Positions 1 to 64,000 of a DNA stretch of 64,000 nucleotides are shown in pieces. The DNA comes from Gallionellales bacterium GWA2_60_142 (GTDB taxonomy: Bacteria > Pseudomonadota > Gammaproteobacteria > Burkholderiales > Gallionellaceae). Position numbers and translations under genes: made by a program. The notes under the pieces are model-generated. The model saw only the letters and a program-made list of their open reading frames with translations, searched no databases and was not told the origin of the DNA. The stretch spans positions 18,522-82,521 of the forward strand of contig MGWR01000021.1 in the NCBI GenBank assembly GCA_001801085.1. The letters run 5' to 3'. Within the stretch, counting starts at the first letter, position 1. Each line of letters begins with the position of its first letter.

Positions 1-428
1 ATTTCGGCATCGTGTCGCGTCATCTTCCGGATCGTGTTCGGCTTCCAGCCTCTTACCTCTGCTTCCTTGGTTCGCGCATGAGCAAGCAATTCATTCTTGT
101 TAATTTCTGGCGTAACAAAGTACCAGTGTCCAAGTTTGGTAGAGCCGAGCCGCCGAGCTAATTCGTTTTCATATTTCCTTAGTTTGCCTAGATCCTCTGT
201 TATTTTGTCACGCTGCTTGTCGTACAACTCTTGTTGGGTGTAATGCTTATTCGGGCAGTAACACTGAAACCCAATGCCCGTAAGCAAGGTGAATCCTTCA
301 AGACCAAAATCACCTGGCGATGTCGGTATCGTCTGATAGCCTTCATTTGTGAACTTCTTCTTGAATACCTGTTGGCATAGCGCTTCCCATGAATCACCGT
401 CGAAAGCACCAAAACTTGTATTAAACAC
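1..428 (-). CDS. Partial CDS running off the left edge; uncharacterised protein with restriction-endonuclease-like N-terminus
   Basis: Reading the minus strand from GTG at 428 gives 142 open codons: (M)FNTSFGAFDGDSWEALCQQVFKKKFTNEGYQTIPTSPGDFGLEGFTLLTGIGFQCYCPNKHYTQQELYDKQRDKITEDLGKLRKYENELARRLGSTKLGHWYFVTPEINKNELLAHARTKEAEVRGWKPNTIRKMTRHDAE. In-frame stop (TGA) just upstream; GGGAGA RBS-like sequence 8 nt before GTG. Absent from the supplied ORF track. Confidence 0.72.
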   Translation of the reverse strand, partial: MFNTSFGAFDGDSWEALCQQVFKKKFTNEGYQTIPTSPGDFGLEGFTLLTGIGFQCYCPNKHYTQQELYDKQRDKITEDLGKLRKYENELARRLGSTKLGHWYFVTPEINKNELLAHARTKEAEVRGWKPNTIRKMTRHDAE

Positions 429-543
429 GAATCATGTCTCCCTAGAATTAAATGAGTTACCTCAGCTTTTAATTAATTCTCTCCCTATCGGCAACTGTCG
501 CATTATTCCCCCCCCAACCACGCATCCGAAGTCCGCAACATCT

Positions 544-1218
544 TCAGCGCCCCCCGCCATATTCCTTCGCCACATCATCGTAATGCGCATGCGCCTCGGT
601 TTCCTGCAGCGCGGCCGTATACCATTCCTGCATCGCCGGGTGCGCCAGCAGTGCGTCGCGATAGGCTGCCGCCACGTCGGGCAGCGGCACGTTGTAGATG
701 TGGAAGCGCCACGCGACGGGGGCGAACATGGCGTCGGCTATCGAGAATGCGCCGAACAGCCAGGGGCCTGCGGGCGTTGCGAACCGGGTGCGGGCTTCGA
801 TCCATATCTCGACGATGCGGTCGATGTCGCGCTGTACGGCTGCCGTGGCCGGTTTGCCCTTGAGCTTGAATTTCAGGTTCATCGGCATCGCCTTGCGCAG
901 ATCGACGAAGCCGGAGTGCATTTCCGCCGAGATGCTGCGCGCACGGGCGCGTGCCTGGGTGTCTGCCGGCCACAACTGCGGATGCTGTTCGGCCAGGTAT
1001 TCCGCTATCGCGAGGCTTTCCCATATCTGGAATTCGTCGACGTGCAGGCAGGGCACCCTGGCATTGCCGGCGATGGGGCGCAGGGCCGGGTTGTAGTCGC
1101 GCCCGCCGACCGAGACCATGTGCTCGGTGAAGGGGATGCCCAGGTGCTTGAGCAGCAGCCACGGCCGCAAAGACCATGACGAATAATTCTTGTTGCCGAT
1201 ATACAGGTCCAGACTCAT
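544..1218 (-). CDS. Glutathione S-transferase family protein
   Basis: MSLDLYIGNKNYSSWSLRPWLLLKHLGIPFTEHMV... typical GST N-domain; start chosen at MSLDL. Confidence 0.88.
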   Translation of the reverse strand: MSLDLYIGNKNYSSWSLRPWLLLKHLGIPFTEHMVSVGGRDYNPALRPIAGNARVPCLHVDEFQIWESLAIAEYLAEQHPQLWPADTQARARARSISAEMHSGFVDLRKAMPMNLKFKLKGKPATAAVQRDIDRIVEIWIEARTRFATPAGPWLFGAFSIADAMFAPVAWRFHIYNVPLPDVAAAYRDALLAHPAMQEWYTAALQETEAHAHYDDVAKEYGGGR

Positions 1219-1745
1219 CGCATTCCCTTTCTGTTTTGTCATTTCACGCCTGTGTCCAGCCTGTGGTTGCACTGCATTCTTTGCGCATGCTGGAGGCAGG
1301 TTGGGGTGGACGGCGACTTCCGTGCTCGGCAGTTTTTTCGTTTGAGATCACAATTTGTGATTTCAAGTTTGAGGTGCCATATCGGGACCTCAAAGCTGCA
1401 AATTCCTTAAATGAATAGGGTGCAGGCCACGACTTATCTGGCCCGAAAAGTAGCTGCGCTGGATGGTGTGACAAGTGCTCCCCTTTTTACAGTCGTGTGC
1501 CGGCAATACTCCCGTCGATGCGGGATGATTGTTTGCGCCAGCCTCCTGTTCTGGGGATTGTGCCGTGAGCCTCGCGCCGTACGTGCGGCGGGATGTGCGT
1601 CAGGTAAATCTGCAAGTGGGCCGAACTTTATTTGAGCGGGGCGGGGGTGTCAATGCCGGCAAGCGCAGAGGCGAGACGGGTTTGAGTTCGAAGGCTATGC
1701 ACTGCGTCGCGCGAGTTTGTATCGGGAATCGGATAAACTTGCCCC

Positions 1746-2087
1746 ATGCAGATCAAACAAATTTCCTATACCTCATCCCATCGTCCCAGCCTGTTGCGCA
1801 AGGTCGTGACGCTAATCGGCATGGTCGCGCTGGGCATCGTGGCGCTGATGTTTTCGGCGGTCTTGCTTGCGGTCATCCTGGTCGTCGTCGTGTTCGGCGG
1901 CACTTACCTGTGGTGGAAGACGCGCGCGGTGCGCAAGATGATGCGGGAGATGCAGAGCCACGCGGCCCGCAATGCCCAGGCGGAAAACGATGCATTCCGG
2001 GGCGAGGTCTTCGAGGGCGAAGTGATCGAGGGCGAGGTGATTGAAGTCGTGGCCGTTCGCGTGCAGGAGTCCGAGGTCAGGCGCTGA
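1746..2087 (+). CDS. Hypothetical membrane protein
   Basis: 113-aa ORF with a hydrophobic segment LRKVVTLIGMVALGIVALMFSAVLLAVILVVVVFGGTYLWW. Confidence 0.6.
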   Translation: MQIKQISYTSSHRPSLLRKVVTLIGMVALGIVALMFSAVLLAVILVVVVFGGTYLWWKTRAVRKMMREMQSHAARNAQAENDAFRGEVFEGEVIEGEVIEVVAVRVQESEVRR

Positions 2088-2104
2088 GGATCGTCCCTCT
2101 GCTG

Positions 2105-2263
2105 TCACTTTCTGCGGGATCGCACCTGGATACGATACTGTTCCATCAGGGCTAGCGCTTGCTTCTTGATCGCGGCGGACTGCACGGGTTTGCAGCCTTC
2201 GATCCGCATCGAGGTCTGGACGGCTTGGGCGATTTTCTTGCTCAGATGGGCACTTATCTTCAT
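2105..2263 (-). CDS. Short hypothetical protein (52 aa)
   Basis: Direct minus-strand read: MKISAHLSKKIAQAVQTSMRIEGCKPVQSAAIKKQALALMEQYRIQVRSRRK*. Below the ORF-track length cutoff. Confidence 0.4.
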   Translation of the reverse strand: MKISAHLSKKIAQAVQTSMRIEGCKPVQSAAIKKQALALMEQYRIQVRSRRK

Positions 2264-2324
2264 CGTTCAAGCCGTCTGCGCGCTGACATTTTCATCGAGG
2301 TGATTGTGCGCATGACAGCGCCGA

Positions 2325-2591
2325 TCAATGACTATGCAGCTTTTCTTGCAGCCATACCTTGATGAGCGATTGATACGGCACATCCCTGGAGTTCGCTGCC
2401 GCCTTGATGGAGTCCAGCATATGTTGGGGCAGGCGTAGCGAGATAGTCTTGGTCGTCGGCTTCAGGTTCGGCAGCACGGCTCGTTTCGCCTTCGTCCAGT
2501 CCACATAGTCGGCGGAGTCGTTGGTTTCCCAAAACGCGCGCTCTTCGGCCTCGCTGGCGAACGTCGGGATTTGTTTAAGTGGTTTGTTCAT
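2325..2591 (-). CDS. brnA: BrnA-type (CopG/RHH-like) antitoxin
   Basis: MNKPLKQIPTFASEAEERAFWETNDSADYVDWTKAKRAVLPNLKPTTKTISLRLPQHMLDSIKAAA...; overlaps the upstream BrnT-like gene by 17 bp. Confidence 0.82.
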   Translation of the reverse strand: MNKPLKQIPTFASEAEERAFWETNDSADYVDWTKAKRAVLPNLKPTTKTISLRLPQHMLDSIKAAANSRDVPYQSLIKVWLQEKLHSH

Positions 2592-2877
2592 AGCTCTTGC
2601 GCTCCTTCTTGTGCATGTCTCTGGCCGAAATCACGCGTATCTTTTCTCCGCTGTGCCGTAGCGTGAAGGTGATGTGCAGTAGCCTTCCTTCGTCCGTTAT
2701 GCCGAGCGCATGGTTGCGTTTCTCGCGCTCGCTATGTTTTGCATCGTCCAGCAATAACAGCGGGTCGTTGAAGAAAATCTGCTCGGCTTCGGCCATCGAT
2801 ACGGCGTGCTTCGCCTCGCTCTTGCGGGCATTGCCATCGTCCCAGTCGAAGCCCGTGATTTTGGTCAGATCGATCAT
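2575..2877 (-). CDS. brnT: BrnT family toxin
   Basis: MIDLTKITGFDWDDGNARKSEAKHAVSMAEAEQIFFNDPLLLLDDAKHSEREKRNHALGITDEGRLLHITFTLR...IRVISARDMHKKERKSYE, characteristic BrnT motifs. Confidence 0.86.
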   Translation of the reverse strand: MIDLTKITGFDWDDGNARKSEAKHAVSMAEAEQIFFNDPLLLLDDAKHSEREKRNHALGITDEGRLLHITFTLRHSGEKIRVISARDMHKKERKSYEQTT

Positions 2878-2972
2878 CGGCTGTATATTATGAACACATA
2901 CGCAATAATGCAAGTCGGGATTGCCGATTGGCTTGGGATGCTCGCTGCCCTTACCCGGCCATGCCCCCGAAG

Positions 2973-3377
2973 TCAGGTCGCTACCCAGTTCTCCAGCAGT
3001 AATCCCGGAACCCGTTCGAACTCCCGCAGGTTGTTGGCCACCAGGGTCAGTCCGTTGCTGCGCGCGTGGGCGGCGATGTGCAGGTCGTTCACGCCTATCG
3101 GCTGGCCGATTTTTTCGAGGGCGGCGCGGATTTGGCCGTATTGCCAGGCCGCCTTGTCGTCGTAGGGCAGCACGGCAAGCCGGCTGGCGAAGTCTTCGAC
3201 TACGCGAATGTTGCGCGCGACATCGCTGCTCTTTTCGGCGCCGTGCACCAGTTCGGCCAATGTGACGGACGAGATCGCCATGTGTCCGTGATGGCGGTTG
3301 AATATTGCCAGCGCTTCCGGCGGCCGCCGTTTGATGACGTAAATGACGATGTTGGTGTCGAGGAGATATTTCAGCAT
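2973..3377 (-). CDS. vapC: VapC-type PIN-domain toxin
   Basis: MLKYLLDTNIVIYVIKRRPPEAL...SSVTLAELVHGAEKS...GVNDLHIAAHARSNGLTLVANNLREFERVPGLLLENW; PIN acidic residues present. Confidence 0.9.
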   Translation of the reverse strand: MLKYLLDTNIVIYVIKRRPPEALAIFNRHHGHMAISSVTLAELVHGAEKSSDVARNIRVVEDFASRLAVLPYDDKAAWQYGQIRAALEKIGQPIGVNDLHIAAHARSNGLTLVANNLREFERVPGLLLENWVAT

Positions 3378-3385
3378 CGCCGCAC

Positions 3386-3619
3386 CTACAGGCTTTCGCG
3401 TTCGGGCTGGGTCTGGCTGGCGCGTTCGGTCATGAAATCTTCGGTGGCTGTCGCGGCACCCTGAAAGAAGCTGTCCCATGCGGATTCCGCGGGCGCGATG
3501 ATGCGCTCCTGGCCGACTATCCGTACTTCCACTTTTTTGACCGAATCCGGGAAGCGCATCTCGGCGGGCAGGCGAACCGCTTGGGTGCGGTTGTTGTTGA
3601 AGACGGTGCTGGCGGACAT
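3386..3619 (-). CDS. vapB: VapB-type antitoxin (AbrB/SpoVT-like)
   Basis: MSASTVFNNNRTQAVRLPAEMRFPDSVKKVEVRIVGQERIIAP; directly upstream of vapC. Confidence 0.88.
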   Translation of the reverse strand: MSASTVFNNNRTQAVRLPAEMRFPDSVKKVEVRIVGQERIIAPAESAWDSFFQGAATATEDFMTERASQTQPERESL

Positions 3620-3733
3620 GGTTCCTCCGATGTGGGTGCTATATACACAGAGGATATACGGGATGTTCATGTTGGTCAAATCATTGATCTGGAATGGGTA
3701 ATAGCGGATTCTCTAAGAGGGAGTAGCGGTCAG

Positions 3734-3830
3734 CCCCCCCTTTATGAAAGGGGGCGAGGGGATTTGCGGGAGGAGAGAGAGTAATGCCGCATTTTCAAAT
3801 CCCCCTCGGTCCCCCTTTTACAAAGGGGGA
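3734..3830. repeat. C/G-tract palindromic intergenic repeat (two hairpins)
   Basis: CCCCCCCTTTATGAAAGGGGGCGAGGGGATTTG...CAAATCCCCCTCGGTCCCCCTTTTACAAAGGGGG; the outer parts are inverted relative to each other. Related to 38707..38805. Confidence 0.8.
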
Positions 3831-3900
3831 AGCCGTTGGAATCACCAACGGGAGTTGCCGGGGGTTAATTTAGCCGAGAGCGAGGAGGGTTTGATTCGCC

Positions 3901-5253
3901 TCAGGGCAAGTCCGGCCCCGAGTTCCTGAGCTTCCGATACAGCGTGCGTTCGCTGATGCCCAGCCGTTCCGCCAGGGCTTTGCGGTCGCCTTGGAAGTTT
4001 TCCGTTGCCCATGTCAGGTAGCGTTTTTCCAGAGTTGCCAGCGGGGCGATCTCTTCGGCCGGGCTGGTTGTCGGCGTCTCCTGTATTCCGCTTTTCGGCA
4101 TTCCGCTTTTCATCGCGTCCAGATACAGGTGCTGCGGCAGGATGGTGTTGCCGTCGGCCATGATCAGCGCGCGCTCCAGGATGTTGCGCAGTTCGCGCAC
4201 GTTGCCGGGGAAGTCGTGGCGCATCAGCGCGGCCAAGGCTTCTTCGCCGAGCGTGATCTTGCGCGTCGCATCCAGGTGGGACAGCAGGCTGGCGGCCAGC
4301 ATAGTCAGGTCTTCCATGCGCTCGCGCAGCGGCGGCAGCGGGATGGGGAAGACGTTGATGCGGAAGAACAGGTCCTGGCGGAAGCTGCCTTCGCGCACCA
4401 TTTGCGCGAGGTCGCGGTGGGTCGCGGCGACCAGGCGGAAGTCGGCGCGCAGCGGCTCCAGTCCGCCGACGCGCCGGTAGGTGCCGGCCTCCATCAGGCG
4501 CAGCAGTTTGACCTGTAGCGACAGCGGGATGTCGCCGACTTCGTCCAGGAACAGGGTGCCGCCGCGCACCGCTTCCACCAGTCCGATCTTGCGGCCGACC
4601 GCGCCGGTGAATGCGCCTTTCTCGTAGCCGAACATTTCGCTCTCGAACAGGGTTTCGGTCAGGCCGGAACATTCGACCGCGACGAAGGGCGCGGCGGCGC
4701 GCGGGCTCATGTCGTGGATGGCGTGGGCGACGAGCTCCTTGCCGGTGCCGGATTCGCCCAGCAGCAGCACCGAGCTTTCGTGTCCGGCCACGCGTTTGGC
4801 GAGTTCCAGCATGCGGTTGAACGGGCGGGAGTAGCCGACCATCTTCCGTTCGGGCGCGCCTTCGGCATGACGCAGGAAATGCATGGTCTCCATGAAATAG
4901 ACCGTGCTGCCGGCCTCGTTCCTGACCGGCGCGACTTCCACTTCGACATGCTCCCTGCCCGCGGAGGTGTGATGCACATGCAGCACGCGGCTGGGGTGGC
5001 CGCTCTCCATGCAGTCCCGCAGCGGGCAGTTCTCGCCGGCCTGGTCGCAGGGCTTGTCGTAGTGATGGGAGAGTTCGTAGCAGTAGCGCCCGACGACATC
5101 CCGGTCCGCGCCGAATTCCCGCAGGTAAGCGGTATTGGCCGCGACGATGCGGTATTGCCCGTCGAGCAGAATCTTGGGCTCGGCGAAGCTGTCCAGCAGA
5201 TTCAGCGTCTCCGCCGGGATATGGCTGGAACTTGTGTCGTTAATGGCTGTCAT
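3901..5253 (-). CDS. Sigma54-interacting transcriptional regulator (PAS - AAA+ - Fis-type HTH)
   Basis: [21 protein letters not shown] loop ([13 protein letters not shown]), [14 protein letters not shown]-terminal [13 protein letters not shown]; Cys-rich PAS ([24 protein letters not shown]). Confidence 0.95.
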
Positions 5254-5368
5254 GGCAGTGAGTATATGACAAATATGGCATGCGCTCCAGTTTTCCTGTT
5301 TGTATGTTCTTTGCTAGAAATTGATTATCCAATTGAAGACAAAGGGTATTTGCCTGAAGTGCGCCGGG

Positions 5369-5384
5369 TGGCACGGTGATTGCT
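5369..5384 (+). promoter_or_regulatory. Sigma54 -24/-12 promoter
   Basis: TGGCACG-GTGA-TTGCT matches TGGCACGN4TTGCW at every defined position; lies between the divergent sigma54 activator and the ferredoxin/ccoG genes. Confidence 0.85.
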
Positions 5385-5423
5385 AAATAGAGATCGGGTT
5401 ACGGTGACGTAAACCTCCCTGAT

Positions 5424-5484
5424 CTGACAGGACGTGCAGTCCGTCAGCTTTGGCCTGTGGTGCGGTGCGCCACAGGTTCTTTTT
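5424..5484 (+). terminator. Leader hairpin plus intrinsic-terminator-like hairpin (attenuator or sRNA 3' end)
   Basis: Hairpin 1: CTGAC-A-GGAC/GTGCA/GTCC-GTCAG (5424-5447). Hairpin 2: CCTGTGG...CCACAGG (5454-5476) followed by TTCTTTTT. Confidence 0.6.
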
Positions 5485-5513
5485 GGCGCGCATGGTGCGC
5501 GCTGCAGGATTGA

Positions 5514-7222
<1,709 letters not shown>

Positions 7223-7236
7223 GCGCGCACCGGTCC

Positions 7237-7281
7237 GGCCGTTCTGTTACTTGGAGGTTTGGTAACGGAGCGGCCTTTTTT
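7237..7281 (+). terminator. Rho-independent terminator after ccoG
   Basis: GGCCGTTCTGTTAC...GTAACGGAGCGGCC followed by TTTTTT. Confidence 0.8.
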
Positions 7282-7377
7282 CAACGCGCCTACACCGTCT
7301 TCGCGTTCACGAATTCGAGCATGCCCAGCCTGGACAGGTTGCGCCCGTCGCGCGCCGGTGAGGTGAATCATCCCTGG

Positions 7378-7713
7378 CTAGTCTGGGATGGCGGTCAGTT
7401 TTAGCAACCAGTACATGAGCGCCGCGCCGATGAGGACGCCGGCGAAAAACAGTTGGAGTCCGACGGCGGTGCGTTCTTCTGGTTTGGCTTTCTCATCCGG
7501 TGGCTGTAGCGCTTCCCATTCGCCGACGATGCGCCTGGCCTCGTCGTAATCCAGCTCGGCAACCATTACCCGCACGAACCCCATCGCCTGCAGTTCGCCG
7601 ATGCCGCCCTGCAAATACTCGCCTTCGATTTGTCCGCTAATGCCGCGCTGCTCCAGCAGACTCAGGATCATGTGGGCGTCGAGTCCGCTGGATGCTTCAA
7701 ATACGCTTTTCAT
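7378..7713 (-). CDS. DUF2007-like protein with C-terminal TM helix
   Basis: MKSVFEASSGLDAHMILSLLEQRGISGQIEGEYLQGGIGELQAMGFVRVMVAELDYDEARRIV...; C-terminal hydrophobic helix. Confidence 0.75.
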   Translation of the reverse strand: MKSVFEASSGLDAHMILSLLEQRGISGQIEGEYLQGGIGELQAMGFVRVMVAELDYDEARRIVGEWEALQPPDEKAKPEERTAVGLQLFFAGVLIGAALMYWLLKLTAIPD

Positions 7714-7725
7714 GTATCCCTCGCG

Positions 7726-8064
7726 TCACGCCAGCCCGATGTACGCCACCGCGCACAGCGAAACGACGGAAATGACGAATGATGCGTAGCCCAACATCAT
7801 CGCGCGCCGATAGCTTTTTTCGGCGAGCGCGGTTCCTTTCTCCAGCGCCTCGACGGCATTCTGCATCTGCAGGGCCAGTGCCTTGATGTGGGCGTCGTTG
7901 CCGGATGTCGCGGCCTGGAGTTCGATGATCTGCTGCTGTAACAGCGCCGATTGATTGGCGGCGGCGTCCGCGGTCTTGCGGGTAAACACCGGTGCGGCCG
8001 CAGAAACGATGGCGCCGACATGGGGCAGGACGGACTTGAGAACGGGAATGAGCCATGCGTGCAT
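7726..8064 (-). CDS. Hypothetical protein with coiled-coil-like region and C-terminal TM
   Basis: 112-aa ORF; Ala/Gln-rich helix then GYASFVISVVSLCAVAYIGLA. Confidence 0.55.
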   Translation of the reverse strand: MHAWLIPVLKSVLPHVGAIVSAAAPVFTRKTADAAANQSALLQQQIIELQAATSGNDAHIKALALQMQNAVEALEKGTALAEKSYRRAMMLGYASFVISVVSLCAVAYIGLA

Positions 8065-8158
8065 GTGGGACTCCTGATTGTGTGCCGGTCATGAATGAGG
8101 ATGCGGGCAATCTTACGCGATAAAATGATGCCATTCCTTTCGATCCGGGCCCGACATC

Positions 8159-8584
8159 ATGTGGCTACAAAAAGAGATACGCCTGCAAGCGAAGCCGCGC
8201 GGCTTCCATCTGGTCACCGACGAGTTGCTACGCGAGCTGCCGGAACTGCGCGACTTCTACGTCGGGATGATGAACGTGTTCATCATGCACACCTCGGCAT
8301 CATTAACGCTGAACGAGAACGCCGACCCGACGGTGCGGCAGGATTTTGAGAGTTTCTTCAACCGCGCGGTGCCTGAGGACGAGCCTTACTACCGCCATCG
8401 CGACGAGGGCTCGGACGACCTGCCCGCGCATATCAAGTCCAGCCTGCTGGGCAGCAGCCTGAACATCCCCGTCTTCAACGGACGTCCCGCGCTGGGAACC
8501 TGGCAGGGCATCTATCTGTGCGAACATCGCGACCACGGCGGCAGTCGCCGCATCGTGGTGACGGTGCAGGGGGAACGAGCATGA
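8159..8584 (+). CDS. YjbQ family (secondary thiamine-phosphate synthase-like)
   Basis: [37 protein letters not shown]...[38 protein letters not shown]. Confidence 0.92.
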
Positions 8585-8865
8585 GCGATACGATCAAGAC
8601 GTTGCGACTGGTGATGCATGGCCGTGTGCAGGGCGTGTGGTTTCGCGACTCGATGCGCCGCGAGGCCGAGCATCTGGGCGTCAGCGGCTGGGTGCGCAAC
8701 CGCAGCGACGGCGCGGTGGAGGCGATGGTGCAGGGCGCGGCGGGCGCGGTGGACGAGCTGGTGCGCTGGGCGCATCGCGGCCCGCAGCTCGCCGAGGTGG
8801 AGCGCGTCGAGGCCGAGCCGGGCAGCGGGAGTTTTGCGGGCTTCGAAGTGCGGGGTTCGGCATGA
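8581..8865 (+). CDS. acyP: Acylphosphatase
   Basis: [45 protein letters not shown]; overlaps yjbQ stop. Confidence 0.93.
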
Positions 8866-9509
8866 ACACTTTCGTGCCGCCCGACGCGCTGCTGTTCGTC
8901 ACTTCGGATTGTCCGCATTGCGCGACGGTGAAGCGCGGGCTAGACGAGCTGGTACGGCAGGGGCTCATCGGCAAGGTGGCGGTGGTCGATGCGTCCGCGC
9001 ATCCCGAACGGGCGGCGGAACATGGCGTGCGCACCGCCCCTTGGCTGCGGCTGGGGCCGTTCACGTTGACCGGGGCGCAGAGTGTTTCAGAGTTGCGCCA
9101 GTGGGCGGAATGGGCGAGCGGCGAGGAGGGCATCGCGCGCTATGTCGTGCATCTGTTGAAGCTGGGCGAGTTCCAGCATGCCGTCGCCTTCGTCTCTGCG
9201 GATGCGCAGCGCCTCAAGCCGCTGCTGGACATCCTCGCCGACACCGATGCAGGCATTGATCAGCGTCTCGGTGTCAGCGCGCTGCTGGAACGCTATGCCG
9301 ACACACCCGAACTGCGAGCCTTGCTGCCGCAACTGGCCGAACTCAGCCGCGATGCAGACCATCGCGTGCGCGCTGATGCCTGCCATCTGCTCGGCCTGAC
9401 AGGCAGCGCCGAGGCGCTCGGCCATGTCGAGGCCCGCCTGGCCGACGAAAATGAAGAAGTGCGCGAGATCGCGGCGGAGGCGATACAAAGACTGGGAGGG
9501 ACGGCATGA
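8862..9509 (+). CDS. Thioredoxin-fold (CPHC) plus HEAT-repeat protein
   Basis: LFVTSDCPHCATVKRGLDELV...TAPWLRLGPF then HEAT-like helices LGVSALLERYADTPELRALLPQLAELSRDADHRVRADACHLLGLTGS. Confidence 0.8.
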   Translation: MNTFVPPDALLFVTSDCPHCATVKRGLDELVRQGLIGKVAVVDASAHPERAAEHGVRTAPWLRLGPFTLTGAQSVSELRQWAEWASGEEGIARYVVHLLKLGEFQHAVAFVSADAQRLKPLLDILADTDAGIDQRLGVSALLERYADTPELRALLPQLAELSRDADHRVRADACHLLGLTGSAEALGHVEARLADENEEVREIAAEAIQRLGGTA

Positions 9510-10474
9510 TTACCGCATCGCTCGCGGTCGTGCTGGGGCTGGCGCTGCTGGTTTACAGCGCCGACCGTTTTATCGAGGGCGCGGCTGCCGCCGCACGGCA
9601 TTGGGGCATGCCGCCGCTGCTGATCGGCATGGTGGTCGTCGGCTTCGGCACCTCCGCGCCGGAGATGACGGTCTCCGCGCTGGCGGCTTACCAGGGAAAT
9701 CCTGGCATCGCGCTCGGCAACGCCTATGGTTCGAACATCGCCAACATCGCGCTGATCCTCGGGGTGACCGCGCTGATCAGCTCTATCCCGGTGCATTCGC
9801 AGGTGTTGCGCAAGGAGTTGCCGCTGCTGACCGCGGTGACGCTGCTGGCGGCGTGGCAGTTGCACGACGGCGAAGTCTCCCGCGCCGATGCCTGGGTGTT
9901 GTTCGGCGTGTTCGCCGCGGTGATGGGCTGGAGCATCTGGCAGGGGACGCGCAAGCGGCGCGATGCGTTGGGGCGCGAGATGGTGCAGGAGTTGCGCGAA
10001 CATGCGATGCCGTTGCGGCAGGCGCTGTTCTGGGTGGTTGCCGGCCTGCTGCTGCTCGTGGTCAGTTCGCGCCTGCTGGTCTGGGGCGCGGTGGAGATCG
10101 CGCAGGCGCTGGGCGTCAGCGACCTGATCATCGGCTTGACCGTGGTCGCGGTGGGCACCTCGCTGCCGGAACTGGCCTCTTCCATCGTCGCCGCGCGCAA
10201 GGGCGAGCACGACATCGCATTGGGCAACGTCATCGGTTCCAATATGTTCAACACGCTGGCCGTGGTGGGCATCGCCGGGATGATCTCGCCTATGCAGGTC
10301 GGGCTGGAGGTCTTCTCGCGGGACATGCCGGTGATGGCGCTGCTGACGGTGTCGCTGTTCGTTTTCTGCTACGGCTTCCGCGGGCCGGATCGCATCAGCC
10401 GCCCCGAAGGCGGGATGCTGCTGCTGGCTTACGTCACCTACACCGTCTGGCTGCTGGGGACGGCCTTCGGCTAG
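9506..10474 (+). CDS. Calcium/sodium antiporter (CaCA family, YrbG-like)
   Basis: Two alpha repeats: GFGTSAPEMTVSALAAYQGNPGIALGNAYGSNIANIALILG and AVGTSLPELASSIVAARKGEHDIALGNVIGSNMFNTLAVVG. Confidence 0.94.
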   Translation: MITASLAVVLGLALLVYSADRFIEGAAAAARHWGMPPLLIGMVVVGFGTSAPEMTVSALAAYQGNPGIALGNAYGSNIANIALILGVTALISSIPVHSQVLRKELPLLTAVTLLAAWQLHDGEVSRADAWVLFGVFAAVMGWSIWQGTRKRRDALGREMVQELREHAMPLRQALFWVVAGLLLLVVSSRLLVWGAVEIAQALGVSDLIIGLTVVAVGTSLPELASSIVAARKGEHDIALGNVIGSNMFNTLAVVGIAGMISPMQVGLEVFSRDMPVMALLTVSLFVFCYGFRGPDRISRPEGGMLLLAYVTYTVWLLGTAFG

Positions 10475-10483
10475 CCTGAGCGC

Positions 10484-11977
10484 TCACTTCACATTTGCCA
10501 CGGCGACCCGCGTCTTGGGCAGGCCGCGGTCCAGGAAGAAGCGCTCGGCGATGTTCACCGCATCTTCCGGGCCGGCGATGTAGATGTCTCCCTGAAGCAG
10601 TTCCGCATCGGCCGCGACGATATCGCCCAGTTGCCCGAGCAGCGTCTCTTTGCGTTTGCCGCTGACGGTGCGCAGGTCGAAGCCGGCGATATGTTCCTCG
10701 TGGCGGAAGTTGTCCAGTGCGTCCTGCCAGGCCTGTGCGATGTTCTGAAGGTAGATGTGCTGCGGGCTGGAGCCGAACCAGTGCAGGCATATGCTTTCCG
10801 CTTCGAGCGACAGCGCGTGTTCGATCAGGCTCTTGATCGGAGCGAAGCCGGTATCGAAGGCGAAGAAGTACAGGGGGCGCGGGGATTTCTCGTGCAGGAT
10901 GAATTCGCCCTGCGGCCCCTCGATCTCCACCACGTCGTTGTGGTGCAGGCGGTCGAAGACATAATCCGAGAACAGGTTGCCGGGCTGCCTGTGGATGTGG
11001 AACAGCAGGTTGCGGTCGTCGCAGGGGCAGCTGGCGATGGGTAGTTCTGCGCTATAGGCTTGCCCGACGCGCAGCGTGACGCTCTGTCCCGCGAGGAAGC
11101 GCAGGCGCTGGGTGCGCGGGGTCTGCAGGTGCAGCAATAGCATGTCGTCGTTGAGATGCCCGGTCGTTTTGACATGGGCTTCGATCTGCTGGAAGGGGAT
11201 GTCCTGCACGCCGCCCGCCACGGGTGCCTCGATCACCAGATCGCTGACGGCGGTATTGCTGCACAGCAGGATATAGCCCTGGTTCTTTTCCGCCTCGGAG
11301 ATGACGAAGTCGTGCGACCGCGTCTTCTTCACTTCGCCGGACACCACCCTGGCCTTGCACAGGCCGCAGTTGCCGCCGCTGCAACCGTAGTTGAGCGGTA
11401 TGCCCGCCCTCATTGCCGCCTCCAGCAGGGTGTCGTGCCCTTCGACCAAGAAGTCGTGTCTGCTCGGCAATATGGTCACCTGGGCGGCGATGATGCGCAG
11501 GACGCTGTCTTTGATCTCCAGCGGATTGATGAATCCAGGTTCCATCGCCGACTCCACTTCCTGTTTGATCCATGTTTTCAGTTCCGCCATCGTCATGCGC
11601 GATTCCGGGGGCAGCCGGGATTCGGTCTCGGCCAGCTTGTCCCATAGCTTGCCCAGCAACGTATTGAACTGCCTGACTTGCCCCTGATTGATCGCCAGCG
11701 TCTTGCCGAGTTCGGTGACGCGCGCGGCCAGTACTTCCGCATCGGGCAGGGCTCGCTCGAATACGCGTTTGCCGAAAGCCCGTTCCTTGATCTGGGCGAC
11801 CCGTCTGGACTCGGCGGTGTCTTCCAGTTGCGCGTCCGGATAGCAGACCAGCAGATTGCCGACCGTGACCATCCCGTCGTGGGAGATCATCTCGCCGCGC
11901 TGGATCTTCTTCTGCAGTTCCGCGCGCGTCACGCCGATCAATCTTGCGGCGCGCGTCAGGCTCAGCATCTCGTTCAT
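10484..11977 (-). CDS. HTH-like N-terminus fused to [2Fe-2S] ferredoxin and FAD/NAD(P) oxidoreductase domains
   Basis: N-term MLSLTRAARLIGVTRAELQKKIQRGEMISHDGMVTVGNLLVCYP; plant-type Fd NYGCSGGNCGLCKARVVSGEVKK...ILLC; FNR-like AYSAELPIAS and FDTGFAPIKSLIEHAL. Confidence 0.85.
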   Translation of the reverse strand: MNEMLSLTRAARLIGVTRAELQKKIQRGEMISHDGMVTVGNLLVCYPDAQLEDTAESRRVAQIKERAFGKRVFERALPDAEVLAARVTELGKTLAINQGQVRQFNTLLGKLWDKLAETESRLPPESRMTMAELKTWIKQEVESAMEPGFINPLEIKDSVLRIIAAQVTILPSRHDFLVEGHDTLLEAAMRAGIPLNYGCSGGNCGLCKARVVSGEVKKTRSHDFVISEAEKNQGYILLCSNTAVSDLVIEAPVAGGVQDIPFQQIEAHVKTTGHLNDDMLLLHLQTPRTQRLRFLAGQSVTLRVGQAYSAELPIASCPCDDRNLLFHIHRQPGNLFSDYVFDRLHHNDVVEIEGPQGEFILHEKSPRPLYFFAFDTGFAPIKSLIEHALSLEAESICLHWFGSSPQHIYLQNIAQAWQDALDNFRHEEHIAGFDLRTVSGKRKETLLGQLGDIVAADAELLQGDIYIAGPEDAVNIAERFFLDRGLPKTRVAVANVK

Positions 11978-12055
11978 CGCATCCCCCGTTAAAGGTGTCA
12001 GGCTCGAACTGCGATCGCTTGCTTATCTCCTCTTGGTGCTAACGTCCGTCGGTGT

Positions 12056-12997
12056 TCACGGCATGCCAGCTACATGGCGGGTCTCGTTCAGCTTAGCCAG
12101 TTTTGCCTTCAGTTCCGGCAGGATCGCGGCAACGGCTTTTTCGCCTTCGAGCACCGCCTTGTTGCGACCGCTCGTGTCGGCTGCGGGAAGGCCTGCGATG
12201 ACCGGGCGAATCACAATGTCCGCGCTGGAGTGCTCGTGGCGATTGAGCGTCTGTCCGAAGATGGAAAAACTCTGGCGCATGATATCGACCATCCCGGTCG
12301 TTTTCCTGTCCTGCGGGCGGTCCGAAATATCGACGGCGATGACGAAATCCGCGCCCGCCGCGCGGGCAGCGCTGGCCGGAACCGGGGCGACGAGCCCGCC
12401 GTCCACGTACTCTTGACCGTTGATGGCGACCGGCTGGAAAAACACCGGAATGGACGAGGAGGCGCGTACCGCCATGCCGGTGTTACCAGAGCGGAATACG
12501 ATCATCTCGCCGTTACCCAAGTTGGTGGCGACTGCGCCGAAGGTCTTCCGGAGTTTTTCTATCGGACGACCGCCGACATTTTTGTTGATGAAGTCTTGCA
12601 AGGCCTGCCCCTTGATGCAGCCCCGCTTGTCCGAGATCATGGCCTCGGCCATGCAGCGGTAGAAACCCGAGCCGTCGAGCACTTGCTCTTCTTCCAGCGT
12701 CATGGACAGTTCTTGAATCTGGAAGCCGTTGAGTCCGGACGCATAGAGCGCGCCCACGACCGAGCCCGCGCTGGTCCCCACGACGATGTCGGGAGAGATG
12801 CCTTGCGCTTCCAGCGCCTTGATTACGCCGACGTGCGCAAAGCCGCGCGCCGCGCCGCCGCCCAAGGCGAGCGCGATTTTGGCGGGCGGACGCTCCACGA
12901 TAACGGGCGTGGGCGGAGACGGTGTCTGTTCGGGCGGCTTGGGTGTGCTGCATCCGGTTACGGAGAGCAGGAGGAGGGCGAAGGCGACTTTTTTCAT
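12056..12997 (-). CDS. Patatin-like phospholipase, lipoprotein (RssA-like)
   Basis: Signal peptide/lipobox LLLLSVTGCSTP; LGGGAARGFAHVGVIKAL, GTSAGSVVGALYASG, DGGLVAPVP. Start taken at MKKVAF, not the extended ORF. Confidence 0.93.
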   Translation of the reverse strand: MKKVAFALLLLSVTGCSTPKPPEQTPSPPTPVIVERPPAKIALALGGGAARGFAHVGVIKALEAQGISPDIVVGTSAGSVVGALYASGLNGFQIQELSMTLEEEQVLDGSGFYRCMAEAMISDKRGCIKGQALQDFINKNVGGRPIEKLRKTFGAVATNLGNGEMIVFRSGNTGMAVRASSSIPVFFQPVAINGQEYVDGGLVAPVPASAARAAGADFVIAVDISDRPQDRKTTGMVDIMRQSFSIFGQTLNRHEHSSADIVIRPVIAGLPAADTSGRNKAVLEGEKAVAAILPELKAKLAKLNETRHVAGMP

Positions 12998-13050
12998 GGT
13001 TCGGGTTCGGGAGCTTTCGGCGACGGGACGGGATTCGTAAGCGGGAGAAA

Positions 13051-14358
13051 CTATACCGCGAGCTTCGCCAGTTCGCCGCAGATTTCCGCGAACAGCGGAC
13101 GCAGGCTCGTTTCTGCGTGATCGCAGCGTTGCTGTAGTGCGTGCAGCGCGGCCATATCTTCGGGCGATGCATCGCAGCGATCCAGCAACTCTTCCAGCAG
13201 GCAGGCATAGGCGCGCACTTCGAGGCGTTGCAATGCGATGGCTTGTTGTGGGTCGGGCGGCAGGAAAGAGGCCGCGCCGAAATCTCCGAGCAGGCAGTCG
13301 CCTTCGTCGCTCCACAGGATGTTGTGCGCGTACAGGTCGCCGTGCATGATGCCTTGCGCATGGAGATGCTCCGCGACAGACGCGATGCCGAGCGCGATGT
13401 TCAGCGCGACGGGCAGCGTGAAGCGGAGTTCCTGCGGGTAGATGTCTCGGGTGCAGGATTCTAGGCTGGGCGGGCTGGCGAGGTTGCGGAAGCTGGGGGC
13501 GATCAGCGACATCACCAGACCCGGCATCTGCTCTGGATGTTCGCAAACCTTGCCGATCACGGGTATCAGTCCGGGGTGCGCGCCGGCCGCGAGGCTGGCG
13601 GCCTTCTCGCTACGCGGCAGGCCGTCGCTGGTGAGCACGCCCTTGAACATCTTCACGGCCACCGGCTCGTCGCTCGCATGGTGATGCGCGCGGTGGATCA
13701 CGCCGGACGCGCCTTCGCCCAGCCTGTGCTGCAATTCCAGCGTGTGCCACTCGACCTCTGCGATATGCAGATGCTCCAGCGCGGCGGCTTCGCTGCCGTC
13801 GCTGCACGGGTTGCCGGAACAGGCCAGCCAGGCGAGGCGGGGCAGGGTGAGCAACCAGTCGGGCAGATGCTCGAAACGGTTCGCGGCGATGCGCAGCAGT
13901 TCCAGGTTCTTGCAGTCAGCCAGTTCGTCCGGCAGGCGCTGCAACTGGTTGCCGGCCAGCATGAGTTTCTGCAGCCGCGAACACTTGCGGATCTCTGCGG
14001 GCAGTTCGTGCAGGCGGTTGTCGGTGAGGATCAGCCAGCGCAGTCTTGCGGGCAGGGCTGCTGCGGGCAACTCGCTGATCTGGTTGGCCTTGAAGCCGAT
14101 CATCTCCAGATTCGCGCAGCGTCCCAGCACTTCCGGCACGCGGGTGAAGTCGTTGTCGGAGCAGAAGATCACGCGCAGCCTGTGCAGGCGGTGCAGGTCG
14201 TCCGGCAGGCTGGAAAGCCGGTTGCCGGAGAGGTTGAGTATCTCCAGCGAGTCGGCCAGATCGAATATCTCGCGCGGGAATTCGGTCAGCCCGCAGGAAA
14301 GATCGAGACGCTTGATGCCGGCCAGTTCGCCGGCGCGCAAGGATGCCAGAGTGTGCAT
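13051..14358 (-). CDS. Leucine-rich-repeat protein fused to a protein kinase domain
   Basis: Five or more LRRs (LRWLILTDNRLHELPAEIRKCSRLQKLMLAGNQLQRLPDEL) then LGEGASGVIHRAHH...VAVKMFKG...GIMHGDLYAHNILW...LLGDFGAAS. Confidence 0.92.
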   Translation of the reverse strand: MHTLASLRAGELAGIKRLDLSCGLTEFPREIFDLADSLEILNLSGNRLSSLPDDLHRLHRLRVIFCSDNDFTRVPEVLGRCANLEMIGFKANQISELPAAALPARLRWLILTDNRLHELPAEIRKCSRLQKLMLAGNQLQRLPDELADCKNLELLRIAANRFEHLPDWLLTLPRLAWLACSGNPCSDGSEAAALEHLHIAEVEWHTLELQHRLGEGASGVIHRAHHHASDEPVAVKMFKGVLTSDGLPRSEKAASLAAGAHPGLIPVIGKVCEHPEQMPGLVMSLIAPSFRNLASPPSLESCTRDIYPQELRFTLPVALNIALGIASVAEHLHAQGIMHGDLYAHNILWSDEGDCLLGDFGAASFLPPDPQQAIALQRLEVRAYACLLEELLDRCDASPEDMAALHALQQRCDHAETSLRPLFAEICGELAKLAV

Positions 14359-14379
14359 GAGGAAGGGGACTCTGGCTGG

Positions 14380-16776
14380 TCAGGAATGTTCCGGATCTTG
14401 AGGGCCGGAAGGCGGTGACTGATCGCGGATTCCGATATGGTATGTGTTCTTGCCGGCCACCTTGGCCATGTACATGGCATGATCGGCTTGTCTTACCAGC
14501 TCGTCTTCGTTGCGGGCATCTTCGGAGTAGCGCGCGATGCCGATGCTGATACCGATATGCACCCGGTTTCCATCTATGTCGAAGGGGGCGGAAATGGCGT
14601 CGATGATTTTCTGCGCGATGGCGACGACATCTTCCTGCTTGTGCGCATCGTTGAGGATGATGGTGAATTCGTCACCGCCCAGGCGCGATACGGTGTCGCT
14701 TTCCCGAACGCAGGCGGACATGCGCTCTGCCGTGATTTTCAGCACCATGTCTCCGGCATGATGCCCTTGGGTGTCGTTTACCTTTTTGAAGCCGTCCAGA
14801 TCTAGGTACAGCAGAGTCAGTCCGACCTCGTGCCGTTTCGCCAGCACCAGAGCCTGACGCAGGCGGTCGTAGAACAAGGCCCGGTTCGGCAGGCCGGTCA
14901 GTGTGTCGAAGTGCGCCATGCGCTCGATGCGTTGTTGGATCTCCTGCTGTTCGGTAATGTCCTGAATGGTGCCGACGGAGCGTATCGGGGCGCCTTTCGT
15001 GTCAAAAGAGGTTTGGCAACGTTCGTGTACCCACTTGATGCGTCCATCCCGCATGAGCAGGCGATGGACGATTTCATAAGGCTGCCGGGTTTGCAGCGAA
15101 TCGGTGTAGGCGCTATTCACCGCGTCTCGGTCTTCAGGATGAACGGCATTGAGGAATCCTTCGTAGGTCGGTGCGAAATCATGCGATTCGATTTCGAACA
15201 GCCTGAAAACCTGTTCCGACCAGAAGAGCTCGCCGCTGATGTGATCCAGCGCCCAGTTGCCGAGATGCGAAATACGCTGGGCTTCCACCAGTCTTTCTTC
15301 GCTCTCGCGCATGCGGGCCTCTGCCTGGATGCGTTCGGAGATGTCTCGGTTGGATGCCCGCCGTCCCAGGTATTTTCCCGTTGCGCTGAATACCGCCTGG
15401 CAACGGTGTTCCAGCCAACGTGTCTGGCCGTCGGGCAGCACGATGCGAACTATCAGTTCCGCGGGCTCGTCTTCCTCTTTCTCCAGTTGGTGAAGATGCT
15501 CCCTCATGTGCGGGCGGTCTTGCGGGTGGGTGATTCTGATCAGCAGATCCGGGTCGGCGATGAATTCTTCGACGGTGCGGCCGGTGATGCGCTCGCAGGA
15601 TGGCGAGCAATAGACGTAATTTTCCGCTGGGTCTATCCAGGTTTCCCAGTTGTAGGTGTAATCCGCGACGGCTTTGTAGCTGACGTTTGCTTCGGCCAGC
15701 AAATGCCATGAGCGGGCCAGCACCCAGCAAGCCACGCCGGTCAGGGTTAGCAGCAAACCCAGGATCCATGCCGCCTTGCGCCAGATTGCCTGCCGAAGCG
15801 CGTCCAATTCACCTGCGGAATAATGTGTGATCGATTTCCATAAATACTGCCGGTATTCGAGTTCGCTGTGGCTCGGGGCGAACGCTACGCCGGTGCCGGA
15901 GGCGGTTTTCTGATTGGACAGGAGGGGATAAACCGTTCCCCATGTCCATATTCCGTCATCGAGTATGACTTGACCGCTATCGCTGGCGCGTATGCGTTCC
16001 CATGCGGCCGGGGCGCGTGCCGCAAGGGTTAGTTCCTGACGATTGAATATGAATCCCCATTCGTCGGACGGGGCGGGGCTCATCAGCCAGTAACCTGCGC
16101 GATTGACGAGCATGCGGTGTTCGGCGATGTCGGCCGTTGCCTTGGTGTAGGCCTGCAGCAATTTGGCGCCGTAGTAGTTGAGTATGACGATCCCGCGATT
16201 CCGGCCTGTCGCGTCGGCAACCGGGGTGGCGATGCGGATCATGGGTTTGTAGGGGATCTCGATTTTTTCTTGCTCGATGTTGAGGTCGAGCGGTGAAACG
16301 AATATTTCGCCGGGATTGAGCCTGATCGTGTCGGTGAAATAGTAGCGGGCGCTTTTGTCCTGTAGTTTGTCTGCAGGTACGGTTACGGGTTTGCCATTGA
16401 TGAAATCGACGCGAACCATTTCCATGCCGTTCTCGTCGATCCAGCGTATCTGGTCGTAATCTTCCTTGCTGCTGGAAAAAATCGCGAAGTCTTCGGCCAG
16501 GTGCGTGAGGTGTTCCGGCGCAGGTTGCTCGATGGCGTTGCGCAGGGCGCTGTGCCCGGACAGGAACATGAGGTCTTTGGCGATGAATTCGATCTTGTCC
16601 GAGAGGGCGCTCGCTCCCAGCTTGGCGTTCGATTCCTGAAGATGGTGCAGTTGCGCGAGTTCGTTCTTGATCGAGTTACTGGCAAAGAAAATCGCGCCGC
16701 CACTCAATAATAGAACCAGCGGCAAGAACAGTTGCAGGAACAGCGAGACGAGGCTTTTTGACTTGCTTTGTAACAT
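14380..16776 (-). CDS. Membrane sensor - PAS/PAS - GGDEF diguanylate cyclase
   Basis: N-terminal TM and periplasmic region, PAS motifs, DTLTGLPNRALFYDRL and RLGGDEFTIIL (intact GGDEF). Confidence 0.94.
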   Translation of the reverse strand: MLQSKSKSLVSLFLQLFLPLVLLLSGGAIFFASNSIKNELAQLHHLQESNAKLGASALSDKIEFIAKDLMFLSGHSALRNAIEQPAPEHLTHLAEDFAIFSSSKEDYDQIRWIDENGMEMVRVDFINGKPVTVPADKLQDKSARYYFTDTIRLNPGEIFVSPLDLNIEQEKIEIPYKPMIRIATPVADATGRNRGIVILNYYGAKLLQAYTKATADIAEHRMLVNRAGYWLMSPAPSDEWGFIFNRQELTLAARAPAAWERIRASDSGQVILDDGIWTWGTVYPLLSNQKTASGTGVAFAPSHSELEYRQYLWKSITHYSAGELDALRQAIWRKAAWILGLLLTLTGVACWVLARSWHLLAEANVSYKAVADYTYNWETWIDPAENYVYCSPSCERITGRTVEEFIADPDLLIRITHPQDRPHMREHLHQLEKEEDEPAELIVRIVLPDGQTRWLEHRCQAVFSATGKYLGRRASNRDISERIQAEARMRESEERLVEAQRISHLGNWALDHISGELFWSEQVFRLFEIESHDFAPTYEGFLNAVHPEDRDAVNSAYTDSLQTRQPYEIVHRLLMRDGRIKWVHERCQTSFDTKGAPIRSVGTIQDITEQQEIQQRIERMAHFDTLTGLPNRALFYDRLRQALVLAKRHEVGLTLLYLDLDGFKKVNDTQGHHAGDMVLKITAERMSACVRESDTVSRLGGDEFTIILNDAHKQEDVVAIAQKIIDAISAPFDIDGNRVHIGISIGIARYSEDARNEDELVRQADHAMYMAKVAGKNTYHIGIRDQSPPSGPQDPEHS

Positions 16777-16953
16777 GATGATCTCTGGACTCCCGGCTTG
16801 ATATTATGCCGGAATCTCTCCTGCGTCATTCGGTCGATGGGAGCGGCTGCGCGGTTCGATGAGGACGGATTCCTCGAATCTCCGCAAGCGGAAGAATGTG
16901 TTTCCACCGCCGGGTGACCGGCAGGTCGATTGCCTGGCGTCAGGACTTGCCGG

Positions 16954-18816
16954 TCAGTATCCCAGCGCTCGCGCACCCTGATAGAAGACGAAGCTGACCA
17001 GCCAGGCCAGCAGCAGCGACCAGCCGAGCGCGAACAGCGTGTAGCGCATGTCTTTCGCCTCGCTTCGCAGCGTGGCGATCGCGGACAAACAGGGGGTGTA
17101 GATCAGCGTGAACAGCATGAAGCTGTAGGCCTGTACCCAGTCCAACTGCTGCGCCAGCGCGCCGCCCAGCGCCTCGCCGGAAAGGCCGTAGATCACCGCG
17201 AGCGAGCCGATGACGATCTCCTTGGCGACGAAGCCGAACAGTAGCGCGATGGTGAGGTTGGCATCGATGCCGATGGGCGCGAATATCGGCTGCAGCGCGC
17301 CGCCCAGCATGCCGGCCAGCGTGTCGGCGCTCGCCGGTGCGGCGGAGAACGGCAGATGGGTCAGCAGCCACACCAGTACGACACCGGCGACGATGAACTT
17401 GGTGGCGCGGCGCAGGAAGTGCTGCACCTCCAGCCAGCCGCGAACCACCATCTGGCGCGGCGTGGGGAAGCGGTAGGGCGGCAGTTCCAGCACGAAGGGT
17501 TCCTGGCTGTGGAACTTGCCCCTGAACAGCAGTGCGGTCAGGATTGCCGCGGCGAAGCTGAACAAGTACAGGCTGAACAGCACCAGTGCCGCATTGGCGG
17601 GGGCGAACAGTGCGGCAGTGATGAACACGAACACCTGCAAACGCGCGGAGCACAGCGAGAACGGGATCACCAGCATCGTCAGCAGGCGTAGCGAGCGCGA
17701 GCGCATCACGCGCGTGCCCATCAGCGCGGGCACGTTGCAGCCGAAGCCCATCAGCAGCATCACGAAGCCGCGCCCGTCCAGCCCCATCCTCGCCATCAAC
17801 GCGTCCATCAGGAAGGCCGCGCGCGACAGGTAGCCGCTGTCCTCGACCATCGCCATGAACAGGAAGAACAGCACGATGATGGGCACGAAGGCCGCGACGG
17901 TCAGGTAGCCGCTGTCCTCGACCATCGCCATGAACAGGAAGAACAGCACGATGATGGGCACGAAGGCCGCGACGGTCGCGACGCCGTTGTAGACGCCGTC
18001 CAGCAGCAGGCCGGACAGCCAGGCGGGCGCGTTGGCGAATGCCGGGTCGAGCACAGTCTCGCGCAGCCAGCCCAGCAGTTCCGCGACGCCGCCCTGCAGC
18101 GGCTGGCCGAGCAGGAAGATGCCCTGAAACAGCAGATACATGATGCCGAAAAAAATCGGCAGTCCGGCCCAAGGGTGCAGCATCACGCGATCCAACTTGT
18201 CGGTGAGGTGCTCCGGCATCTGCGCCGGGACCTGCACCGCGTGTTTCAGCACGCGCGCCATCTCGGTCTCGATGTGTTCGTCCTGTTCCAGTTGCGAGCG
18301 CAATTGCTCGGCCATGCCGGGCGTGGGGTAGCGCAACGCTTTCGTGACGGCCTGCAGCGCCTCCTGGTAGCCGGTGCCGTATTTTCCGCTGAGCAGGAAG
18401 ATGGGCATGTCCAGCAGCTCGGCCATCTTTTTGACGTCTATCGTGATGCCGTATTTCTTCGCCTCGTCGGCCATGTTCAGCAGCACGACGACGTTCATGT
18501 TCAGCTGCTTCAGTTGCAGCAGCAGGCTCATCTGGCGCTCGATCTGGGTCGCGTTCAGGATCACCAGCGCGAGGTCGGGCACGTTGTCGTGCAGGAAGTG
18601 GCGCACCACCTGCTCGTCGTCGGAGAAGCCGTGCAGGTCGTAGATGCCGGGCAGGTCGATGATCTCGACCATGTCGCCGCCGAGCAGAATTTTTCCGGAG
18701 AGCAGCTCGACGGTGATGCCGGGCCAGTTGCCGACGCGGGCAGCACCCCCGGTCATACGGTTGAACAGCGTGGACTTGCCGGTGTTCGGCATGCCTAGCA
18801 GGGCGATACGCTTCAT
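16954..18816 (-). CDS. feoB: Ferrous iron transport protein B, with an internal 25-aa tandem duplication
   Basis: MKRIALLGMPNTGKSTLFNRMTGGAARVGNWPGITVE..., DLPGIYDL, LNMAD, Gate domains; TVAAFVPIIVLFFLFMAMVEDSGYL occurs twice in tandem. Upstream extension of the 762-aa ORF is a read-through in the wrong frame of feoA. Confidence 0.95.
   Translation of the reverse strand: MKRIALLGMPNTGKSTLFNRMTGGAARVGNWPGITVELLSGKILLGGDMVEIIDLPGIYDLHGFSDDEQVVRHFLHDNVPDLALVILNATQIERQMSLLLQLKQLNMNVVVLLNMADEAKKYGITIDVKKMAELLDMPIFLLSGKYGTGYQEALQAVTKALRYPTPGMAEQLRSQLEQDEHIETEMARVLKHAVQVPAQMPEHLTDKLDRVMLHPWAGLPIFFGIMYLLFQGIFLLGQPLQGGVAELLGWLRETVLDPAFANAPAWLSGLLLDGVYNGVATVAAFVPIIVLFFLFMAMVEDSGYLTVAAFVPIIVLFFLFMAMVEDSGYLSRAAFLMDALMARMGLDGRGFVMLLMGFGCNVPALMGTRVMRSRSLRLLTMLVIPFSLCSARLQVFVFITAALFAPANAALVLFSLYLFSFAAAILTALLFRGKFHSQEPFVLELPPYRFPTPRQMVVRGWLEVQHFLRRATKFIVAGVVLVWLLTHLPFSAAPASADTLAGMLGGALQPIFAPIGIDANLTIALLFGFVAKEIVIGSLAVIYGLSGEALGGALAQQLDWVQAYSFMLFTLIYTPCLSAIATLRSEAKDMRYTLFALGWSLLLAWLVSFVFYQGARALGY
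17827..17977. repeat. Perfect 2 x 75-bp direct tandem repeat inside feoB
   Basis: CAGGTAGCCGCTGTCCTCGACCATCGCCATGAACAGGAAGAACAGCACGATGATGGGCACGAAGGCCGCGACGGT at 17827-17901 and again at 17902-17976, no mismatches seen. Confidence 0.97.
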
Positions 18817-19058
18817 GTTCCGGACACTCCCTTGCATACATTGATCTTGGCCGCCTCGTTGCGGCGCAGCAGCACGTCGGTGGTGCCGACGCGCACCTGC
18901 AGCGGGCCGGAGAACGCGGCGCGGCGTATCAACTCGACCTGTTTGCCGCTGCGGAACCCCAGCGCCAGCAGCCGTTGGTGCAGCGCCTCTTCGGCGTGGA
19001 TAGCCACTATCGTGGCGGTGTCGCCCGGTTGCAGGCTGGCAAGTGTGATCGAGGACAT
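18813..19058 (-). CDS. feoA: Ferrous iron transport protein A
   Basis: MSSITLASLQPGDTATIVAIHAEEALHQRLLALGFRSGKQVELIRRAAFSGPLQVRVGTTDVLLRRNEAAKINV; overlaps feoB start. Confidence 0.94.
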   Translation of the reverse strand: MSSITLASLQPGDTATIVAIHAEEALHQRLLALGFRSGKQVELIRRAAFSGPLQVRVGTTDVLLRRNEAAKINVCKGVSGT

Positions 19059-19088
19059 GGGGTGTATCCCGTAGTGATTTGCGTAGAT

Positions 19089-19107
19089 GATAATAGTTCT
19101 CATTTGC
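19089..19107. promoter_or_regulatory. Candidate Fur box between divergent feoA and fur
   Basis: GATAATAGTTCTCATTTGC vs GATAATGATAATCATTATC: 13/19 by hand alignment. Confidence 0.55.
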
Positions 19108-19159
19108 AACTGCAAGCGCTTTCAGGCAAGATACCCAAAAACGACAGGAGAGCGTTGAT

Positions 19160-19591
19160 ATGGATAAACCCCAACCCGATGACTTGAAAGACGCAGGCCT
19201 CAAATCCACCGTGCCGAGGCTCAATATTCTTGCCCTGTTCAAGTCCGGTCAGGAGCGCCACATGAGCGCGGAAGACGTGTACAAGCAACTGCTGGCCAAG
19301 GGCGACGACGTGGGGCTGGCTACGGTCTATCGCGTGCTGACGCAGTTCGAGCAGGCCGGGCTGCTGGTGCGCCATTATTTCGAGGGCGGCAAATCGGTGT
19401 TCGAGCTCAATCAGGGCAAGCATCACGACCACATCGTCTGTCTGCAATGCGGTCACGTCGAGGAATTCTACGATGCGGATATCGAGTCTCGTCAGGAAAA
19501 GGTCGCTACCGAACGCGGTTTTGCCGTTCACAACCACTCGCTTCACATCTATGCGGATTGCAACAAGAAGGCGTGCCCGCACAAGCACTAA
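19160..19591 (+). CDS. fur: Ferric uptake regulator
   Basis: LKDAGLKSTVPRLNILALF...HMSAEDVYKQLLAKGDDVGLATVYRVLTQFEQAGLLVRHYFEGGKSVFELNQGKHHDHIVCLQCGHVEEF. Confidence 0.96.
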   Translation: MDKPQPDDLKDAGLKSTVPRLNILALFKSGQERHMSAEDVYKQLLAKGDDVGLATVYRVLTQFEQAGLLVRHYFEGGKSVFELNQGKHHDHIVCLQCGHVEEFYDADIESRQEKVATERGFAVHNHSLHIYADCNKKACPHKH

Positions 19592-19700
19592 GGTATCGCC
19601 AGGGGCGTTGTTCGATGGCGCTGCATCTTTTGTCGCGCGGCCCTTTGGCCGCGTTGGCGTATTGCGGTAGAATGCCGCATTTATTTTGGTGGCAGGCAAA

Positions 19701-20597
19701 ATGATCAAGGGCAGTATCGTAGCAATCGTCACCCCCATGCATGAGGATGGCAGTCTGGACTTGGCGTCGTTCCGCGCGCTGATCGATTTCCATATCGAAC
19801 AGGGGACGGACGGCATCGTCGTGGTTGGCACGACCGGCGAGTCTCCCACCGTGGACGTCGAAGAACACGAGACGCTGATCGCCGAGGCGGTCAAGCATGT
19901 CGCGGGGCGCATCCCGGTGATCGCCGGCACCGGCGCGAATTCCACCAAGGAAGCCATCGAGCTGGCGTTGTTTTCGAAGAAGGCCGGCGCGGACGCATCG
20001 CTGACCGTGGTGCCTTATTACAACAAGCCGACCCAGGAAGGCCTGTACCTGCACTTCAAGGCCATCGCCGAGGCGGTGGACATGCCGCATATCCTGTACA
20101 ACGTGCCGGGCCGCACCGTGGCCGACATGAACAACGACACCGTGCTGCGTCTGGCGCAGATCCCCAATATCGTCGGTATCAAGGATGCGACCGGCAACAT
20201 TGAGCGCGGCAGCGATCTGTTGCAGCGCGCGGCTGCATTGAAGCAAACCATCGGGGACTTCGCGGTCTACAGCGGCGACGACGCCAGCACACTGGCGCTG
20301 ATGCTGCTCGGCGCGGCAGGCACGATCTCGGTGACCGCTAACGTTGCACCGAAACTGATGCACGAGATGTGCGCGGCCGCGCTGGTCGGCGATCTCGCCC
20401 GCGCGCGCGACATCAACTTCCAGTTGCTTGGGCTACATCGCAACCTGTTCGTCGAGGCGAATCCGATCCCGGTGAAGTGGGCGGTGGCGCGCATGGGCAA
20501 GATGAAGAATACGTTGCGCTTGCCGCTGACGCCGCTTTCCACAGGCGGGCAGCCGGCGGTCGAAGCGGCGATGCGTCAGGCCGGCGTCATCAATTAA
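19701..20597 (+). CDS. dapA: 4-hydroxy-tetrahydrodipicolinate synthase
   Basis: [20 protein letters not shown]...[16 protein letters not shown]...[36 protein letters not shown]. Confidence 0.97.
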
Positions 20598-20624
20598 TCG
20601 TACGGAATCACCGGAGAGAAATAC

Positions 20625-21740
20625 ATGAAGGCTTTGCATATCGGGATTTCCACTGTCGTGCTGCTCTCCTTGGCGGGATGCGGCGCGATGGGGTTGGGCA
20701 GCAAGCGTATCGATTACCATGCCGGCGCGGTGCAGGCGCCGTCGCTGGAAGTGCCGCCCGGTCTGACATCGCCCGGCAGCGATGATCGTTACAAAGTGCC
20801 GGGGGGCGAGGCGGTTGCGACCTATTCCGATTACAGCAAGGGCGGAGAGGCGGCACAAGGTTCGCGCGCCGCAGCAGTGCTGCCCGAGGTGAAGGGCGTG
20901 CGTCTGGAACGTAACGGTGCGCAGCGCTGGCTGGTTGTCAGCGACAAGGCGGAGAACGTCTGGCCGGTGGTCAAGGCGTTTTGGCAGGAAAATGGCCTGA
21001 GCATCGCCAGCGAAGATCAGGCGGCGGGCGTGATGGAGACCGATTGGGCGGAGAATCGTGCAAAAATCCCGCTGAGCGGCGTTCGCAGTGTGATCGGCAA
21101 GGTGTTCGATAATCTCTATTCGTCCGGCGAGAAGGATCAGTACCGCACCCGTCTCGAACGCGGCAAGGACGGCGCGAGCACCGAGGTGTACATCACTCAT
21201 CGCGGCATGGAAGAAGTAGTGGCTGCCGACGGGAATACATCGAAGTGGCAGCCGCGCGCCAACGATCCCGAGATCGAGGCTATCCTGTTGCAGAAACTGT
21301 TGGTGCGTTTCGGCGCCAGCGAGGCTGAAGCCGCGAATGCAGTTCCGGCGAATGCTCCGGCGGGAGCGGCCGCATCGGTCGGCGGTGACGGCAAGGCCAA
21401 TTTGCGGGAAACATTCGACGGCAGCAAGGTCATCGTCGTGAACGATGCATTCGACAGGGCATGGCGTCGCGTTGGTTTGGCGATAGAAGGCGCGGGCCTG
21501 GCGGTCGAGGACAAGGATAGAGCCAAGGGTGTTTACTTCCTGCGCCTGTCCAAGGCGGAGAAGGGTTGGATGGATACGCTGATGTTCTGGCAGGACGACG
21601 AAGCGGCTGGTCGCCGCTATCGCGTGAACGTCAAGGACGGCGGTGCGTCAAGCGAGGTGACGGTGACCGACCAGGAAGGCGTCAGCGACGATGCGACCGC
21701 TGCCTTGATCGAGGCTATCTACAAGAATATCGGGCAGTAA
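20625..21740 (+). CDS. bamC: Outer membrane assembly lipoprotein BamC (NlpB)
   Basis: Lipobox VLLSLAGCGAM; downstream of dapA; KRIDYHAGAVQAPSLEVPPGLTSP...ETDWAENRAKIP; two BamC helix-grip-like repeats. Confidence 0.88.
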   Translation: MKALHIGISTVVLLSLAGCGAMGLGSKRIDYHAGAVQAPSLEVPPGLTSPGSDDRYKVPGGEAVATYSDYSKGGEAAQGSRAAAVLPEVKGVRLERNGAQRWLVVSDKAENVWPVVKAFWQENGLSIASEDQAAGVMETDWAENRAKIPLSGVRSVIGKVFDNLYSSGEKDQYRTRLERGKDGASTEVYITHRGMEEVVAADGNTSKWQPRANDPEIEAILLQKLLVRFGASEAEAANAVPANAPAGAAASVGGDGKANLRETFDGSKVIVVNDAFDRAWRRVGLAIEGAGLAVEDKDRAKGVYFLRLSKAEKGWMDTLMFWQDDEAAGRRYRVNVKDGGASSEVTVTDQEGVSDDATAALIEAIYKNIGQ

Positions 21741-21751
21741 CGCGCAGTCCC

Positions 21752-22519
21752 ATGCGTTTTGCCTCTCTGGGCAGCGGCAGCGAGGGCAACGCGCTGCTGG
21801 TCGAGGTCGCCGGCACGAGACTGCTGATGGATTGCGGTTTCGGGCTGAACGACAGCATCGCCCGTCTGGCCCGCCTCGGCATCTCTCCCGAACAGCTCGA
21901 CGGCATCCTCATTACCCATGAACATGGCGACCACAGCAGCGGGGTGGCGCGTCTGGCGCGCAAGTTCGCCCTGCCGGTCTGGCTGACGCACGGCACGCTG
22001 CGCAGCCTGTCGGGCAAGCTGTCAGGCGTCGGGCGGATATGCGAAATCGATCCACATCAGTCTTTCGCCATCGGCGACATCGAAATCACTCCTTATCCCG
22101 TTCCTCACGACGCCGCCGAGCCGGTGCAGTTCGTCTTCGGCGATGGCGCGCAGCAGTTGGGCGTGCTGACCGATGCCGGCAGCAGCACGCCGCACATCGA
22201 GGCGGTGCTGGGCGGCTGCGATGCGCTGGTGCTGGAATGCAACCACGACAGCGACATGCTGATGAACGGGGATTATCCCTGGAGCCTCAAACAGCGCGTC
22301 GGCGGGCGTTTCGGGCATCTGAACAACCGCGATGCCGCGGCGATCCTTTCGCGGCTGGACAGGAGCAGGCTGCAGCATCTGGTCGCTGCGCATCTGAGCC
22401 GCAGCAACAATACCGAGGCGCTGGCGATTTCCGCACTGAGCGGTGCAATGGGATGCGAGGCGGGGTGGATAACGGTGGCGACGCAGCAGGAAGGATGCGG
22501 TTGGCGCGAGATTCGTTGA
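21752..22519 (+). CDS. MBL-fold metallohydrolase (YycJ/WalJ-like)
   Basis: MRFASLGSGSEGNALLVEVAGTRLLMDCGFG...GILITHEHGDHSSGVARLARKF...LECNHDSDML. Confidence 0.93.
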   Translation: MRFASLGSGSEGNALLVEVAGTRLLMDCGFGLNDSIARLARLGISPEQLDGILITHEHGDHSSGVARLARKFALPVWLTHGTLRSLSGKLSGVGRICEIDPHQSFAIGDIEITPYPVPHDAAEPVQFVFGDGAQQLGVLTDAGSSTPHIEAVLGGCDALVLECNHDSDMLMNGDYPWSLKQRVGGRFGHLNNRDAAAILSRLDRSRLQHLVAAHLSRSNNTEALAISALSGAMGCEAGWITVATQQEGCGWREIR

Positions 22520-22547
22520 GATGCAATCGGCGAATGCCGGAAATAAA

Positions 22548-22571
22548 AAAAGCCGACTTGCGTCGGCTTTT
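22548..22571. terminator. Bidirectional intrinsic terminator
   Basis: AAAAGCCGAC-TTGC-GTCGGCTTTT between two convergent genes. Confidence 0.85.
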
Positions 22572-22591
22572 GTCGCCCGTAGGCTAGTTGC

Positions 22592-22804
22592 TTACTTTGC
22601 AGCAGGAGCGGCAGCGTCAGCAGCAGGAGCAGCAGCAGCTTCGGAAGCAGCAGGAGCAGCAACAGCGTCGGAAGCAGCAGCAGGAGCAGCTTCGACAACA
22701 GCGGAAGCAGCAGGAGCTTCAACAGCAGGAGCTTCAGCAGCCTTTTCGCCACAAGCGGTCAGAGCCAGAGCCAGCAGAGCAGCAACGAGAGCGGACAATT
22801 TCAT
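22592..22804 (-). CDS. Small alanine-rich lipoprotein
   Basis: MKLSALVAALLALALTACGEKAAEAPAVEAPAASAVVEAAPAAASDAVAAPAASEAAAAPAADAAAPAAK; lipobox LTAC; terminator immediately downstream. Confidence 0.75.
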   Translation of the reverse strand: MKLSALVAALLALALTACGEKAAEAPAVEAPAASAVVEAAPAAASDAVAAPAASEAAAAPAADAAAPAAK

Positions 22805-22961
22805 TTTTATATACCTCGGGAGTCGTTAATTAAATAGAAGGTTCAATGTCTTTTTGCCTCGATTGCGATTGTTCCCGTAATCGAAGGCGGCGCATTCTAG
22901 CACTTGCATAGAGGAAATCTAGTGGTTGCGCAACTATTTTTTCAAGTCTGTATTGGCTGTG

Positions 22962-23453
22962 CTATAACCCCAGACGAGCAGTGGTCAATGCGGAGTGCGA
23001 ACCCTCCCACATTTCGAGGAATCTCGACCTCAGCGCCCGTGCATTTTCAGGGTCGTTCCGGGCCAGGATGCCGCGCGGGTCGTCGAAGTGAAAGCGGCGT
23101 ACATAATGCGATTCGTCGGCCACAGAGAAGGGGGCGGTGATGTGCTGCAAGCTCTTCGGCGTCTGGTGGATGGACATGCCGGTGCCAAACTGGCCGAGCA
23201 GCGTCATCATGCGCGGGCATCGGGTGGACAGGTAACGCGTGTCGTGGGCCAGCACGAACAAACGATGCGCCGGGCTTTCCAGCAGGAAACGGCGCAGCGT
23301 CTCGTAGCGTGCCTCGCCGTTGAAGCCCAGGCCGTCGAAGTCGTTCTCGAACAGGTAGAGGTTGTGTTCGGCCAAGCCGCACAGTGTATCGAGTGCGGCG
23401 GTGTAGTCGGCGATGCCGTCTAGGTGGATATGTTGCAGTTCATCGTCGCTCAT
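22962..23453 (-). CDS. Conserved hypothetical protein
   Basis: MSDDELQHIHLDGIADYTAALDTLCGLAEHNLYLFENDFDGLGFNGEARYETLRRFLLESPAHRLFVLAHDTRYLSTRCPRMMTLLGQFG...; directly downstream of the JmjC/cupin gene. Confidence 0.75.
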   Translation of the reverse strand: MSDDELQHIHLDGIADYTAALDTLCGLAEHNLYLFENDFDGLGFNGEARYETLRRFLLESPAHRLFVLAHDTRYLSTRCPRMMTLLGQFGTGMSIHQTPKSLQHITAPFSVADESHYVRRFHFDDPRGILARNDPENARALRSRFLEMWEGSHSALTTARLGL

Positions 23454-23470
23454 CGTGCGCTCCTTGCCGC

Positions 23471-24595
23471 TCAGCGTGGGGTGAGATAGCCGTCCTGATA
23501 CCACTGGTAAAGCAGTTCGGCGCATTCGTCCGAGATGTCCGTCGCTGCGGGCAATTCGCGGTGGTCTGCCAGTTCGCGCAGCAGCGGGTAGTCGTCCTTG
23601 CCGGCTTCGAACTCCTCGCCGTTGATGAATATCCAGCCGGCATGGCACAGCATCTGGCTCTTCAGATCCAGTTCCACCCCTTGTTTTTGCACGGCCTGCC
23701 GGAACTTCGCCTCGCTCAGCGGGCGTTGCGGCGAGTCGAAGAAGATGTGCGGCTTGGGTTCGGAGAGGTAGCAGCCGAGGAAGTTTGCGATGTCTTCCTT
23801 GTCCCAGCGCACCTGCTTGATCGCCTGTTCCACCTGGCCCAGCATTGCCGAGCCGATTTCCGACGGGTGCTTCTGCGCCTTGAGGTCGGGGTCGGCGTAC
23901 ATGCCGTTCACTTCGATGCGATCCTGTAAATACACCAGGAACTGTTCTGCTAGTTCCTGATACGACGGCGTGCGGAAGCCGATGGAATAGGTCATGCAAT
24001 CGTCTTCGGCGATGCCGTTGTGTGCGCAATGCGGCGGCAGGTAGAGCATGTCGCCCGCTTCCAGCACCCATTCCTGTTCGACGCTGAAATCCTTGAGGAT
24101 GCGCAGCGGCGCGCCTTCGATTAGCGTCTGATCTTTCTGCGTCGAAATTTGCCAGCGACGGTGTCCCGCGCCTTGCAGCAGGAACACGTCGTAGGAGTCG
24201 AAGTGCGGCCCGACGCCGCCGCCCGCAGGCGCATAGCTGACCATCAGGTCGTCCAGTCGTGCGTGGGGAATGAAGGAGAAGAGTTTCAGCAGTTCGGTGC
24301 CTTCCGGCAGGTGATGGTTCACGCCCTGCACCAGCACGGTCCATTTCTTCTTGCCGAAATGGCCGAAATCCTCGGGCTCGAACGGCGAGTGTTGCAGCCC
24401 GAATTTGCCGCCGTGCTGCGTGACGAGGCGCGCCTGCACATCTTCCCCGCAGGCGAGGTCTATCAGTTGTTGTGGATCGAGCAGGCCTTCGAAGGAGGGG
24501 AGCGCCTTGCGGATCAGCAGCGGCTTCTTCTGCCAGTAGTCGCGCAGGAATTCGGCTACGCTCAGGCCGCCGAGTAGTGTCTGTATGGTTTTCAT
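23471..24595 (-). CDS. JmjC/cupin ribosomal-protein hydroxylase (YcfD/RoxA-like)
   Basis: FLRDYWQKKPLLIRKALPSFEGLL...GGGVGPHFDSYDVFLLQGAGHRRWQI (HxD)...EAGDMLYLPPHCAHNGIAEDDCMTYSIGFR. Confidence 0.93.
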   Translation of the reverse strand: MKTIQTLLGGLSVAEFLRDYWQKKPLLIRKALPSFEGLLDPQQLIDLACGEDVQARLVTQHGGKFGLQHSPFEPEDFGHFGKKKWTVLVQGVNHHLPEGTELLKLFSFIPHARLDDLMVSYAPAGGGVGPHFDSYDVFLLQGAGHRRWQISTQKDQTLIEGAPLRILKDFSVEQEWVLEAGDMLYLPPHCAHNGIAEDDCMTYSIGFRTPSYQELAEQFLVYLQDRIEVNGMYADPDLKAQKHPSEIGSAMLGQVEQAIKQVRWDKEDIANFLGCYLSEPKPHIFFDSPQRPLSEAKFRQAVQKQGVELDLKSQMLCHAGWIFINGEEFEAGKDDYPLLRELADHRELPAATDISDECAELLYQWYQDGYLTPR

Positions 24596-24696
24596 GCCGG
24601 CGATTATAGACGCACAGAATGCCGTTCGGGCAGGGCGTAAAAACTTTTATGGCGTATCGCAAATGTGTTTAAAATGCCCGCAAGGGGGATAGGATC

Positions 24697-25176
24697 ATGC
24701 AAGCTGTCCAGCTCGCGGAAGGAATGGAGGCGCCGCATTTCGAGTTGCCGGATGCGGACATGGAAAGCTTCGTGCTCACCTCGCTGAAGGGCAAGCGCAA
24801 CATCGTGTTGTATTTCTATCCCAGGGACGACACGCCGGGCTGCACGATGGAGGCCAACGAGTTCAGCAATCTCGACGACGATTTTGCGAAACTGGACGCC
24901 ATCGTGGTGGGCATCAGCCGCGACGATTGCTTGAGCCATGCGACGTTTCGCGACAAGCACGGGCTGTCCGTGTTGCTGCTTTCCGATCCGGAAGCCCGCG
25001 TCTGCAAACGTTATGGCGTGATGGTGGAGAAGGAAGCCGACGGGCACAGGAAACAGATGATCCAGCGTTCCACCTTTGTAATAGACAAGCAGGGCAAGCT
25101 TCGCCATGTTCTATACGGCGTTCACGCACACGGACATGCGCAGGAAATTTTTAATTTGATAAAGGAAATGAAATGA
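24697..25176 (+). CDS. Peroxiredoxin (BCP/PrxQ-like)
   Basis: LKGKRNIVLYFYPRDDTPGCTMEANEFSNLDDDFAKLDAIVVGISRD. Confidence 0.95.
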   Translation: MQAVQLAEGMEAPHFELPDADMESFVLTSLKGKRNIVLYFYPRDDTPGCTMEANEFSNLDDDFAKLDAIVVGISRDDCLSHATFRDKHGLSVLLLSDPEARVCKRYGVMVEKEADGHRKQMIQRSTFVIDKQGKLRHVLYGVHAHGHAQEIFNLIKEMK

Positions 25177-25661
25177 AGATCGCCAAAGACACCGTTGTAT
25201 CGCTGCGTTACGAACTTTTCGATGCCGATGGCGAACAGCTGGAGAAGGTCGAAGACCCGGTCAGTTATCTGCATGGCGGCTATGACGGCATCTTCCCGCT
25301 GGTCGAAGAAGCGCTGCACGGCAAGAGAGTCGGCGATACCTGCAATGTCACGATGAAGCCGGATGACGCTTTTGGCGAATACGATCACCAGTTGGTGGAA
25401 GTCGAAGCGCGCAACGCGTTCCCCAAGGATGTCACGGTCGGCATGCAGTTCGAGGGGGGCCCGGAGAATTCCGACGAGGACGACTTCATGCTCTACACCG
25501 TCGTTGATGTGACCGACGATGAAGTCACCGTGGACGGCAATCATCCGCTGGCCGGCAAGACCCTGACTTTCAACTGCATCGTTGTCGGTGTGCGCGCGGC
25601 CACCGAAGAGGAGTTGGCGCACGGTCATGTGCATGAGGGCGACGGGGAACATCTGCACTAG
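25173..25661 (+). CDS. slyD: FKBP-type peptidyl-prolyl isomerase (SlyD-like)
   Basis: MKIAKDTVVSLRYELFDADGEQLEKVEDPVSYLHGGYDGIFPLVEEALHGKRVGD...; overlaps prx stop. Confidence 0.93.
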   Translation: MKIAKDTVVSLRYELFDADGEQLEKVEDPVSYLHGGYDGIFPLVEEALHGKRVGDTCNVTMKPDDAFGEYDHQLVEVEARNAFPKDVTVGMQFEGGPENSDEDDFMLYTVVDVTDDEVTVDGNHPLAGKTLTFNCIVVGVRAATEEELAHGHVHEGDGEHLH

Positions 25662-25773
25662 TTCTCGCCGCAATCCGAGAGGCCGCCGTCAGAGTGGCCT
25701 TTATTCCTGGTAGCTACAGGGCGGGGTGTCCCAGAAAGGTGAGGTTCGAAGTGTCTTTCCGGTTTGTCGTCGT

Positions 25774-26814
25774 ATGAAAAACAGGTATACGCAGGACAAG
25801 GTAGCCAGTGCCGAGATATTGAGGCTGCTGCTGCAGAAAATGGCCGCTCATCCGGCCGCGTTCACTCCGTTCGCCTACGCCTTGTGGTATGAGTTCATCA
25901 CCGGCATCAATCCGCCGCTGAGCAAGGCGGTGAATGCGTTGCTCGACAACAAGCAGCAACTCACCGACGATTTGGTGCATGAGTTGTATGCCAGCCATAT
26001 CGCCGACGGCAACGTCGAGGCGGAGCAGGCTTTCAAGCAGAACATGCAAAAGGTGCTGGAGAATCTGGCGCGATTCACCGAAGCGACCGGCGACGAGGCC
26101 GGGAAGTTCAACGCGGGCTTGCAGAAGCATGGCGAGCGTTTGTCCCGCGGGCTGGATGCCGACTCCCTGCAGGGACTGGTCGGCGAGATTGCCCAGGAGA
26201 CGGCGGTCATGCGCTCTTCGGTCGATTCGTTGCAGGACAAGCTGCAGGAAAGCAAAAGCGAGGTAGAGCGGCTGCAACAGGAGCTGATGAGTGCGCGCAG
26301 CGAGGCCTTGCTGGACCCGCTGACCGGGGTGTTCAACCGGCGCGGTTTCGAGGCGCAGATGCGCAACCTGGCCGCCAATCCGGAGATGCAGGGCAAGCAG
26401 GTCAGCTTCCTGATGCTGGACATCGATTTCTTCAAGAAGATCAACGACACCTACGGACACCTGTTCGGCGACAAGGTCATTCGCGTCATTGCCGAGGTGC
26501 TGAAGGCTCAGGTCAAGGGGCAGGATTCGGTCGCGCGGCTGGGCGGCGAGGAATTCGCCGTGATCTTGCCCGACACGCCGCTGCAGGGCGCCAAGGTGGT
26601 TGCCGAGCATATCCGTCAGTTGATCGAACGGGGCAAGATACGCCGCATGGACAAGGACGAGAGTGTCGGCGGCATCACCGTCTCGATTGGTATCGCAGGC
26701 TGCGATATCGGCGCCGACTGGCTGGCGACACTGGGCCAGTCCGACGAGGCGCTCTATGTTTCCAAGCAGGGCGGGCGCAACCGTTCCACGATTTATACGC
26801 CGCCGCAGGACTGA
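25774..26814 (+). CDS. GGDEF-domain diguanylate cyclase
   Basis: LDPLTGVFNRRGFEAQ...FLMLDIDFFKKINDTYGHLFGDKVIRV...ARLGGEEFAVILPDT. Confidence 0.93.
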   Translation: MKNRYTQDKVASAEILRLLLQKMAAHPAAFTPFAYALWYEFITGINPPLSKAVNALLDNKQQLTDDLVHELYASHIADGNVEAEQAFKQNMQKVLENLARFTEATGDEAGKFNAGLQKHGERLSRGLDADSLQGLVGEIAQETAVMRSSVDSLQDKLQESKSEVERLQQELMSARSEALLDPLTGVFNRRGFEAQMRNLAANPEMQGKQVSFLMLDIDFFKKINDTYGHLFGDKVIRVIAEVLKAQVKGQDSVARLGGEEFAVILPDTPLQGAKVVAEHIRQLIERGKIRRMDKDESVGGITVSIGIAGCDIGADWLATLGQSDEALYVSKQGGRNRSTIYTPPQD

Positions 26815-26818
26815 CGCG

Positions 26819-27883
26819 TCATATCTCCAGTCTGGCGGACAGCCATTTCGCGACCTGTTCGCCACCCGATGGAACCGGTGTCGGCGACCGTGCCATTTCC
26901 CTTAACCGCTCCATTTCGGTTGCGATGTTTCCATCTTCCAGAGTCTGCCGCGAGATATTGCGGCATCGTCCATGGTTTTGCAGCCATTCGACCAGCGCCG
27001 GAGATTCCGGCCAGTCCGGGCGGTCTGCATAAAGCACGGGCACACCGCTGCAGGAGGCTTCGACGAAGCTGCCGTAGCCCGGTTTGCACAGCAATACGTC
27101 GCAACTCGCCAGCAGGTCGCCGAAGCCCATGGTCAGCGATTCCAGTTCGATCGAATCCGGATGGCGCACCTGCCAGCTCGCCTGCACCAGATAACGCACG
27201 CCCTCTATGCGCGGCCAGCGTTCCATTGGCAGGCGGCTATCGATGCCGCCCATGCTGACCAGCACCAGTTTTTCTTCTCCGGATAAGCGCAGCAAACGGT
27301 TCAGTTCGTCGCGGCGGTTCGCGCCGATGTCGGCGATGGGGGAAGCCGGGACGAGGTTGGGCAGATAGCCCATCGTCATGCCCGGCGTCGCTCGCAGAAA
27401 GGCATCTGCATGCGCATAGCATCCGCGTATCTGCGCGGCGATATCGTCGTCGCCGCAGTAATGGCGGTAGATGTCGTGCCAGTTCAGCGAGCACAGCGCC
27501 GCATTCGGGATGCCGGCACGCTGCGCGCCCGCCAGCGGCAGGTAGCCGACGTTGGAAAGCACCATGTCCGTACCGAGATCGCGCAGCAGTCCGGCTTCGT
27601 CTTCGACGCGCGCCTGCCAGTCCGCGTGAAAAGCGCGATAGGCCGCGCGACTGTCCTCGACGCGCACATCCAGCGCCGAGGACATCAGCATGCCGATGTC
27701 GCCGTGGCTTTGATGATGCTCGAACGGCGCGTGGATGCGCGAACGCAGATGGGATGCCGGCACAGCCGAACGCACCGTGATGCGCAACTGCGGCATCAAG
27801 CTATGCAGTTCGTTCAGGACAGGTGCGGTCTGTGCGACATGGCCGTAGCCGTGGCCGGAGATCGAGACGACGAGATGGGGCAT
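26819..27883 (-). CDS. Glycosyltransferase-like (GT-B fold) protein
   Basis: MPHLVVSISGHGYGHVAQTAPVLNELHSLMPQLRITVRSAVP...LVLVSMGGIDSRLPMERWP...CDVLLCKPGYGSFVEASCSGVPVLYADRPDWPESPALVEWL. Confidence 0.82.
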   Translation of the reverse strand: MPHLVVSISGHGYGHVAQTAPVLNELHSLMPQLRITVRSAVPASHLRSRIHAPFEHHQSHGDIGMLMSSALDVRVEDSRAAYRAFHADWQARVEDEAGLLRDLGTDMVLSNVGYLPLAGAQRAGIPNAALCSLNWHDIYRHYCGDDDIAAQIRGCYAHADAFLRATPGMTMGYLPNLVPASPIADIGANRRDELNRLLRLSGEEKLVLVSMGGIDSRLPMERWPRIEGVRYLVQASWQVRHPDSIELESLTMGFGDLLASCDVLLCKPGYGSFVEASCSGVPVLYADRPDWPESPALVEWLQNHGRCRNISRQTLEDGNIATEMERLREMARSPTPVPSGGEQVAKWLSARLEI

Positions 27884-27939
27884 GTTGCGATAAGGCGTTG
27901 CTTGTTCGGGCCGGGATTATCCCATGGGCGGGACGAGCG

Positions 27940-28482
27940 TCAGGGGGAACTCGGCATGCCGACGCCGCGCCGTGCCGCCATGCATGCGCCGATCTGCCGC
28001 AACTGCTCCGGCGTCAGCAGGCGATTCGCCAGCGGCAATAGCTCGGAATTCTCCACCGCGATGTGTCCGGTATAGCCGTTGATGAATCTTTCCGCGAGCC
28101 TGTCGTCCAGACGCGCATTCGCGCCTTCGGCCAGTTGCAATAGCGCCGGGCGCAACTCGTCCCATGCGGCAAGCATCACGACATGCTCTTGCAGCAGGCG
28201 ATGCAGCAGCGCATTGAGCTGTTCCGGATCGTCGCCGGCGCTTGTCCGCAACGCGGGGAACAGGTTCTCTTCCTCGTCCCGGTGATGGAACTGTCCCGCA
28301 GTATCGAAGTAGCGCAGGATGCCGTATGCGGCCTGCCGCACTTGCTCGTCGCAGCCGTGAGTCCTCAGGTGTGCCGAGAGTTTCTGCAGCGTGTCGCACT
28401 GGCGCAATATCTTGCCGTGGCAGGCAAGTAGCATCTCCAGCGGATGATCGAAGGTCGGGGCACTGGATTCGAGTCCAAGCAT
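27940..28482 (-). CDS. Hemerythrin HHE-domain protein
   Basis: FDHPLEMLLACHGKILRQCDTLQKL...GQFHHRDEEENLFPAL...LLQEHVVMLAAWDEL...GYTGHIAVENSELLPLA. Confidence 0.92.
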   Translation of the reverse strand: MLGLESSAPTFDHPLEMLLACHGKILRQCDTLQKLSAHLRTHGCDEQVRQAAYGILRYFDTAGQFHHRDEEENLFPALRTSAGDDPEQLNALLHRLLQEHVVMLAAWDELRPALLQLAEGANARLDDRLAERFINGYTGHIAVENSELLPLANRLLTPEQLRQIGACMAARRGVGMPSSP

Positions 28483-28495
28483 TATTTTTCCTCCA

Positions 28496-28891
28496 TCATA
28501 AGAATGGCAGCGGGTCGTGGCGCAGCGCGACCAGCGCAATGTAGCCGAATATCGCCTGTGCCGCGAGCCAGGCAGATACTCTCATGGTTTTGCTCCTGCC
28601 GTATTTCAGCGCGACAAAACCGAGCGCGATATACAGCAGCAAGGCAGTGACTTTTGCGGTCAGCCAGCTATCGACGAAGGGATATTGTCCTATGGTCCAA
28701 GCCAGCGCGACGGCGCTGCCCAGCAGCACGGTGTCCACCATGTGCGGCACTATCTTCACCCAGCGCTGCCGCATTATGGCGGAGTCGCGCAGCATCCAGA
28801 TTCCGCGCAGCAGGAACAGCGTATAGCTGGCTGCGGCGCAGGAGATATGCAGGTGTTTGAGCAGGGCGTAGCTCACGTCGTTTTTGTCCAT
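28496..28891 (-). CDS. SirB2-family membrane protein
   Basis: MDKNDVSYALLKHLHISCAAASYTLFLLRGIWMLRDSAIMRQRWVKIVPHMVDTVLLGSAVALAWTIGQYP. Confidence 0.88.
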   Translation of the reverse strand: MDKNDVSYALLKHLHISCAAASYTLFLLRGIWMLRDSAIMRQRWVKIVPHMVDTVLLGSAVALAWTIGQYPFVDSWLTAKVTALLLYIALGFVALKYGRSKTMRVSAWLAAQAIFGYIALVALRHDPLPFL

Positions 28892-28923
28892 TCGTTCACG
28901 GTTGCGCCAAGATAACATAAAAC

Positions 28924-29874
28924 ATGTATTATTCGCGCATCATTAAATCGGTGCGGGTGAAGATGGCTGCGAAGACGATATTGAAGCTGCTGGGTGTGGC
29001 GCCGGATGCCACGGGGCATAGCGAGAAGCTTATCGCTGCAACGGGCGCGCTGGTCGCGATCGCGGCGACGATGGCGACCAGTCTGCAGTTCGTCGGCGCG
29101 CAGGGCGCGGCATTGCTGGTGGCCTCGATGGGCGCATCGGCAGTCCTGCTGTTCGCGGTGCCGCACGGTGCCTTGTCCCAACCCTGGGCGCTGGTCGGTG
29201 GACATCTGGTGTCGGCGCTGATCGGCGTCAGCTGCGCCATGCTCGTATCCGATCCCTTCGTTGCCGGGCCGCTGGCCGTCGCGCTGGCGATCTACGCGAT
29301 GCATCACCTGCGCTGCATCCACCCGCCCGGCGGTGCGACCACGTTGGCGGCCGTGGTCGGCGGTGCCGAGGTGCATGCGCTGGGCTACCAGTTCGTGCTG
29401 ACGCCTGTGCTGCTGAATGTCGCCATCATGCTGCTGGTTGCCGTGGCGGTGAACTACCCCTTCCCGTGGCGGCGCTACCCGGCAGGCCTCAAGCCGGCAT
29501 CGCCGCGTCTGGCAGCGCCGGCGAAATTGAATCATGCCAATTTTTCCTATGCCTTGCGCGAGATCGGCTCCTATCTGGACGTCACCGAAGATGATTTGGC
29601 CAAGGTGTACCGGCTGGCATGCAAGCATGCGACGCGAATCTCGGACGACGAAGAAACGCTCGCGCCTGGCAATTACTACAGCAACGGCGAGTTCGGCGAT
29701 CGACTTTCGGTGCGCAAAGTAATCGAAATCGATGGCGATACGGTGAGCTTCATGTTTTCCGCCGGCGTAGGCGAGGGCGACGAGGGAACGGCGAGCCGCG
29801 CGGAGTTCATGTCCTGGCAGCGCTACGAAGTGATCCCGGCGGATGGCGCGTGGCATCGCATCATGCGGCTTTGA
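28924..29874 (+). CDS. HPP family membrane protein
   Basis: LLVASMGASAVLLFAVPHGALSQPWALVGGHLVSALIGV...HHLRCIHPPGGATTLAAVVGG. Confidence 0.93.
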   Translation: MYYSRIIKSVRVKMAAKTILKLLGVAPDATGHSEKLIAATGALVAIAATMATSLQFVGAQGAALLVASMGASAVLLFAVPHGALSQPWALVGGHLVSALIGVSCAMLVSDPFVAGPLAVALAIYAMHHLRCIHPPGGATTLAAVVGGAEVHALGYQFVLTPVLLNVAIMLLVAVAVNYPFPWRRYPAGLKPASPRLAAPAKLNHANFSYALREIGSYLDVTEDDLAKVYRLACKHATRISDDEETLAPGNYYSNGEFGDRLSVRKVIEIDGDTVSFMFSAGVGEGDEGTASRAEFMSWQRYEVIPADGAWHRIMRL

Positions 29875-29916
29875 GTCGAATACGATGATTGAAATGGAAT
29901 CATGAAGACACATCGA

Positions 29917-30036
29917 GAAAACGTAGCGAGCACCTTGAGTGCAAGGCGCACGGAACGCAGAAACCGGAATGTACTTAAAGTACATGAGGATTTCGAGTAC
30001 CGCGCAACGCAGCAATCGAGGTGCGCAGTAGTTTTA
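29917..30036. repeat. Dispersed intergenic repeat, copy 1
   Basis: GAAAACGTAGCGAG...AAGGCGCACGGA...CAGAAACCGGAATGTACTTAAAGTACATGAGGATTTCGAGTACCGCGCAACGCAGCA...CAGTAGTTTTA; blocks shared with 32894..33141. Confidence 0.85.
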
Positions 30037-30047
30037 TCGGGGTGTCT

Positions 30048-30530
30048 ATGAAACTCACACAGTATTCCGACCTCGGCCTGCGGCTGACGATGTATCTGGC
30101 GCTGCGCCAAGGCGAGCCGGTGACGATAGGCGAGGCAAGCGAGCGGCTGTCGGTGTCGAAGAATCATCTGGTCAAGGTATCGCATCAACTGACATGTGCT
30201 GGCCTGATCGAGAGCATACGCGGCCGCAACGGCGGCGTGCGGCTGGCGATGACGCCGGAACAGCTCACGGTCGAGCAGGTGTTGCGCGCAACCGAAGACA
30301 ACTTCGATCTGGTCGAATGCCTGGGCGGCGCGAACACCTGCGTGATCGCAGGGGCCTGCAAACTGGCGGCGGCGCTGGAAGATGCGCGCGAAGCGTTCTT
30401 CGCGTCGTTGCGTCAGGTCAGCATGGCCGACCTGGTCAAGAACGGCCGGGCGCTGGAGCGCTCTCTGCTGCCGCAGGAGGCTGTCGCACGCATAGCAGTC
30501 AAACGCGCTCCGAAACGAGGTCGCCCGTAG
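30048..30530 (+). CDS. nsrR: Rrf2-family regulator, NsrR-like
   Basis: MKLTQYSDLGLRLTMYLALRQGEPVTIGEASERLSVSKNHLVKVSHQLTCAGLIESIRGRNGGVRLA...ECLGGANTCVIAGACKL (three Cys). Confidence 0.92.
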   Translation: MKLTQYSDLGLRLTMYLALRQGEPVTIGEASERLSVSKNHLVKVSHQLTCAGLIESIRGRNGGVRLAMTPEQLTVEQVLRATEDNFDLVECLGGANTCVIAGACKLAAALEDAREAFFASLRQVSMADLVKNGRALERSLLPQEAVARIAVKRAPKRGRP

Positions 30531-30604
30531 GGGCAATTCATTGCGCCCAGGCGTTCGCTCGCGCAATGAGGCAATAGTTTTTCAACCAACCGAAGGAACA
30601 CATC

Positions 30605-30868
30605 ATGGAACACAACTGCGCCAACAGCTTTACCCAGGACATGCGCTATCCGTTCGACGCACGCGCCGTCGCCAAACGCTTTCGCCATGCCGCGATCTTC
30701 GGCGCGCTGGACTCGCTGAATCCGGGTGAAACGATGGCGTTCGTCAACGATCACGATCCGTTGCCGCTGCTCGCGCAACTGCAACAACGCTACGGCGCGG
30801 GGATAGAGATCAAGTACGTCGCCCGCGAACCGGGCAACATCGCCATCGACTTCACTCGCCGCCAGTAA
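30605..30868 (+). CDS. DUF2249-like small protein
   Basis: DARAVAKRFRHAAIFGALDSLNPGETMAFVNDHDPLPLLAQLQQRYGAGIEIKYVAREPGNIAIDFTRR. Confidence 0.88.
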   Translation: MEHNCANSFTQDMRYPFDARAVAKRFRHAAIFGALDSLNPGETMAFVNDHDPLPLLAQLQQRYGAGIEIKYVAREPGNIAIDFTRRQ

Positions 30869-30875
30869 TCGCCGC

Positions 30876-32027
30876 ATGAGTCATCCGTTCTGGCAAGTCG
30901 GCTTCCGGCCGTTTTTCGCGCTGGCGATGCTGTCCGGGTTGAGCCTGCCGGCATTGTGGGCGCTGCTATTTGCCGGCGCGGTTGCAGCGCCCGAGACCAC
31001 GTTCACGACGGTGCAGTGGCATGCCCACGAGATGTTCTTCGGCTTCGGCTGGGCGGTGCTGGGCGGCTTCCTGCTGACCGCGACCAAGAACTGGGTCAAT
31101 GTGCGCGGCTATCACGGGCAGGCGCTGATGTTCCTCGCGTCCGCCTGGCTGTTCGAGCGCATCGGCATGTGGTTTGAAGGCAGCTGGCCGCATGCGCTGT
31201 TCCTGCTGTCGAATAACCTGTTCCTCGGTTCCATCGTCGCGATGCTGGTCTGGACGCTGGTGAAGAACCGCGCGACCGATGCCTACCGCGACAACTATCT
31301 GTTCCTGCTGGTCTTGCCGACCTTCCTGATCGCGAAGCAGCTGATGCTGAGCGCCGACTATTACCTGCTCGGCTGGAGCATCGCGCTGGGCCTGTTCCGC
31401 ATGGCCTTCCTGGTGATGCTGGAGCGCACGCTGGTGCAGTTCATGAAGGGCGCGTTCCAGGTCGGCATCCTGCAGCATCCGCTACTGGACAAGGCCATCA
31501 AGCTGCTCGGCTTGCTGCTGGTATTCGCGGGACTGCTGCCGCCTGTACTGGCCGCGTATGCCGGGCTGGTGCTGGCTTTGCTGTTGGCGGTGCGCTTCGC
31601 GTACTGGAAGCCGCAGCTGGCGCTGACGCGGCTGGACATCGGCATCATGTATCTGGGTTATCTGGCTATCGTCGCGCAACTGCTGGTCGAGTTTTTCCGG
31701 CTGGCCATGACTATGCCGGAGCTCGTCTCGTTGTCGATACATGTGTTCACCTTCGGCGCGATGGGATTGATCGTCCCGGCGATGCTGATCCGCATCTCGC
31801 AGGGACATACCGGCAGGAAGGTGGTATTCGATAAAATCGACAAGCTCGCGCTGAGGATCATGATGCTGGCCTTCGTGCTGCGCATCGTCGCACCGCTGTT
31901 CCATCCGGCAAGCTACATGCTGTGGATCGCATCGGCAGCGGTCTGCTGGTTCGCCGCTTTTGCGCTGCTCGCTACACGTTACATTCCGCTGTTGTTGCGG
32001 CCGCGCGTCGACGGAAAACCGCATTAG
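30876..32027 (+). CDS. nnrS: NnrS family protein
   Basis: FWQVGFRPFFALAMLSGLSLPALWALLF...WHAHEMFFGFGWAVLGGFLLTATKNW...HVFTFGAMGLIVPAMLIRISQGHTGR. Confidence 0.94.
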   Translation: MSHPFWQVGFRPFFALAMLSGLSLPALWALLFAGAVAAPETTFTTVQWHAHEMFFGFGWAVLGGFLLTATKNWVNVRGYHGQALMFLASAWLFERIGMWFEGSWPHALFLLSNNLFLGSIVAMLVWTLVKNRATDAYRDNYLFLLVLPTFLIAKQLMLSADYYLLGWSIALGLFRMAFLVMLERTLVQFMKGAFQVGILQHPLLDKAIKLLGLLLVFAGLLPPVLAAYAGLVLALLLAVRFAYWKPQLALTRLDIGIMYLGYLAIVAQLLVEFFRLAMTMPELVSLSIHVFTFGAMGLIVPAMLIRISQGHTGRKVVFDKIDKLALRIMMLAFVLRIVAPLFHPASYMLWIASAAVCWFAAFALLATRYIPLLLRPRVDGKPH

Positions 32028-32102
32028 CTATACCGTTTGCCGTAGCGTGCGCTCTGCTAGAATGGCCGCATCGCCATACGCAAAGCCGATGCTTTTCCAT
32101 AC

Positions 32103-32867
32103 ATGACTGTTATCGCCGTATTCAACCAGAAGGGTGGTGTAGGCAAGACTACCACGGCGGTCAATCTCGCCGCTGCTTTGGCGCGTCGCGGACACCGGAC
32201 CACGGGTATCGACCTCGATCCCCAGGCGCAGTTCGGTTCCACTGTGGGCATCACCGCAGCATCCGGCGACGACAGCCTGTACGGTCTGTTCCAGCGCAGT
32301 CGTCCGTTGCGCGAAATGATCCAGATGACGGCTAGCGGCATCGGCATCATTCCCTCTCATGTGGAGATGTCCAAGGTGGACGCGTTGTACGGCAAGGGCT
32401 ACAACGCGATCAATAAACTGAATCTGGGGCTGAAAGCCGAAAATGCGGAGGGCGAGGTTCACCACTGGGTGCTCGATTGCAGTCCGGTGGTCGGCGTGCT
32501 TTCGCTGAATGCGATCTTCGCCTGCGACGGCATCATCGTTCCGATGTCGGCGGATTATCTGTCGATCAAGGGGGCGATTCAGATCCAGAAGACCCTCAAG
32601 GCGCTCGAACTGGTGCTGAAGCGCCGCGTCAACCGCCGCTATTTGCTGACGCGCTACGACTCGCGTCGGCGTTTGTCGCGCAACGTCCTGCTGATGGCGG
32701 AAAAGGAATTCGGCACAGATGTCTGCCGCACGCTGATTGCGGAGAACGTGAGTCTCGCGGAAAGCCCTTTGATGAACAAGACGATCTTCGAGCATGCGCC
32801 CAGCAGCCGCGGCGCGAAGGACTACGATGCGCTGATGAACGAACTGATCGCGGACGGGTTCATCTAA
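32103..32867 (+). CDS. ParA/Soj-family ATPase (orphan; no parB seen nearby)
   Basis: MTVIAVFNQKGGVGKTTTAVNLAAALARRGHRTTGIDLDPQAQFGSTVGI...DCSPVVGVLSLNAIFACDGIIVPMSADYLSIKG. Confidence 0.93.
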   Translation: MTVIAVFNQKGGVGKTTTAVNLAAALARRGHRTTGIDLDPQAQFGSTVGITAASGDDSLYGLFQRSRPLREMIQMTASGIGIIPSHVEMSKVDALYGKGYNAINKLNLGLKAENAEGEVHHWVLDCSPVVGVLSLNAIFACDGIIVPMSADYLSIKGAIQIQKTLKALELVLKRRVNRRYLLTRYDSRRRLSRNVLLMAEKEFGTDVCRTLIAENVSLAESPLMNKTIFEHAPSSRGAKDYDALMNELIADGFI

Positions 32868-32893
32868 TCCAAAGAAACGATGATCGGGTACTG

Positions 32894-33141
32894 GAAAACG
32901 TAGCGAGGACGGTTGGCTGTAAGGCGCACGGAGCTTTGCATGGCCAATCGACTAAGCTGGCCAAAAACGCCAGCCAAGTCGCTGGTCAGCACAGAAACTG
33001 GAATGTATTTTAGTCTGCCGTTACACGGCCCCGGATTTCGAACACCGCGCAACGCAGCAGGCGACCGCCGCATAACCAGTGACTTGGCCGTTGTCTTTTG
33101 ACGGCCTAGTCAAATGCCTAGTTGTTTCATCAGTAGTTTTA
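32894..33141. repeat. Dispersed intergenic repeat, copy 2 (expanded)
   Basis: Shares GAAAACGTAGCGAG, AAGGCGCACGGA, CAGAAACTGGAATGTATTTTAG, GGATTTCGAACACCGCGCAACGCAGCA, CAGTAGTTTTA with copy 1, in the same order, with extra palindromic segments between blocks. Confidence 0.8.
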
Positions 33142-33151
33142 CAGTGCCCGA

Positions 33152-33367
33152 TCAACTGTGTTTGACGATCAGCGTCAGGACATCCTCGATATCCGCGGAT
33201 TGGGGCAACTCCTTCTCGACGACGATAGTCTGGCTGTGGACGATTTCGCAATTGAGGTACATCTGGCGCAGCTTGCGTTCGGCATCGGCTTGATCCTTGC
33301 CGAATATCCGGATGTTTTCGACCAGATGGCCGTTCCGTGTCTTTACCGTGAAGTCGTATTTCTGCAT
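33152..33367 (-). CDS. Hypothetical protein (71 aa)
   Basis: MQKYDFTVKTRNGHLVENIRIFGKDQADAERKLRQMYLNCEIVHSQTIVVEKELPQSADIEDVLTLIVKHS. Confidence 0.65.
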   Translation of the reverse strand: MQKYDFTVKTRNGHLVENIRIFGKDQADAERKLRQMYLNCEIVHSQTIVVEKELPQSADIEDVLTLIVKHS

Positions 33368-33531
33368 GGTCGAATAAGAAGATATGTGAGCTATCTGACG
33401 TTCAGAGTAGATGCATAGCAGGCGATGCGTCAAGCAGAGAAATATTGGGCAGAGAGATACTGGGTGCACCGGATTTCTCGCGCCGGGTCGCTCTGCTAGA
33501 ATGCCGCGACTGTTGAGCATTGGAGAATGAC

Positions 33532-33855
33532 ATGACCTACGTGGTTGCCGAGAACTGTATCAAGTGCAAGTACACCGACTGCGTGGACGTGTGCCCGGTG
33601 GACTGCTTCCGCGAGGGGCCGAACTTTCTGGTGATCGATCCGGACGAGTGCATAGACTGCACCTTGTGCGTCGCCGAATGCCCGGCCGAGGCGATCTACG
33701 CCGAGGACGACCTGCCGCAGGCCCAACATCATTTCATCGAACTGAACGCCGAACTGGCGAAGCTGTGGAAACCCATCGTCGAGAAGAAACCGGCGCCGCC
33801 CGACGCCGACCAGTGGCGCGGCGTGCCGGACAAGCTGCGTCTGCTGGAACGTTAA
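33532..33855 (+). CDS. fdxA: Ferredoxin FdxA-type ([3Fe-4S][4Fe-4S])
   Basis: [62 protein letters not shown]. Confidence 0.95.
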
Positions 33856-34093
33856 ACCTAGACACCTCGGTTGACCGCGCCCAAAGGTACGCAAGCCAAT
33901 GAACGGTAATTTCAGAATTGTTCCATACCCGCTCACCCGATTGGTGAGGCGCTACGAGGCGTATTGCACGTCCCTCGCAGTGCATGGCGGCATTGCTTCT
34001 CCTCGGAATGGGATAACCATTCCTCGTCGGCGCGCCTTGCCCTGCGCCGCGATGAACGCACACTACACCTCGTCCAACCGAGGAATCTAGGTT
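33855..34093. mobile_element. MITE-like element with terminal inverted repeats
   Basis: Left AACCTAGACACCTCGGTTG (from 33855), right CAACCGAGGAATCTAGGTT (ending 34093): 17/19 inverted match; internal hairpins CTCACC-CGATT-GGTGAG and GGAATGG-GATAA-CCATTCC. Confidence 0.7.
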
Positions 34094-36770
34094 GCTCCCC
34101 TCCTTTTTTCATCATGTAGCGCAGCGCATCCTGCATGTGCAGGGTGACCGCGACCTGCGCGCGGCGACCGTGTTGTTGCCGAACTATCATGTCGCGCAGC
34201 CGTTGGCACAGGCATTCGGCGAGGCCGCGGGTACTACCGTGCTACTGCCGCGCATGCTCACGCTCACCGACTGGGCGCAGACCGTCCGGCTCGATACCCC
34301 GATACAACCCGACACCCGGCGCATCGCGTCGTTGTACCAAGCGCTGCGCGAGCGCGACTGGTTCGGCGACGCCGACCTGTGGAGCCTGTCGCGTGAACTG
34401 ATGGGGCTGATGGATGAGCTGACGCGCCACCATGTCGTGCTGCCCGAATCCGAAGCCGACTTTGCCGCACAACTGACCGAGGCCTATCGCGCGCGCAGCG
34501 GACAGGCGTTACAGTTCGAGGCGCGCGTGGTGCATGAGCTGTGGTACGCGATGACCTCCGGTTCTGAGCTGGATAACGAACGCGCCTGGCAGCAGCGACT
34601 GGCGCGGCTGGTCGAAGCTGTCGATGGCCCGCTGTATGTGTTGCAGACCTGCAATCTTGCTGCGCCCGAACGACATTTTTTGCAGGCCTGTCGCGAGCGC
34701 GTGCCGGTCGAGGTATTCGACCTGCGCGAGATGGTCGCCGAGTCTTGCGAATGCGCATTGCTGTCGCGCGCGTTGCAGCGCGACGCGAACAGCGCCGACC
34801 TGCGCAGCGATGCATCGTTACTGGAACGGCAGCCGGAAGCGTGGCTGAGCAGCCGCTTGCAACTGTTCGGCGCGCACGGCCTTGAGCAGGAGGCGCAGGC
34901 CGCCGACGTGCAAATCCGCCGCTGGCTGCTCGAAGGCAAGCAATCCATCGCGGTCGTCGTGCAGGACCGGCTGGTCGCGCGGCGCGCGCGCGCGCTGCTG
35001 GAGCGCGCGCAGGTGCAGGTGCGCGACGAGACCGGCTGGACGATGGCGACGCTGTCGGTCAGCACCGCGCTGATGCGCTGGCTGGAAGCGGTGCAGGGCG
35101 ATTTCTATTATCAGGACGTGCTCGATCTGCTGAAGTCTCCGTTCCTGTTCGCCGACGCGCCGCCCGCAGAACGCAAGCAGGCCGCCTACCTGTTCGAGCA
35201 ACTGGTGCGCAAGCACGGCGCGGTCGCGCAACTGGAGAGCTATATCGAACTGGCCGAGCGCGAGCAGCGCGAACTGGTGCAGCCGCTGGTGCGCCTGCGC
35301 CAAGCGATGCAGGCGCTGCCGAAAAAGAGCGTGCCGTTGGCCGAATGGCTGCATGCATTGAGCGACAGTTTGCAGATACTCGGCGTGTCGCAAGGCTGGG
35401 CGCAGGATGCGGCGGGACAGCAACTGCTGGGTTCGCTCGGACAATGGGAAGATGAGCTCGGCGACGACAATACGCGCTGCAACTTCGCCGAATGGCGGCG
35501 CTGGCTGGCGCAGCAGCTCGACCTGAACACCTTCCGCGACCTCGGCGTGGAAAGCCCGGTGCTGTTCACCCATCTCGCCGCGACGCGCTGGCGCAGTTTC
35601 GACGCGGTGCTGCTGCTCGGCAGCGACGCGGCGCATCTGCCCGCGCCGGCGAACGCAGGGCAATGGTTCAACGACACGGTGCGCGCCTCGCTCGGCCTGC
35701 CGCTCGCGAGCGCGCAGCAGGCGCAGGTGCGCGACGACCTGTTGGCGTTGCTGGCGCTCAATGAGACCGTGCTGGCGAGTTGGCAGGCGAGCAAAAACGG
35801 CGAACCCAATCTGCTCAGCCCGCATCTGGAGATGCTGCGCGCCTTGCATCTGCTGGCGTATCGAGACGACCTGGCCGCCGATGAACTGGGCGATCTGCTC
35901 GCGCAAGCCAAGGTGCAAGGCGAGGCGTTCGCGCTGCCGCCTGCGGGCGAAATGCCGCGACCTGCGGTGCTGCCGGAACTGGTTCCGCAGCGTGTCTCGC
36001 CGTCCGGCTACAACAGCCTGGTCGCCTGCCCGTACCAGTTTTACGCGCGCCACATGCTGCGCCTGAACGAACTCGACGAGGTGCGCGAAGAGCTCGATAA
36101 GCGCGACTACGGCACCTGGGTGCATGCGGCGTTGCAGCGTTTTCACGACGAATTCAAATCGCTGCTGGAGCATGAGCGCGACGTTGCCGAAGCAGCGCTG
36201 CGCCGCATCAGCGCGGAGGTATTCGCCGGAGCGCTGGCGCATGACTATCTGGCGCAGGCCTGGCTGCTGCGCTGGCAGGCGCAGATACCTGCCTATATCG
36301 ACTGGCAGTTAGCCAACGAGCGTGCAGGCTGGCGCTATTCCGGGGCTGAAACGGAATTCGAGATCGGCGTGATGGAGAATCTGACATTGCGCGGACGCAT
36401 CGACCGTATCGACTACCAGAGCGAGGACATGGAAGTGCTGCGCGTGCTGGATTACAAGACGCAGGCGGTCGCACCGTTGCGCAACAAACTGAAAGAGCCC
36501 GGCGAAGATGTGCAACTGGCCTGTTATGCATTCGACCTCCACGCGAGCGAAGCCGCCTTCGTCGCGCTGGACGGCGGCAAGGTCGATGCGGTGACGCCGC
36601 CGCAAGACATCGCCGAACTGGCGCGACTGAACATCGAGCGGCTGAAGAGCGTGTTCGAACGCATGCATCAGGGGGTGGCGCTGCCCGCACACGGCGCGGA
36701 ATCGGTGTGCGGCTATTGCGAAATGCGCGGCCTGTGCCGCCATGGACAGTGGGAGGAGGCGCATGGATAA
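34092..36770 (+). CDS. addB: AddB-like PD-(D/E)XK nuclease subunit
   Basis: C-terminal SPSGYNSLVACPYQFYARHMLRL...LRGRIDRIDYQ...VLDYKTQ...CGYCEMRGLCRHG (Fe-S-type Cys); TTG start; overlaps addA. Confidence 0.87.
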   Translation: MLPSFFHHVAQRILHVQGDRDLRAATVLLPNYHVAQPLAQAFGEAAGTTVLLPRMLTLTDWAQTVRLDTPIQPDTRRIASLYQALRERDWFGDADLWSLSRELMGLMDELTRHHVVLPESEADFAAQLTEAYRARSGQALQFEARVVHELWYAMTSGSELDNERAWQQRLARLVEAVDGPLYVLQTCNLAAPERHFLQACRERVPVEVFDLREMVAESCECALLSRALQRDANSADLRSDASLLERQPEAWLSSRLQLFGAHGLEQEAQAADVQIRRWLLEGKQSIAVVVQDRLVARRARALLERAQVQVRDETGWTMATLSVSTALMRWLEAVQGDFYYQDVLDLLKSPFLFADAPPAERKQAAYLFEQLVRKHGAVAQLESYIELAEREQRELVQPLVRLRQAMQALPKKSVPLAEWLHALSDSLQILGVSQGWAQDAAGQQLLGSLGQWEDELGDDNTRCNFAEWRRWLAQQLDLNTFRDLGVESPVLFTHLAATRWRSFDAVLLLGSDAAHLPAPANAGQWFNDTVRASLGLPLASAQQAQVRDDLLALLALNETVLASWQASKNGEPNLLSPHLEMLRALHLLAYRDDLAADELGDLLAQAKVQGEAFALPPAGEMPRPAVLPELVPQRVSPSGYNSLVACPYQFYARHMLRLNELDEVREELDKRDYGTWVHAALQRFHDEFKSLLEHERDVAEAALRRISAEVFAGALAHDYLAQAWLLRWQAQIPAYIDWQLANERAGWRYSGAETEFEIGVMENLTLRGRIDRIDYQSEDMEVLRVLDYKTQAVAPLRNKLKEPGEDVQLACYAFDLHASEAAFVALDGGKVDAVTPPQDIAELARLNIERLKSVFERMHQGVALPAHGAESVCGYCEMRGLCRHGQWEEAHG

Positions 36771-39700
36771 CCGCGCCGCGCTCGACCCCAAGAATAGTGT
36801 CGTCGTCGAGGCCTGCGCCGGCAGCGGCAAGACCTGGCTGCTGGTGTCGCGCGTCGTGCGCCTGTTGCTGGCCGGCGTGCCGCCCGGCGAGATACTGGCG
36901 ATCACTTTCACGCGCAAGGCCGCGCAGGAGATGCAGGCGCGGCTGCGCGATTGGCTGTACGAGTTGGCCTCCGAGGACGACGACCATGTGCGCGGATTCC
37001 TGCGCCATCGCGAAGTGGACGAGGCCGACATCGAGCGCCTGCTGCCGCGCGCGCGCAGCCTGTACCAACAGTTTTTGCTGGCGCAGCCCAACATCACCAT
37101 CAGCACCTTCCACGGCTGGTTCATGCAGGTGTTGCAGCGCGCGCCGCTGAACGCCGGTATGGCCGGCGGCGTGCAACTGGTGGAGCAGACTTCCGCATTG
37201 CGCGACGAGGCCTGGAAGACGATGCTCGACAAGCTGCACAGCCATCCCGATTCGCCGGAGGCGCAGAGCATGCTGGCGCTGTTCGCCGAGCTGGGGCTCT
37301 CCAGTACCGAGCAGCTGCTGTTCAACTTTCTCGCCAAGCGCAGCGAGTGGTGGGCCTACAGCACGGGGCAAGGCGATCCGCTGGCGTTCGCGCTGGACAG
37401 CCTGCGCGCCGAGCTCGGCGTGGACATGGCGTTCGACCCGGTCGAGGACTGGGGCATGTGCGGCAACAACGAAGAGAGCTTCTTCGCGTTTGCTCGCCAG
37501 CTCGCGGCCAGCGGCACCGAGACGCAGCAGAAGAACGCCTCCGAGCTGGAACGCGCGTGGACCGACTCGGAACCTGAGGTGCGATTCGATGCGGTGTCGC
37601 CGCTGCTGTACACCAAGGCGGGCGAGCCGCGCAGCCTGAAGCCGACCAAGAAGCAGCAGGCGGAGGCGTTTCTACTGACGCGCGAGTCGCTGTTTGCCAG
37701 CTTGCAGGAGGCGCGCGACACGCTGGCCGAGCAGCAGGCCTACCGCATGAACGAGCACGCGTTGCGCTGCGGCGTCGCGTTGCTGGACAGCTATCAGGCG
37801 CTGAAGCAGCGCCAGCAGATGCTGGACTTCGGCGATCTGGAATGGCGCGTATGCCAGTTGCTGAACGACAGCGACCACGCCGAATACCTGCAATACAAGC
37901 TCGACAGCCGTTACAGCCATGTGCTGCTGGACGAGTTTCAGGACACCAACCCGCTGCAATGGCAGATATTGCAGTCATGGTTCGCCGCCGCCGACGCGGT
38001 GGACTCGCGCCCGACGGTGTTCGTCGTCGGCGACCCGAAGCAGTCGATCTACCGTTTTCGCCGCGCCGACGCGCGGCTGTTCGGCGTCGTGCGCGAGTTT
38101 TTGCAACAGCATTACGGCGCGCACCACCTGACGCAGAACATGACGCGTCGCAACGCGCCTGCGGTGCTGGACGCGGTCAACGGTGTGTTCGACGGATTGC
38201 CGGAATACGAGGGGTTCGAACGGCACGGCGCGCATCAGGTTGAGCTGCCGGGCTATGTCGAAGTGCTGCCGCTGTGCGCGATGCCGGAGTCCGAAAAAGA
38301 AGCCGAGGGCGGCGCGCTGACGTTGCGCGACCCGCTGACCGAGCCGCGCGACGAGCGCGAAGAAAGCGCGCGCGAACTGGAGGCGCAGCAGTTCGCCGCG
38401 AAGGTCAGAGAGATCGTCGGCAACTGGCAGGTCAACGACGAAGGCGAGATACGCCCTGCGCAATACGCAGACATCATGGTGCTGGTGCGCCGTCGCACCC
38501 ATTTGAAGATTTACGAACACGCACTGCGTCAGCGCGGCATCCCCTGCCTCACCTCGCGCCGCGGCGGCCTGCTGGAGACGCTGGAGGCGTCCGACATCCA
38601 GGCGCTGCTGACCTTTCTGATCACGCCGTTTGCCGATCTGCAACTCGCGCATGCGCTGCGCACGCCGATGTTCTCCTGTAGCGACGAGGATTTGATGGCG
38701 CTGGCGAAAATCCCCCCCGCCCCCCCTTTGGCAAAGGGGGGAGAACAAGCGGCAGTGGAAGGCTCATCGCTTCCCCCCTTGGTAAAAGGGGGGGCAGGGG
38801 GGATTCGCAGTTGGTGGTTGCGCCTGCAACAGCTTGTAACCAGCGGCGAGGCTACCTCTCATCTGCAACGCGCCCATCGTTTGCTGCAAGGCTGGTTGAG
38901 GCTCGCCGACAAGCTGCCGGTGCACGACCTGCTCGACCGCATCTATTTCGAGGGCGACGTGCAGAGCCGTTATGCCGCAGCCGTGCCGGAGGCGATGCGC
39001 GCGACCGTGCTGGCGAACTTGCAGGCCTTCATCGAGATCGCGCTGAACGTCGATGCCGGGCGCTATCCCAGTCTGCCCGGATTCCTGCGCGAACTGGCCG
39101 AGTTGCGCCGTGCGGACGACAGCGAGTCGCCCGACGAGGGAAAAGTCGCGCATGCCGGCAACGCGCTGCGCATCTACACGGTGCACGAGTCCAAGGGGCT
39201 GGAAGCGCCCATCGTCTGGTTGCTGGACACGAACGCCAAGCCGCCCGTGGACAAGGGCTACGACGTGCTGCTGGACTGGCCGACCGCGAGCGCGCGTCCC
39301 GCGCATTTCTCGCTGTACGGCGACAAAGCCAGCCGCGGCCCGACGCGCGAGCGCTACTTCGAACAGGAGGCGCAACTCGCCCAACGCGAAGACCTGAACT
39401 TGCTGTATGTCGCGATGACGCGCGCGAAGCAGGCGCTGCTGGTCAGTGGCAACGGCGAGCGCATCGAAGGCATGTGGTACGACCGCATCACGAATGCGCA
39501 ACCGCAAGCGGGCGAGAATCCGCTGCTGGCGGTATCCGCGGCTCCTGTACGTCATGCTGCAATCGGAGCCGCTGCAGCGGTCGATATCCGTCTGACGCAG
39601 CCGCTGCCGACCGGATCGCGCAAGGCCGCGACTAGTGCGCAGCAGCAGCGTGGCATCTGGCTGCATGCATTGCTACAGCATCTGCTGCCGCCCGCCGAGG

Positions 39701-40071
39701 CTGCGGTCGAGGCCGAACTGTGCCAGCGCTGCGGAATTCCCGAGGCTGAATTCGACGCGCTGCTGGAACAGGCGCAAAGCCTGCTTGCGCAGCCGCATCT
39801 GCAGTGTTATTTCGATCCGCTGCATTACCGCATCGCCTGCAATGAGATGCCCTACGTAGACGCGCAAGGCGAACTCAAGCGCATCGACCGACTGGTCGAG
39901 TTCGACAGCGAGGTGTGGGTACTGGACTACAAGCTGGGCGACAGCGGCGATGTGGTGCGACATCGAGCGCAGATGCAGGGATACCGCGACGCGATGCGAA
40001 CGGTGTATGCGGGCAGGCCGGTGCGCTGCGCGCTGGTGTTCGCGGATGGAACATTGCAGGAGATGGAGTAA
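36763..40071 (+). CDS. addA: AddA-like UvrD-family helicase/nuclease
   Basis: VVVEACAGSGKTWLLVSRVVRLLLAG, ITFTRKAAQEM, HVLLDEFQDTNPLQWQIL, VGDPKQSIYRFRRAD, YTVHESKGLEAPIVWLLD, LLYVAMTRAKQALLVSG, C-terminal RLVEFDSEVWVLDYKLG. Confidence 0.94.
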   Translation: MDNRAALDPKNSVVVEACAGSGKTWLLVSRVVRLLLAGVPPGEILAITFTRKAAQEMQARLRDWLYELASEDDDHVRGFLRHREVDEADIERLLPRARSLYQQFLLAQPNITISTFHGWFMQVLQRAPLNAGMAGGVQLVEQTSALRDEAWKTMLDKLHSHPDSPEAQSMLALFAELGLSSTEQLLFNFLAKRSEWWAYSTGQGDPLAFALDSLRAELGVDMAFDPVEDWGMCGNNEESFFAFARQLAASGTETQQKNASELERAWTDSEPEVRFDAVSPLLYTKAGEPRSLKPTKKQQAEAFLLTRESLFASLQEARDTLAEQQAYRMNEHALRCGVALLDSYQALKQRQQMLDFGDLEWRVCQLLNDSDHAEYLQYKLDSRYSHVLLDEFQDTNPLQWQILQSWFAAADAVDSRPTVFVVGDPKQSIYRFRRADARLFGVVREFLQQHYGAHHLTQNMTRRNAPAVLDAVNGVFDGLPEYEGFERHGAHQVELPGYVEVLPLCAMPESEKEAEGGALTLRDPLTEPRDEREESARELEAQQFAAKVREIVGNWQVNDEGEIRPAQYADIMVLVRRRTHLKIYEHALRQRGIPCLTSRRGGLLETLEASDIQALLTFLITPFADLQLAHALRTPMFSCSDEDLMALAKIPPAPPLAKGGEQAAVEGSSLPPLVKGGAGGIRSWWLRLQQLVTSGEATSHLQRAHRLLQGWLRLADKLPVHDLLDRIYFEGDVQSRYAAAVPEAMRATVLANLQAFIEIALNVDAGRYPSLPGFLRELAELRRADDSESPDEGKVAHAGNALRIYTVHESKGLEAPIVWLLDTNAKPPVDKGYDVLLDWPTASARPAHFSLYGDKASRGPTRERYFEQEAQLAQREDLNLLYVAMTRAKQALLVSGNGERIEGMWYDRITNAQPQAGENPLLAVSAAPVRHAAIGAAAAVDIRLTQPLPTGSRKAATSAQQQRGIWLHALLQHLLPPAEAAVEAELCQRCGIPEAEFDALLEQAQSLLAQPHLQCYFDPLHYRIACNEMPYVDAQGELKRIDRLVEFDSEVWVLDYKLGDSGDVVRHRAQMQGYRDAMRTVYAGRPVRCALVFADGTLQEME
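38707..38805. repeat. C/G-tract palindromic repeat inserted in frame in addA
   Basis: AAAATCCCCCCCGCCCCCCCTTTGGCAAAGGGGGG...CTTCCCCCCTTGGTAAAAGGGGGGGCAGGGGGGATT; encodes KIPPAPPLAKGGEQAAVEGSSLPPLVKGGAGGIR. Confidence 0.88.
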
Positions 40072-40101
40072 GTATGAAACTGAGACTAGTCGCGATGCTG
40101 G

Positions 40102-40350
40102 CTCGTCTTCGAGTTCCTTAAGGCGCGCCATCAGGGATGCGTCCATGCCGCCAAGTTTGCTGCGCCATTTGTAAACGTGGCGGAACTGATGCCGTGTTCC
40201 CGGCAGAGCTCGGGAACCGGGCTGCCGGCCTCCGCTTGCTTGAGTACGGCAATGATCTGGCTGTCTGAAAATCGTGATGTCTTCATGTAAAACTCCTCGC
40301 TTCCTAATTGAGAAAATTCTACTTTTAACTGCGGCTAATTTCAGGGGGGA
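40102..40350 (-). pseudogene. IS3-family orfA remnant with one IS end
   Basis: Minus-strand MKTSRFSDSQIIAVLKQAEAGSPVPELCREHGISSATF|frameshift|KWRSKLGGMDASLMARLKELEDE; upstream CCCCCCTGAAATTAGCCGCAGTTAAAAGTAGAATTTTCTC resembles an IS3-group end. Confidence 0.82.
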
Positions 40351-40578
40351 TTACCGTTTCACCTCGCTGAGTGAAGTTGCGCGCAATCTGGAGGAATATC
40401 TCAGCGAATTCGCACAATCCAAAACAGCGCCTAACGAAGAGCAACATCAGCGAATCCAGGAAAAGTTGAACGAACTTTTTCAAGTGGATATACGCAGGGA
40501 AGATATAAGGCGGCTTGGGGGCGAAGATTGAGACCGAACGGTAATGCCACGCGCTTTTCCTCTTTATGGCAGAAACAA

Positions 40579-40606
40579 AAAAGGCCGACGGTTAAGTCGG
40601 CCTTTT
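40579..40606. terminator. Intrinsic terminator downstream of hppA
   Basis: AAAAGGCCGAC-GGTTAA-GTCGGCCTTTT. Confidence 0.85.
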
Positions 40607-40628
40607 GTACTGCAACGAACTATAAAAT

Positions 40629-42665
40629 TTACAGCAACGGCACGATCATCAGTGCGACGATGTTGATGATCTTGATCAGCGGGTTCACCGCCGGGCCGGC
40701 GGTGTCCTTGTAGGGATCGCCCACGGTGTCGCCTGTCACGGCGGCCTTGTGCGCTTCCGAGCCCTTGCCGCCGTAGTTGCCTTCCTCGATGTACTTCTTC
40801 GCGTTGTCCCATGCGCCGCCGCCGGTGGTCATCGAGATCGCGACGAAGATGCCGGTGATGATCGTGCCGACCAGCACGCCGCCCAGCGCCTGAGCGCCCA
40901 GCGTCAGGCCGACGATCACCGGCACGGCGACCGGCAGCAGCGAGGGTACGATCATTTCGCGGATCGCGGCCTTGGTCAGCATGTCGACGCAGGTGCCGTA
41001 TTCCGGTTTGGCTGTGCCTTCCATGATGCCGGGGATTTCCTTGAACTGGCGGCGCACTTCGACGACCACCGAGCCCGCTGCGCGGCCGACCGCTTCCATG
41101 CCCATCGCGGCGAACAGGTAGGGCACCATGCCACCGATGAACAGGCCGATGATGACCATGTGGTTGGACAGGTCGAAGGTCAGCGCCGGGCCGCCGTGTG
41201 CACTGAGCGCATGCGTGTAATCGGCGAACAGCACCAGTGCCGCCAAGCCGGCGGAGCCGATCGCATAGCCCTTGGTCACCGCCTTGGTGGTGTTGCCGAC
41301 CGCGTCGAGAGGGTCGGTGATGTTGCGGATGCTCTCGTCCAGACCGGCCATTTCGGCGATGCCGCCGGCGTTGTCGGTGATCGGGCCGTAGGCGTCGAGT
41401 GCCACGATGATGCCGGCCATTGACAGCATCGAGGTCGCGGCGATGGCGATGCCGTACAGGCCGCCCAGTTCGAATGCGCCCCAGATCGACAGACACACCG
41501 CCAGCACCGGCGCGGCGGTGGACTTCATCGACACGCCCAGGCCCGCGATGACGTTGGTGCCGTGGCCGGTGGTGGAGGCCTGCGCGATGTGGCGCACCGG
41601 GCTGAATTCGGTGGCGGTGTAATACTCGGTGATCCAAACCATCGCCGCGGTCAGCGCGAGGCCGATCAGCGAGGCCAGATACAGGTTCATCGACGAGACC
41701 AGCATGCCGTCTATCATCACGCCGTCGCCGAGTATCCAGGTGGTCACCGGGTAGAACGCGACGATAGCCAGCACGCCGGAGACGATCAGGCCGCGATACA
41801 GCGCGTTCATGATCTTGCCGCCTTCGCGCGCCTTGACGAAGAAGGTGCCGATGATGGAGGCGATGATGGACACGCCGCCCAGCACCAGCGGATAGATCAC
41901 CGCCTCGGGCGAACCGGTGATGAGCAGACCGCCCAGCACCATGGTCGCGATGATGGTCACCGCGTAGGTCTCGAACAGGTCGGCCGCCATGCCTGCGCAG
42001 TCGCCGACGTTGTCGCCCACGTTGTCCGCGATCACCGCTGGGTTGCGCGGGTCGTCCTCGGGAATGCCGGCTTCGACCTTGCCGACCAGATCGGCGCCGA
42101 CGTCTGCGCCCTTGGTGAAGATGCCGCCGCCGAGACGGGCGAAGATGGAGATCAGCGAACCGCCGAAGGCCAGGCCGACTAGCGCATGTGTGGCTTCAGC
42201 GGTGGTGGTGCCGACCATCAGCGAGAGGAAGGCGTAATAGCCGGCCACGCCCAGCAGGCCTAGGCCGACTACCAGCATGCCGGTAATCGCGCCGCCCTTG
42301 AACGCGACATTCAGCGCGGCATTGAGTCCGTTGCTGGCAGCCTGCGCGGTGCGAATGTTGGCACGCACCGAGACGTTCATGCCGATATAGCCGGTCAGTC
42401 CGGATAGTACTGCACCGAGTATGAAACCGAGCGCCGTTTGCCAGCCCAGCGCCAGCAGGATGGCGACCAGCAGGATCGCGCCGACGATGGCGATGGTGGT
42501 GTACTGCCGGTTCAGGTAGGCCTGCGCACCTTCCTGCACGGCGGCGGCGATCTCCCGCATTCGGTCGTTGCCGGTCGGCAGCGCGAGTATCCATTTGATT
42601 GAGAATGCGCCATAGAGTATGGCGACGATGGCGCAGAACAGTGCAAATCCGAGACCAGCTGACAT
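40629..42665 (-). CDS. hppA: Membrane-bound proton-translocating pyrophosphatase
   Basis: [83 protein letters not shown]. Confidence 0.96.
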
Positions 42666-42827
42666 GTTTCCCTCCATTAGGTTGATACCGACAGGACTTT
42701 CGTATCATGGTGATCGGGATATCCCGACCATAATTTCATGATAGCAATCATGCCGTGATTCGTCGCGGGGAATTTTGCCGGCGGAGACTAGGATTTTTCC
42801 GAGAGGTGCGATGCGCTATTCCCTTGC

Positions 42828-45392
42828 ATGTCGTTTCGCGAGCCGTGGTTTCGGATGGAATGCGGTGGTTATGACAGGCTGGTTTATGCGATGATGCAGA
42901 TGCCTTTTTATTCGTTTGGAGTGGCGTTGGAAAATCCGGATATCTGCCGTGTGTTGCTGGTCGAGGACGATCCTGGCGATGCCAATCTGGTGCGCCAGAT
43001 GCTGCGGCTCGGCGGCGAGGGCCGCTTTGCGGTGACCTGGGCGGTTACGCTGGCCGATACCAGTCAGCAGCTGCACGCAGCGGAATTCGATGTCGTACTG
43101 CTCGACCTGTCGCTGCCGGATTCGTCCGGGCTGGCTACCGTGCAGGCTTGCCGCCAGTTGAATGCCAGGCTGCCGATCATCGTGCTGACCGGACACGACG
43201 ACAAGGTGTTTGCGTTGCAGACCATCGAGGCCGGCGCACAAGACTATCTGGTCAAGGGCAGCTTCGACGAGGATGCGCTGATTCGCGCGATGCGCTATGC
43301 GATCAGCCGCGCCAGCCTGGAACATAACCTGGCCGAAACCGGCATGCAGTTGCGCACGCTGATTAATGCGATGCCGGACATTGTCTGCTTCAAGGATGGG
43401 CAGGGGCGCTGGCTGGAGGCCAACGATTTTGTCGTTCAATTGTTCGAGCTGGAGTCTTTCGACTATCGCGGCAAGACGAATTCGGAGATCGCGGCTTACC
43501 AGGATTTCTACAGCGAGGCGTTGCTGGACTGCGAGTCTCACGACGAGATCGCCTGGCAGGCGCGCAAGATGATACGCATCGAACTGGTCATACCGCGGCC
43601 GGACGGCGCCATGCTCACATTCGATATCATCAAGGTGCCGCTGTTTGGTCCGAACGGCAGCCGCAAGGGCTTGGTCATGGTCGGGCGCGACATCACCCAG
43701 CGCAAGCGGTCCGAGGAGCGGCTGAATCTCGCCTCCCATGTGTTCGACACCACCGGTGAGGGCATCGCCGTGACCGATATGCACGCCAATATCGTGGCGG
43801 TCAATCCGGCATTCACCAAGATCACCGGTTACAGCGAGGCCGAGGTGATCGGACAGAATCCCCGTATCCTCAAGTCTGGGCAGCAGGATAAGAGTTTCTA
43901 CCTCGCTCTCTGGCGCGAACTGACCACGCGCGGCGAATGGCGGGGGGAGCTCAGAAACAAGCGCAAGAACGGCGAAATCTATCCGCAGTGGTCCACGATC
44001 AGCGCGATCCGCAACGAGGCGGGAGAGAACGCCAGCTATGTCGCGGTGTTTTCCGACATGACTGAGATACAGCAGGCGCAGCAGCGTGCCGATCAGCTTG
44101 CATGGCGCGATCCGCTGACCGGGCTGGCGAACCGCGCGCTGTTTCTGCGCCAGGTCGAGCAGACGCTGGCCGGCGCAAAGCGCGAGAAGCATTATGCCGA
44201 CGTGTTGTTGATCGACCTCGACCGCTTCAAGGAAATCAACGAGGCGCGGGGATTGGCCGCCGGGGATGCGTTGCTGAAGGCGGTGGCGGAGCGTTTTGCT
44301 CTGCTGTTGCATGAGGACGACCTGCTGGCCCGTCTCGATTCGGACGAATTCGCGGTGCTGCTGCCGAGGCTGCGCACATCGCGCGAGGCCGCCGCGCGCG
44401 AGGCGCTGGCGGTGGCCGAGAAATTGCGGGCCGCATTGCGCGAAACCATTGAAATCGACGGCGAAGCCATGCATGTCGAGGCCAGCATCGGTATCGCGTT
44501 ATTGCCGGATTCTCCGGAGGGACTGGCCATCGACGTGGTGCGCCAGGCCGAGATGGCGCTGGCCAGGGCCAAGGCCGAGGGCGGTGCGCGCTCGATGTTC
44601 TTCGAAGCCGCGATGGGCGAAACGGCGAAGAATCGTTACCAGGTCGAGACCGAGTTGCGCGCCGCCATCGCCGGCGAGCAGTTGCGGCTCTATCTGCAAC
44701 CGCAGGTGAATGCGGTCGGCAAACAGGTCGGTGCCGAGGCGCTGGTGCGCTGGCAGCATCCCGAGCGCGGTCTGGTGATGCCGGGCGCGTTCATCCCGCT
44801 GGCCGAAGCCTCCGACCTGATTGTCGCCATCGACCAGTGGATGCTGTCTTCCGTGTGCCGCTTGCTCGCGCGGCTGGATGGCGAGGGGAGGACGCTGCGC
44901 ATCGCGGTCAACATCAGTCCGCGCCATTTCCAGCAGGCGGGCTTCGTCGCCGATGTGCGCCATCACCTGCACAGCAGCGGTGCCGATCCGACCCATCTGG
45001 TGCTGGAAGTGACCGAAGGTTTGATGATAGGGGACATCGACGACGTGATCGTCAAGATGTCCGCACTGTCCGCGATGGGCATCCATTTCTCCATCGACGA
45101 TTTCGGCACCGGCTATTCTAGCCTTGCCTACATCAAGCGCCTGCCTATCCACGAACTGAAGATAGACAAGAGTTTTATTCAGGACGCCGCCACCGACCAG
45201 AACGATGCCGCGCTGGTCGAGACCATCGTCGCCGTAGCGCGCCACCTGCACTTGCAGGTCGTCGCCGAAGGCGTAGAAACGCAGGCGCAGGCCGACCTGC
45301 TGAATTCCTATGGCAACGTGATCCATCAAGGCTATCTCTATGGCAGGCCGGAACCGGTCGAGATATGGCTGGAGCGCCTGGACCGAGACTGA
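42828..45392 (+). CDS. Response regulator - PAS/PAS - degenerate GGDEF - EAL protein (likely c-di-GMP phosphodiesterase)
   Basis: CRVLLVEDDPGDANLVRQML...DVVLLDLSLPDSSG; GGDEF position reads RLDSDEFAVLL; EAL domain intact (GAEALVRWQHP, DDFGTGYSSLAYIKRLPIHELKIDKSFI, VVAEGVET). Exact start uncertain. Confidence 0.92.
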   Translation: MSFREPWFRMECGGYDRLVYAMMQMPFYSFGVALENPDICRVLLVEDDPGDANLVRQMLRLGGEGRFAVTWAVTLADTSQQLHAAEFDVVLLDLSLPDSSGLATVQACRQLNARLPIIVLTGHDDKVFALQTIEAGAQDYLVKGSFDEDALIRAMRYAISRASLEHNLAETGMQLRTLINAMPDIVCFKDGQGRWLEANDFVVQLFELESFDYRGKTNSEIAAYQDFYSEALLDCESHDEIAWQARKMIRIELVIPRPDGAMLTFDIIKVPLFGPNGSRKGLVMVGRDITQRKRSEERLNLASHVFDTTGEGIAVTDMHANIVAVNPAFTKITGYSEAEVIGQNPRILKSGQQDKSFYLALWRELTTRGEWRGELRNKRKNGEIYPQWSTISAIRNEAGENASYVAVFSDMTEIQQAQQRADQLAWRDPLTGLANRALFLRQVEQTLAGAKREKHYADVLLIDLDRFKEINEARGLAAGDALLKAVAERFALLLHEDDLLARLDSDEFAVLLPRLRTSREAAAREALAVAEKLRAALRETIEIDGEAMHVEASIGIALLPDSPEGLAIDVVRQAEMALARAKAEGGARSMFFEAAMGETAKNRYQVETELRAAIAGEQLRLYLQPQVNAVGKQVGAEALVRWQHPERGLVMPGAFIPLAEASDLIVAIDQWMLSSVCRLLARLDGEGRTLRIAVNISPRHFQQAGFVADVRHHLHSSGADPTHLVLEVTEGLMIGDIDDVIVKMSALSAMGIHFSIDDFGTGYSSLAYIKRLPIHELKIDKSFIQDAATDQNDAALVETIVAVARHLHLQVVAEGVETQAQADLLNSYGNVIHQGYLYGRPEPVEIWLERLDRD

Positions 45393-45522
45393 ACGCGCCC
45401 TGAATAACCGCATATGAACGGCATGGACAGGGTGGAAGCAAAATGAATCGACCGGTAATGAGCGTAGCGCCGATCGGCCAGGCGCAGTTGTTTCACCCCG
45501 ACATGGCGAAAGCGAGGACATC

Positions 45523-48500
45523 ATGAAAAGACGGCCCGGTATTGCGGAGTCGGCGATGCGTTCCAGCGGATTTCTCCCTCGGCTGGCGGCTGGCCTGCTG
45601 CTGGTCAATTTGTGCGTCGCAGTGCTCGCGGCATGGAGCATGTGGCAGAACTTCCGGATACACGAGGAGCAGGCCGAACTGGCCACGCAAAATCTGGCGC
45701 GCGCGCTGGAGAGCGATCTTGCCGGGGCGATCCGGACCGACGAAATGGCGTTGCATAGTGTGCTCGACGAACTCTATCGGCAGCGCGCCGCAGGTCGTGT
45801 GGACGCGCAAGCGCTCAACTTCTATATCGAACGGGTGCGCGAGCGGTTGCCCGAGATCGACGCGATTCGCATCACCGATGCGCAGGGCGTGCTGTTGTAT
45901 GGCACCGGGGTGAACTCGCAGGAGCGTAAGTCGTTGGCCGACCGGCCGCATTTCATCCGGCTGCGCGACGATCCGGCCGCGAATCTTGCGTTTTCCAAGC
46001 CGCAGATCAGCCGCGTCAACGATAAATTGGTGCAGGTACTGGCTCACCGTATCGAGCGTGCCGATGGTGCGTTCGACGGCATGGTGTTCGCGGCGATTCC
46101 GCTGGACTATCTGGCGAGGACATTTTCTACGCTGGATATCGGCAAGAACGGCATGGTGGCCTTGCGCGACGCCGACCTGGAGCTGGTGGTGCGCTATCCG
46201 GAGTCCGGCCTGAGCGAGTTGGCGGTTGGCGGCAAGATGCCGCCTTCGGAGTTGTCGCAGTTTGCAGCTTCGGGCATGACTGCCGGCAGCTATACCGCCA
46301 CTTCTTTGGCAGACGGCATCGGGCGGATGATCTCGTTCCGCAAGCTGCCGAATTATCCGTTTTACATCCAAGTTGGCTGGGCGCGCGACGATTATCTGGC
46401 GGCCACGCGTCAGGAAGCGAAAGAGCTGGCTGTGCTGGTGGTGCTGTTCGTCCTGCTGACGCTGGTGGCAGGCGGACTGATTCTCCGCACCTGGCAGGGG
46501 CAGCGCCGGATCAATCGCGCGCTGGCCGAGAGTGAGACGCGCCTGAACGAGTTGTTCGAAAACATGAGCAGCGGCGTTGCAATCTATCGTGTCGATGAGG
46601 AGGGCAAACGATTCGTGTTCGACGCATTCAATCGTGCGGCGGAGCGCATCGAGAAAATGTCGCGCGGCGAGGTGATCGGGCGAGAGGTAATCGATGTGTT
46701 CCCCGGGATCGAAAAGCTGGGATTGCTGGAGGTGTTCCGGCGCGTCTGGCAGACCGGCAAGTCAGAGCATTTCCCGCTGTCGCTCTATCGCGACGGTCGC
46801 GTCACCGGATGGCGCGACAATTTCGTGTACAAACTGCCGGGCGGAGAGATCGTCGCGATCTACGACGACGTGACCGAGCGCATACGGGCCGAAGAGTCGT
46901 TACGCTTGAGCGAAGAGCGCTATCGCGCAACTTTCGACCATGCCGCGGTGGGTATAGCCCAGGTTGCTACCGACGGGCGCTTCCTGGAGATCAATTCGGT
47001 GTTCTGCGACATCATCGGATATACCCGCGAAGAGGTGCTGTCGCAGGGATTTACCTTCCAGCAGATCACCCTGCCGGAAGATCTTGCGCCGGATATGGCG
47101 CAGGTGCAGCGCCTGCTCGACGGCGCGGATAATCAGTACGCCATGGAAAAACGTTACGTCCGCAAGGATGGCTGCGTGGTCTGGGTAAGCCTGTCGGTGG
47201 CGCTGTTGCGCGACGAGGCGGGCAAGCCGCTGCATTTCATCAGTTCGGTGGCTGACATCACCGAGCGCAAACAGGCAGAACAGACGGTGCGATTCAGCAT
47301 GGAAAAGCTGAACGAGGCGCAGCGCATCGCCCAGGTCGGCAACTGGGACTTGGATCTGGGCGGAGGCTATCTGTATTGGTCGGACGAGATATTCAACTTG
47401 TTCGAGATCGACAAGGAGATGTTCGCTGCTTCCTACGAGGCGTTCCTCAACGCGATCCATCCGGACGACAGGGACAGGGTGAATCAGGCCTACACCCGCT
47501 CGCTGGAAACGCGGCAACCCTATGAAATTATGCATCGCCTGTTGATGGCCGACGGCCGGGTCAAGTGGGTGAACGAACGCTGCGAGACTTTCTACGATGC
47601 GCAGGGCAAGGCGTTGCGTTCGGTGGGAACGGTGCAGGACATTACCCTGCGCAAACAGGCCGAAGAGGCGCTGGCGCAAAACGAACTGCTGTTGCGCACC
47701 ATTTTCAACACGTTGCCGGTCGGCGTGTGGGTGACCGACGCACAGGGGACCATCCGGCTCGGCAACGAGGCCAGCCAGCGGATATGGGCGGGGTCAAGAT
47801 ATGTCGGGCTGAAACAGTATGGCGAATACCGCGGCTGGTGGCACGATAGCGGAAAGCCCATCGCGCCGGAGGAATGGGCGCTGGCCAGGGCGGTCACCAG
47901 GGGCGAGGTCTCGCTGAACGAGTTGGTCGATATCCAGTGCTTCGACGGCGCGCGCAAGACGATACTCAACTCGGCGATGCCGTTGCGCAACGATGAGCAG
48001 GAGATCGCCGGAGCGATCGTGGTGATCCAGGACATTACCGACCGCATCGAATCCGAAATGGAACTGAAGGAGAAGAGCGAGGCGTTGCAACGATCCAATT
48101 CCGACCTCGAACGCTTCGCCTACAGCGTGTCGCACGACATGCGCCAGCCGTTGCGCGCGGTGAGCGGCCATCTGCAACTGCTGCAGCGCAGCATGAAGAA
48201 CAAGCTCGACGACGACGAACGCGAGAACATGAACTTTGCGCTGGAAGGCGCAAAGCGCATGGATTCGATGATCGTGTCGCTGCTCGACTATTCGCGCGTA
48301 GGGCGCAAGACCGAGGCCAAAGCGTTGATGCCGGCGCGCGAGGCGCTGGAGGATGCGATGGGTTTCCTGGGGCCGATGATGCACGACTCCGAGGCGGAGG
48401 TCAGTGTCGCCGGCGAGTGGCCGCAGGTGTATGCCAGCCGCGACGAGTTGACGCGGCTGTTCCAGAATCTGATTGGCAATGCATTGCACTACCACGAGCA

Positions 48501-48801
48501 GGATCAGGCGCCGCGCGTCGAGATCGAATCCTCGATTGGCGAACGACAGTGGCGGGTGATGGTGCGTGACCACGGCATCGGCATTGATCCCGCGCAACTG
48601 GACCGGCTGTTCCAGTTCTTCAGCCGGCTGCAATCGCGCGCGCGCTTCGAGGGAACCGGCATGGGGCTGGCGCTGTGCCGGCGCATCGTCGAGCACCACG
48701 GCGGGCGGATATGGGCGGAGTCGGAAGGGGAAGGCAGAGGCAGCACCTTTTCCTTCGAGTTGCCGTTGACCGCGATGGAGGAGGGCAAGACCGATGCGTA
48801 A
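45523..48801 (+). CDS. Membrane sensor histidine kinase with multiple PAS domains
   Basis: TM - periplasmic sensor - TM, several PAS/PAC, LERFAYSVSHDMRQPLRAVSGHLQLLQ, DHGIGIDPAQLDRLFQFFSRL...GTGMGLALCRRIVEHHGGRI. Confidence 0.94.
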   Translation: MKRRPGIAESAMRSSGFLPRLAAGLLLVNLCVAVLAAWSMWQNFRIHEEQAELATQNLARALESDLAGAIRTDEMALHSVLDELYRQRAAGRVDAQALNFYIERVRERLPEIDAIRITDAQGVLLYGTGVNSQERKSLADRPHFIRLRDDPAANLAFSKPQISRVNDKLVQVLAHRIERADGAFDGMVFAAIPLDYLARTFSTLDIGKNGMVALRDADLELVVRYPESGLSELAVGGKMPPSELSQFAASGMTAGSYTATSLADGIGRMISFRKLPNYPFYIQVGWARDDYLAATRQEAKELAVLVVLFVLLTLVAGGLILRTWQGQRRINRALAESETRLNELFENMSSGVAIYRVDEEGKRFVFDAFNRAAERIEKMSRGEVIGREVIDVFPGIEKLGLLEVFRRVWQTGKSEHFPLSLYRDGRVTGWRDNFVYKLPGGEIVAIYDDVTERIRAEESLRLSEERYRATFDHAAVGIAQVATDGRFLEINSVFCDIIGYTREEVLSQGFTFQQITLPEDLAPDMAQVQRLLDGADNQYAMEKRYVRKDGCVVWVSLSVALLRDEAGKPLHFISSVADITERKQAEQTVRFSMEKLNEAQRIAQVGNWDLDLGGGYLYWSDEIFNLFEIDKEMFAASYEAFLNAIHPDDRDRVNQAYTRSLETRQPYEIMHRLLMADGRVKWVNERCETFYDAQGKALRSVGTVQDITLRKQAEEALAQNELLLRTIFNTLPVGVWVTDAQGTIRLGNEASQRIWAGSRYVGLKQYGEYRGWWHDSGKPIAPEEWALARAVTRGEVSLNELVDIQCFDGARKTILNSAMPLRNDEQEIAGAIVVIQDITDRIESEMELKEKSEALQRSNSDLERFAYSVSHDMRQPLRAVSGHLQLLQRSMKNKLDDDERENMNFALEGAKRMDSMIVSLLDYSRVGRKTEAKALMPAREALEDAMGFLGPMMHDSEAEVSVAGEWPQVYASRDELTRLFQNLIGNALHYHEQDQAPRVEIESSIGERQWRVMVRDHGIGIDPAQLDRLFQFFSRLQSRARFEGTGMGLALCRRIVEHHGGRIWAESEGEGRGSTFSFELPLTAMEEGKTDA

Positions 48802-49699
48802 CATCATGTCATTGTTGGGGCTGGCGATACTGTTGTCGCTGGCCGGTTGCGGCGACGGGCAGCAGGAATACCAGCCCGGTTTCGCCGAAAAGCAGGAGCA
48901 GCCCGAGAAGCATTACAGCTTTGCGATCCATCCGCTGCACAATCCCGAGATGCTGCTGGAACGTTACGGCCCTATCGTCGATTACCTGAATCGCAACATC
49001 AAGGGTGTGCATTTCACGCTGGAGGCCTCGCGCAACTACGATGAGTTCGACAAGAAACTGTATGCCGGTCAACCCGATTTCGCGCTGCCCAATCCCTATC
49101 AGACCATCAATTCGCTGAAGCACGGCTACCATGTGTTCGGAAAAATGGGTGACGACCATAATTTTACCGGCGTCTGGCTGGTGCGGCGCGATTCGGGCAT
49201 CCGCAAGGTGACCGATCTCAAGGGCAAGAAGGTCAGTTATCCGGCGAAAACCGCGCTGGCCGCGACGATGATGCCGCAGTATTACCTGCACACTCACGGC
49301 ATCGATGTGAACAAGGATGTCGAGAATCTCTATGTGGGATCGCAGGAGTCGTCGATCATGAACGTCTATCTCGGACAGGTTTCTGCGGGGGCGACCTGGC
49401 CTATTCCGTGGATGCTGTTCCAGAAGGAACAGCCGGAAAAGGCCGCGCAACTCGAAAAGATATGGGAGACGGAGCCGCTGATCAACAACGGACTGGTCGC
49501 GCGCGGCGACATGCCGCCGGAACTGGTCGAGCGGGTGGCAACGCTGCTCTCCACGCTGCACGAGAACGACGAGGGGCGGGCGATGCTGGGGCGGCTGCCG
49601 ATTTCGCGCTTCGAACGGGCCAACGACGCGAGCTACGACGTGGTGCGTTCCTTCCTCGATACCTTCTCGCGCAAAGTGCGCCCGCTGGAGCCACAATGA
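48794..49699 (+). CDS. PhnD-family periplasmic substrate-binding lipoprotein
   Basis: Lipobox ILLSLAGCGDG; YSFAIHPLHNPEMLLERYGPIVDYLNRNIKGVHFTLEASRNYDEFDKKLYAGQPDFALPNPYQTI; overlaps both neighbouring kinase genes. Confidence 0.88.
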   Translation: MRNIMSLLGLAILLSLAGCGDGQQEYQPGFAEKQEQPEKHYSFAIHPLHNPEMLLERYGPIVDYLNRNIKGVHFTLEASRNYDEFDKKLYAGQPDFALPNPYQTINSLKHGYHVFGKMGDDHNFTGVWLVRRDSGIRKVTDLKGKKVSYPAKTALAATMMPQYYLHTHGIDVNKDVENLYVGSQESSIMNVYLGQVSAGATWPIPWMLFQKEQPEKAAQLEKIWETEPLINNGLVARGDMPPELVERVATLLSTLHENDEGRAMLGRLPISRFERANDASYDVVRSFLDTFSRKVRPLEPQ

Positions 49700-51183
49700 A
49701 CTTCGCACCCGTCAAGCTGCGCCGTTTCTGGTTCGCCTCGATCCGGCGGCAAGTGATGCTGTCGTTCGCCGCCGTGTCGGTGCTGGTGATGCTGTCGTTC
49801 GGCTACGGCATTCTGGAACAGGAGCGCAATTTCCTGCGCAAGCAGAGCATCGATTATGCACAGGGGCTCGCCCATACCGTGGCGGTCAGCAGCGCTTCCT
49901 GGGTCGTGGCGAACGATGTGGTCGGCTTGCAGGAAGTGCTGGCCAGCGTCGGACGCACTCGCAGCCTGCGCTATGCGCTGGTGTTGTCGTCCGAGGGGCG
50001 CGTGCTGGCATCGAGCCAGCCGAAGAATGTCGGGTTGTTTGTCAGCGATGCGCTGAGCCGCAAGCTGCTCGACGCAACCGCGCCCAAACCGATGGTGTTG
50101 CTCGACAACGCGGCGATGATAGACGTTGCCGAACCGGTGATGCTGGGTGGCCGTATGGTCGGCTGGGTGCGCATCGGCTTTGGGCGCGACGAAATGCAGG
50201 CCAACCTGCGCAAGGTTGAACGAACGGGTTACCTGATGATGATCGTTTCCATCGTCGCGACAATGCTGGTTGCGCTGGCGCTGTCGGGGCGGGTGACCGG
50301 GCGTTTGCAGCAACTGGTGGATGTGGCGAACCAGATTCATGCCGGGCGACGCGATGCGCGCGCGCAAGTGAGCGGCAGCGACGAGGTGAGCGTGCTGGCG
50401 GACAATTTCAATACGATGCTGAACGAACTGGAGAAGTCGGAGCGCGGACTCGCAGCGCGCGGCAATGCTCTGTCGCGCGCCAATGCCGACTTGATGCGCT
50501 TCGCTGAAATCTCGGCGCATCACCTGATGGAGCCGTCGCGCCGTCTTTCGGTTTACGGACAAAATCTGCGCGAGCGTATCGATGCCATTTCCGACTTGCG
50601 CCAGGACAGCGAGGTGCGCAACTCGCTCGAGTACATAGAACGGGATGCGGCGCGGCTGCGCAACCTGGTGCGCGACATCCAGCTCTATCTGGCGGCGAGC
50701 GAGCCGCGAGGCGTAGTATGCGAAGAAGACGCGAACGCCGTGGTCGCCGCGCTGGAGCGTCGACTGGCGCAGCGCCTGCAGGAGCAGGGGGCCGTGCTTG
50801 AACGCGGACCGCTGCCGCCGGCGATGCTGGACAAGCCGCGCCTCAACGACTTGTTTGCGGTGTTGCTCGACAACGCGCTGATCCATGCCTGTCCGCTCGA
50901 TCCGGCGCAGACGCTGCATATCCGCATCGATGGCGAACGTGGCGAAGGTTTGAGTCGTTATCGCGTCGCCGACAACGGCCCGGGCATCCCGGCGGAATAC
51001 CGAGAACGGGTGTTCGAGATATTCGAGCGTCTGACGACGGGGGGCGAGGGCGGTTCGGGCATCGGTCTGTCGATTGCGCGCCGCATCGTCGAGAGCCGCC
51101 ACGGCCGGATATGGGTCGAGCAGGGAGAGCGGGGCGGCGTGGTGGTGGTGTTCGAACTGCCGGATCGGGATGACGCGGAGTAG
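49696..51183 (+). CDS. Membrane sensor histidine kinase (HAMP-containing)
   Basis: MNFAPVKLRRFWFASIRRQVMLSFAAVSVLVMLSFGYG...; LMRFAEISAHHLMEPSRRLSVYGQNL; NALIHACPLDPAQ...VADNGPGIPAEYRERVFEIFERL...GSGIGLSIARRIVESRHGRIW. Confidence 0.93.
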   Translation: MNFAPVKLRRFWFASIRRQVMLSFAAVSVLVMLSFGYGILEQERNFLRKQSIDYAQGLAHTVAVSSASWVVANDVVGLQEVLASVGRTRSLRYALVLSSEGRVLASSQPKNVGLFVSDALSRKLLDATAPKPMVLLDNAAMIDVAEPVMLGGRMVGWVRIGFGRDEMQANLRKVERTGYLMMIVSIVATMLVALALSGRVTGRLQQLVDVANQIHAGRRDARAQVSGSDEVSVLADNFNTMLNELEKSERGLAARGNALSRANADLMRFAEISAHHLMEPSRRLSVYGQNLRERIDAISDLRQDSEVRNSLEYIERDAARLRNLVRDIQLYLAASEPRGVVCEEDANAVVAALERRLAQRLQEQGAVLERGPLPPAMLDKPRLNDLFAVLLDNALIHACPLDPAQTLHIRIDGERGEGLSRYRVADNGPGIPAEYRERVFEIFERLTTGGEGGSGIGLSIARRIVESRHGRIWVEQGERGGVVVVFELPDRDDAE

Positions 51184-51206
51184 CGCGGTGTGCGGGGGAT
51201 AGCCGG

Positions 51207-52706
51207 GTGAACGACACGAAAATACAACTGGAGAGAGCGCAGTACTTTTTCTCCCCATACCGGGCGGCAGCAATCGCAACGCTGCTCTGGTGCGCAGCCA
51301 TGGGCGGTTTCCTGGCATGGTATGTCAGCGTGATGCAGGATCACACGGAACAATTGGCGCGTAACGAGGTGCGCATCATATTCAACAAGGATCTGTCGTT
51401 CCGGCGCTGGGTGACCAGCCATGGCGGTGTGTATGCGCCGGTCGATGACAAGACACTACCGAATCCCGGGCTGTCCCATCTGACCGAGCGCGACATAAAA
51501 ACTCCCTCCGGCAAGGAGCTGACGCTGATGAATCCGGCCTACGTGATGCGCCAGGTGATGACCGATTTTGGCGAGCTGTATGGCGGCAAGGGCAAGCTGA
51601 CCAGCCTCAATCCGATCAATCCCGCCAATGCGCCGGACGAATGGGAGCGGGCGGCGCTGCTGCGTTTCGAGAAGGGCGAGCGCGAGATCGCCGAAGTCAG
51701 CGAGATCGACGGCCAGCCGTATCTGCGCCAAATCGGCGTGCTGATGGTGGAGTCGGGTTGCATGAAGTGCCATGGACGTCAGGGTTACAAGGTGGGCGAC
51801 GTGCGCGGCGGCATCACCATCTCGATTCCGATGCAACCCCACCTCGAGCGCATGTACGGCGACATACGCAAGATGCTGCTGCCGTTCGGCGCGATCTTGC
51901 TGCTGGGGCTGGCGCTGATTGCGTTGCTGGTGCGCCAGGTGCGGCGGCGCATCGAGGTGCAGCGAGCCGGCGACGAGGCATTGCGCCTCAGCAGCGCCGA
52001 AGTTGCACGTGCCAATGCCGACCTGACGCGTTTTGCCGACGTCTCCGCGCATCACCTGATCGGGCCGGTACGGCGTTTGGGCAGCTATACCCAGTTGTTG
52101 CGCAAGGAATTGGCGGCCTACCCCGCGACATTCGCCGAACCGGGCGTGCAAGAAACGCTGGCCTATCTGGAGCGCGATGCAGCCAGATTGCGCATTCTGG
52201 TGCGCGACATCCAGCTCTATCTGGCCGGAGGCGTGCCGCGCGGCGAAGTGCGGCAGGAGGGCGCGGATACCGTGGTCGCTGCGCTGGAGCATCAGCTGGC
52301 ACCGAGGCTGGAAGAATCCGGCGCGGTTATCGAACGCGATCCGTTGCCGCCGGCGGTGCTGGACAAGCCGCGTCTCAACGATTTGTTTGCGGTGCTGGTC
52401 GACAATGCGCTGATCCATGCCCGTCCGCTCGACCCGGCGCAGCCGTTGCGCATCCGCATCAGCGGCGAGCGTGGCGACGGATTGAGCCGCTATCGGGTAG
52501 CCGACAACGGGCCAGGCATCCGCGTCGAATACCGCGAACGGGTGTTCGAGATATTCGAACGGCTGACGGCGGGGGACGAGAGCGGCTCGGGCATCGGGCT
52601 GTCGATCGCACGTCGCATCGTCGAGAGCCGGCATGGGCGGATATGGATAGAGCCGGGCGATCAGGGCGGCGCCGCGGTGGTGTTCGAGTTGCCGGATGCG
52701 GGCTGA
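51207..52706 (+). CDS. Histidine kinase with DUF3365 (Tll0287-like) c-type-heme sensor domain
   Basis: MVESGCMKCHGRQGYKVGDVRGGITISIPM (CxxCH) between two TM segments; LTRFADVSAHHLIGPVRRLGSYTQLL; HATPase as in the neighbour. Confidence 0.92.
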   Translation: MNDTKIQLERAQYFFSPYRAAAIATLLWCAAMGGFLAWYVSVMQDHTEQLARNEVRIIFNKDLSFRRWVTSHGGVYAPVDDKTLPNPGLSHLTERDIKTPSGKELTLMNPAYVMRQVMTDFGELYGGKGKLTSLNPINPANAPDEWERAALLRFEKGEREIAEVSEIDGQPYLRQIGVLMVESGCMKCHGRQGYKVGDVRGGITISIPMQPHLERMYGDIRKMLLPFGAILLLGLALIALLVRQVRRRIEVQRAGDEALRLSSAEVARANADLTRFADVSAHHLIGPVRRLGSYTQLLRKELAAYPATFAEPGVQETLAYLERDAARLRILVRDIQLYLAGGVPRGEVRQEGADTVVAALEHQLAPRLEESGAVIERDPLPPAVLDKPRLNDLFAVLVDNALIHARPLDPAQPLRIRISGERGDGLSRYRVADNGPGIRVEYRERVFEIFERLTAGDESGSGIGLSIARRIVESRHGRIWIEPGDQGGAAVVFELPDAG

Positions 52707-52843
52707 CTGTGCGAAGACAATGGGGGCGGGTTCTGGATTCCGCCGGGGAATACGCTCCATCCGGAAGCAGGGCTTGATACACTGAAGGCATGTGTTTGCC
52801 TTGAATGCAAAGCTGGAATCGAACTTTAATGAGGAGTACGACT

Positions 52844-53290
52844 ATGCTGGTTGAAAATTCGCAACCTTTCGACATTCTGCTGGTGGAGGATGAACCGGCG
52901 GATGCCAATCTGGTGCGTTCCGCGCTGAAGGAAAACAAGGTGCTGTGCAATCTGCATCATGTGCTGGACGGTGTCGAGGCGCTGGAGTTCCTGCGCCGCG
53001 AGGGGCCGCACCGGGACGCACCACAGCCCGACCTGATCCTGCTCGACCTGAACATGCCGCGCATGAACGGGCGCGAGTTTCTCGCGGCGGTGAAGGCCGA
53101 CGATGTGCTGAAGCTGATACCGGTGGTGGTGCTGACGACATCCGATGTCGAACGGGATGTGGTTGCTTCCTACAAGCTGGGTGCAGCCGGTTATATCACC
53201 AAGCCGGTGGACATGGATCAGTTCGTCGATGCGATCCGACAGCTCGACAGCTACTGGTTTGTATTGGCGCGTCTGCCGAAGAGGGTATGA
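52844..53290 (+). CDS. Rcp1-type single-domain response regulator
   Basis: FDILLVEDEPADANLVRSALKENKVLCNLHHVLDGVEALEFLRREG...PDLILLDLNMPRMNGREFLAAVKAD...PVVVLTTSDVERDVVASYKLGAAGYITKPVD. Confidence 0.95.
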   Translation: MLVENSQPFDILLVEDEPADANLVRSALKENKVLCNLHHVLDGVEALEFLRREGPHRDAPQPDLILLDLNMPRMNGREFLAAVKADDVLKLIPVVVLTTSDVERDVVASYKLGAAGYITKPVDMDQFVDAIRQLDSYWFVLARLPKRV

Positions 53291-54615
53291 CGATGTTCCG
53301 CAATCCGGCCTGCCGTGTCCTGCTGGTGGAGGATGACGCCGGAGATGCCAGCCTGGTGCGCCAGATGCTGCGCGCCAATGCCGATCCTCGCTTCGAGATC
53401 GCGCTGGCCGGTACGCTGGCCGAGATGCGCGAGCGATTGAGCGGGGCGACGCCGGACGTGCTGTTGCTGGATCTGTCGTTGCCCGACTCCCAGGGGCTGG
53501 AGACTATACATGCCGCCAGACGCGCTGCAAATGCACTGCCGCTGATCGTGCTGACCGGGTACGACGACACCGAGTTTGCGCTGAAATCGCTGGATGCCGG
53601 TGCGCAGGACTATCTGGTCAAGGGCGCATTCAATACCGACGGTCTGGTGCGCGCGATCCGCTATGCGATCGGCCGCGCGCGGCTGGAGCAGCGCGTGCAC
53701 GATGCCGAGGAGCGCTGGCGTTTTGCACTGGAAGGTTCCGGCGATGGCGTGTGGGACTGGAGTGTGCCGAGTGGCGAGGTGCAGTTCTCGCAACGCTGGA
53801 AAGAGATGATCGGTTACTCCGAGGACGAGATCGGGGACAAGCTCGACGAGTGGGAAAAACGTATCCATCCAGACGATCGGGCGCGGGTGAAGGCCGATGT
53901 GCAGGCGCACTTCGACGGCAAGACGGCTACCTATATCAACGAACATCGGGTCTGTTGCAAGAACGGCGAATGGAAGTGGATACTCGACCGCGGCAAGGTG
54001 GTGAGCCGCGACGTCGCTGGCAAGCCGCTGCGGATGATAGGCCTGCATACCGACATCACCGAGCGCAAGCATATCGAAGAACGCATCCGCCATATGGCAC
54101 AGCACGATACGCTGACCGATCTGCCCAATCGCGCGTTGTTCAGCGACCGTTTGCAGCAGGCGCTCGCAGTCGCCAAGCGCGACCAGTTGCGACTGGCGGT
54201 GTTATATATCGATCTGGACAAGTTCAAGCCGATCAACGACAGCCTGGGGCACGATGTAGGCGACCTGATGCTTAAGGAAGTGGCGCAGCGTATGCAGGCT
54301 TGCGTGCGTGAATCTGACACCGTGGCGCGCATCGGCGGCGACGAATTCGTCGTGCTGTTGCGCAACGTCGAGACCCCGGACGATGCCGTGCGTGTCGCGG
54401 AAAAGATACGGTTTGCGCTAAATCAGCCGTTCGATATCGCCGGACGGACATTGAATATTTCGTCCAGCACCGGCATCGCGATCTATCCGGATCACGGCAG
54501 CAATGAAATCGAACTGTCCAAGAATGCCGACATGGCGATGTACACCGCCAAACAGAGCGGACGCGACAACGTCAAACTGTTCGTTTCCGAACGCGACTCG
54601 ATGCCCGGTTGCTGA
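53287..54615 (+). CDS. Response regulator - PAS - GGDEF diguanylate cyclase
   Basis: CRVLLVEDDAGDASLVRQMLR...DVLLLDLSLPDSQG; PAS; DTLTDLPNRALFSDRL; RIGGDEFVVLL; starts inside the upstream RR stop (ATGA). Confidence 0.95.
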   Translation: MTMFRNPACRVLLVEDDAGDASLVRQMLRANADPRFEIALAGTLAEMRERLSGATPDVLLLDLSLPDSQGLETIHAARRAANALPLIVLTGYDDTEFALKSLDAGAQDYLVKGAFNTDGLVRAIRYAIGRARLEQRVHDAEERWRFALEGSGDGVWDWSVPSGEVQFSQRWKEMIGYSEDEIGDKLDEWEKRIHPDDRARVKADVQAHFDGKTATYINEHRVCCKNGEWKWILDRGKVVSRDVAGKPLRMIGLHTDITERKHIEERIRHMAQHDTLTDLPNRALFSDRLQQALAVAKRDQLRLAVLYIDLDKFKPINDSLGHDVGDLMLKEVAQRMQACVRESDTVARIGGDEFVVLLRNVETPDDAVRVAEKIRFALNQPFDIAGRTLNISSSTGIAIYPDHGSNEIELSKNADMAMYTAKQSGRDNVKLFVSERDSMPGC

Positions 54616-54616
54616 A

Positions 54617-55024
54617 TCAATCCTGCATCAGCACGGCAGCCCCTGCTGCCGCAATCTGCCCGTCCTGGAACGAGCGCACTCCGCTGATTCCCAGCCCTCC
54701 GATCACCACGCCGTCGCGTTCCAGCGGCACGCCGCCCTCGGCCGGAATCACGCCGGGTAGCGCCAGATGGATCAGGCGTCCGCTCATCACCGCATCTTCG
54801 GAGGCCTTGGTCGGGATGTGCAATGCGGCGGACATGCGCGCCTTGGCGATCGCCGTTTCGACACTGCCGAAGCGCGTATCGTGGCTGCGCTGCATATACA
54901 GCATGTGACCGCCGTCATCGACGACGACGATGGATACCTTCCAGCCGTTCGCCTGCGCTTCGGCATCGGCTGCGGCAGCGATGCGTTTTGCATCCTCCAG
55001 CGTCAGGATCTGTTTGGTCGCCAT
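54617..55024 (-). CDS. GlcG/HbpS family protein
   Basis: LTLEDAKRIAAAADAEAQANGWKVSIVVVDDGGHMLYMQRSHDTRFGSVETAIAKARMSAALHIPTKA...GGVPLERDGVVIGGLGISG. Confidence 0.92.
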   Translation of the reverse strand: MATKQILTLEDAKRIAAAADAEAQANGWKVSIVVVDDGGHMLYMQRSHDTRFGSVETAIAKARMSAALHIPTKASEDAVMSGRLIHLALPGVIPAEGGVPLERDGVVIGGLGISGVRSFQDGQIAAAGAAVLMQD

Positions 55025-55025
55025 C

Positions 55026-55825
<800 letters not shown>

Positions 55826-55834
<9 letters not shown>

Positions 55835-56593
55835 CCCGGTTTCGAATAGTTCGCGTGCCGCATGCAGATCCTGCTCGGTGTCCACGCCGGCGGGCGGGGC
55901 CTCGGCGGTCAAGAATACGCCGATCTTGTAACCATGGTATAGCGCGCGCAGTTGTTCCAGCGCCTCGAATTGTTCGATCGCAGCCGGGGCCAGTTGGCCG
56001 TAGGCACGCAGGAACGAGGCGCGATAGGCGTAGATGCCGATATGGCGCAGCACCGGCAGGCCTTGCGGCAGAGGTTGTTGCGCGGCAAATGTGTCTCGTG
56101 AATACGGGATCGGGGCGCGGCTGAAATACAGCGCGTTGCCGTCCTTGTCGATCACTGCCTTGACGATATTCGGGTTGCGCATGGACGCTTCGTCGTGGAT
56201 CGCATGGCAGGCGGTGGCGATGGCGCATTCGGGATGCGCGTGCAAATGTTCGGCGACCGCGCGGATCAGCGACGGCGGGATCAGCGGTTCGTCGCCCTGC
56301 ACGTTGACGACTATTGTTTCGTCGCTCCAGCCATGCTGCTCGACGACTTCGGCGATGCGGTCGGTGCCGCTGGCATGGGTGTCTTTCGTCAAGCAGGCCT
56401 TGAAGCCGTGATCGCGCACCACTTCGGCGATGGCGTGATGGTCGGTCGCGATCCAGATTTGCTGCGCGCCGCTCTGTGCCGCACGTTCCGCAACCCGTAC
56501 CACCATGGGCTTGTCGGCGATGAGCAGCAGCGGTTTGCCGGGCAATCGGGTGGAGGCGTGGCGCGCCGGGATGACGACGTGGAAGTCGGTCAT
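55826..56593 (-). CDS. kdsB: 3-deoxy-manno-octulosonate cytidylyltransferase
   Basis: [35 protein letters not shown]...[12 protein letters not shown]...[15 protein letters not shown]. Confidence 0.97.
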
Positions 56594-56778
56594 CTGAGCG
56601 CGTCGACTTCTTCGGCGGTGAGTTTGCGCGCTTCGTCGGCCAGCATCACCGGGATGCCATCGTCGATGCGGTAGGCCAGTCGGTCCGCCTTGCAGACCAG
56701 TTCCTGTTCGGCCTTGCGGTAGACCAGCGGCGACTTGCACAGCGGGCAGACGAGGATTTCGAGCAGTTTAGCGTCCAT
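56590..56778 (-). CDS. Trm112/YcaR family protein
   Basis: [53 protein letters not shown]. Confidence 0.95.
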
Positions 56779-57751
56779 GGGGAGCGATCTTTCGGAGAAG
56801 GTGGGCAATCAGGGCCGGGGCTATCCGGGCTTCCACGCGCAGCATCCAGTAGCGCGCGTCGGCGAATGCCGCGCATTTTACCGCATCTTTTTCGGTGAGG
56901 AGTATCGCATCGCAATCGGCAAAGGCCAGATCGTTCGCGCGATAGGGATGATGGTCTGGGAATGGGTGCGGCGTGAAACGGATACCCAGCGACTCCAGAT
57001 GGCGGAAGTAACGCTGTGGGTCGCCTATGCCGGCGACCGCATGGTTCTTTGAGGTCTGGAAATCGGCTGCGGTCGCGGTGTGGGCCGGATCGGATAGATT
57101 CTGGAACGACGCGCCTTCCAGCCGCATCGAGAACTGGCCGGGGGCTGTTTCACCGCCGTTGATGACGACCGCATCAACCGAACGCAGTCGCGACACCGGT
57201 TCGCGTAGCGGCCCGGCCGGCAGCAGCCAGCCGTTGCCGAAGCCGCGAACGCCGTCGATCACCGCGATCTCGACATCGCGCTGCAAGCGGTAATGTTGCA
57301 GGCCGTCGTCGCACAGCACCATGTCGCATTGCGGATTGGCCTGCAAGCCCGCGCGTGCGGCGGCTGCCCGGTCTTTTCCTATCCATACCGGACAGATGCC
57401 GCGGCGGGCCATCAGCAGCGGCTCGTCGCCGACCTGCGCCGGGTCGCTGTCCGGCATCACGGCACGGGGTTGCACTGCATCGCCGCCATGGCCGCGGCTG
57501 ACGATCAGCGGATGCATGCCTTGTTCTGTGAGTTGCTGCGCCAGTGCCAGCGTCAGCGGCGTCTTACCGGCGCCGCCGATGCTGATGTTGCCGACCACAA
57601 CTACTGGAACTGGCAGCCGCTCACTATGCAGCAGGCCGGCGCGGTACAGCGTGCAGCGCAGGGCCGCCAGCGGGCGGAAGATCAGGCTGAGTGGGATCAG
57701 GAACAGGTGCAGCGGAGTGAGGCGATACCAGTGGCGCTCCAAACCGGACAT
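56768..57751 (-). CDS. lpxK: Tetraacyldisaccharide 4'-kinase
   Basis: [41 protein letters not shown]...[11 protein letters not shown]...[19 protein letters not shown]. Confidence 0.96.
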
Positions 57752-57753
57752 GC

Positions 57754-58173
57754 TTATTTTGTCTGGTTCTGGGTGGTGAAGGTAATGCGGCCGTAGCCTG
57801 CCATCCGCGCCGCTTCCATCACATTGACGACGGATTGGTGCGGGGCCTTGGCATCGGCGTTGATGACGATGGTCGGGTCGGTTTGTTCGCCTGCGGCGCT
57901 CTTCATCGCGGCGGCCAGCGCCTCGATGCCGGAGAAGCCGGTGGCCTTGCCGTTGATGGCGTAATGCTCAGAGGCATCTACCGCGATGTTGATCGGCTTG
58001 TCCTGCGTCGTGCTGGTTTCGCCGCCGGCCTGCGGCAGGTTGATCTGCAGTTCGGAGAACTTGGCGTAGCTGGTTGTCACCATCAGGAAGATCAGGATGA
58101 CCAGCAACACGTCGATCAGCGGGATCAGGTTGATCTCCGGCTCCTCGCGACTGTTTCCTCGCTGGAAATTCAT
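57754..58173 (-). CDS. exbD: ExbD/TolR family biopolymer transport protein
   Basis: PEINLIPLIDVLLVILIFLMVTTSYAKFSELQINLPQAGG. Confidence 0.94.
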   Translation of the reverse strand: MNFQRGNSREEPEINLIPLIDVLLVILIFLMVTTSYAKFSELQINLPQAGGETSTTQDKPINIAVDASEHYAINGKATGFSGIEALAAAMKSAAGEQTDPTIVINADAKAPHQSVVNVMEAARMAGYGRITFTTQNQTK

Positions 58174-58177
58174 TGCC

Positions 58178-58786
58178 TTAGTCCTTGCGCTGGCCGTGGA
58201 CGATCTCGACCAGCTTGATGGCCTGCTGTTCCATCTCGATGGTCAGGCTATCCACCTGAGCACGGAATTGACGGTAGGCGATCATGCTCGGGATCGCGAC
58301 GATCAGGCCGAAGGCGGTGTTGTACAGCGCGACCGAGATGCCGTGCGCCAGCATCGTCGGGCTGTTTCCGCTCGGCGCTTGCGAGCCGAAAATTTCGATC
58401 ATGCCGACCACCGTGCCGAACAGGCCGAGCAGCGGGCTGATCGAGGCGATCGTGCCCAGCGTGGTCAGGAAGCGCGACAGGTCGTGCGCGACCTTGCGCC
58501 CGGATTCCTCGATGGCTTCCTTCATCACCTCGGGCGTGCTCTTGGCGTTCTTCAGTCCGGCCGCGAAGATGGCGCCCAGCGGCGAACTCGCGGTGAGCCT
58601 GGTCAGCATGCCTTCGCTGACGCCGCGCTGTTTCAGTTCCTTGACGACCTCGTTCAGCAGCGCGGGCGGGGCGATACGAGCGGCCCGCAGGAACAGCATG
58701 CGCTCGACGATCAGCCCGACGGCAATGACGGACGCAAAAATCAGAAACCAGATCGGCCAGCCGGCCGCTTCTACAATTGCAAACAC
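58178..58786 (-). CDS. exbB: MotA/TolQ/ExbB proton channel family protein
   Basis: VEAAGWPIWFLIFASVIAVGLIVERMLFLRAARI...LTTLGTIASISPLLGLFGTVVGMIEIF...GISVALYNTAFGLIVAIPSMIAYRQF; likely GTG start at 58786. Confidence 0.92.
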   Translation of the reverse strand: MFAIVEAAGWPIWFLIFASVIAVGLIVERMLFLRAARIAPPALLNEVVKELKQRGVSEGMLTRLTASSPLGAIFAAGLKNAKSTPEVMKEAIEESGRKVAHDLSRFLTTLGTIASISPLLGLFGTVVGMIEIFGSQAPSGNSPTMLAHGISVALYNTAFGLIVAIPSMIAYRQFRAQVDSLTIEMEQQAIKLVEIVHGQRKD

Positions 58787-58916
58787 GCGGATTCTCCAGA
58801 ATATGCTTAAATCGACAGGGCGCAACTGTATCGTTTCGACGTGGCTTGGGCAAGGATTCTAACGTTTCACTTAAGCAAAACCTCACTAAGCTGTCATCCG
58901 AAAAGGATATTTTCGT

Positions 58917-59117
58917 TTACCCACAAAACCTGTGGATAACTTTGTGGATTAAATCGGGGATAGGGCATTAAGATGGCGTTGTATAAGGATTTTTGTTGCG
59001 TTGCCTATTTTTTGTGTCGTAATTAAGTCTATTAAAAACAGTGTGTTATCGTAAGTGATGGGTTTTTGTGTAGTCAAAAACTGCGTAGAAGCCCGTATTT
59101 GCTTGGATTGTGGATTA
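58917..59117. promoter_or_regulatory. Candidate DnaA-box cluster in AT-rich intergenic DNA
   Basis: TTACCCACA (58917), TGTGGATAA (58931, exact reverse complement of TTATCCACA), TGTGGATTA (58943), TGTGGATTA (59109). Confidence 0.45.
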
Positions 59118-59133
59118 TTTTGAGGTTGTCAAT

Positions 59134-60480
59134 ATGCCTGAAGGCCTATTTTTGGAAGAAAAGAGCCGCGTCCTGCGCGTTTCGGAACTCAACCTTGCAA
59201 TCAGGCGCTTACTGGAAAGTGAGATTCCCCTGATATGGGTGCGCGGGGAAATCTCCAATCTGGTGAAGGCCGCCTCCGGGCATTTCTATTTTTCGCTGAA
59301 GGACGATCAGGCGCAGGTGCGTTGCGTGATGTTCCGTCACAAAAATCAATTGTTGAGTGCAACGCTCGCCAATGGGCAGCAGGTCGAGGTGCTGGCGGTT
59401 GCGACCTTATATGAGCAGCGCGGCGACTTCCAGTTGACTGTCGAGCAGTTGCGCCCGGCAGGGCTGGGGGTTTTGTACGAGCGCTTCGCGCAGCTCAAGC
59501 TGAAGCTGGAGCGCGAAGGCCTGTTTGACGCCGACCGCAAGCGCGCGTTGCCGAGATTTCCCCGTCGCATCGGCATCGTCACCTCGCCACAGGCCGCCGC
59601 GCTGCGCGACGTGCTGACTACATTAAGGCAGCGCCTGCCCGGTGTGCCGGTGGTGCTGTATCCGACCGCGGTGCAGGGCGCGGGCAGCGCGGAACAGATC
59701 GCGCTCGCCATCCGTGCCGCGAACCATCGCGCCGAATGCGACGTGCTCATCGTCTGTCGAGGTGGCGGCAGCATCGAAGACCTGTGGTCCTTCAACGAAG
59801 AAATCGTCGCGCGCGCGATCGCGGCCAGCGATATCCCCACCGTCAGCGGCGTCGGCCATGAGACCGACTTCACCATCGCCGACTTTGTCGCCGACGAGCG
59901 CGCCCCGACGCCTACCGCCGCGGCCCAGCGCGTCGTGCCGGACAGGCGCGAGCTGCTGCGCGGCCTGCAAGACCTCGCCCAGCACCTGCGGCGCGCGCAG
60001 CGCAACCGTTTACAGAACGCGATGCAGACGATGGACTATTTGCAGCGCCGCCTGGTGCACCCCGCACAGCAATTGCAGCGCCAGTCGCAGCAACTGGATC
60101 AGTTGTACCAGCGTCTGCAGCGTGCCGACGCCTATCGCCAGCGGCACTGGAACTGGCAATGGGTTTCGCTGACGCAACGCATGCAGGCCGCGAGCGTCGA
60201 TTTTTCCCGGCTGCAGGATAGGCAGGCCAATCTTGCGCAGCGCTTGGCCCGCGCGATGAATACCATGCAGCAGCGCCATGCGGCGCGGTTGGAGAGTGTC
60301 GCGCAGCATCTGATCTACCTCGATCCGAAACAGGTGTTTGCGCGGGGATACAGCATGGTGCAGGACGCGAACGGTCGCGTGGTGTCGGATGCGGAGACAT
60401 TGGCGGTGGGAGATGAGTTGAGGGTGACGTTTGCGCAGGGATGGGCGAAGACCGAGGTCAAGGAGGTCGGCGGAAAATAG
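59134..60480 (+). CDS. xseA: Exodeoxyribonuclease VII large subunit
   Basis: VLRVSELNLAIRRLLESEIPLIWVRGEISNLVKAASGHFYFSLKDDQAQVRCVMFR...CRGGGSIEDLWSFNEEIVARAIAASDIPTVSGVGHETDFTIADFVADERAPTPTAAA. Confidence 0.96.
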   Translation: MPEGLFLEEKSRVLRVSELNLAIRRLLESEIPLIWVRGEISNLVKAASGHFYFSLKDDQAQVRCVMFRHKNQLLSATLANGQQVEVLAVATLYEQRGDFQLTVEQLRPAGLGVLYERFAQLKLKLEREGLFDADRKRALPRFPRRIGIVTSPQAAALRDVLTTLRQRLPGVPVVLYPTAVQGAGSAEQIALAIRAANHRAECDVLIVCRGGGSIEDLWSFNEEIVARAIAASDIPTVSGVGHETDFTIADFVADERAPTPTAAAQRVVPDRRELLRGLQDLAQHLRRAQRNRLQNAMQTMDYLQRRLVHPAQQLQRQSQQLDQLYQRLQRADAYRQRHWNWQWVSLTQRMQAASVDFSRLQDRQANLAQRLARAMNTMQQRHAARLESVAQHLIYLDPKQVFARGYSMVQDANGRVVSDAETLAVGDELRVTFAQGWAKTEVKEVGGK

Positions 60481-60540
60481 GCTGGGTTAGCGGGGCGTGT
60501 GGCAGGCGGCGCGCACCTCCCAAACTGGCTTCAACTTGCT

Positions 60541-60782
60541 GCCCCTCACCCGCCTGCGGGAGAGGGGCTCGCGACCTCATACTTTATTCGTGCCGGATCA
60601 CTAGGCAGTATCCGTAGGGTGGGCTCTGCCCACCATGCCTGTTCTGAGCCTGCCGAAGTGGTCGGGCAGAGCCCGACCTACACTCGGTTTCGGCTCGTTC
60701 GGCTTAGGGGTAGGGTGGGCACGTTGTTGTGCTCACGCCGAGCAGCAACCGCGTGGGCAAGAAAAAACTTGCCCACCCTACT
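60541..60782. repeat. Cluster of hairpin-forming intergenic repeats
   Basis: CCCCTCACCCGCCTGCGGGAGAGGGG; GTAGGGTGGGCTCTGCCCACC; GTCGGGCAGAGCCCGACCTAC; TAGGGTGGGCA...TGCCCACCCTA. Confidence 0.75.
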
Positions 60783-60786
60783 TGGT

Positions 60787-63615
60787 TTAGCCGCATGCCC
60801 CTATCGCACCGCAGCTGGTGCAGAACTCGCAGCCGTCCTTCTTGATCAGCGTCGCATTCCCGCATTCCTTGCACAGCTTGCCGGTCAGCGGCTTGTGGAT
60901 CGCGGTGGGTTTGATCTGTCCTTCGGGGATCTCCAGCACGCCCATCTGCTGCACCGGGTAGCCTTGTTCGTCGAGGATGCCGAGCATGGCGTAGCGGTGG
61001 ATGATGAGCTTGGCGACGTAGGACACGGTCGACGGGTAGCTCTCCATCTTCATGCCACCCGGCACGCGCGCCATGAAATCGCCCAGCGGCTCGCCGAAGT
61101 TCAGCAGTTTGCGCAGCTTCATGCCTATCCACGCCGGGTCGATCACGCGCATGTCCAGGCTCAGCACCTTGCACAGCCCGTCGAGCGCGCGCGGATATAC
61201 ACCGGACAGCCACATCGAGTAGGGGCGGCGCTGGCCGTCGGGCAGCACCAGTTCTTTCAGGCCCAGCACGAAGTCGTCGCCGCTGCCCGCATTCGAAATA
61301 TCCACGGTCCAGCTCATCGTGCCGTCGGTGCCGGTCTTCGGCTCCTTCTTCGCGAACAGCGCGTCCATCATCGGCGTGGTCACGCCCTCGCTTACTTCCA
61401 ACGCGCCCAGCGCCTCGATGCGGTATTTCAGCAGATGTGCGAACGCGGCGACCAGGCTGGGCATGCGCTGCACTTCGCCGTCGGGGGGCATGGGCATGTC
61501 GAAGGCGTCGTCGCCAGCGGTCTTCGTCAGCATCTCCAGCTTCATGCGTATCCACACCGGGTCGCGCGTGCGCATGTCCATAGACAGCGACTTCGCCAGC
61601 GCGCCGAGTCCGCGCGGCTGCTCGGAGCCGTTCACCCAGACTTCGAACGGATGGTTATGGCCATTCGAGGTGTGCGACACGAACGCGACGAAGCTGCCCA
61701 GCGGATGCTTCACCACCTGCGACACCCAGCCCTCGCTGCCGGCGGTGAGCTTGGGGCGGCCCGGCCAGCGCAGCGAGGCCAGCGCCGGCGTGGGCGCGGC
61801 TTCCAGCTCAATGCGGCGATCCTGATCGAACACGAAATCCTGCGGCTGCTCGTCCGTCTTCGGCTCCGGCGTGACCGACAGCACCGAGCCCAGCACCGCG
61901 TTGGGCCGGTAGGTCGCGAGGCCCTTCAGTCCGGCCTTCCATGCCTCGGTGTAGAGGTCCTTGAAATCCTCGTAGGGATAGTCGGCCGGTACGTTCACCG
62001 TCTTGCTGATGGCCGTGTCGATAAAGGGCGCGACGGCGGCGACCATCTTCATGTGGTTGATCGCGGAGATGTCCAGCGCGGAGACGAAGGCGGGCGGCAG
62101 ATGCTCCGTGTCGCCGCCCTGTTTCTTGTACAGACGCCAGGCATGGTCCTCGACCTGATAGTCCTTGGTCGTGCCGTCCGGCATGCGCTTCTTGCGCGTG
62201 TAGAACCAGGAGAACGCCGGCTCGATGCCGTTGGATGCGTTGTCGGCGAAGGCCAGCGAGATGGTGCCGGTGGGCGCGATGGAAAGCAGGTGGCTGTTGC
62301 GTATGCCGTGCTGCCGTATCTTGTCTTTCAGTTCGTCCGGCAGGCGCGAGGCGAAGCGCGGCGCGGCCAGATATTGCTCCGCATCCAGCAACGGGAACGC
62401 GCCGCGCTCCTGCGCGAGTTCCACCGACGCGAGATAGGCCTCGTCGCGCATGATGCGCGTGATGTCGGCGGCGAAGGCGCGCGCCTCGTCGGTGTCGTAG
62501 CGCAGGCCCAGCATCGCCAGCGCATCGCCCAGCCCGGTGTAGCCCAGCCCGATGCGGCGCTTGCTCTGCGCCTCCTGCTGCTGTTCCGGCAGCGGCCACG
62601 CGCTCACGTCCAGCACGTTGTCCAGCATGCGCACCGAGGTGCGCACCAGTTGTTTGAATGGTTCGTAATCGAAGCCGGCATGCACCGTGAACGGATTCTT
62701 CACCATGCGCGTCAGGTTGATCGAGCCGAGGCAGCAGCAGCCGTAGGCGGGCAGGGGTTGCTCGGCGCAGGGGTTTGTCGCCGCTATGACCTCGCAATAC
62801 GACAGGTTGTTGTCGCGGTTCATCAGGTCGATGAACAGCACGCCAGGTTCGGCGTGGTCGTAGGTGCTGGCGATGATCTGCTTCCACAGCTCGACGGCGC
62901 GCACCTTGCGGTATATCCAACGACCGTCGGCGCGGCGGGTCGCACCCTGTTCCTTGAGCGTGGCGGAGGGTTCGGCGGCATGCACCAGCTCGAATTCCTC
63001 GTCCTTCTCCACCGCCCGCATCAGCGCATCGGTCACGCCGACGGAGATGTTGAAGTTGCGCAGGTCGCCCTTGTCCTTGGCACCGATGAATTTCTCGATG
63101 TCGGGATGGTCGCAGCGCAGCACGCCCATCTGCGCGCCGCGCCGCGCGCCGGCGGATTCCACCGTCTCGCAGGAGCGGTCGAACACGCGCATGTAGGAGA
63201 TCGGGCCGCTGGCGCGCGAATTGGTGCCTTTCACCTGCGCGCCCTCGGGGCGTATCGCGGAGAAGTCGTAGCCCACGCCGCCGCCGCGCCGCATGGTTTC
63301 GGCGGCCTGCTGCAGTGCGTCATAGATGCCAGGCTTGCCATCGACGACGCCGGAGATCGCATCGCCCACCGGCTGCACGAAACAGTTGATCAGCGTCGCC
63401 TGGCTGTCCAGCCCGGCGGCCGAGTTGATGCGCCCGGCGGGCACGAAGCCGTTCTCCTGCGCGAGGAAGAACTTCTCTTCCCACTGCGCGCGCTGCTCCG
63501 GAGCTTCGGCCTGCGCCAGCCCGCGCGCCACGCGGCGGCGCACATCCCCGACCGAGTGTTCGCCCGGCTCGGCGTATTTTTCCAGCAATACTTCGATGCT
63601 GATTTCCTGTGTCAT
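60787..63615 (-). CDS. nrdJ: Adenosylcobalamin-dependent (class II) ribonucleotide reductase
   Basis: [33 protein letters not shown]...[69 protein letters not shown]...[23 protein letters not shown]-terminal zinc-ribbon-like [28 protein letters not shown]. Confidence 0.95.
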
Positions 63616-63850
63616 CGCTGATGTCATCCCATGCAGTTGTTGCACGTGAATGATAGTACAAACGGGAAACGGTCAGAGGACAAGTTCGGGTCTACGGAGT
63701 CAGCATTTGTAGGTTCACTCGTTTTTCAAAAGAGCCTCTTTTTCTTCCCCCCCCTCGGTTGCGCCATCGGCTTAAGGTAGTGCCAACGAGCAGGTCGCGA
63801 GCGTGAATTTGGCGTGGAGCATGATTACTCGTTTGAGCAGTTATAAAGAA

Positions 63851-63880
63851 AACAGGCGGCTGCCGGAGCAGCCGCCTGTT
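63851..63880 (-). terminator. Strong intrinsic terminator, best oriented for minus-strand transcription entering from the right
   Basis: AACAGGCGGCTG-CCGGAG-CAGCCGCCTGTT, 12-bp perfect stem; minus-strand 3' side is TTCTTTATAA. Confidence 0.75.
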
Positions 63881-64000
63881 TAGTGGCACGAGGCGCAGAG
63901 CCGAGTGATGGACAGTGACTAATTCAGATTGCTGATCAAGGGCGGAAGCGTGAGAGTGCATCTCTTACGGTCTGACTATGGTCCGTAGGCAGCTGATTAG

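Follow-up and report, generated by a model that had tools for sequence, protein, structure and literature searches.

An exact in-frame 75-bp tandem duplication in feoB of a Gallionellaceae metagenome assembly: candidate slippage event or assembly artefact

The feoAB locus and the duplicated segment

The window, that is, the whole 64,000-nucleotide stretch of contig MGWR01000021.1 analysed here, belongs to the draft metagenome assembly (G000; 2.34 Mb in 71 contigs) of the uncultured iron oxidiser Gallionellales bacterium GWA2_60_142 and carries a feoAB pair on its minus strand. The pair is headed by feoA (18813..19061; PF04023, 1.3e-21), which overlaps the start of feoB (16954..18816) by 4 bp, and fur (19160-19591) is divergent from both. 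The 620-aa product of feoB is matched by profiles for the GTPase domain (FeoB_N, PF02421, 6.4e-50, residues 3-156), in which the G1 motif GMPNTGKS is found, for the Gate domain in two stretches (PF07670, 3.1e-35), and for FeoB_C (PF07664, 1.1e-13). Its nearest PDB match is the solved GTPase domain 3w5i/3w5j, and a sequence search for a solved full-length FeoB matched GTPase domains only. The gene is the single feoB of the assembly, which is 80.5% complete and in which no second intact copy was found. Elsewhere in the window, positions 22592-22804 (minus strand) hold a 70-aa Ala/Glu-rich, lipoprotein-like ORF (MKLSALVAALLALALTACGEKAAEAP...) with a GCAGCA-type repeat.

Within feoB, an exact self-match at period 75 (s[i]=s[i+75]) spans 76 bp, pairing 17827-17902 with 17902-17977; this run amounts to two 75-bp units and a further 1 bp of homology at the junction, in agreement with TRF. 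In protein order, the first copy occupies 17902..17976 (minus strand; aa 281-305, TVAAFVPIIVLFFLFMAMVEDSGYL) and the second 17827..17901 (minus strand; aa 306-330), and the two are identical, as the initial annotation had reported. Both copies sit on codon boundaries and are in frame, the sequence across their junction reads GACGGTCAGGTAG, and no ambiguous bases (Ns) occur near the junction at 17902. Despite the duplication, the conserved FeoB motifs and both Gate domains are undamaged, and the 620-aa protein is clearly an altered FeoB, with nothing that points to another family.

Exact two-copy units were also sought across 1.82 Mb of the 2.34 Mb assembly, where the feoB duplication proved to be one of just two longer than 21 bp outside repeat-array genes; it lies far beyond chance. 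A gene for a large repetitive protein in the same genome (L168:10761-13200, on C55) contains extended arrays of units 18 bp and 15 bp long (AACCCGACGACTCCGGTT and relatives, TCCAAGGATGAGAAGGAC) and is broken by an N gap.

Single-copy relatives and the age of the event

The FeoB proteins used for comparison came from other Gallionellaceae, namely Gallionella, Sideroxydans, Sideroxyarcus, Ferrigenium, and related metagenome bins. Wherever feoB is complete on its contig in these relatives, it encodes 595 aa with one copy of the 75-bp unit, which agrees with the earlier statement that known FeoB proteins have a single copy here; the comparison with sister strains proposed at that time was made at the level of other species, all of them single-copy. 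The only exceptions in length are L031 and L072, whose genes are cut by contig ends, and L005, whose gene has a downstream frameshift and a single copy of the unit. In the last of these (G020:C32, 1501-3190), the frame shifts between query residues 392 and 423, reflecting either a broken gene or a sequence error. A conserved family feature was considered as an explanation for the duplication and is ruled out by the single-copy relatives. Since all of these have one copy, the duplication is confined to the lineage of the source genome, whether it arose there or was introduced by the assembler.

The nearest relative (G009; JAUXOL010000021.1) also has one copy of the unit. Its feoB differs from that of the source genome at 153/1788 nucleotides and 23 amino acids (dN 0.025, dS 0.326), and FeoB is under purifying selection. 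The absence of even synonymous differences between the copies had been taken to imply either a very recent event or an assembly error. Both readings remain live, although copy identity is a weak argument for age because the unit differs from that of the nearest relative at only 2/75 bases: had the event dated from the split between these two genomes, approximately two differences would be expected between the copies, and zero would be seen about 1 time in 7 (Poisson). A very recent origin is likely, even though copy identity dates the event poorly.

The added hydrophobic segment

The membrane domains of FeoB are predicted to contain 8-10 helices, with two Gate regions that carry conserved cysteines (PMC4847171). 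No other segment of the protein is as hydrophobic as the repeated stretch (Kyte-Doolittle 2.71), and the first Gate region departs from the family-typical number, with one hydrophobic segment more than in every relative. In the nearest relative, the loop after this stretch carries 7 K+R and is expected on the cytoplasmic side. If both copies formed helices, the orientation of this loop and of the remaining permease would be reversed, contrary to the positive-inside rule, because the 7 K+R loop would move outside; the pattern would be preserved if one copy failed to insert. The earlier proposal that an extra transmembrane helix inverts the topology therefore stands as far as the one added hydrophobic helix is concerned, and the topology break would follow only if both copies are helices. 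AlphaFold gave mean pLDDT values of 44.9 for the 620-aa form and 54.1 for the 595-aa control, both too low for the models to be used. Judged from the sequence, the duplication, if real, would probably impair FeoB, with loss or reduction of function the likeliest outcome.

Junction, twin duplication, and origin

In the single-copy form of this feoB, each end of the unit carries the 10-bp direct repeat GAAGGCCGCG in 75-bp register, 5 bp short of the junction. In the window it occurs three times at this spacing: outside the unit on the low-coordinate side (17812..17821), within the low-coordinate copy 5 bp ahead of the junction (17887..17896), and within the high-coordinate copy (17962..17971). 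The junction itself has one base in common between its two sides. An in-register match of 10 bp within 20 bp of a random breakpoint has a chance of 7e-4 at period 75 in this genome (5e-4 at period 63), and at the feoB site such a match is present in 2/80 relatives, most having 6 bp or fewer and the nearest relative 6 bp. As the in-register repeat is rare both by chance and among relatives, similarity must have guided the break, either through slippage in the cell or through overlap joining in a program.

The feoB event is not alone in this genome and has one unexpected twin. A second private exact duplication (L194:856-981, on C25 at approximately 40856-40981; period 63, run 64) is also in frame and doubles a 21-aa hydrophobic stretch, LLLWINGEAVLGILLGMLLLA. 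The protein, 377 aa long, looks VanZ-like, and the gene of the nearest relative has a single copy (1068 bases, 356 aa). As in feoB, the doubled stretch appears from its sequence to be a membrane helix. Chance alone would put both duplications in frame with a probability of 1 in 9. In approximately 1.3 Mb of sequence from relatives, exact or near-exact two-copy units longer than 30 bp were limited to two, of 44 and 40 bp, neither a multiple of three. Both junctions have the same layout, with ten matches, three mismatches, one match, one mismatch, and then a common C, which may reflect coincidence, a common mechanism, or a common algorithm.

A real, recent slippage duplication, private to one Gallionellaceae species, is somewhat the better bet as an explanation of these observations. 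A strand already carrying the copied segment would have slipped back 75 bases, with the short direct repeat GAAGGCCGCG as its guide, and the segment would then have been copied again, adding one hydrophobic helix to the first Gate region; this helix would upset membrane topology and most likely leave a weaker FeoB. As the duplication is an exact tandem repeat, the same route could remove a copy. That the duplication is real is favoured by its intact frame free of Ns, by the retained FeoB motifs and Gate domains, by the single copy in the nearest and all other relatives, and by the second private event, which is in frame at another period, as a fixed-length artefact would not be; slippage in particular is favoured by the rare in-register repeat beside the junction. 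Against this reading, the sequence comes from a fragmented metagenome assembly whose scaffold gaps are mis-sized, and in a protein under purifying selection a damaging insertion should not long remain the majority allele. Slippage would also be expected to place the crossover inside the direct repeat, whereas the junction falls 5-6 bp past the perfect 10-bp repeat, beyond mismatches that proofreading by the polymerase would be expected to remove; this holds for both duplications alike.

The strongest competitor is an assembly artefact, to which we assign a substantial probability that nevertheless falls short of even. Here, two contig ends truly overlapping by approximately 90 bp would have been joined through a false overlap of 16 bp (75% identity), leaving the true overlap in the sequence twice, and the FeoB of the organism would be the normal 595-aa protein. 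Both junctions fit a join on a 12/16 overlap with identical layout, and the copies are identical within each of the two genes. Joins in this assembly are moreover imprecise, since N gaps of 8 and 9 bases (L147:4168-4175 and L194:3668-3676) stand for approximately 147 and 162 bp in the nearest relative, understating the true sizes by some 140-150 bp. A 61-bp deletion relative to the same genome, a possible trace of a false join, lies between genes after a stop codon and is uninformative on joins. Arguing against an artefact are the absence of Ns at both duplication sites, the preservation of the reading frame by both duplications, and the lack of any period in excess (75 and 63 occur once each in 1.82 Mb). 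Multi-k assemblers, in addition, normally merge true overlaps of 79-91 bp. One variant, an artefact of fixed k-mer length, was rejected on the differing periods and the lack of an excess at 75. On balance, we lean towards a real duplication over an assembly artefact.

The remaining explanations take the duplication to be real and assign it a role or a tolerated place. The initial annotation had suggested a reversible off-switch operated by slippage, in which cells would alternate between one copy, with FeoB on, and two copies, with FeoB off or reduced, the assembly having captured the latter state. Slippage or recombination can remove exact tandem repeats, which are generally loss-prone, and the extra helix is expected to disturb topology. 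However, the two-copy state is absent from every relative (all other species), the 10-bp repeat is not family-conserved, being in register in only the 2/80 noted above, and phase-variable systems usually consist of many short units, unlike feoB. A literature search for switching duplications of this kind yielded nothing directly useful, and the neighbouring fur, offered earlier as a hint of switching, is ordinary context. Nothing seen in these sequences speaks for a regulated switch beyond its being possible, and we consider it very improbable. Slightly less probable still is the broader proposal that this lineage repeatedly doubles single membrane helices, in FeoB and the VanZ-like protein, through short in-register repeats, giving reversible low-activity forms. 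Least credible of all is a tolerated or useful insertion, in which one copy would form the normal helix, the other would lie at the membrane surface or in a hairpin, and FeoB would work: the frame and the conserved positions elsewhere are undamaged, but the constant 595 aa of the family speaks against longer-term tolerance.

If real, the slippage duplication would be a natural experiment in which an iron transporter has gained a single helix, offering a test of how a membrane protein copes with such a change and of whether an Fe(II) oxidiser manages when FeoB is less than fully active. If an artefact, it would caution that an exact in-frame duplication may look like biology when it comes from metagenome assembly.

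Compared with known systems, the 620-aa protein shares with FeoB of the Gallionellaceae type the GTPase domain, two Gate matches, FeoB_C, and an adjoining feoA, at 80-96% identity to its relatives, and differs from them in the one repeated hydrophobic helix, which makes it 25 residues longer. An error in which sequence is duplicated where scaffolds are joined has been described for IDBA-UD and CLC assemblies (PMC7111523); the source genome resembles those cases in having an exact short duplicate within a scaffolded metagenome assembly with mis-sized gaps, whereas in the described error Ns lie between the copies, and in feoB there are none and the frame is kept. With slippage duplications at short direct repeats, feoB has in common an exact unit, in frame, with an in-register repeat beside the junction, and it differs from them in that its crossover falls beyond the repeat, by 5-6 bp, where theirs falls inside it. 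The feoB duplication is either a commonplace type of event or an artefact, and in either case does not constitute a new system.
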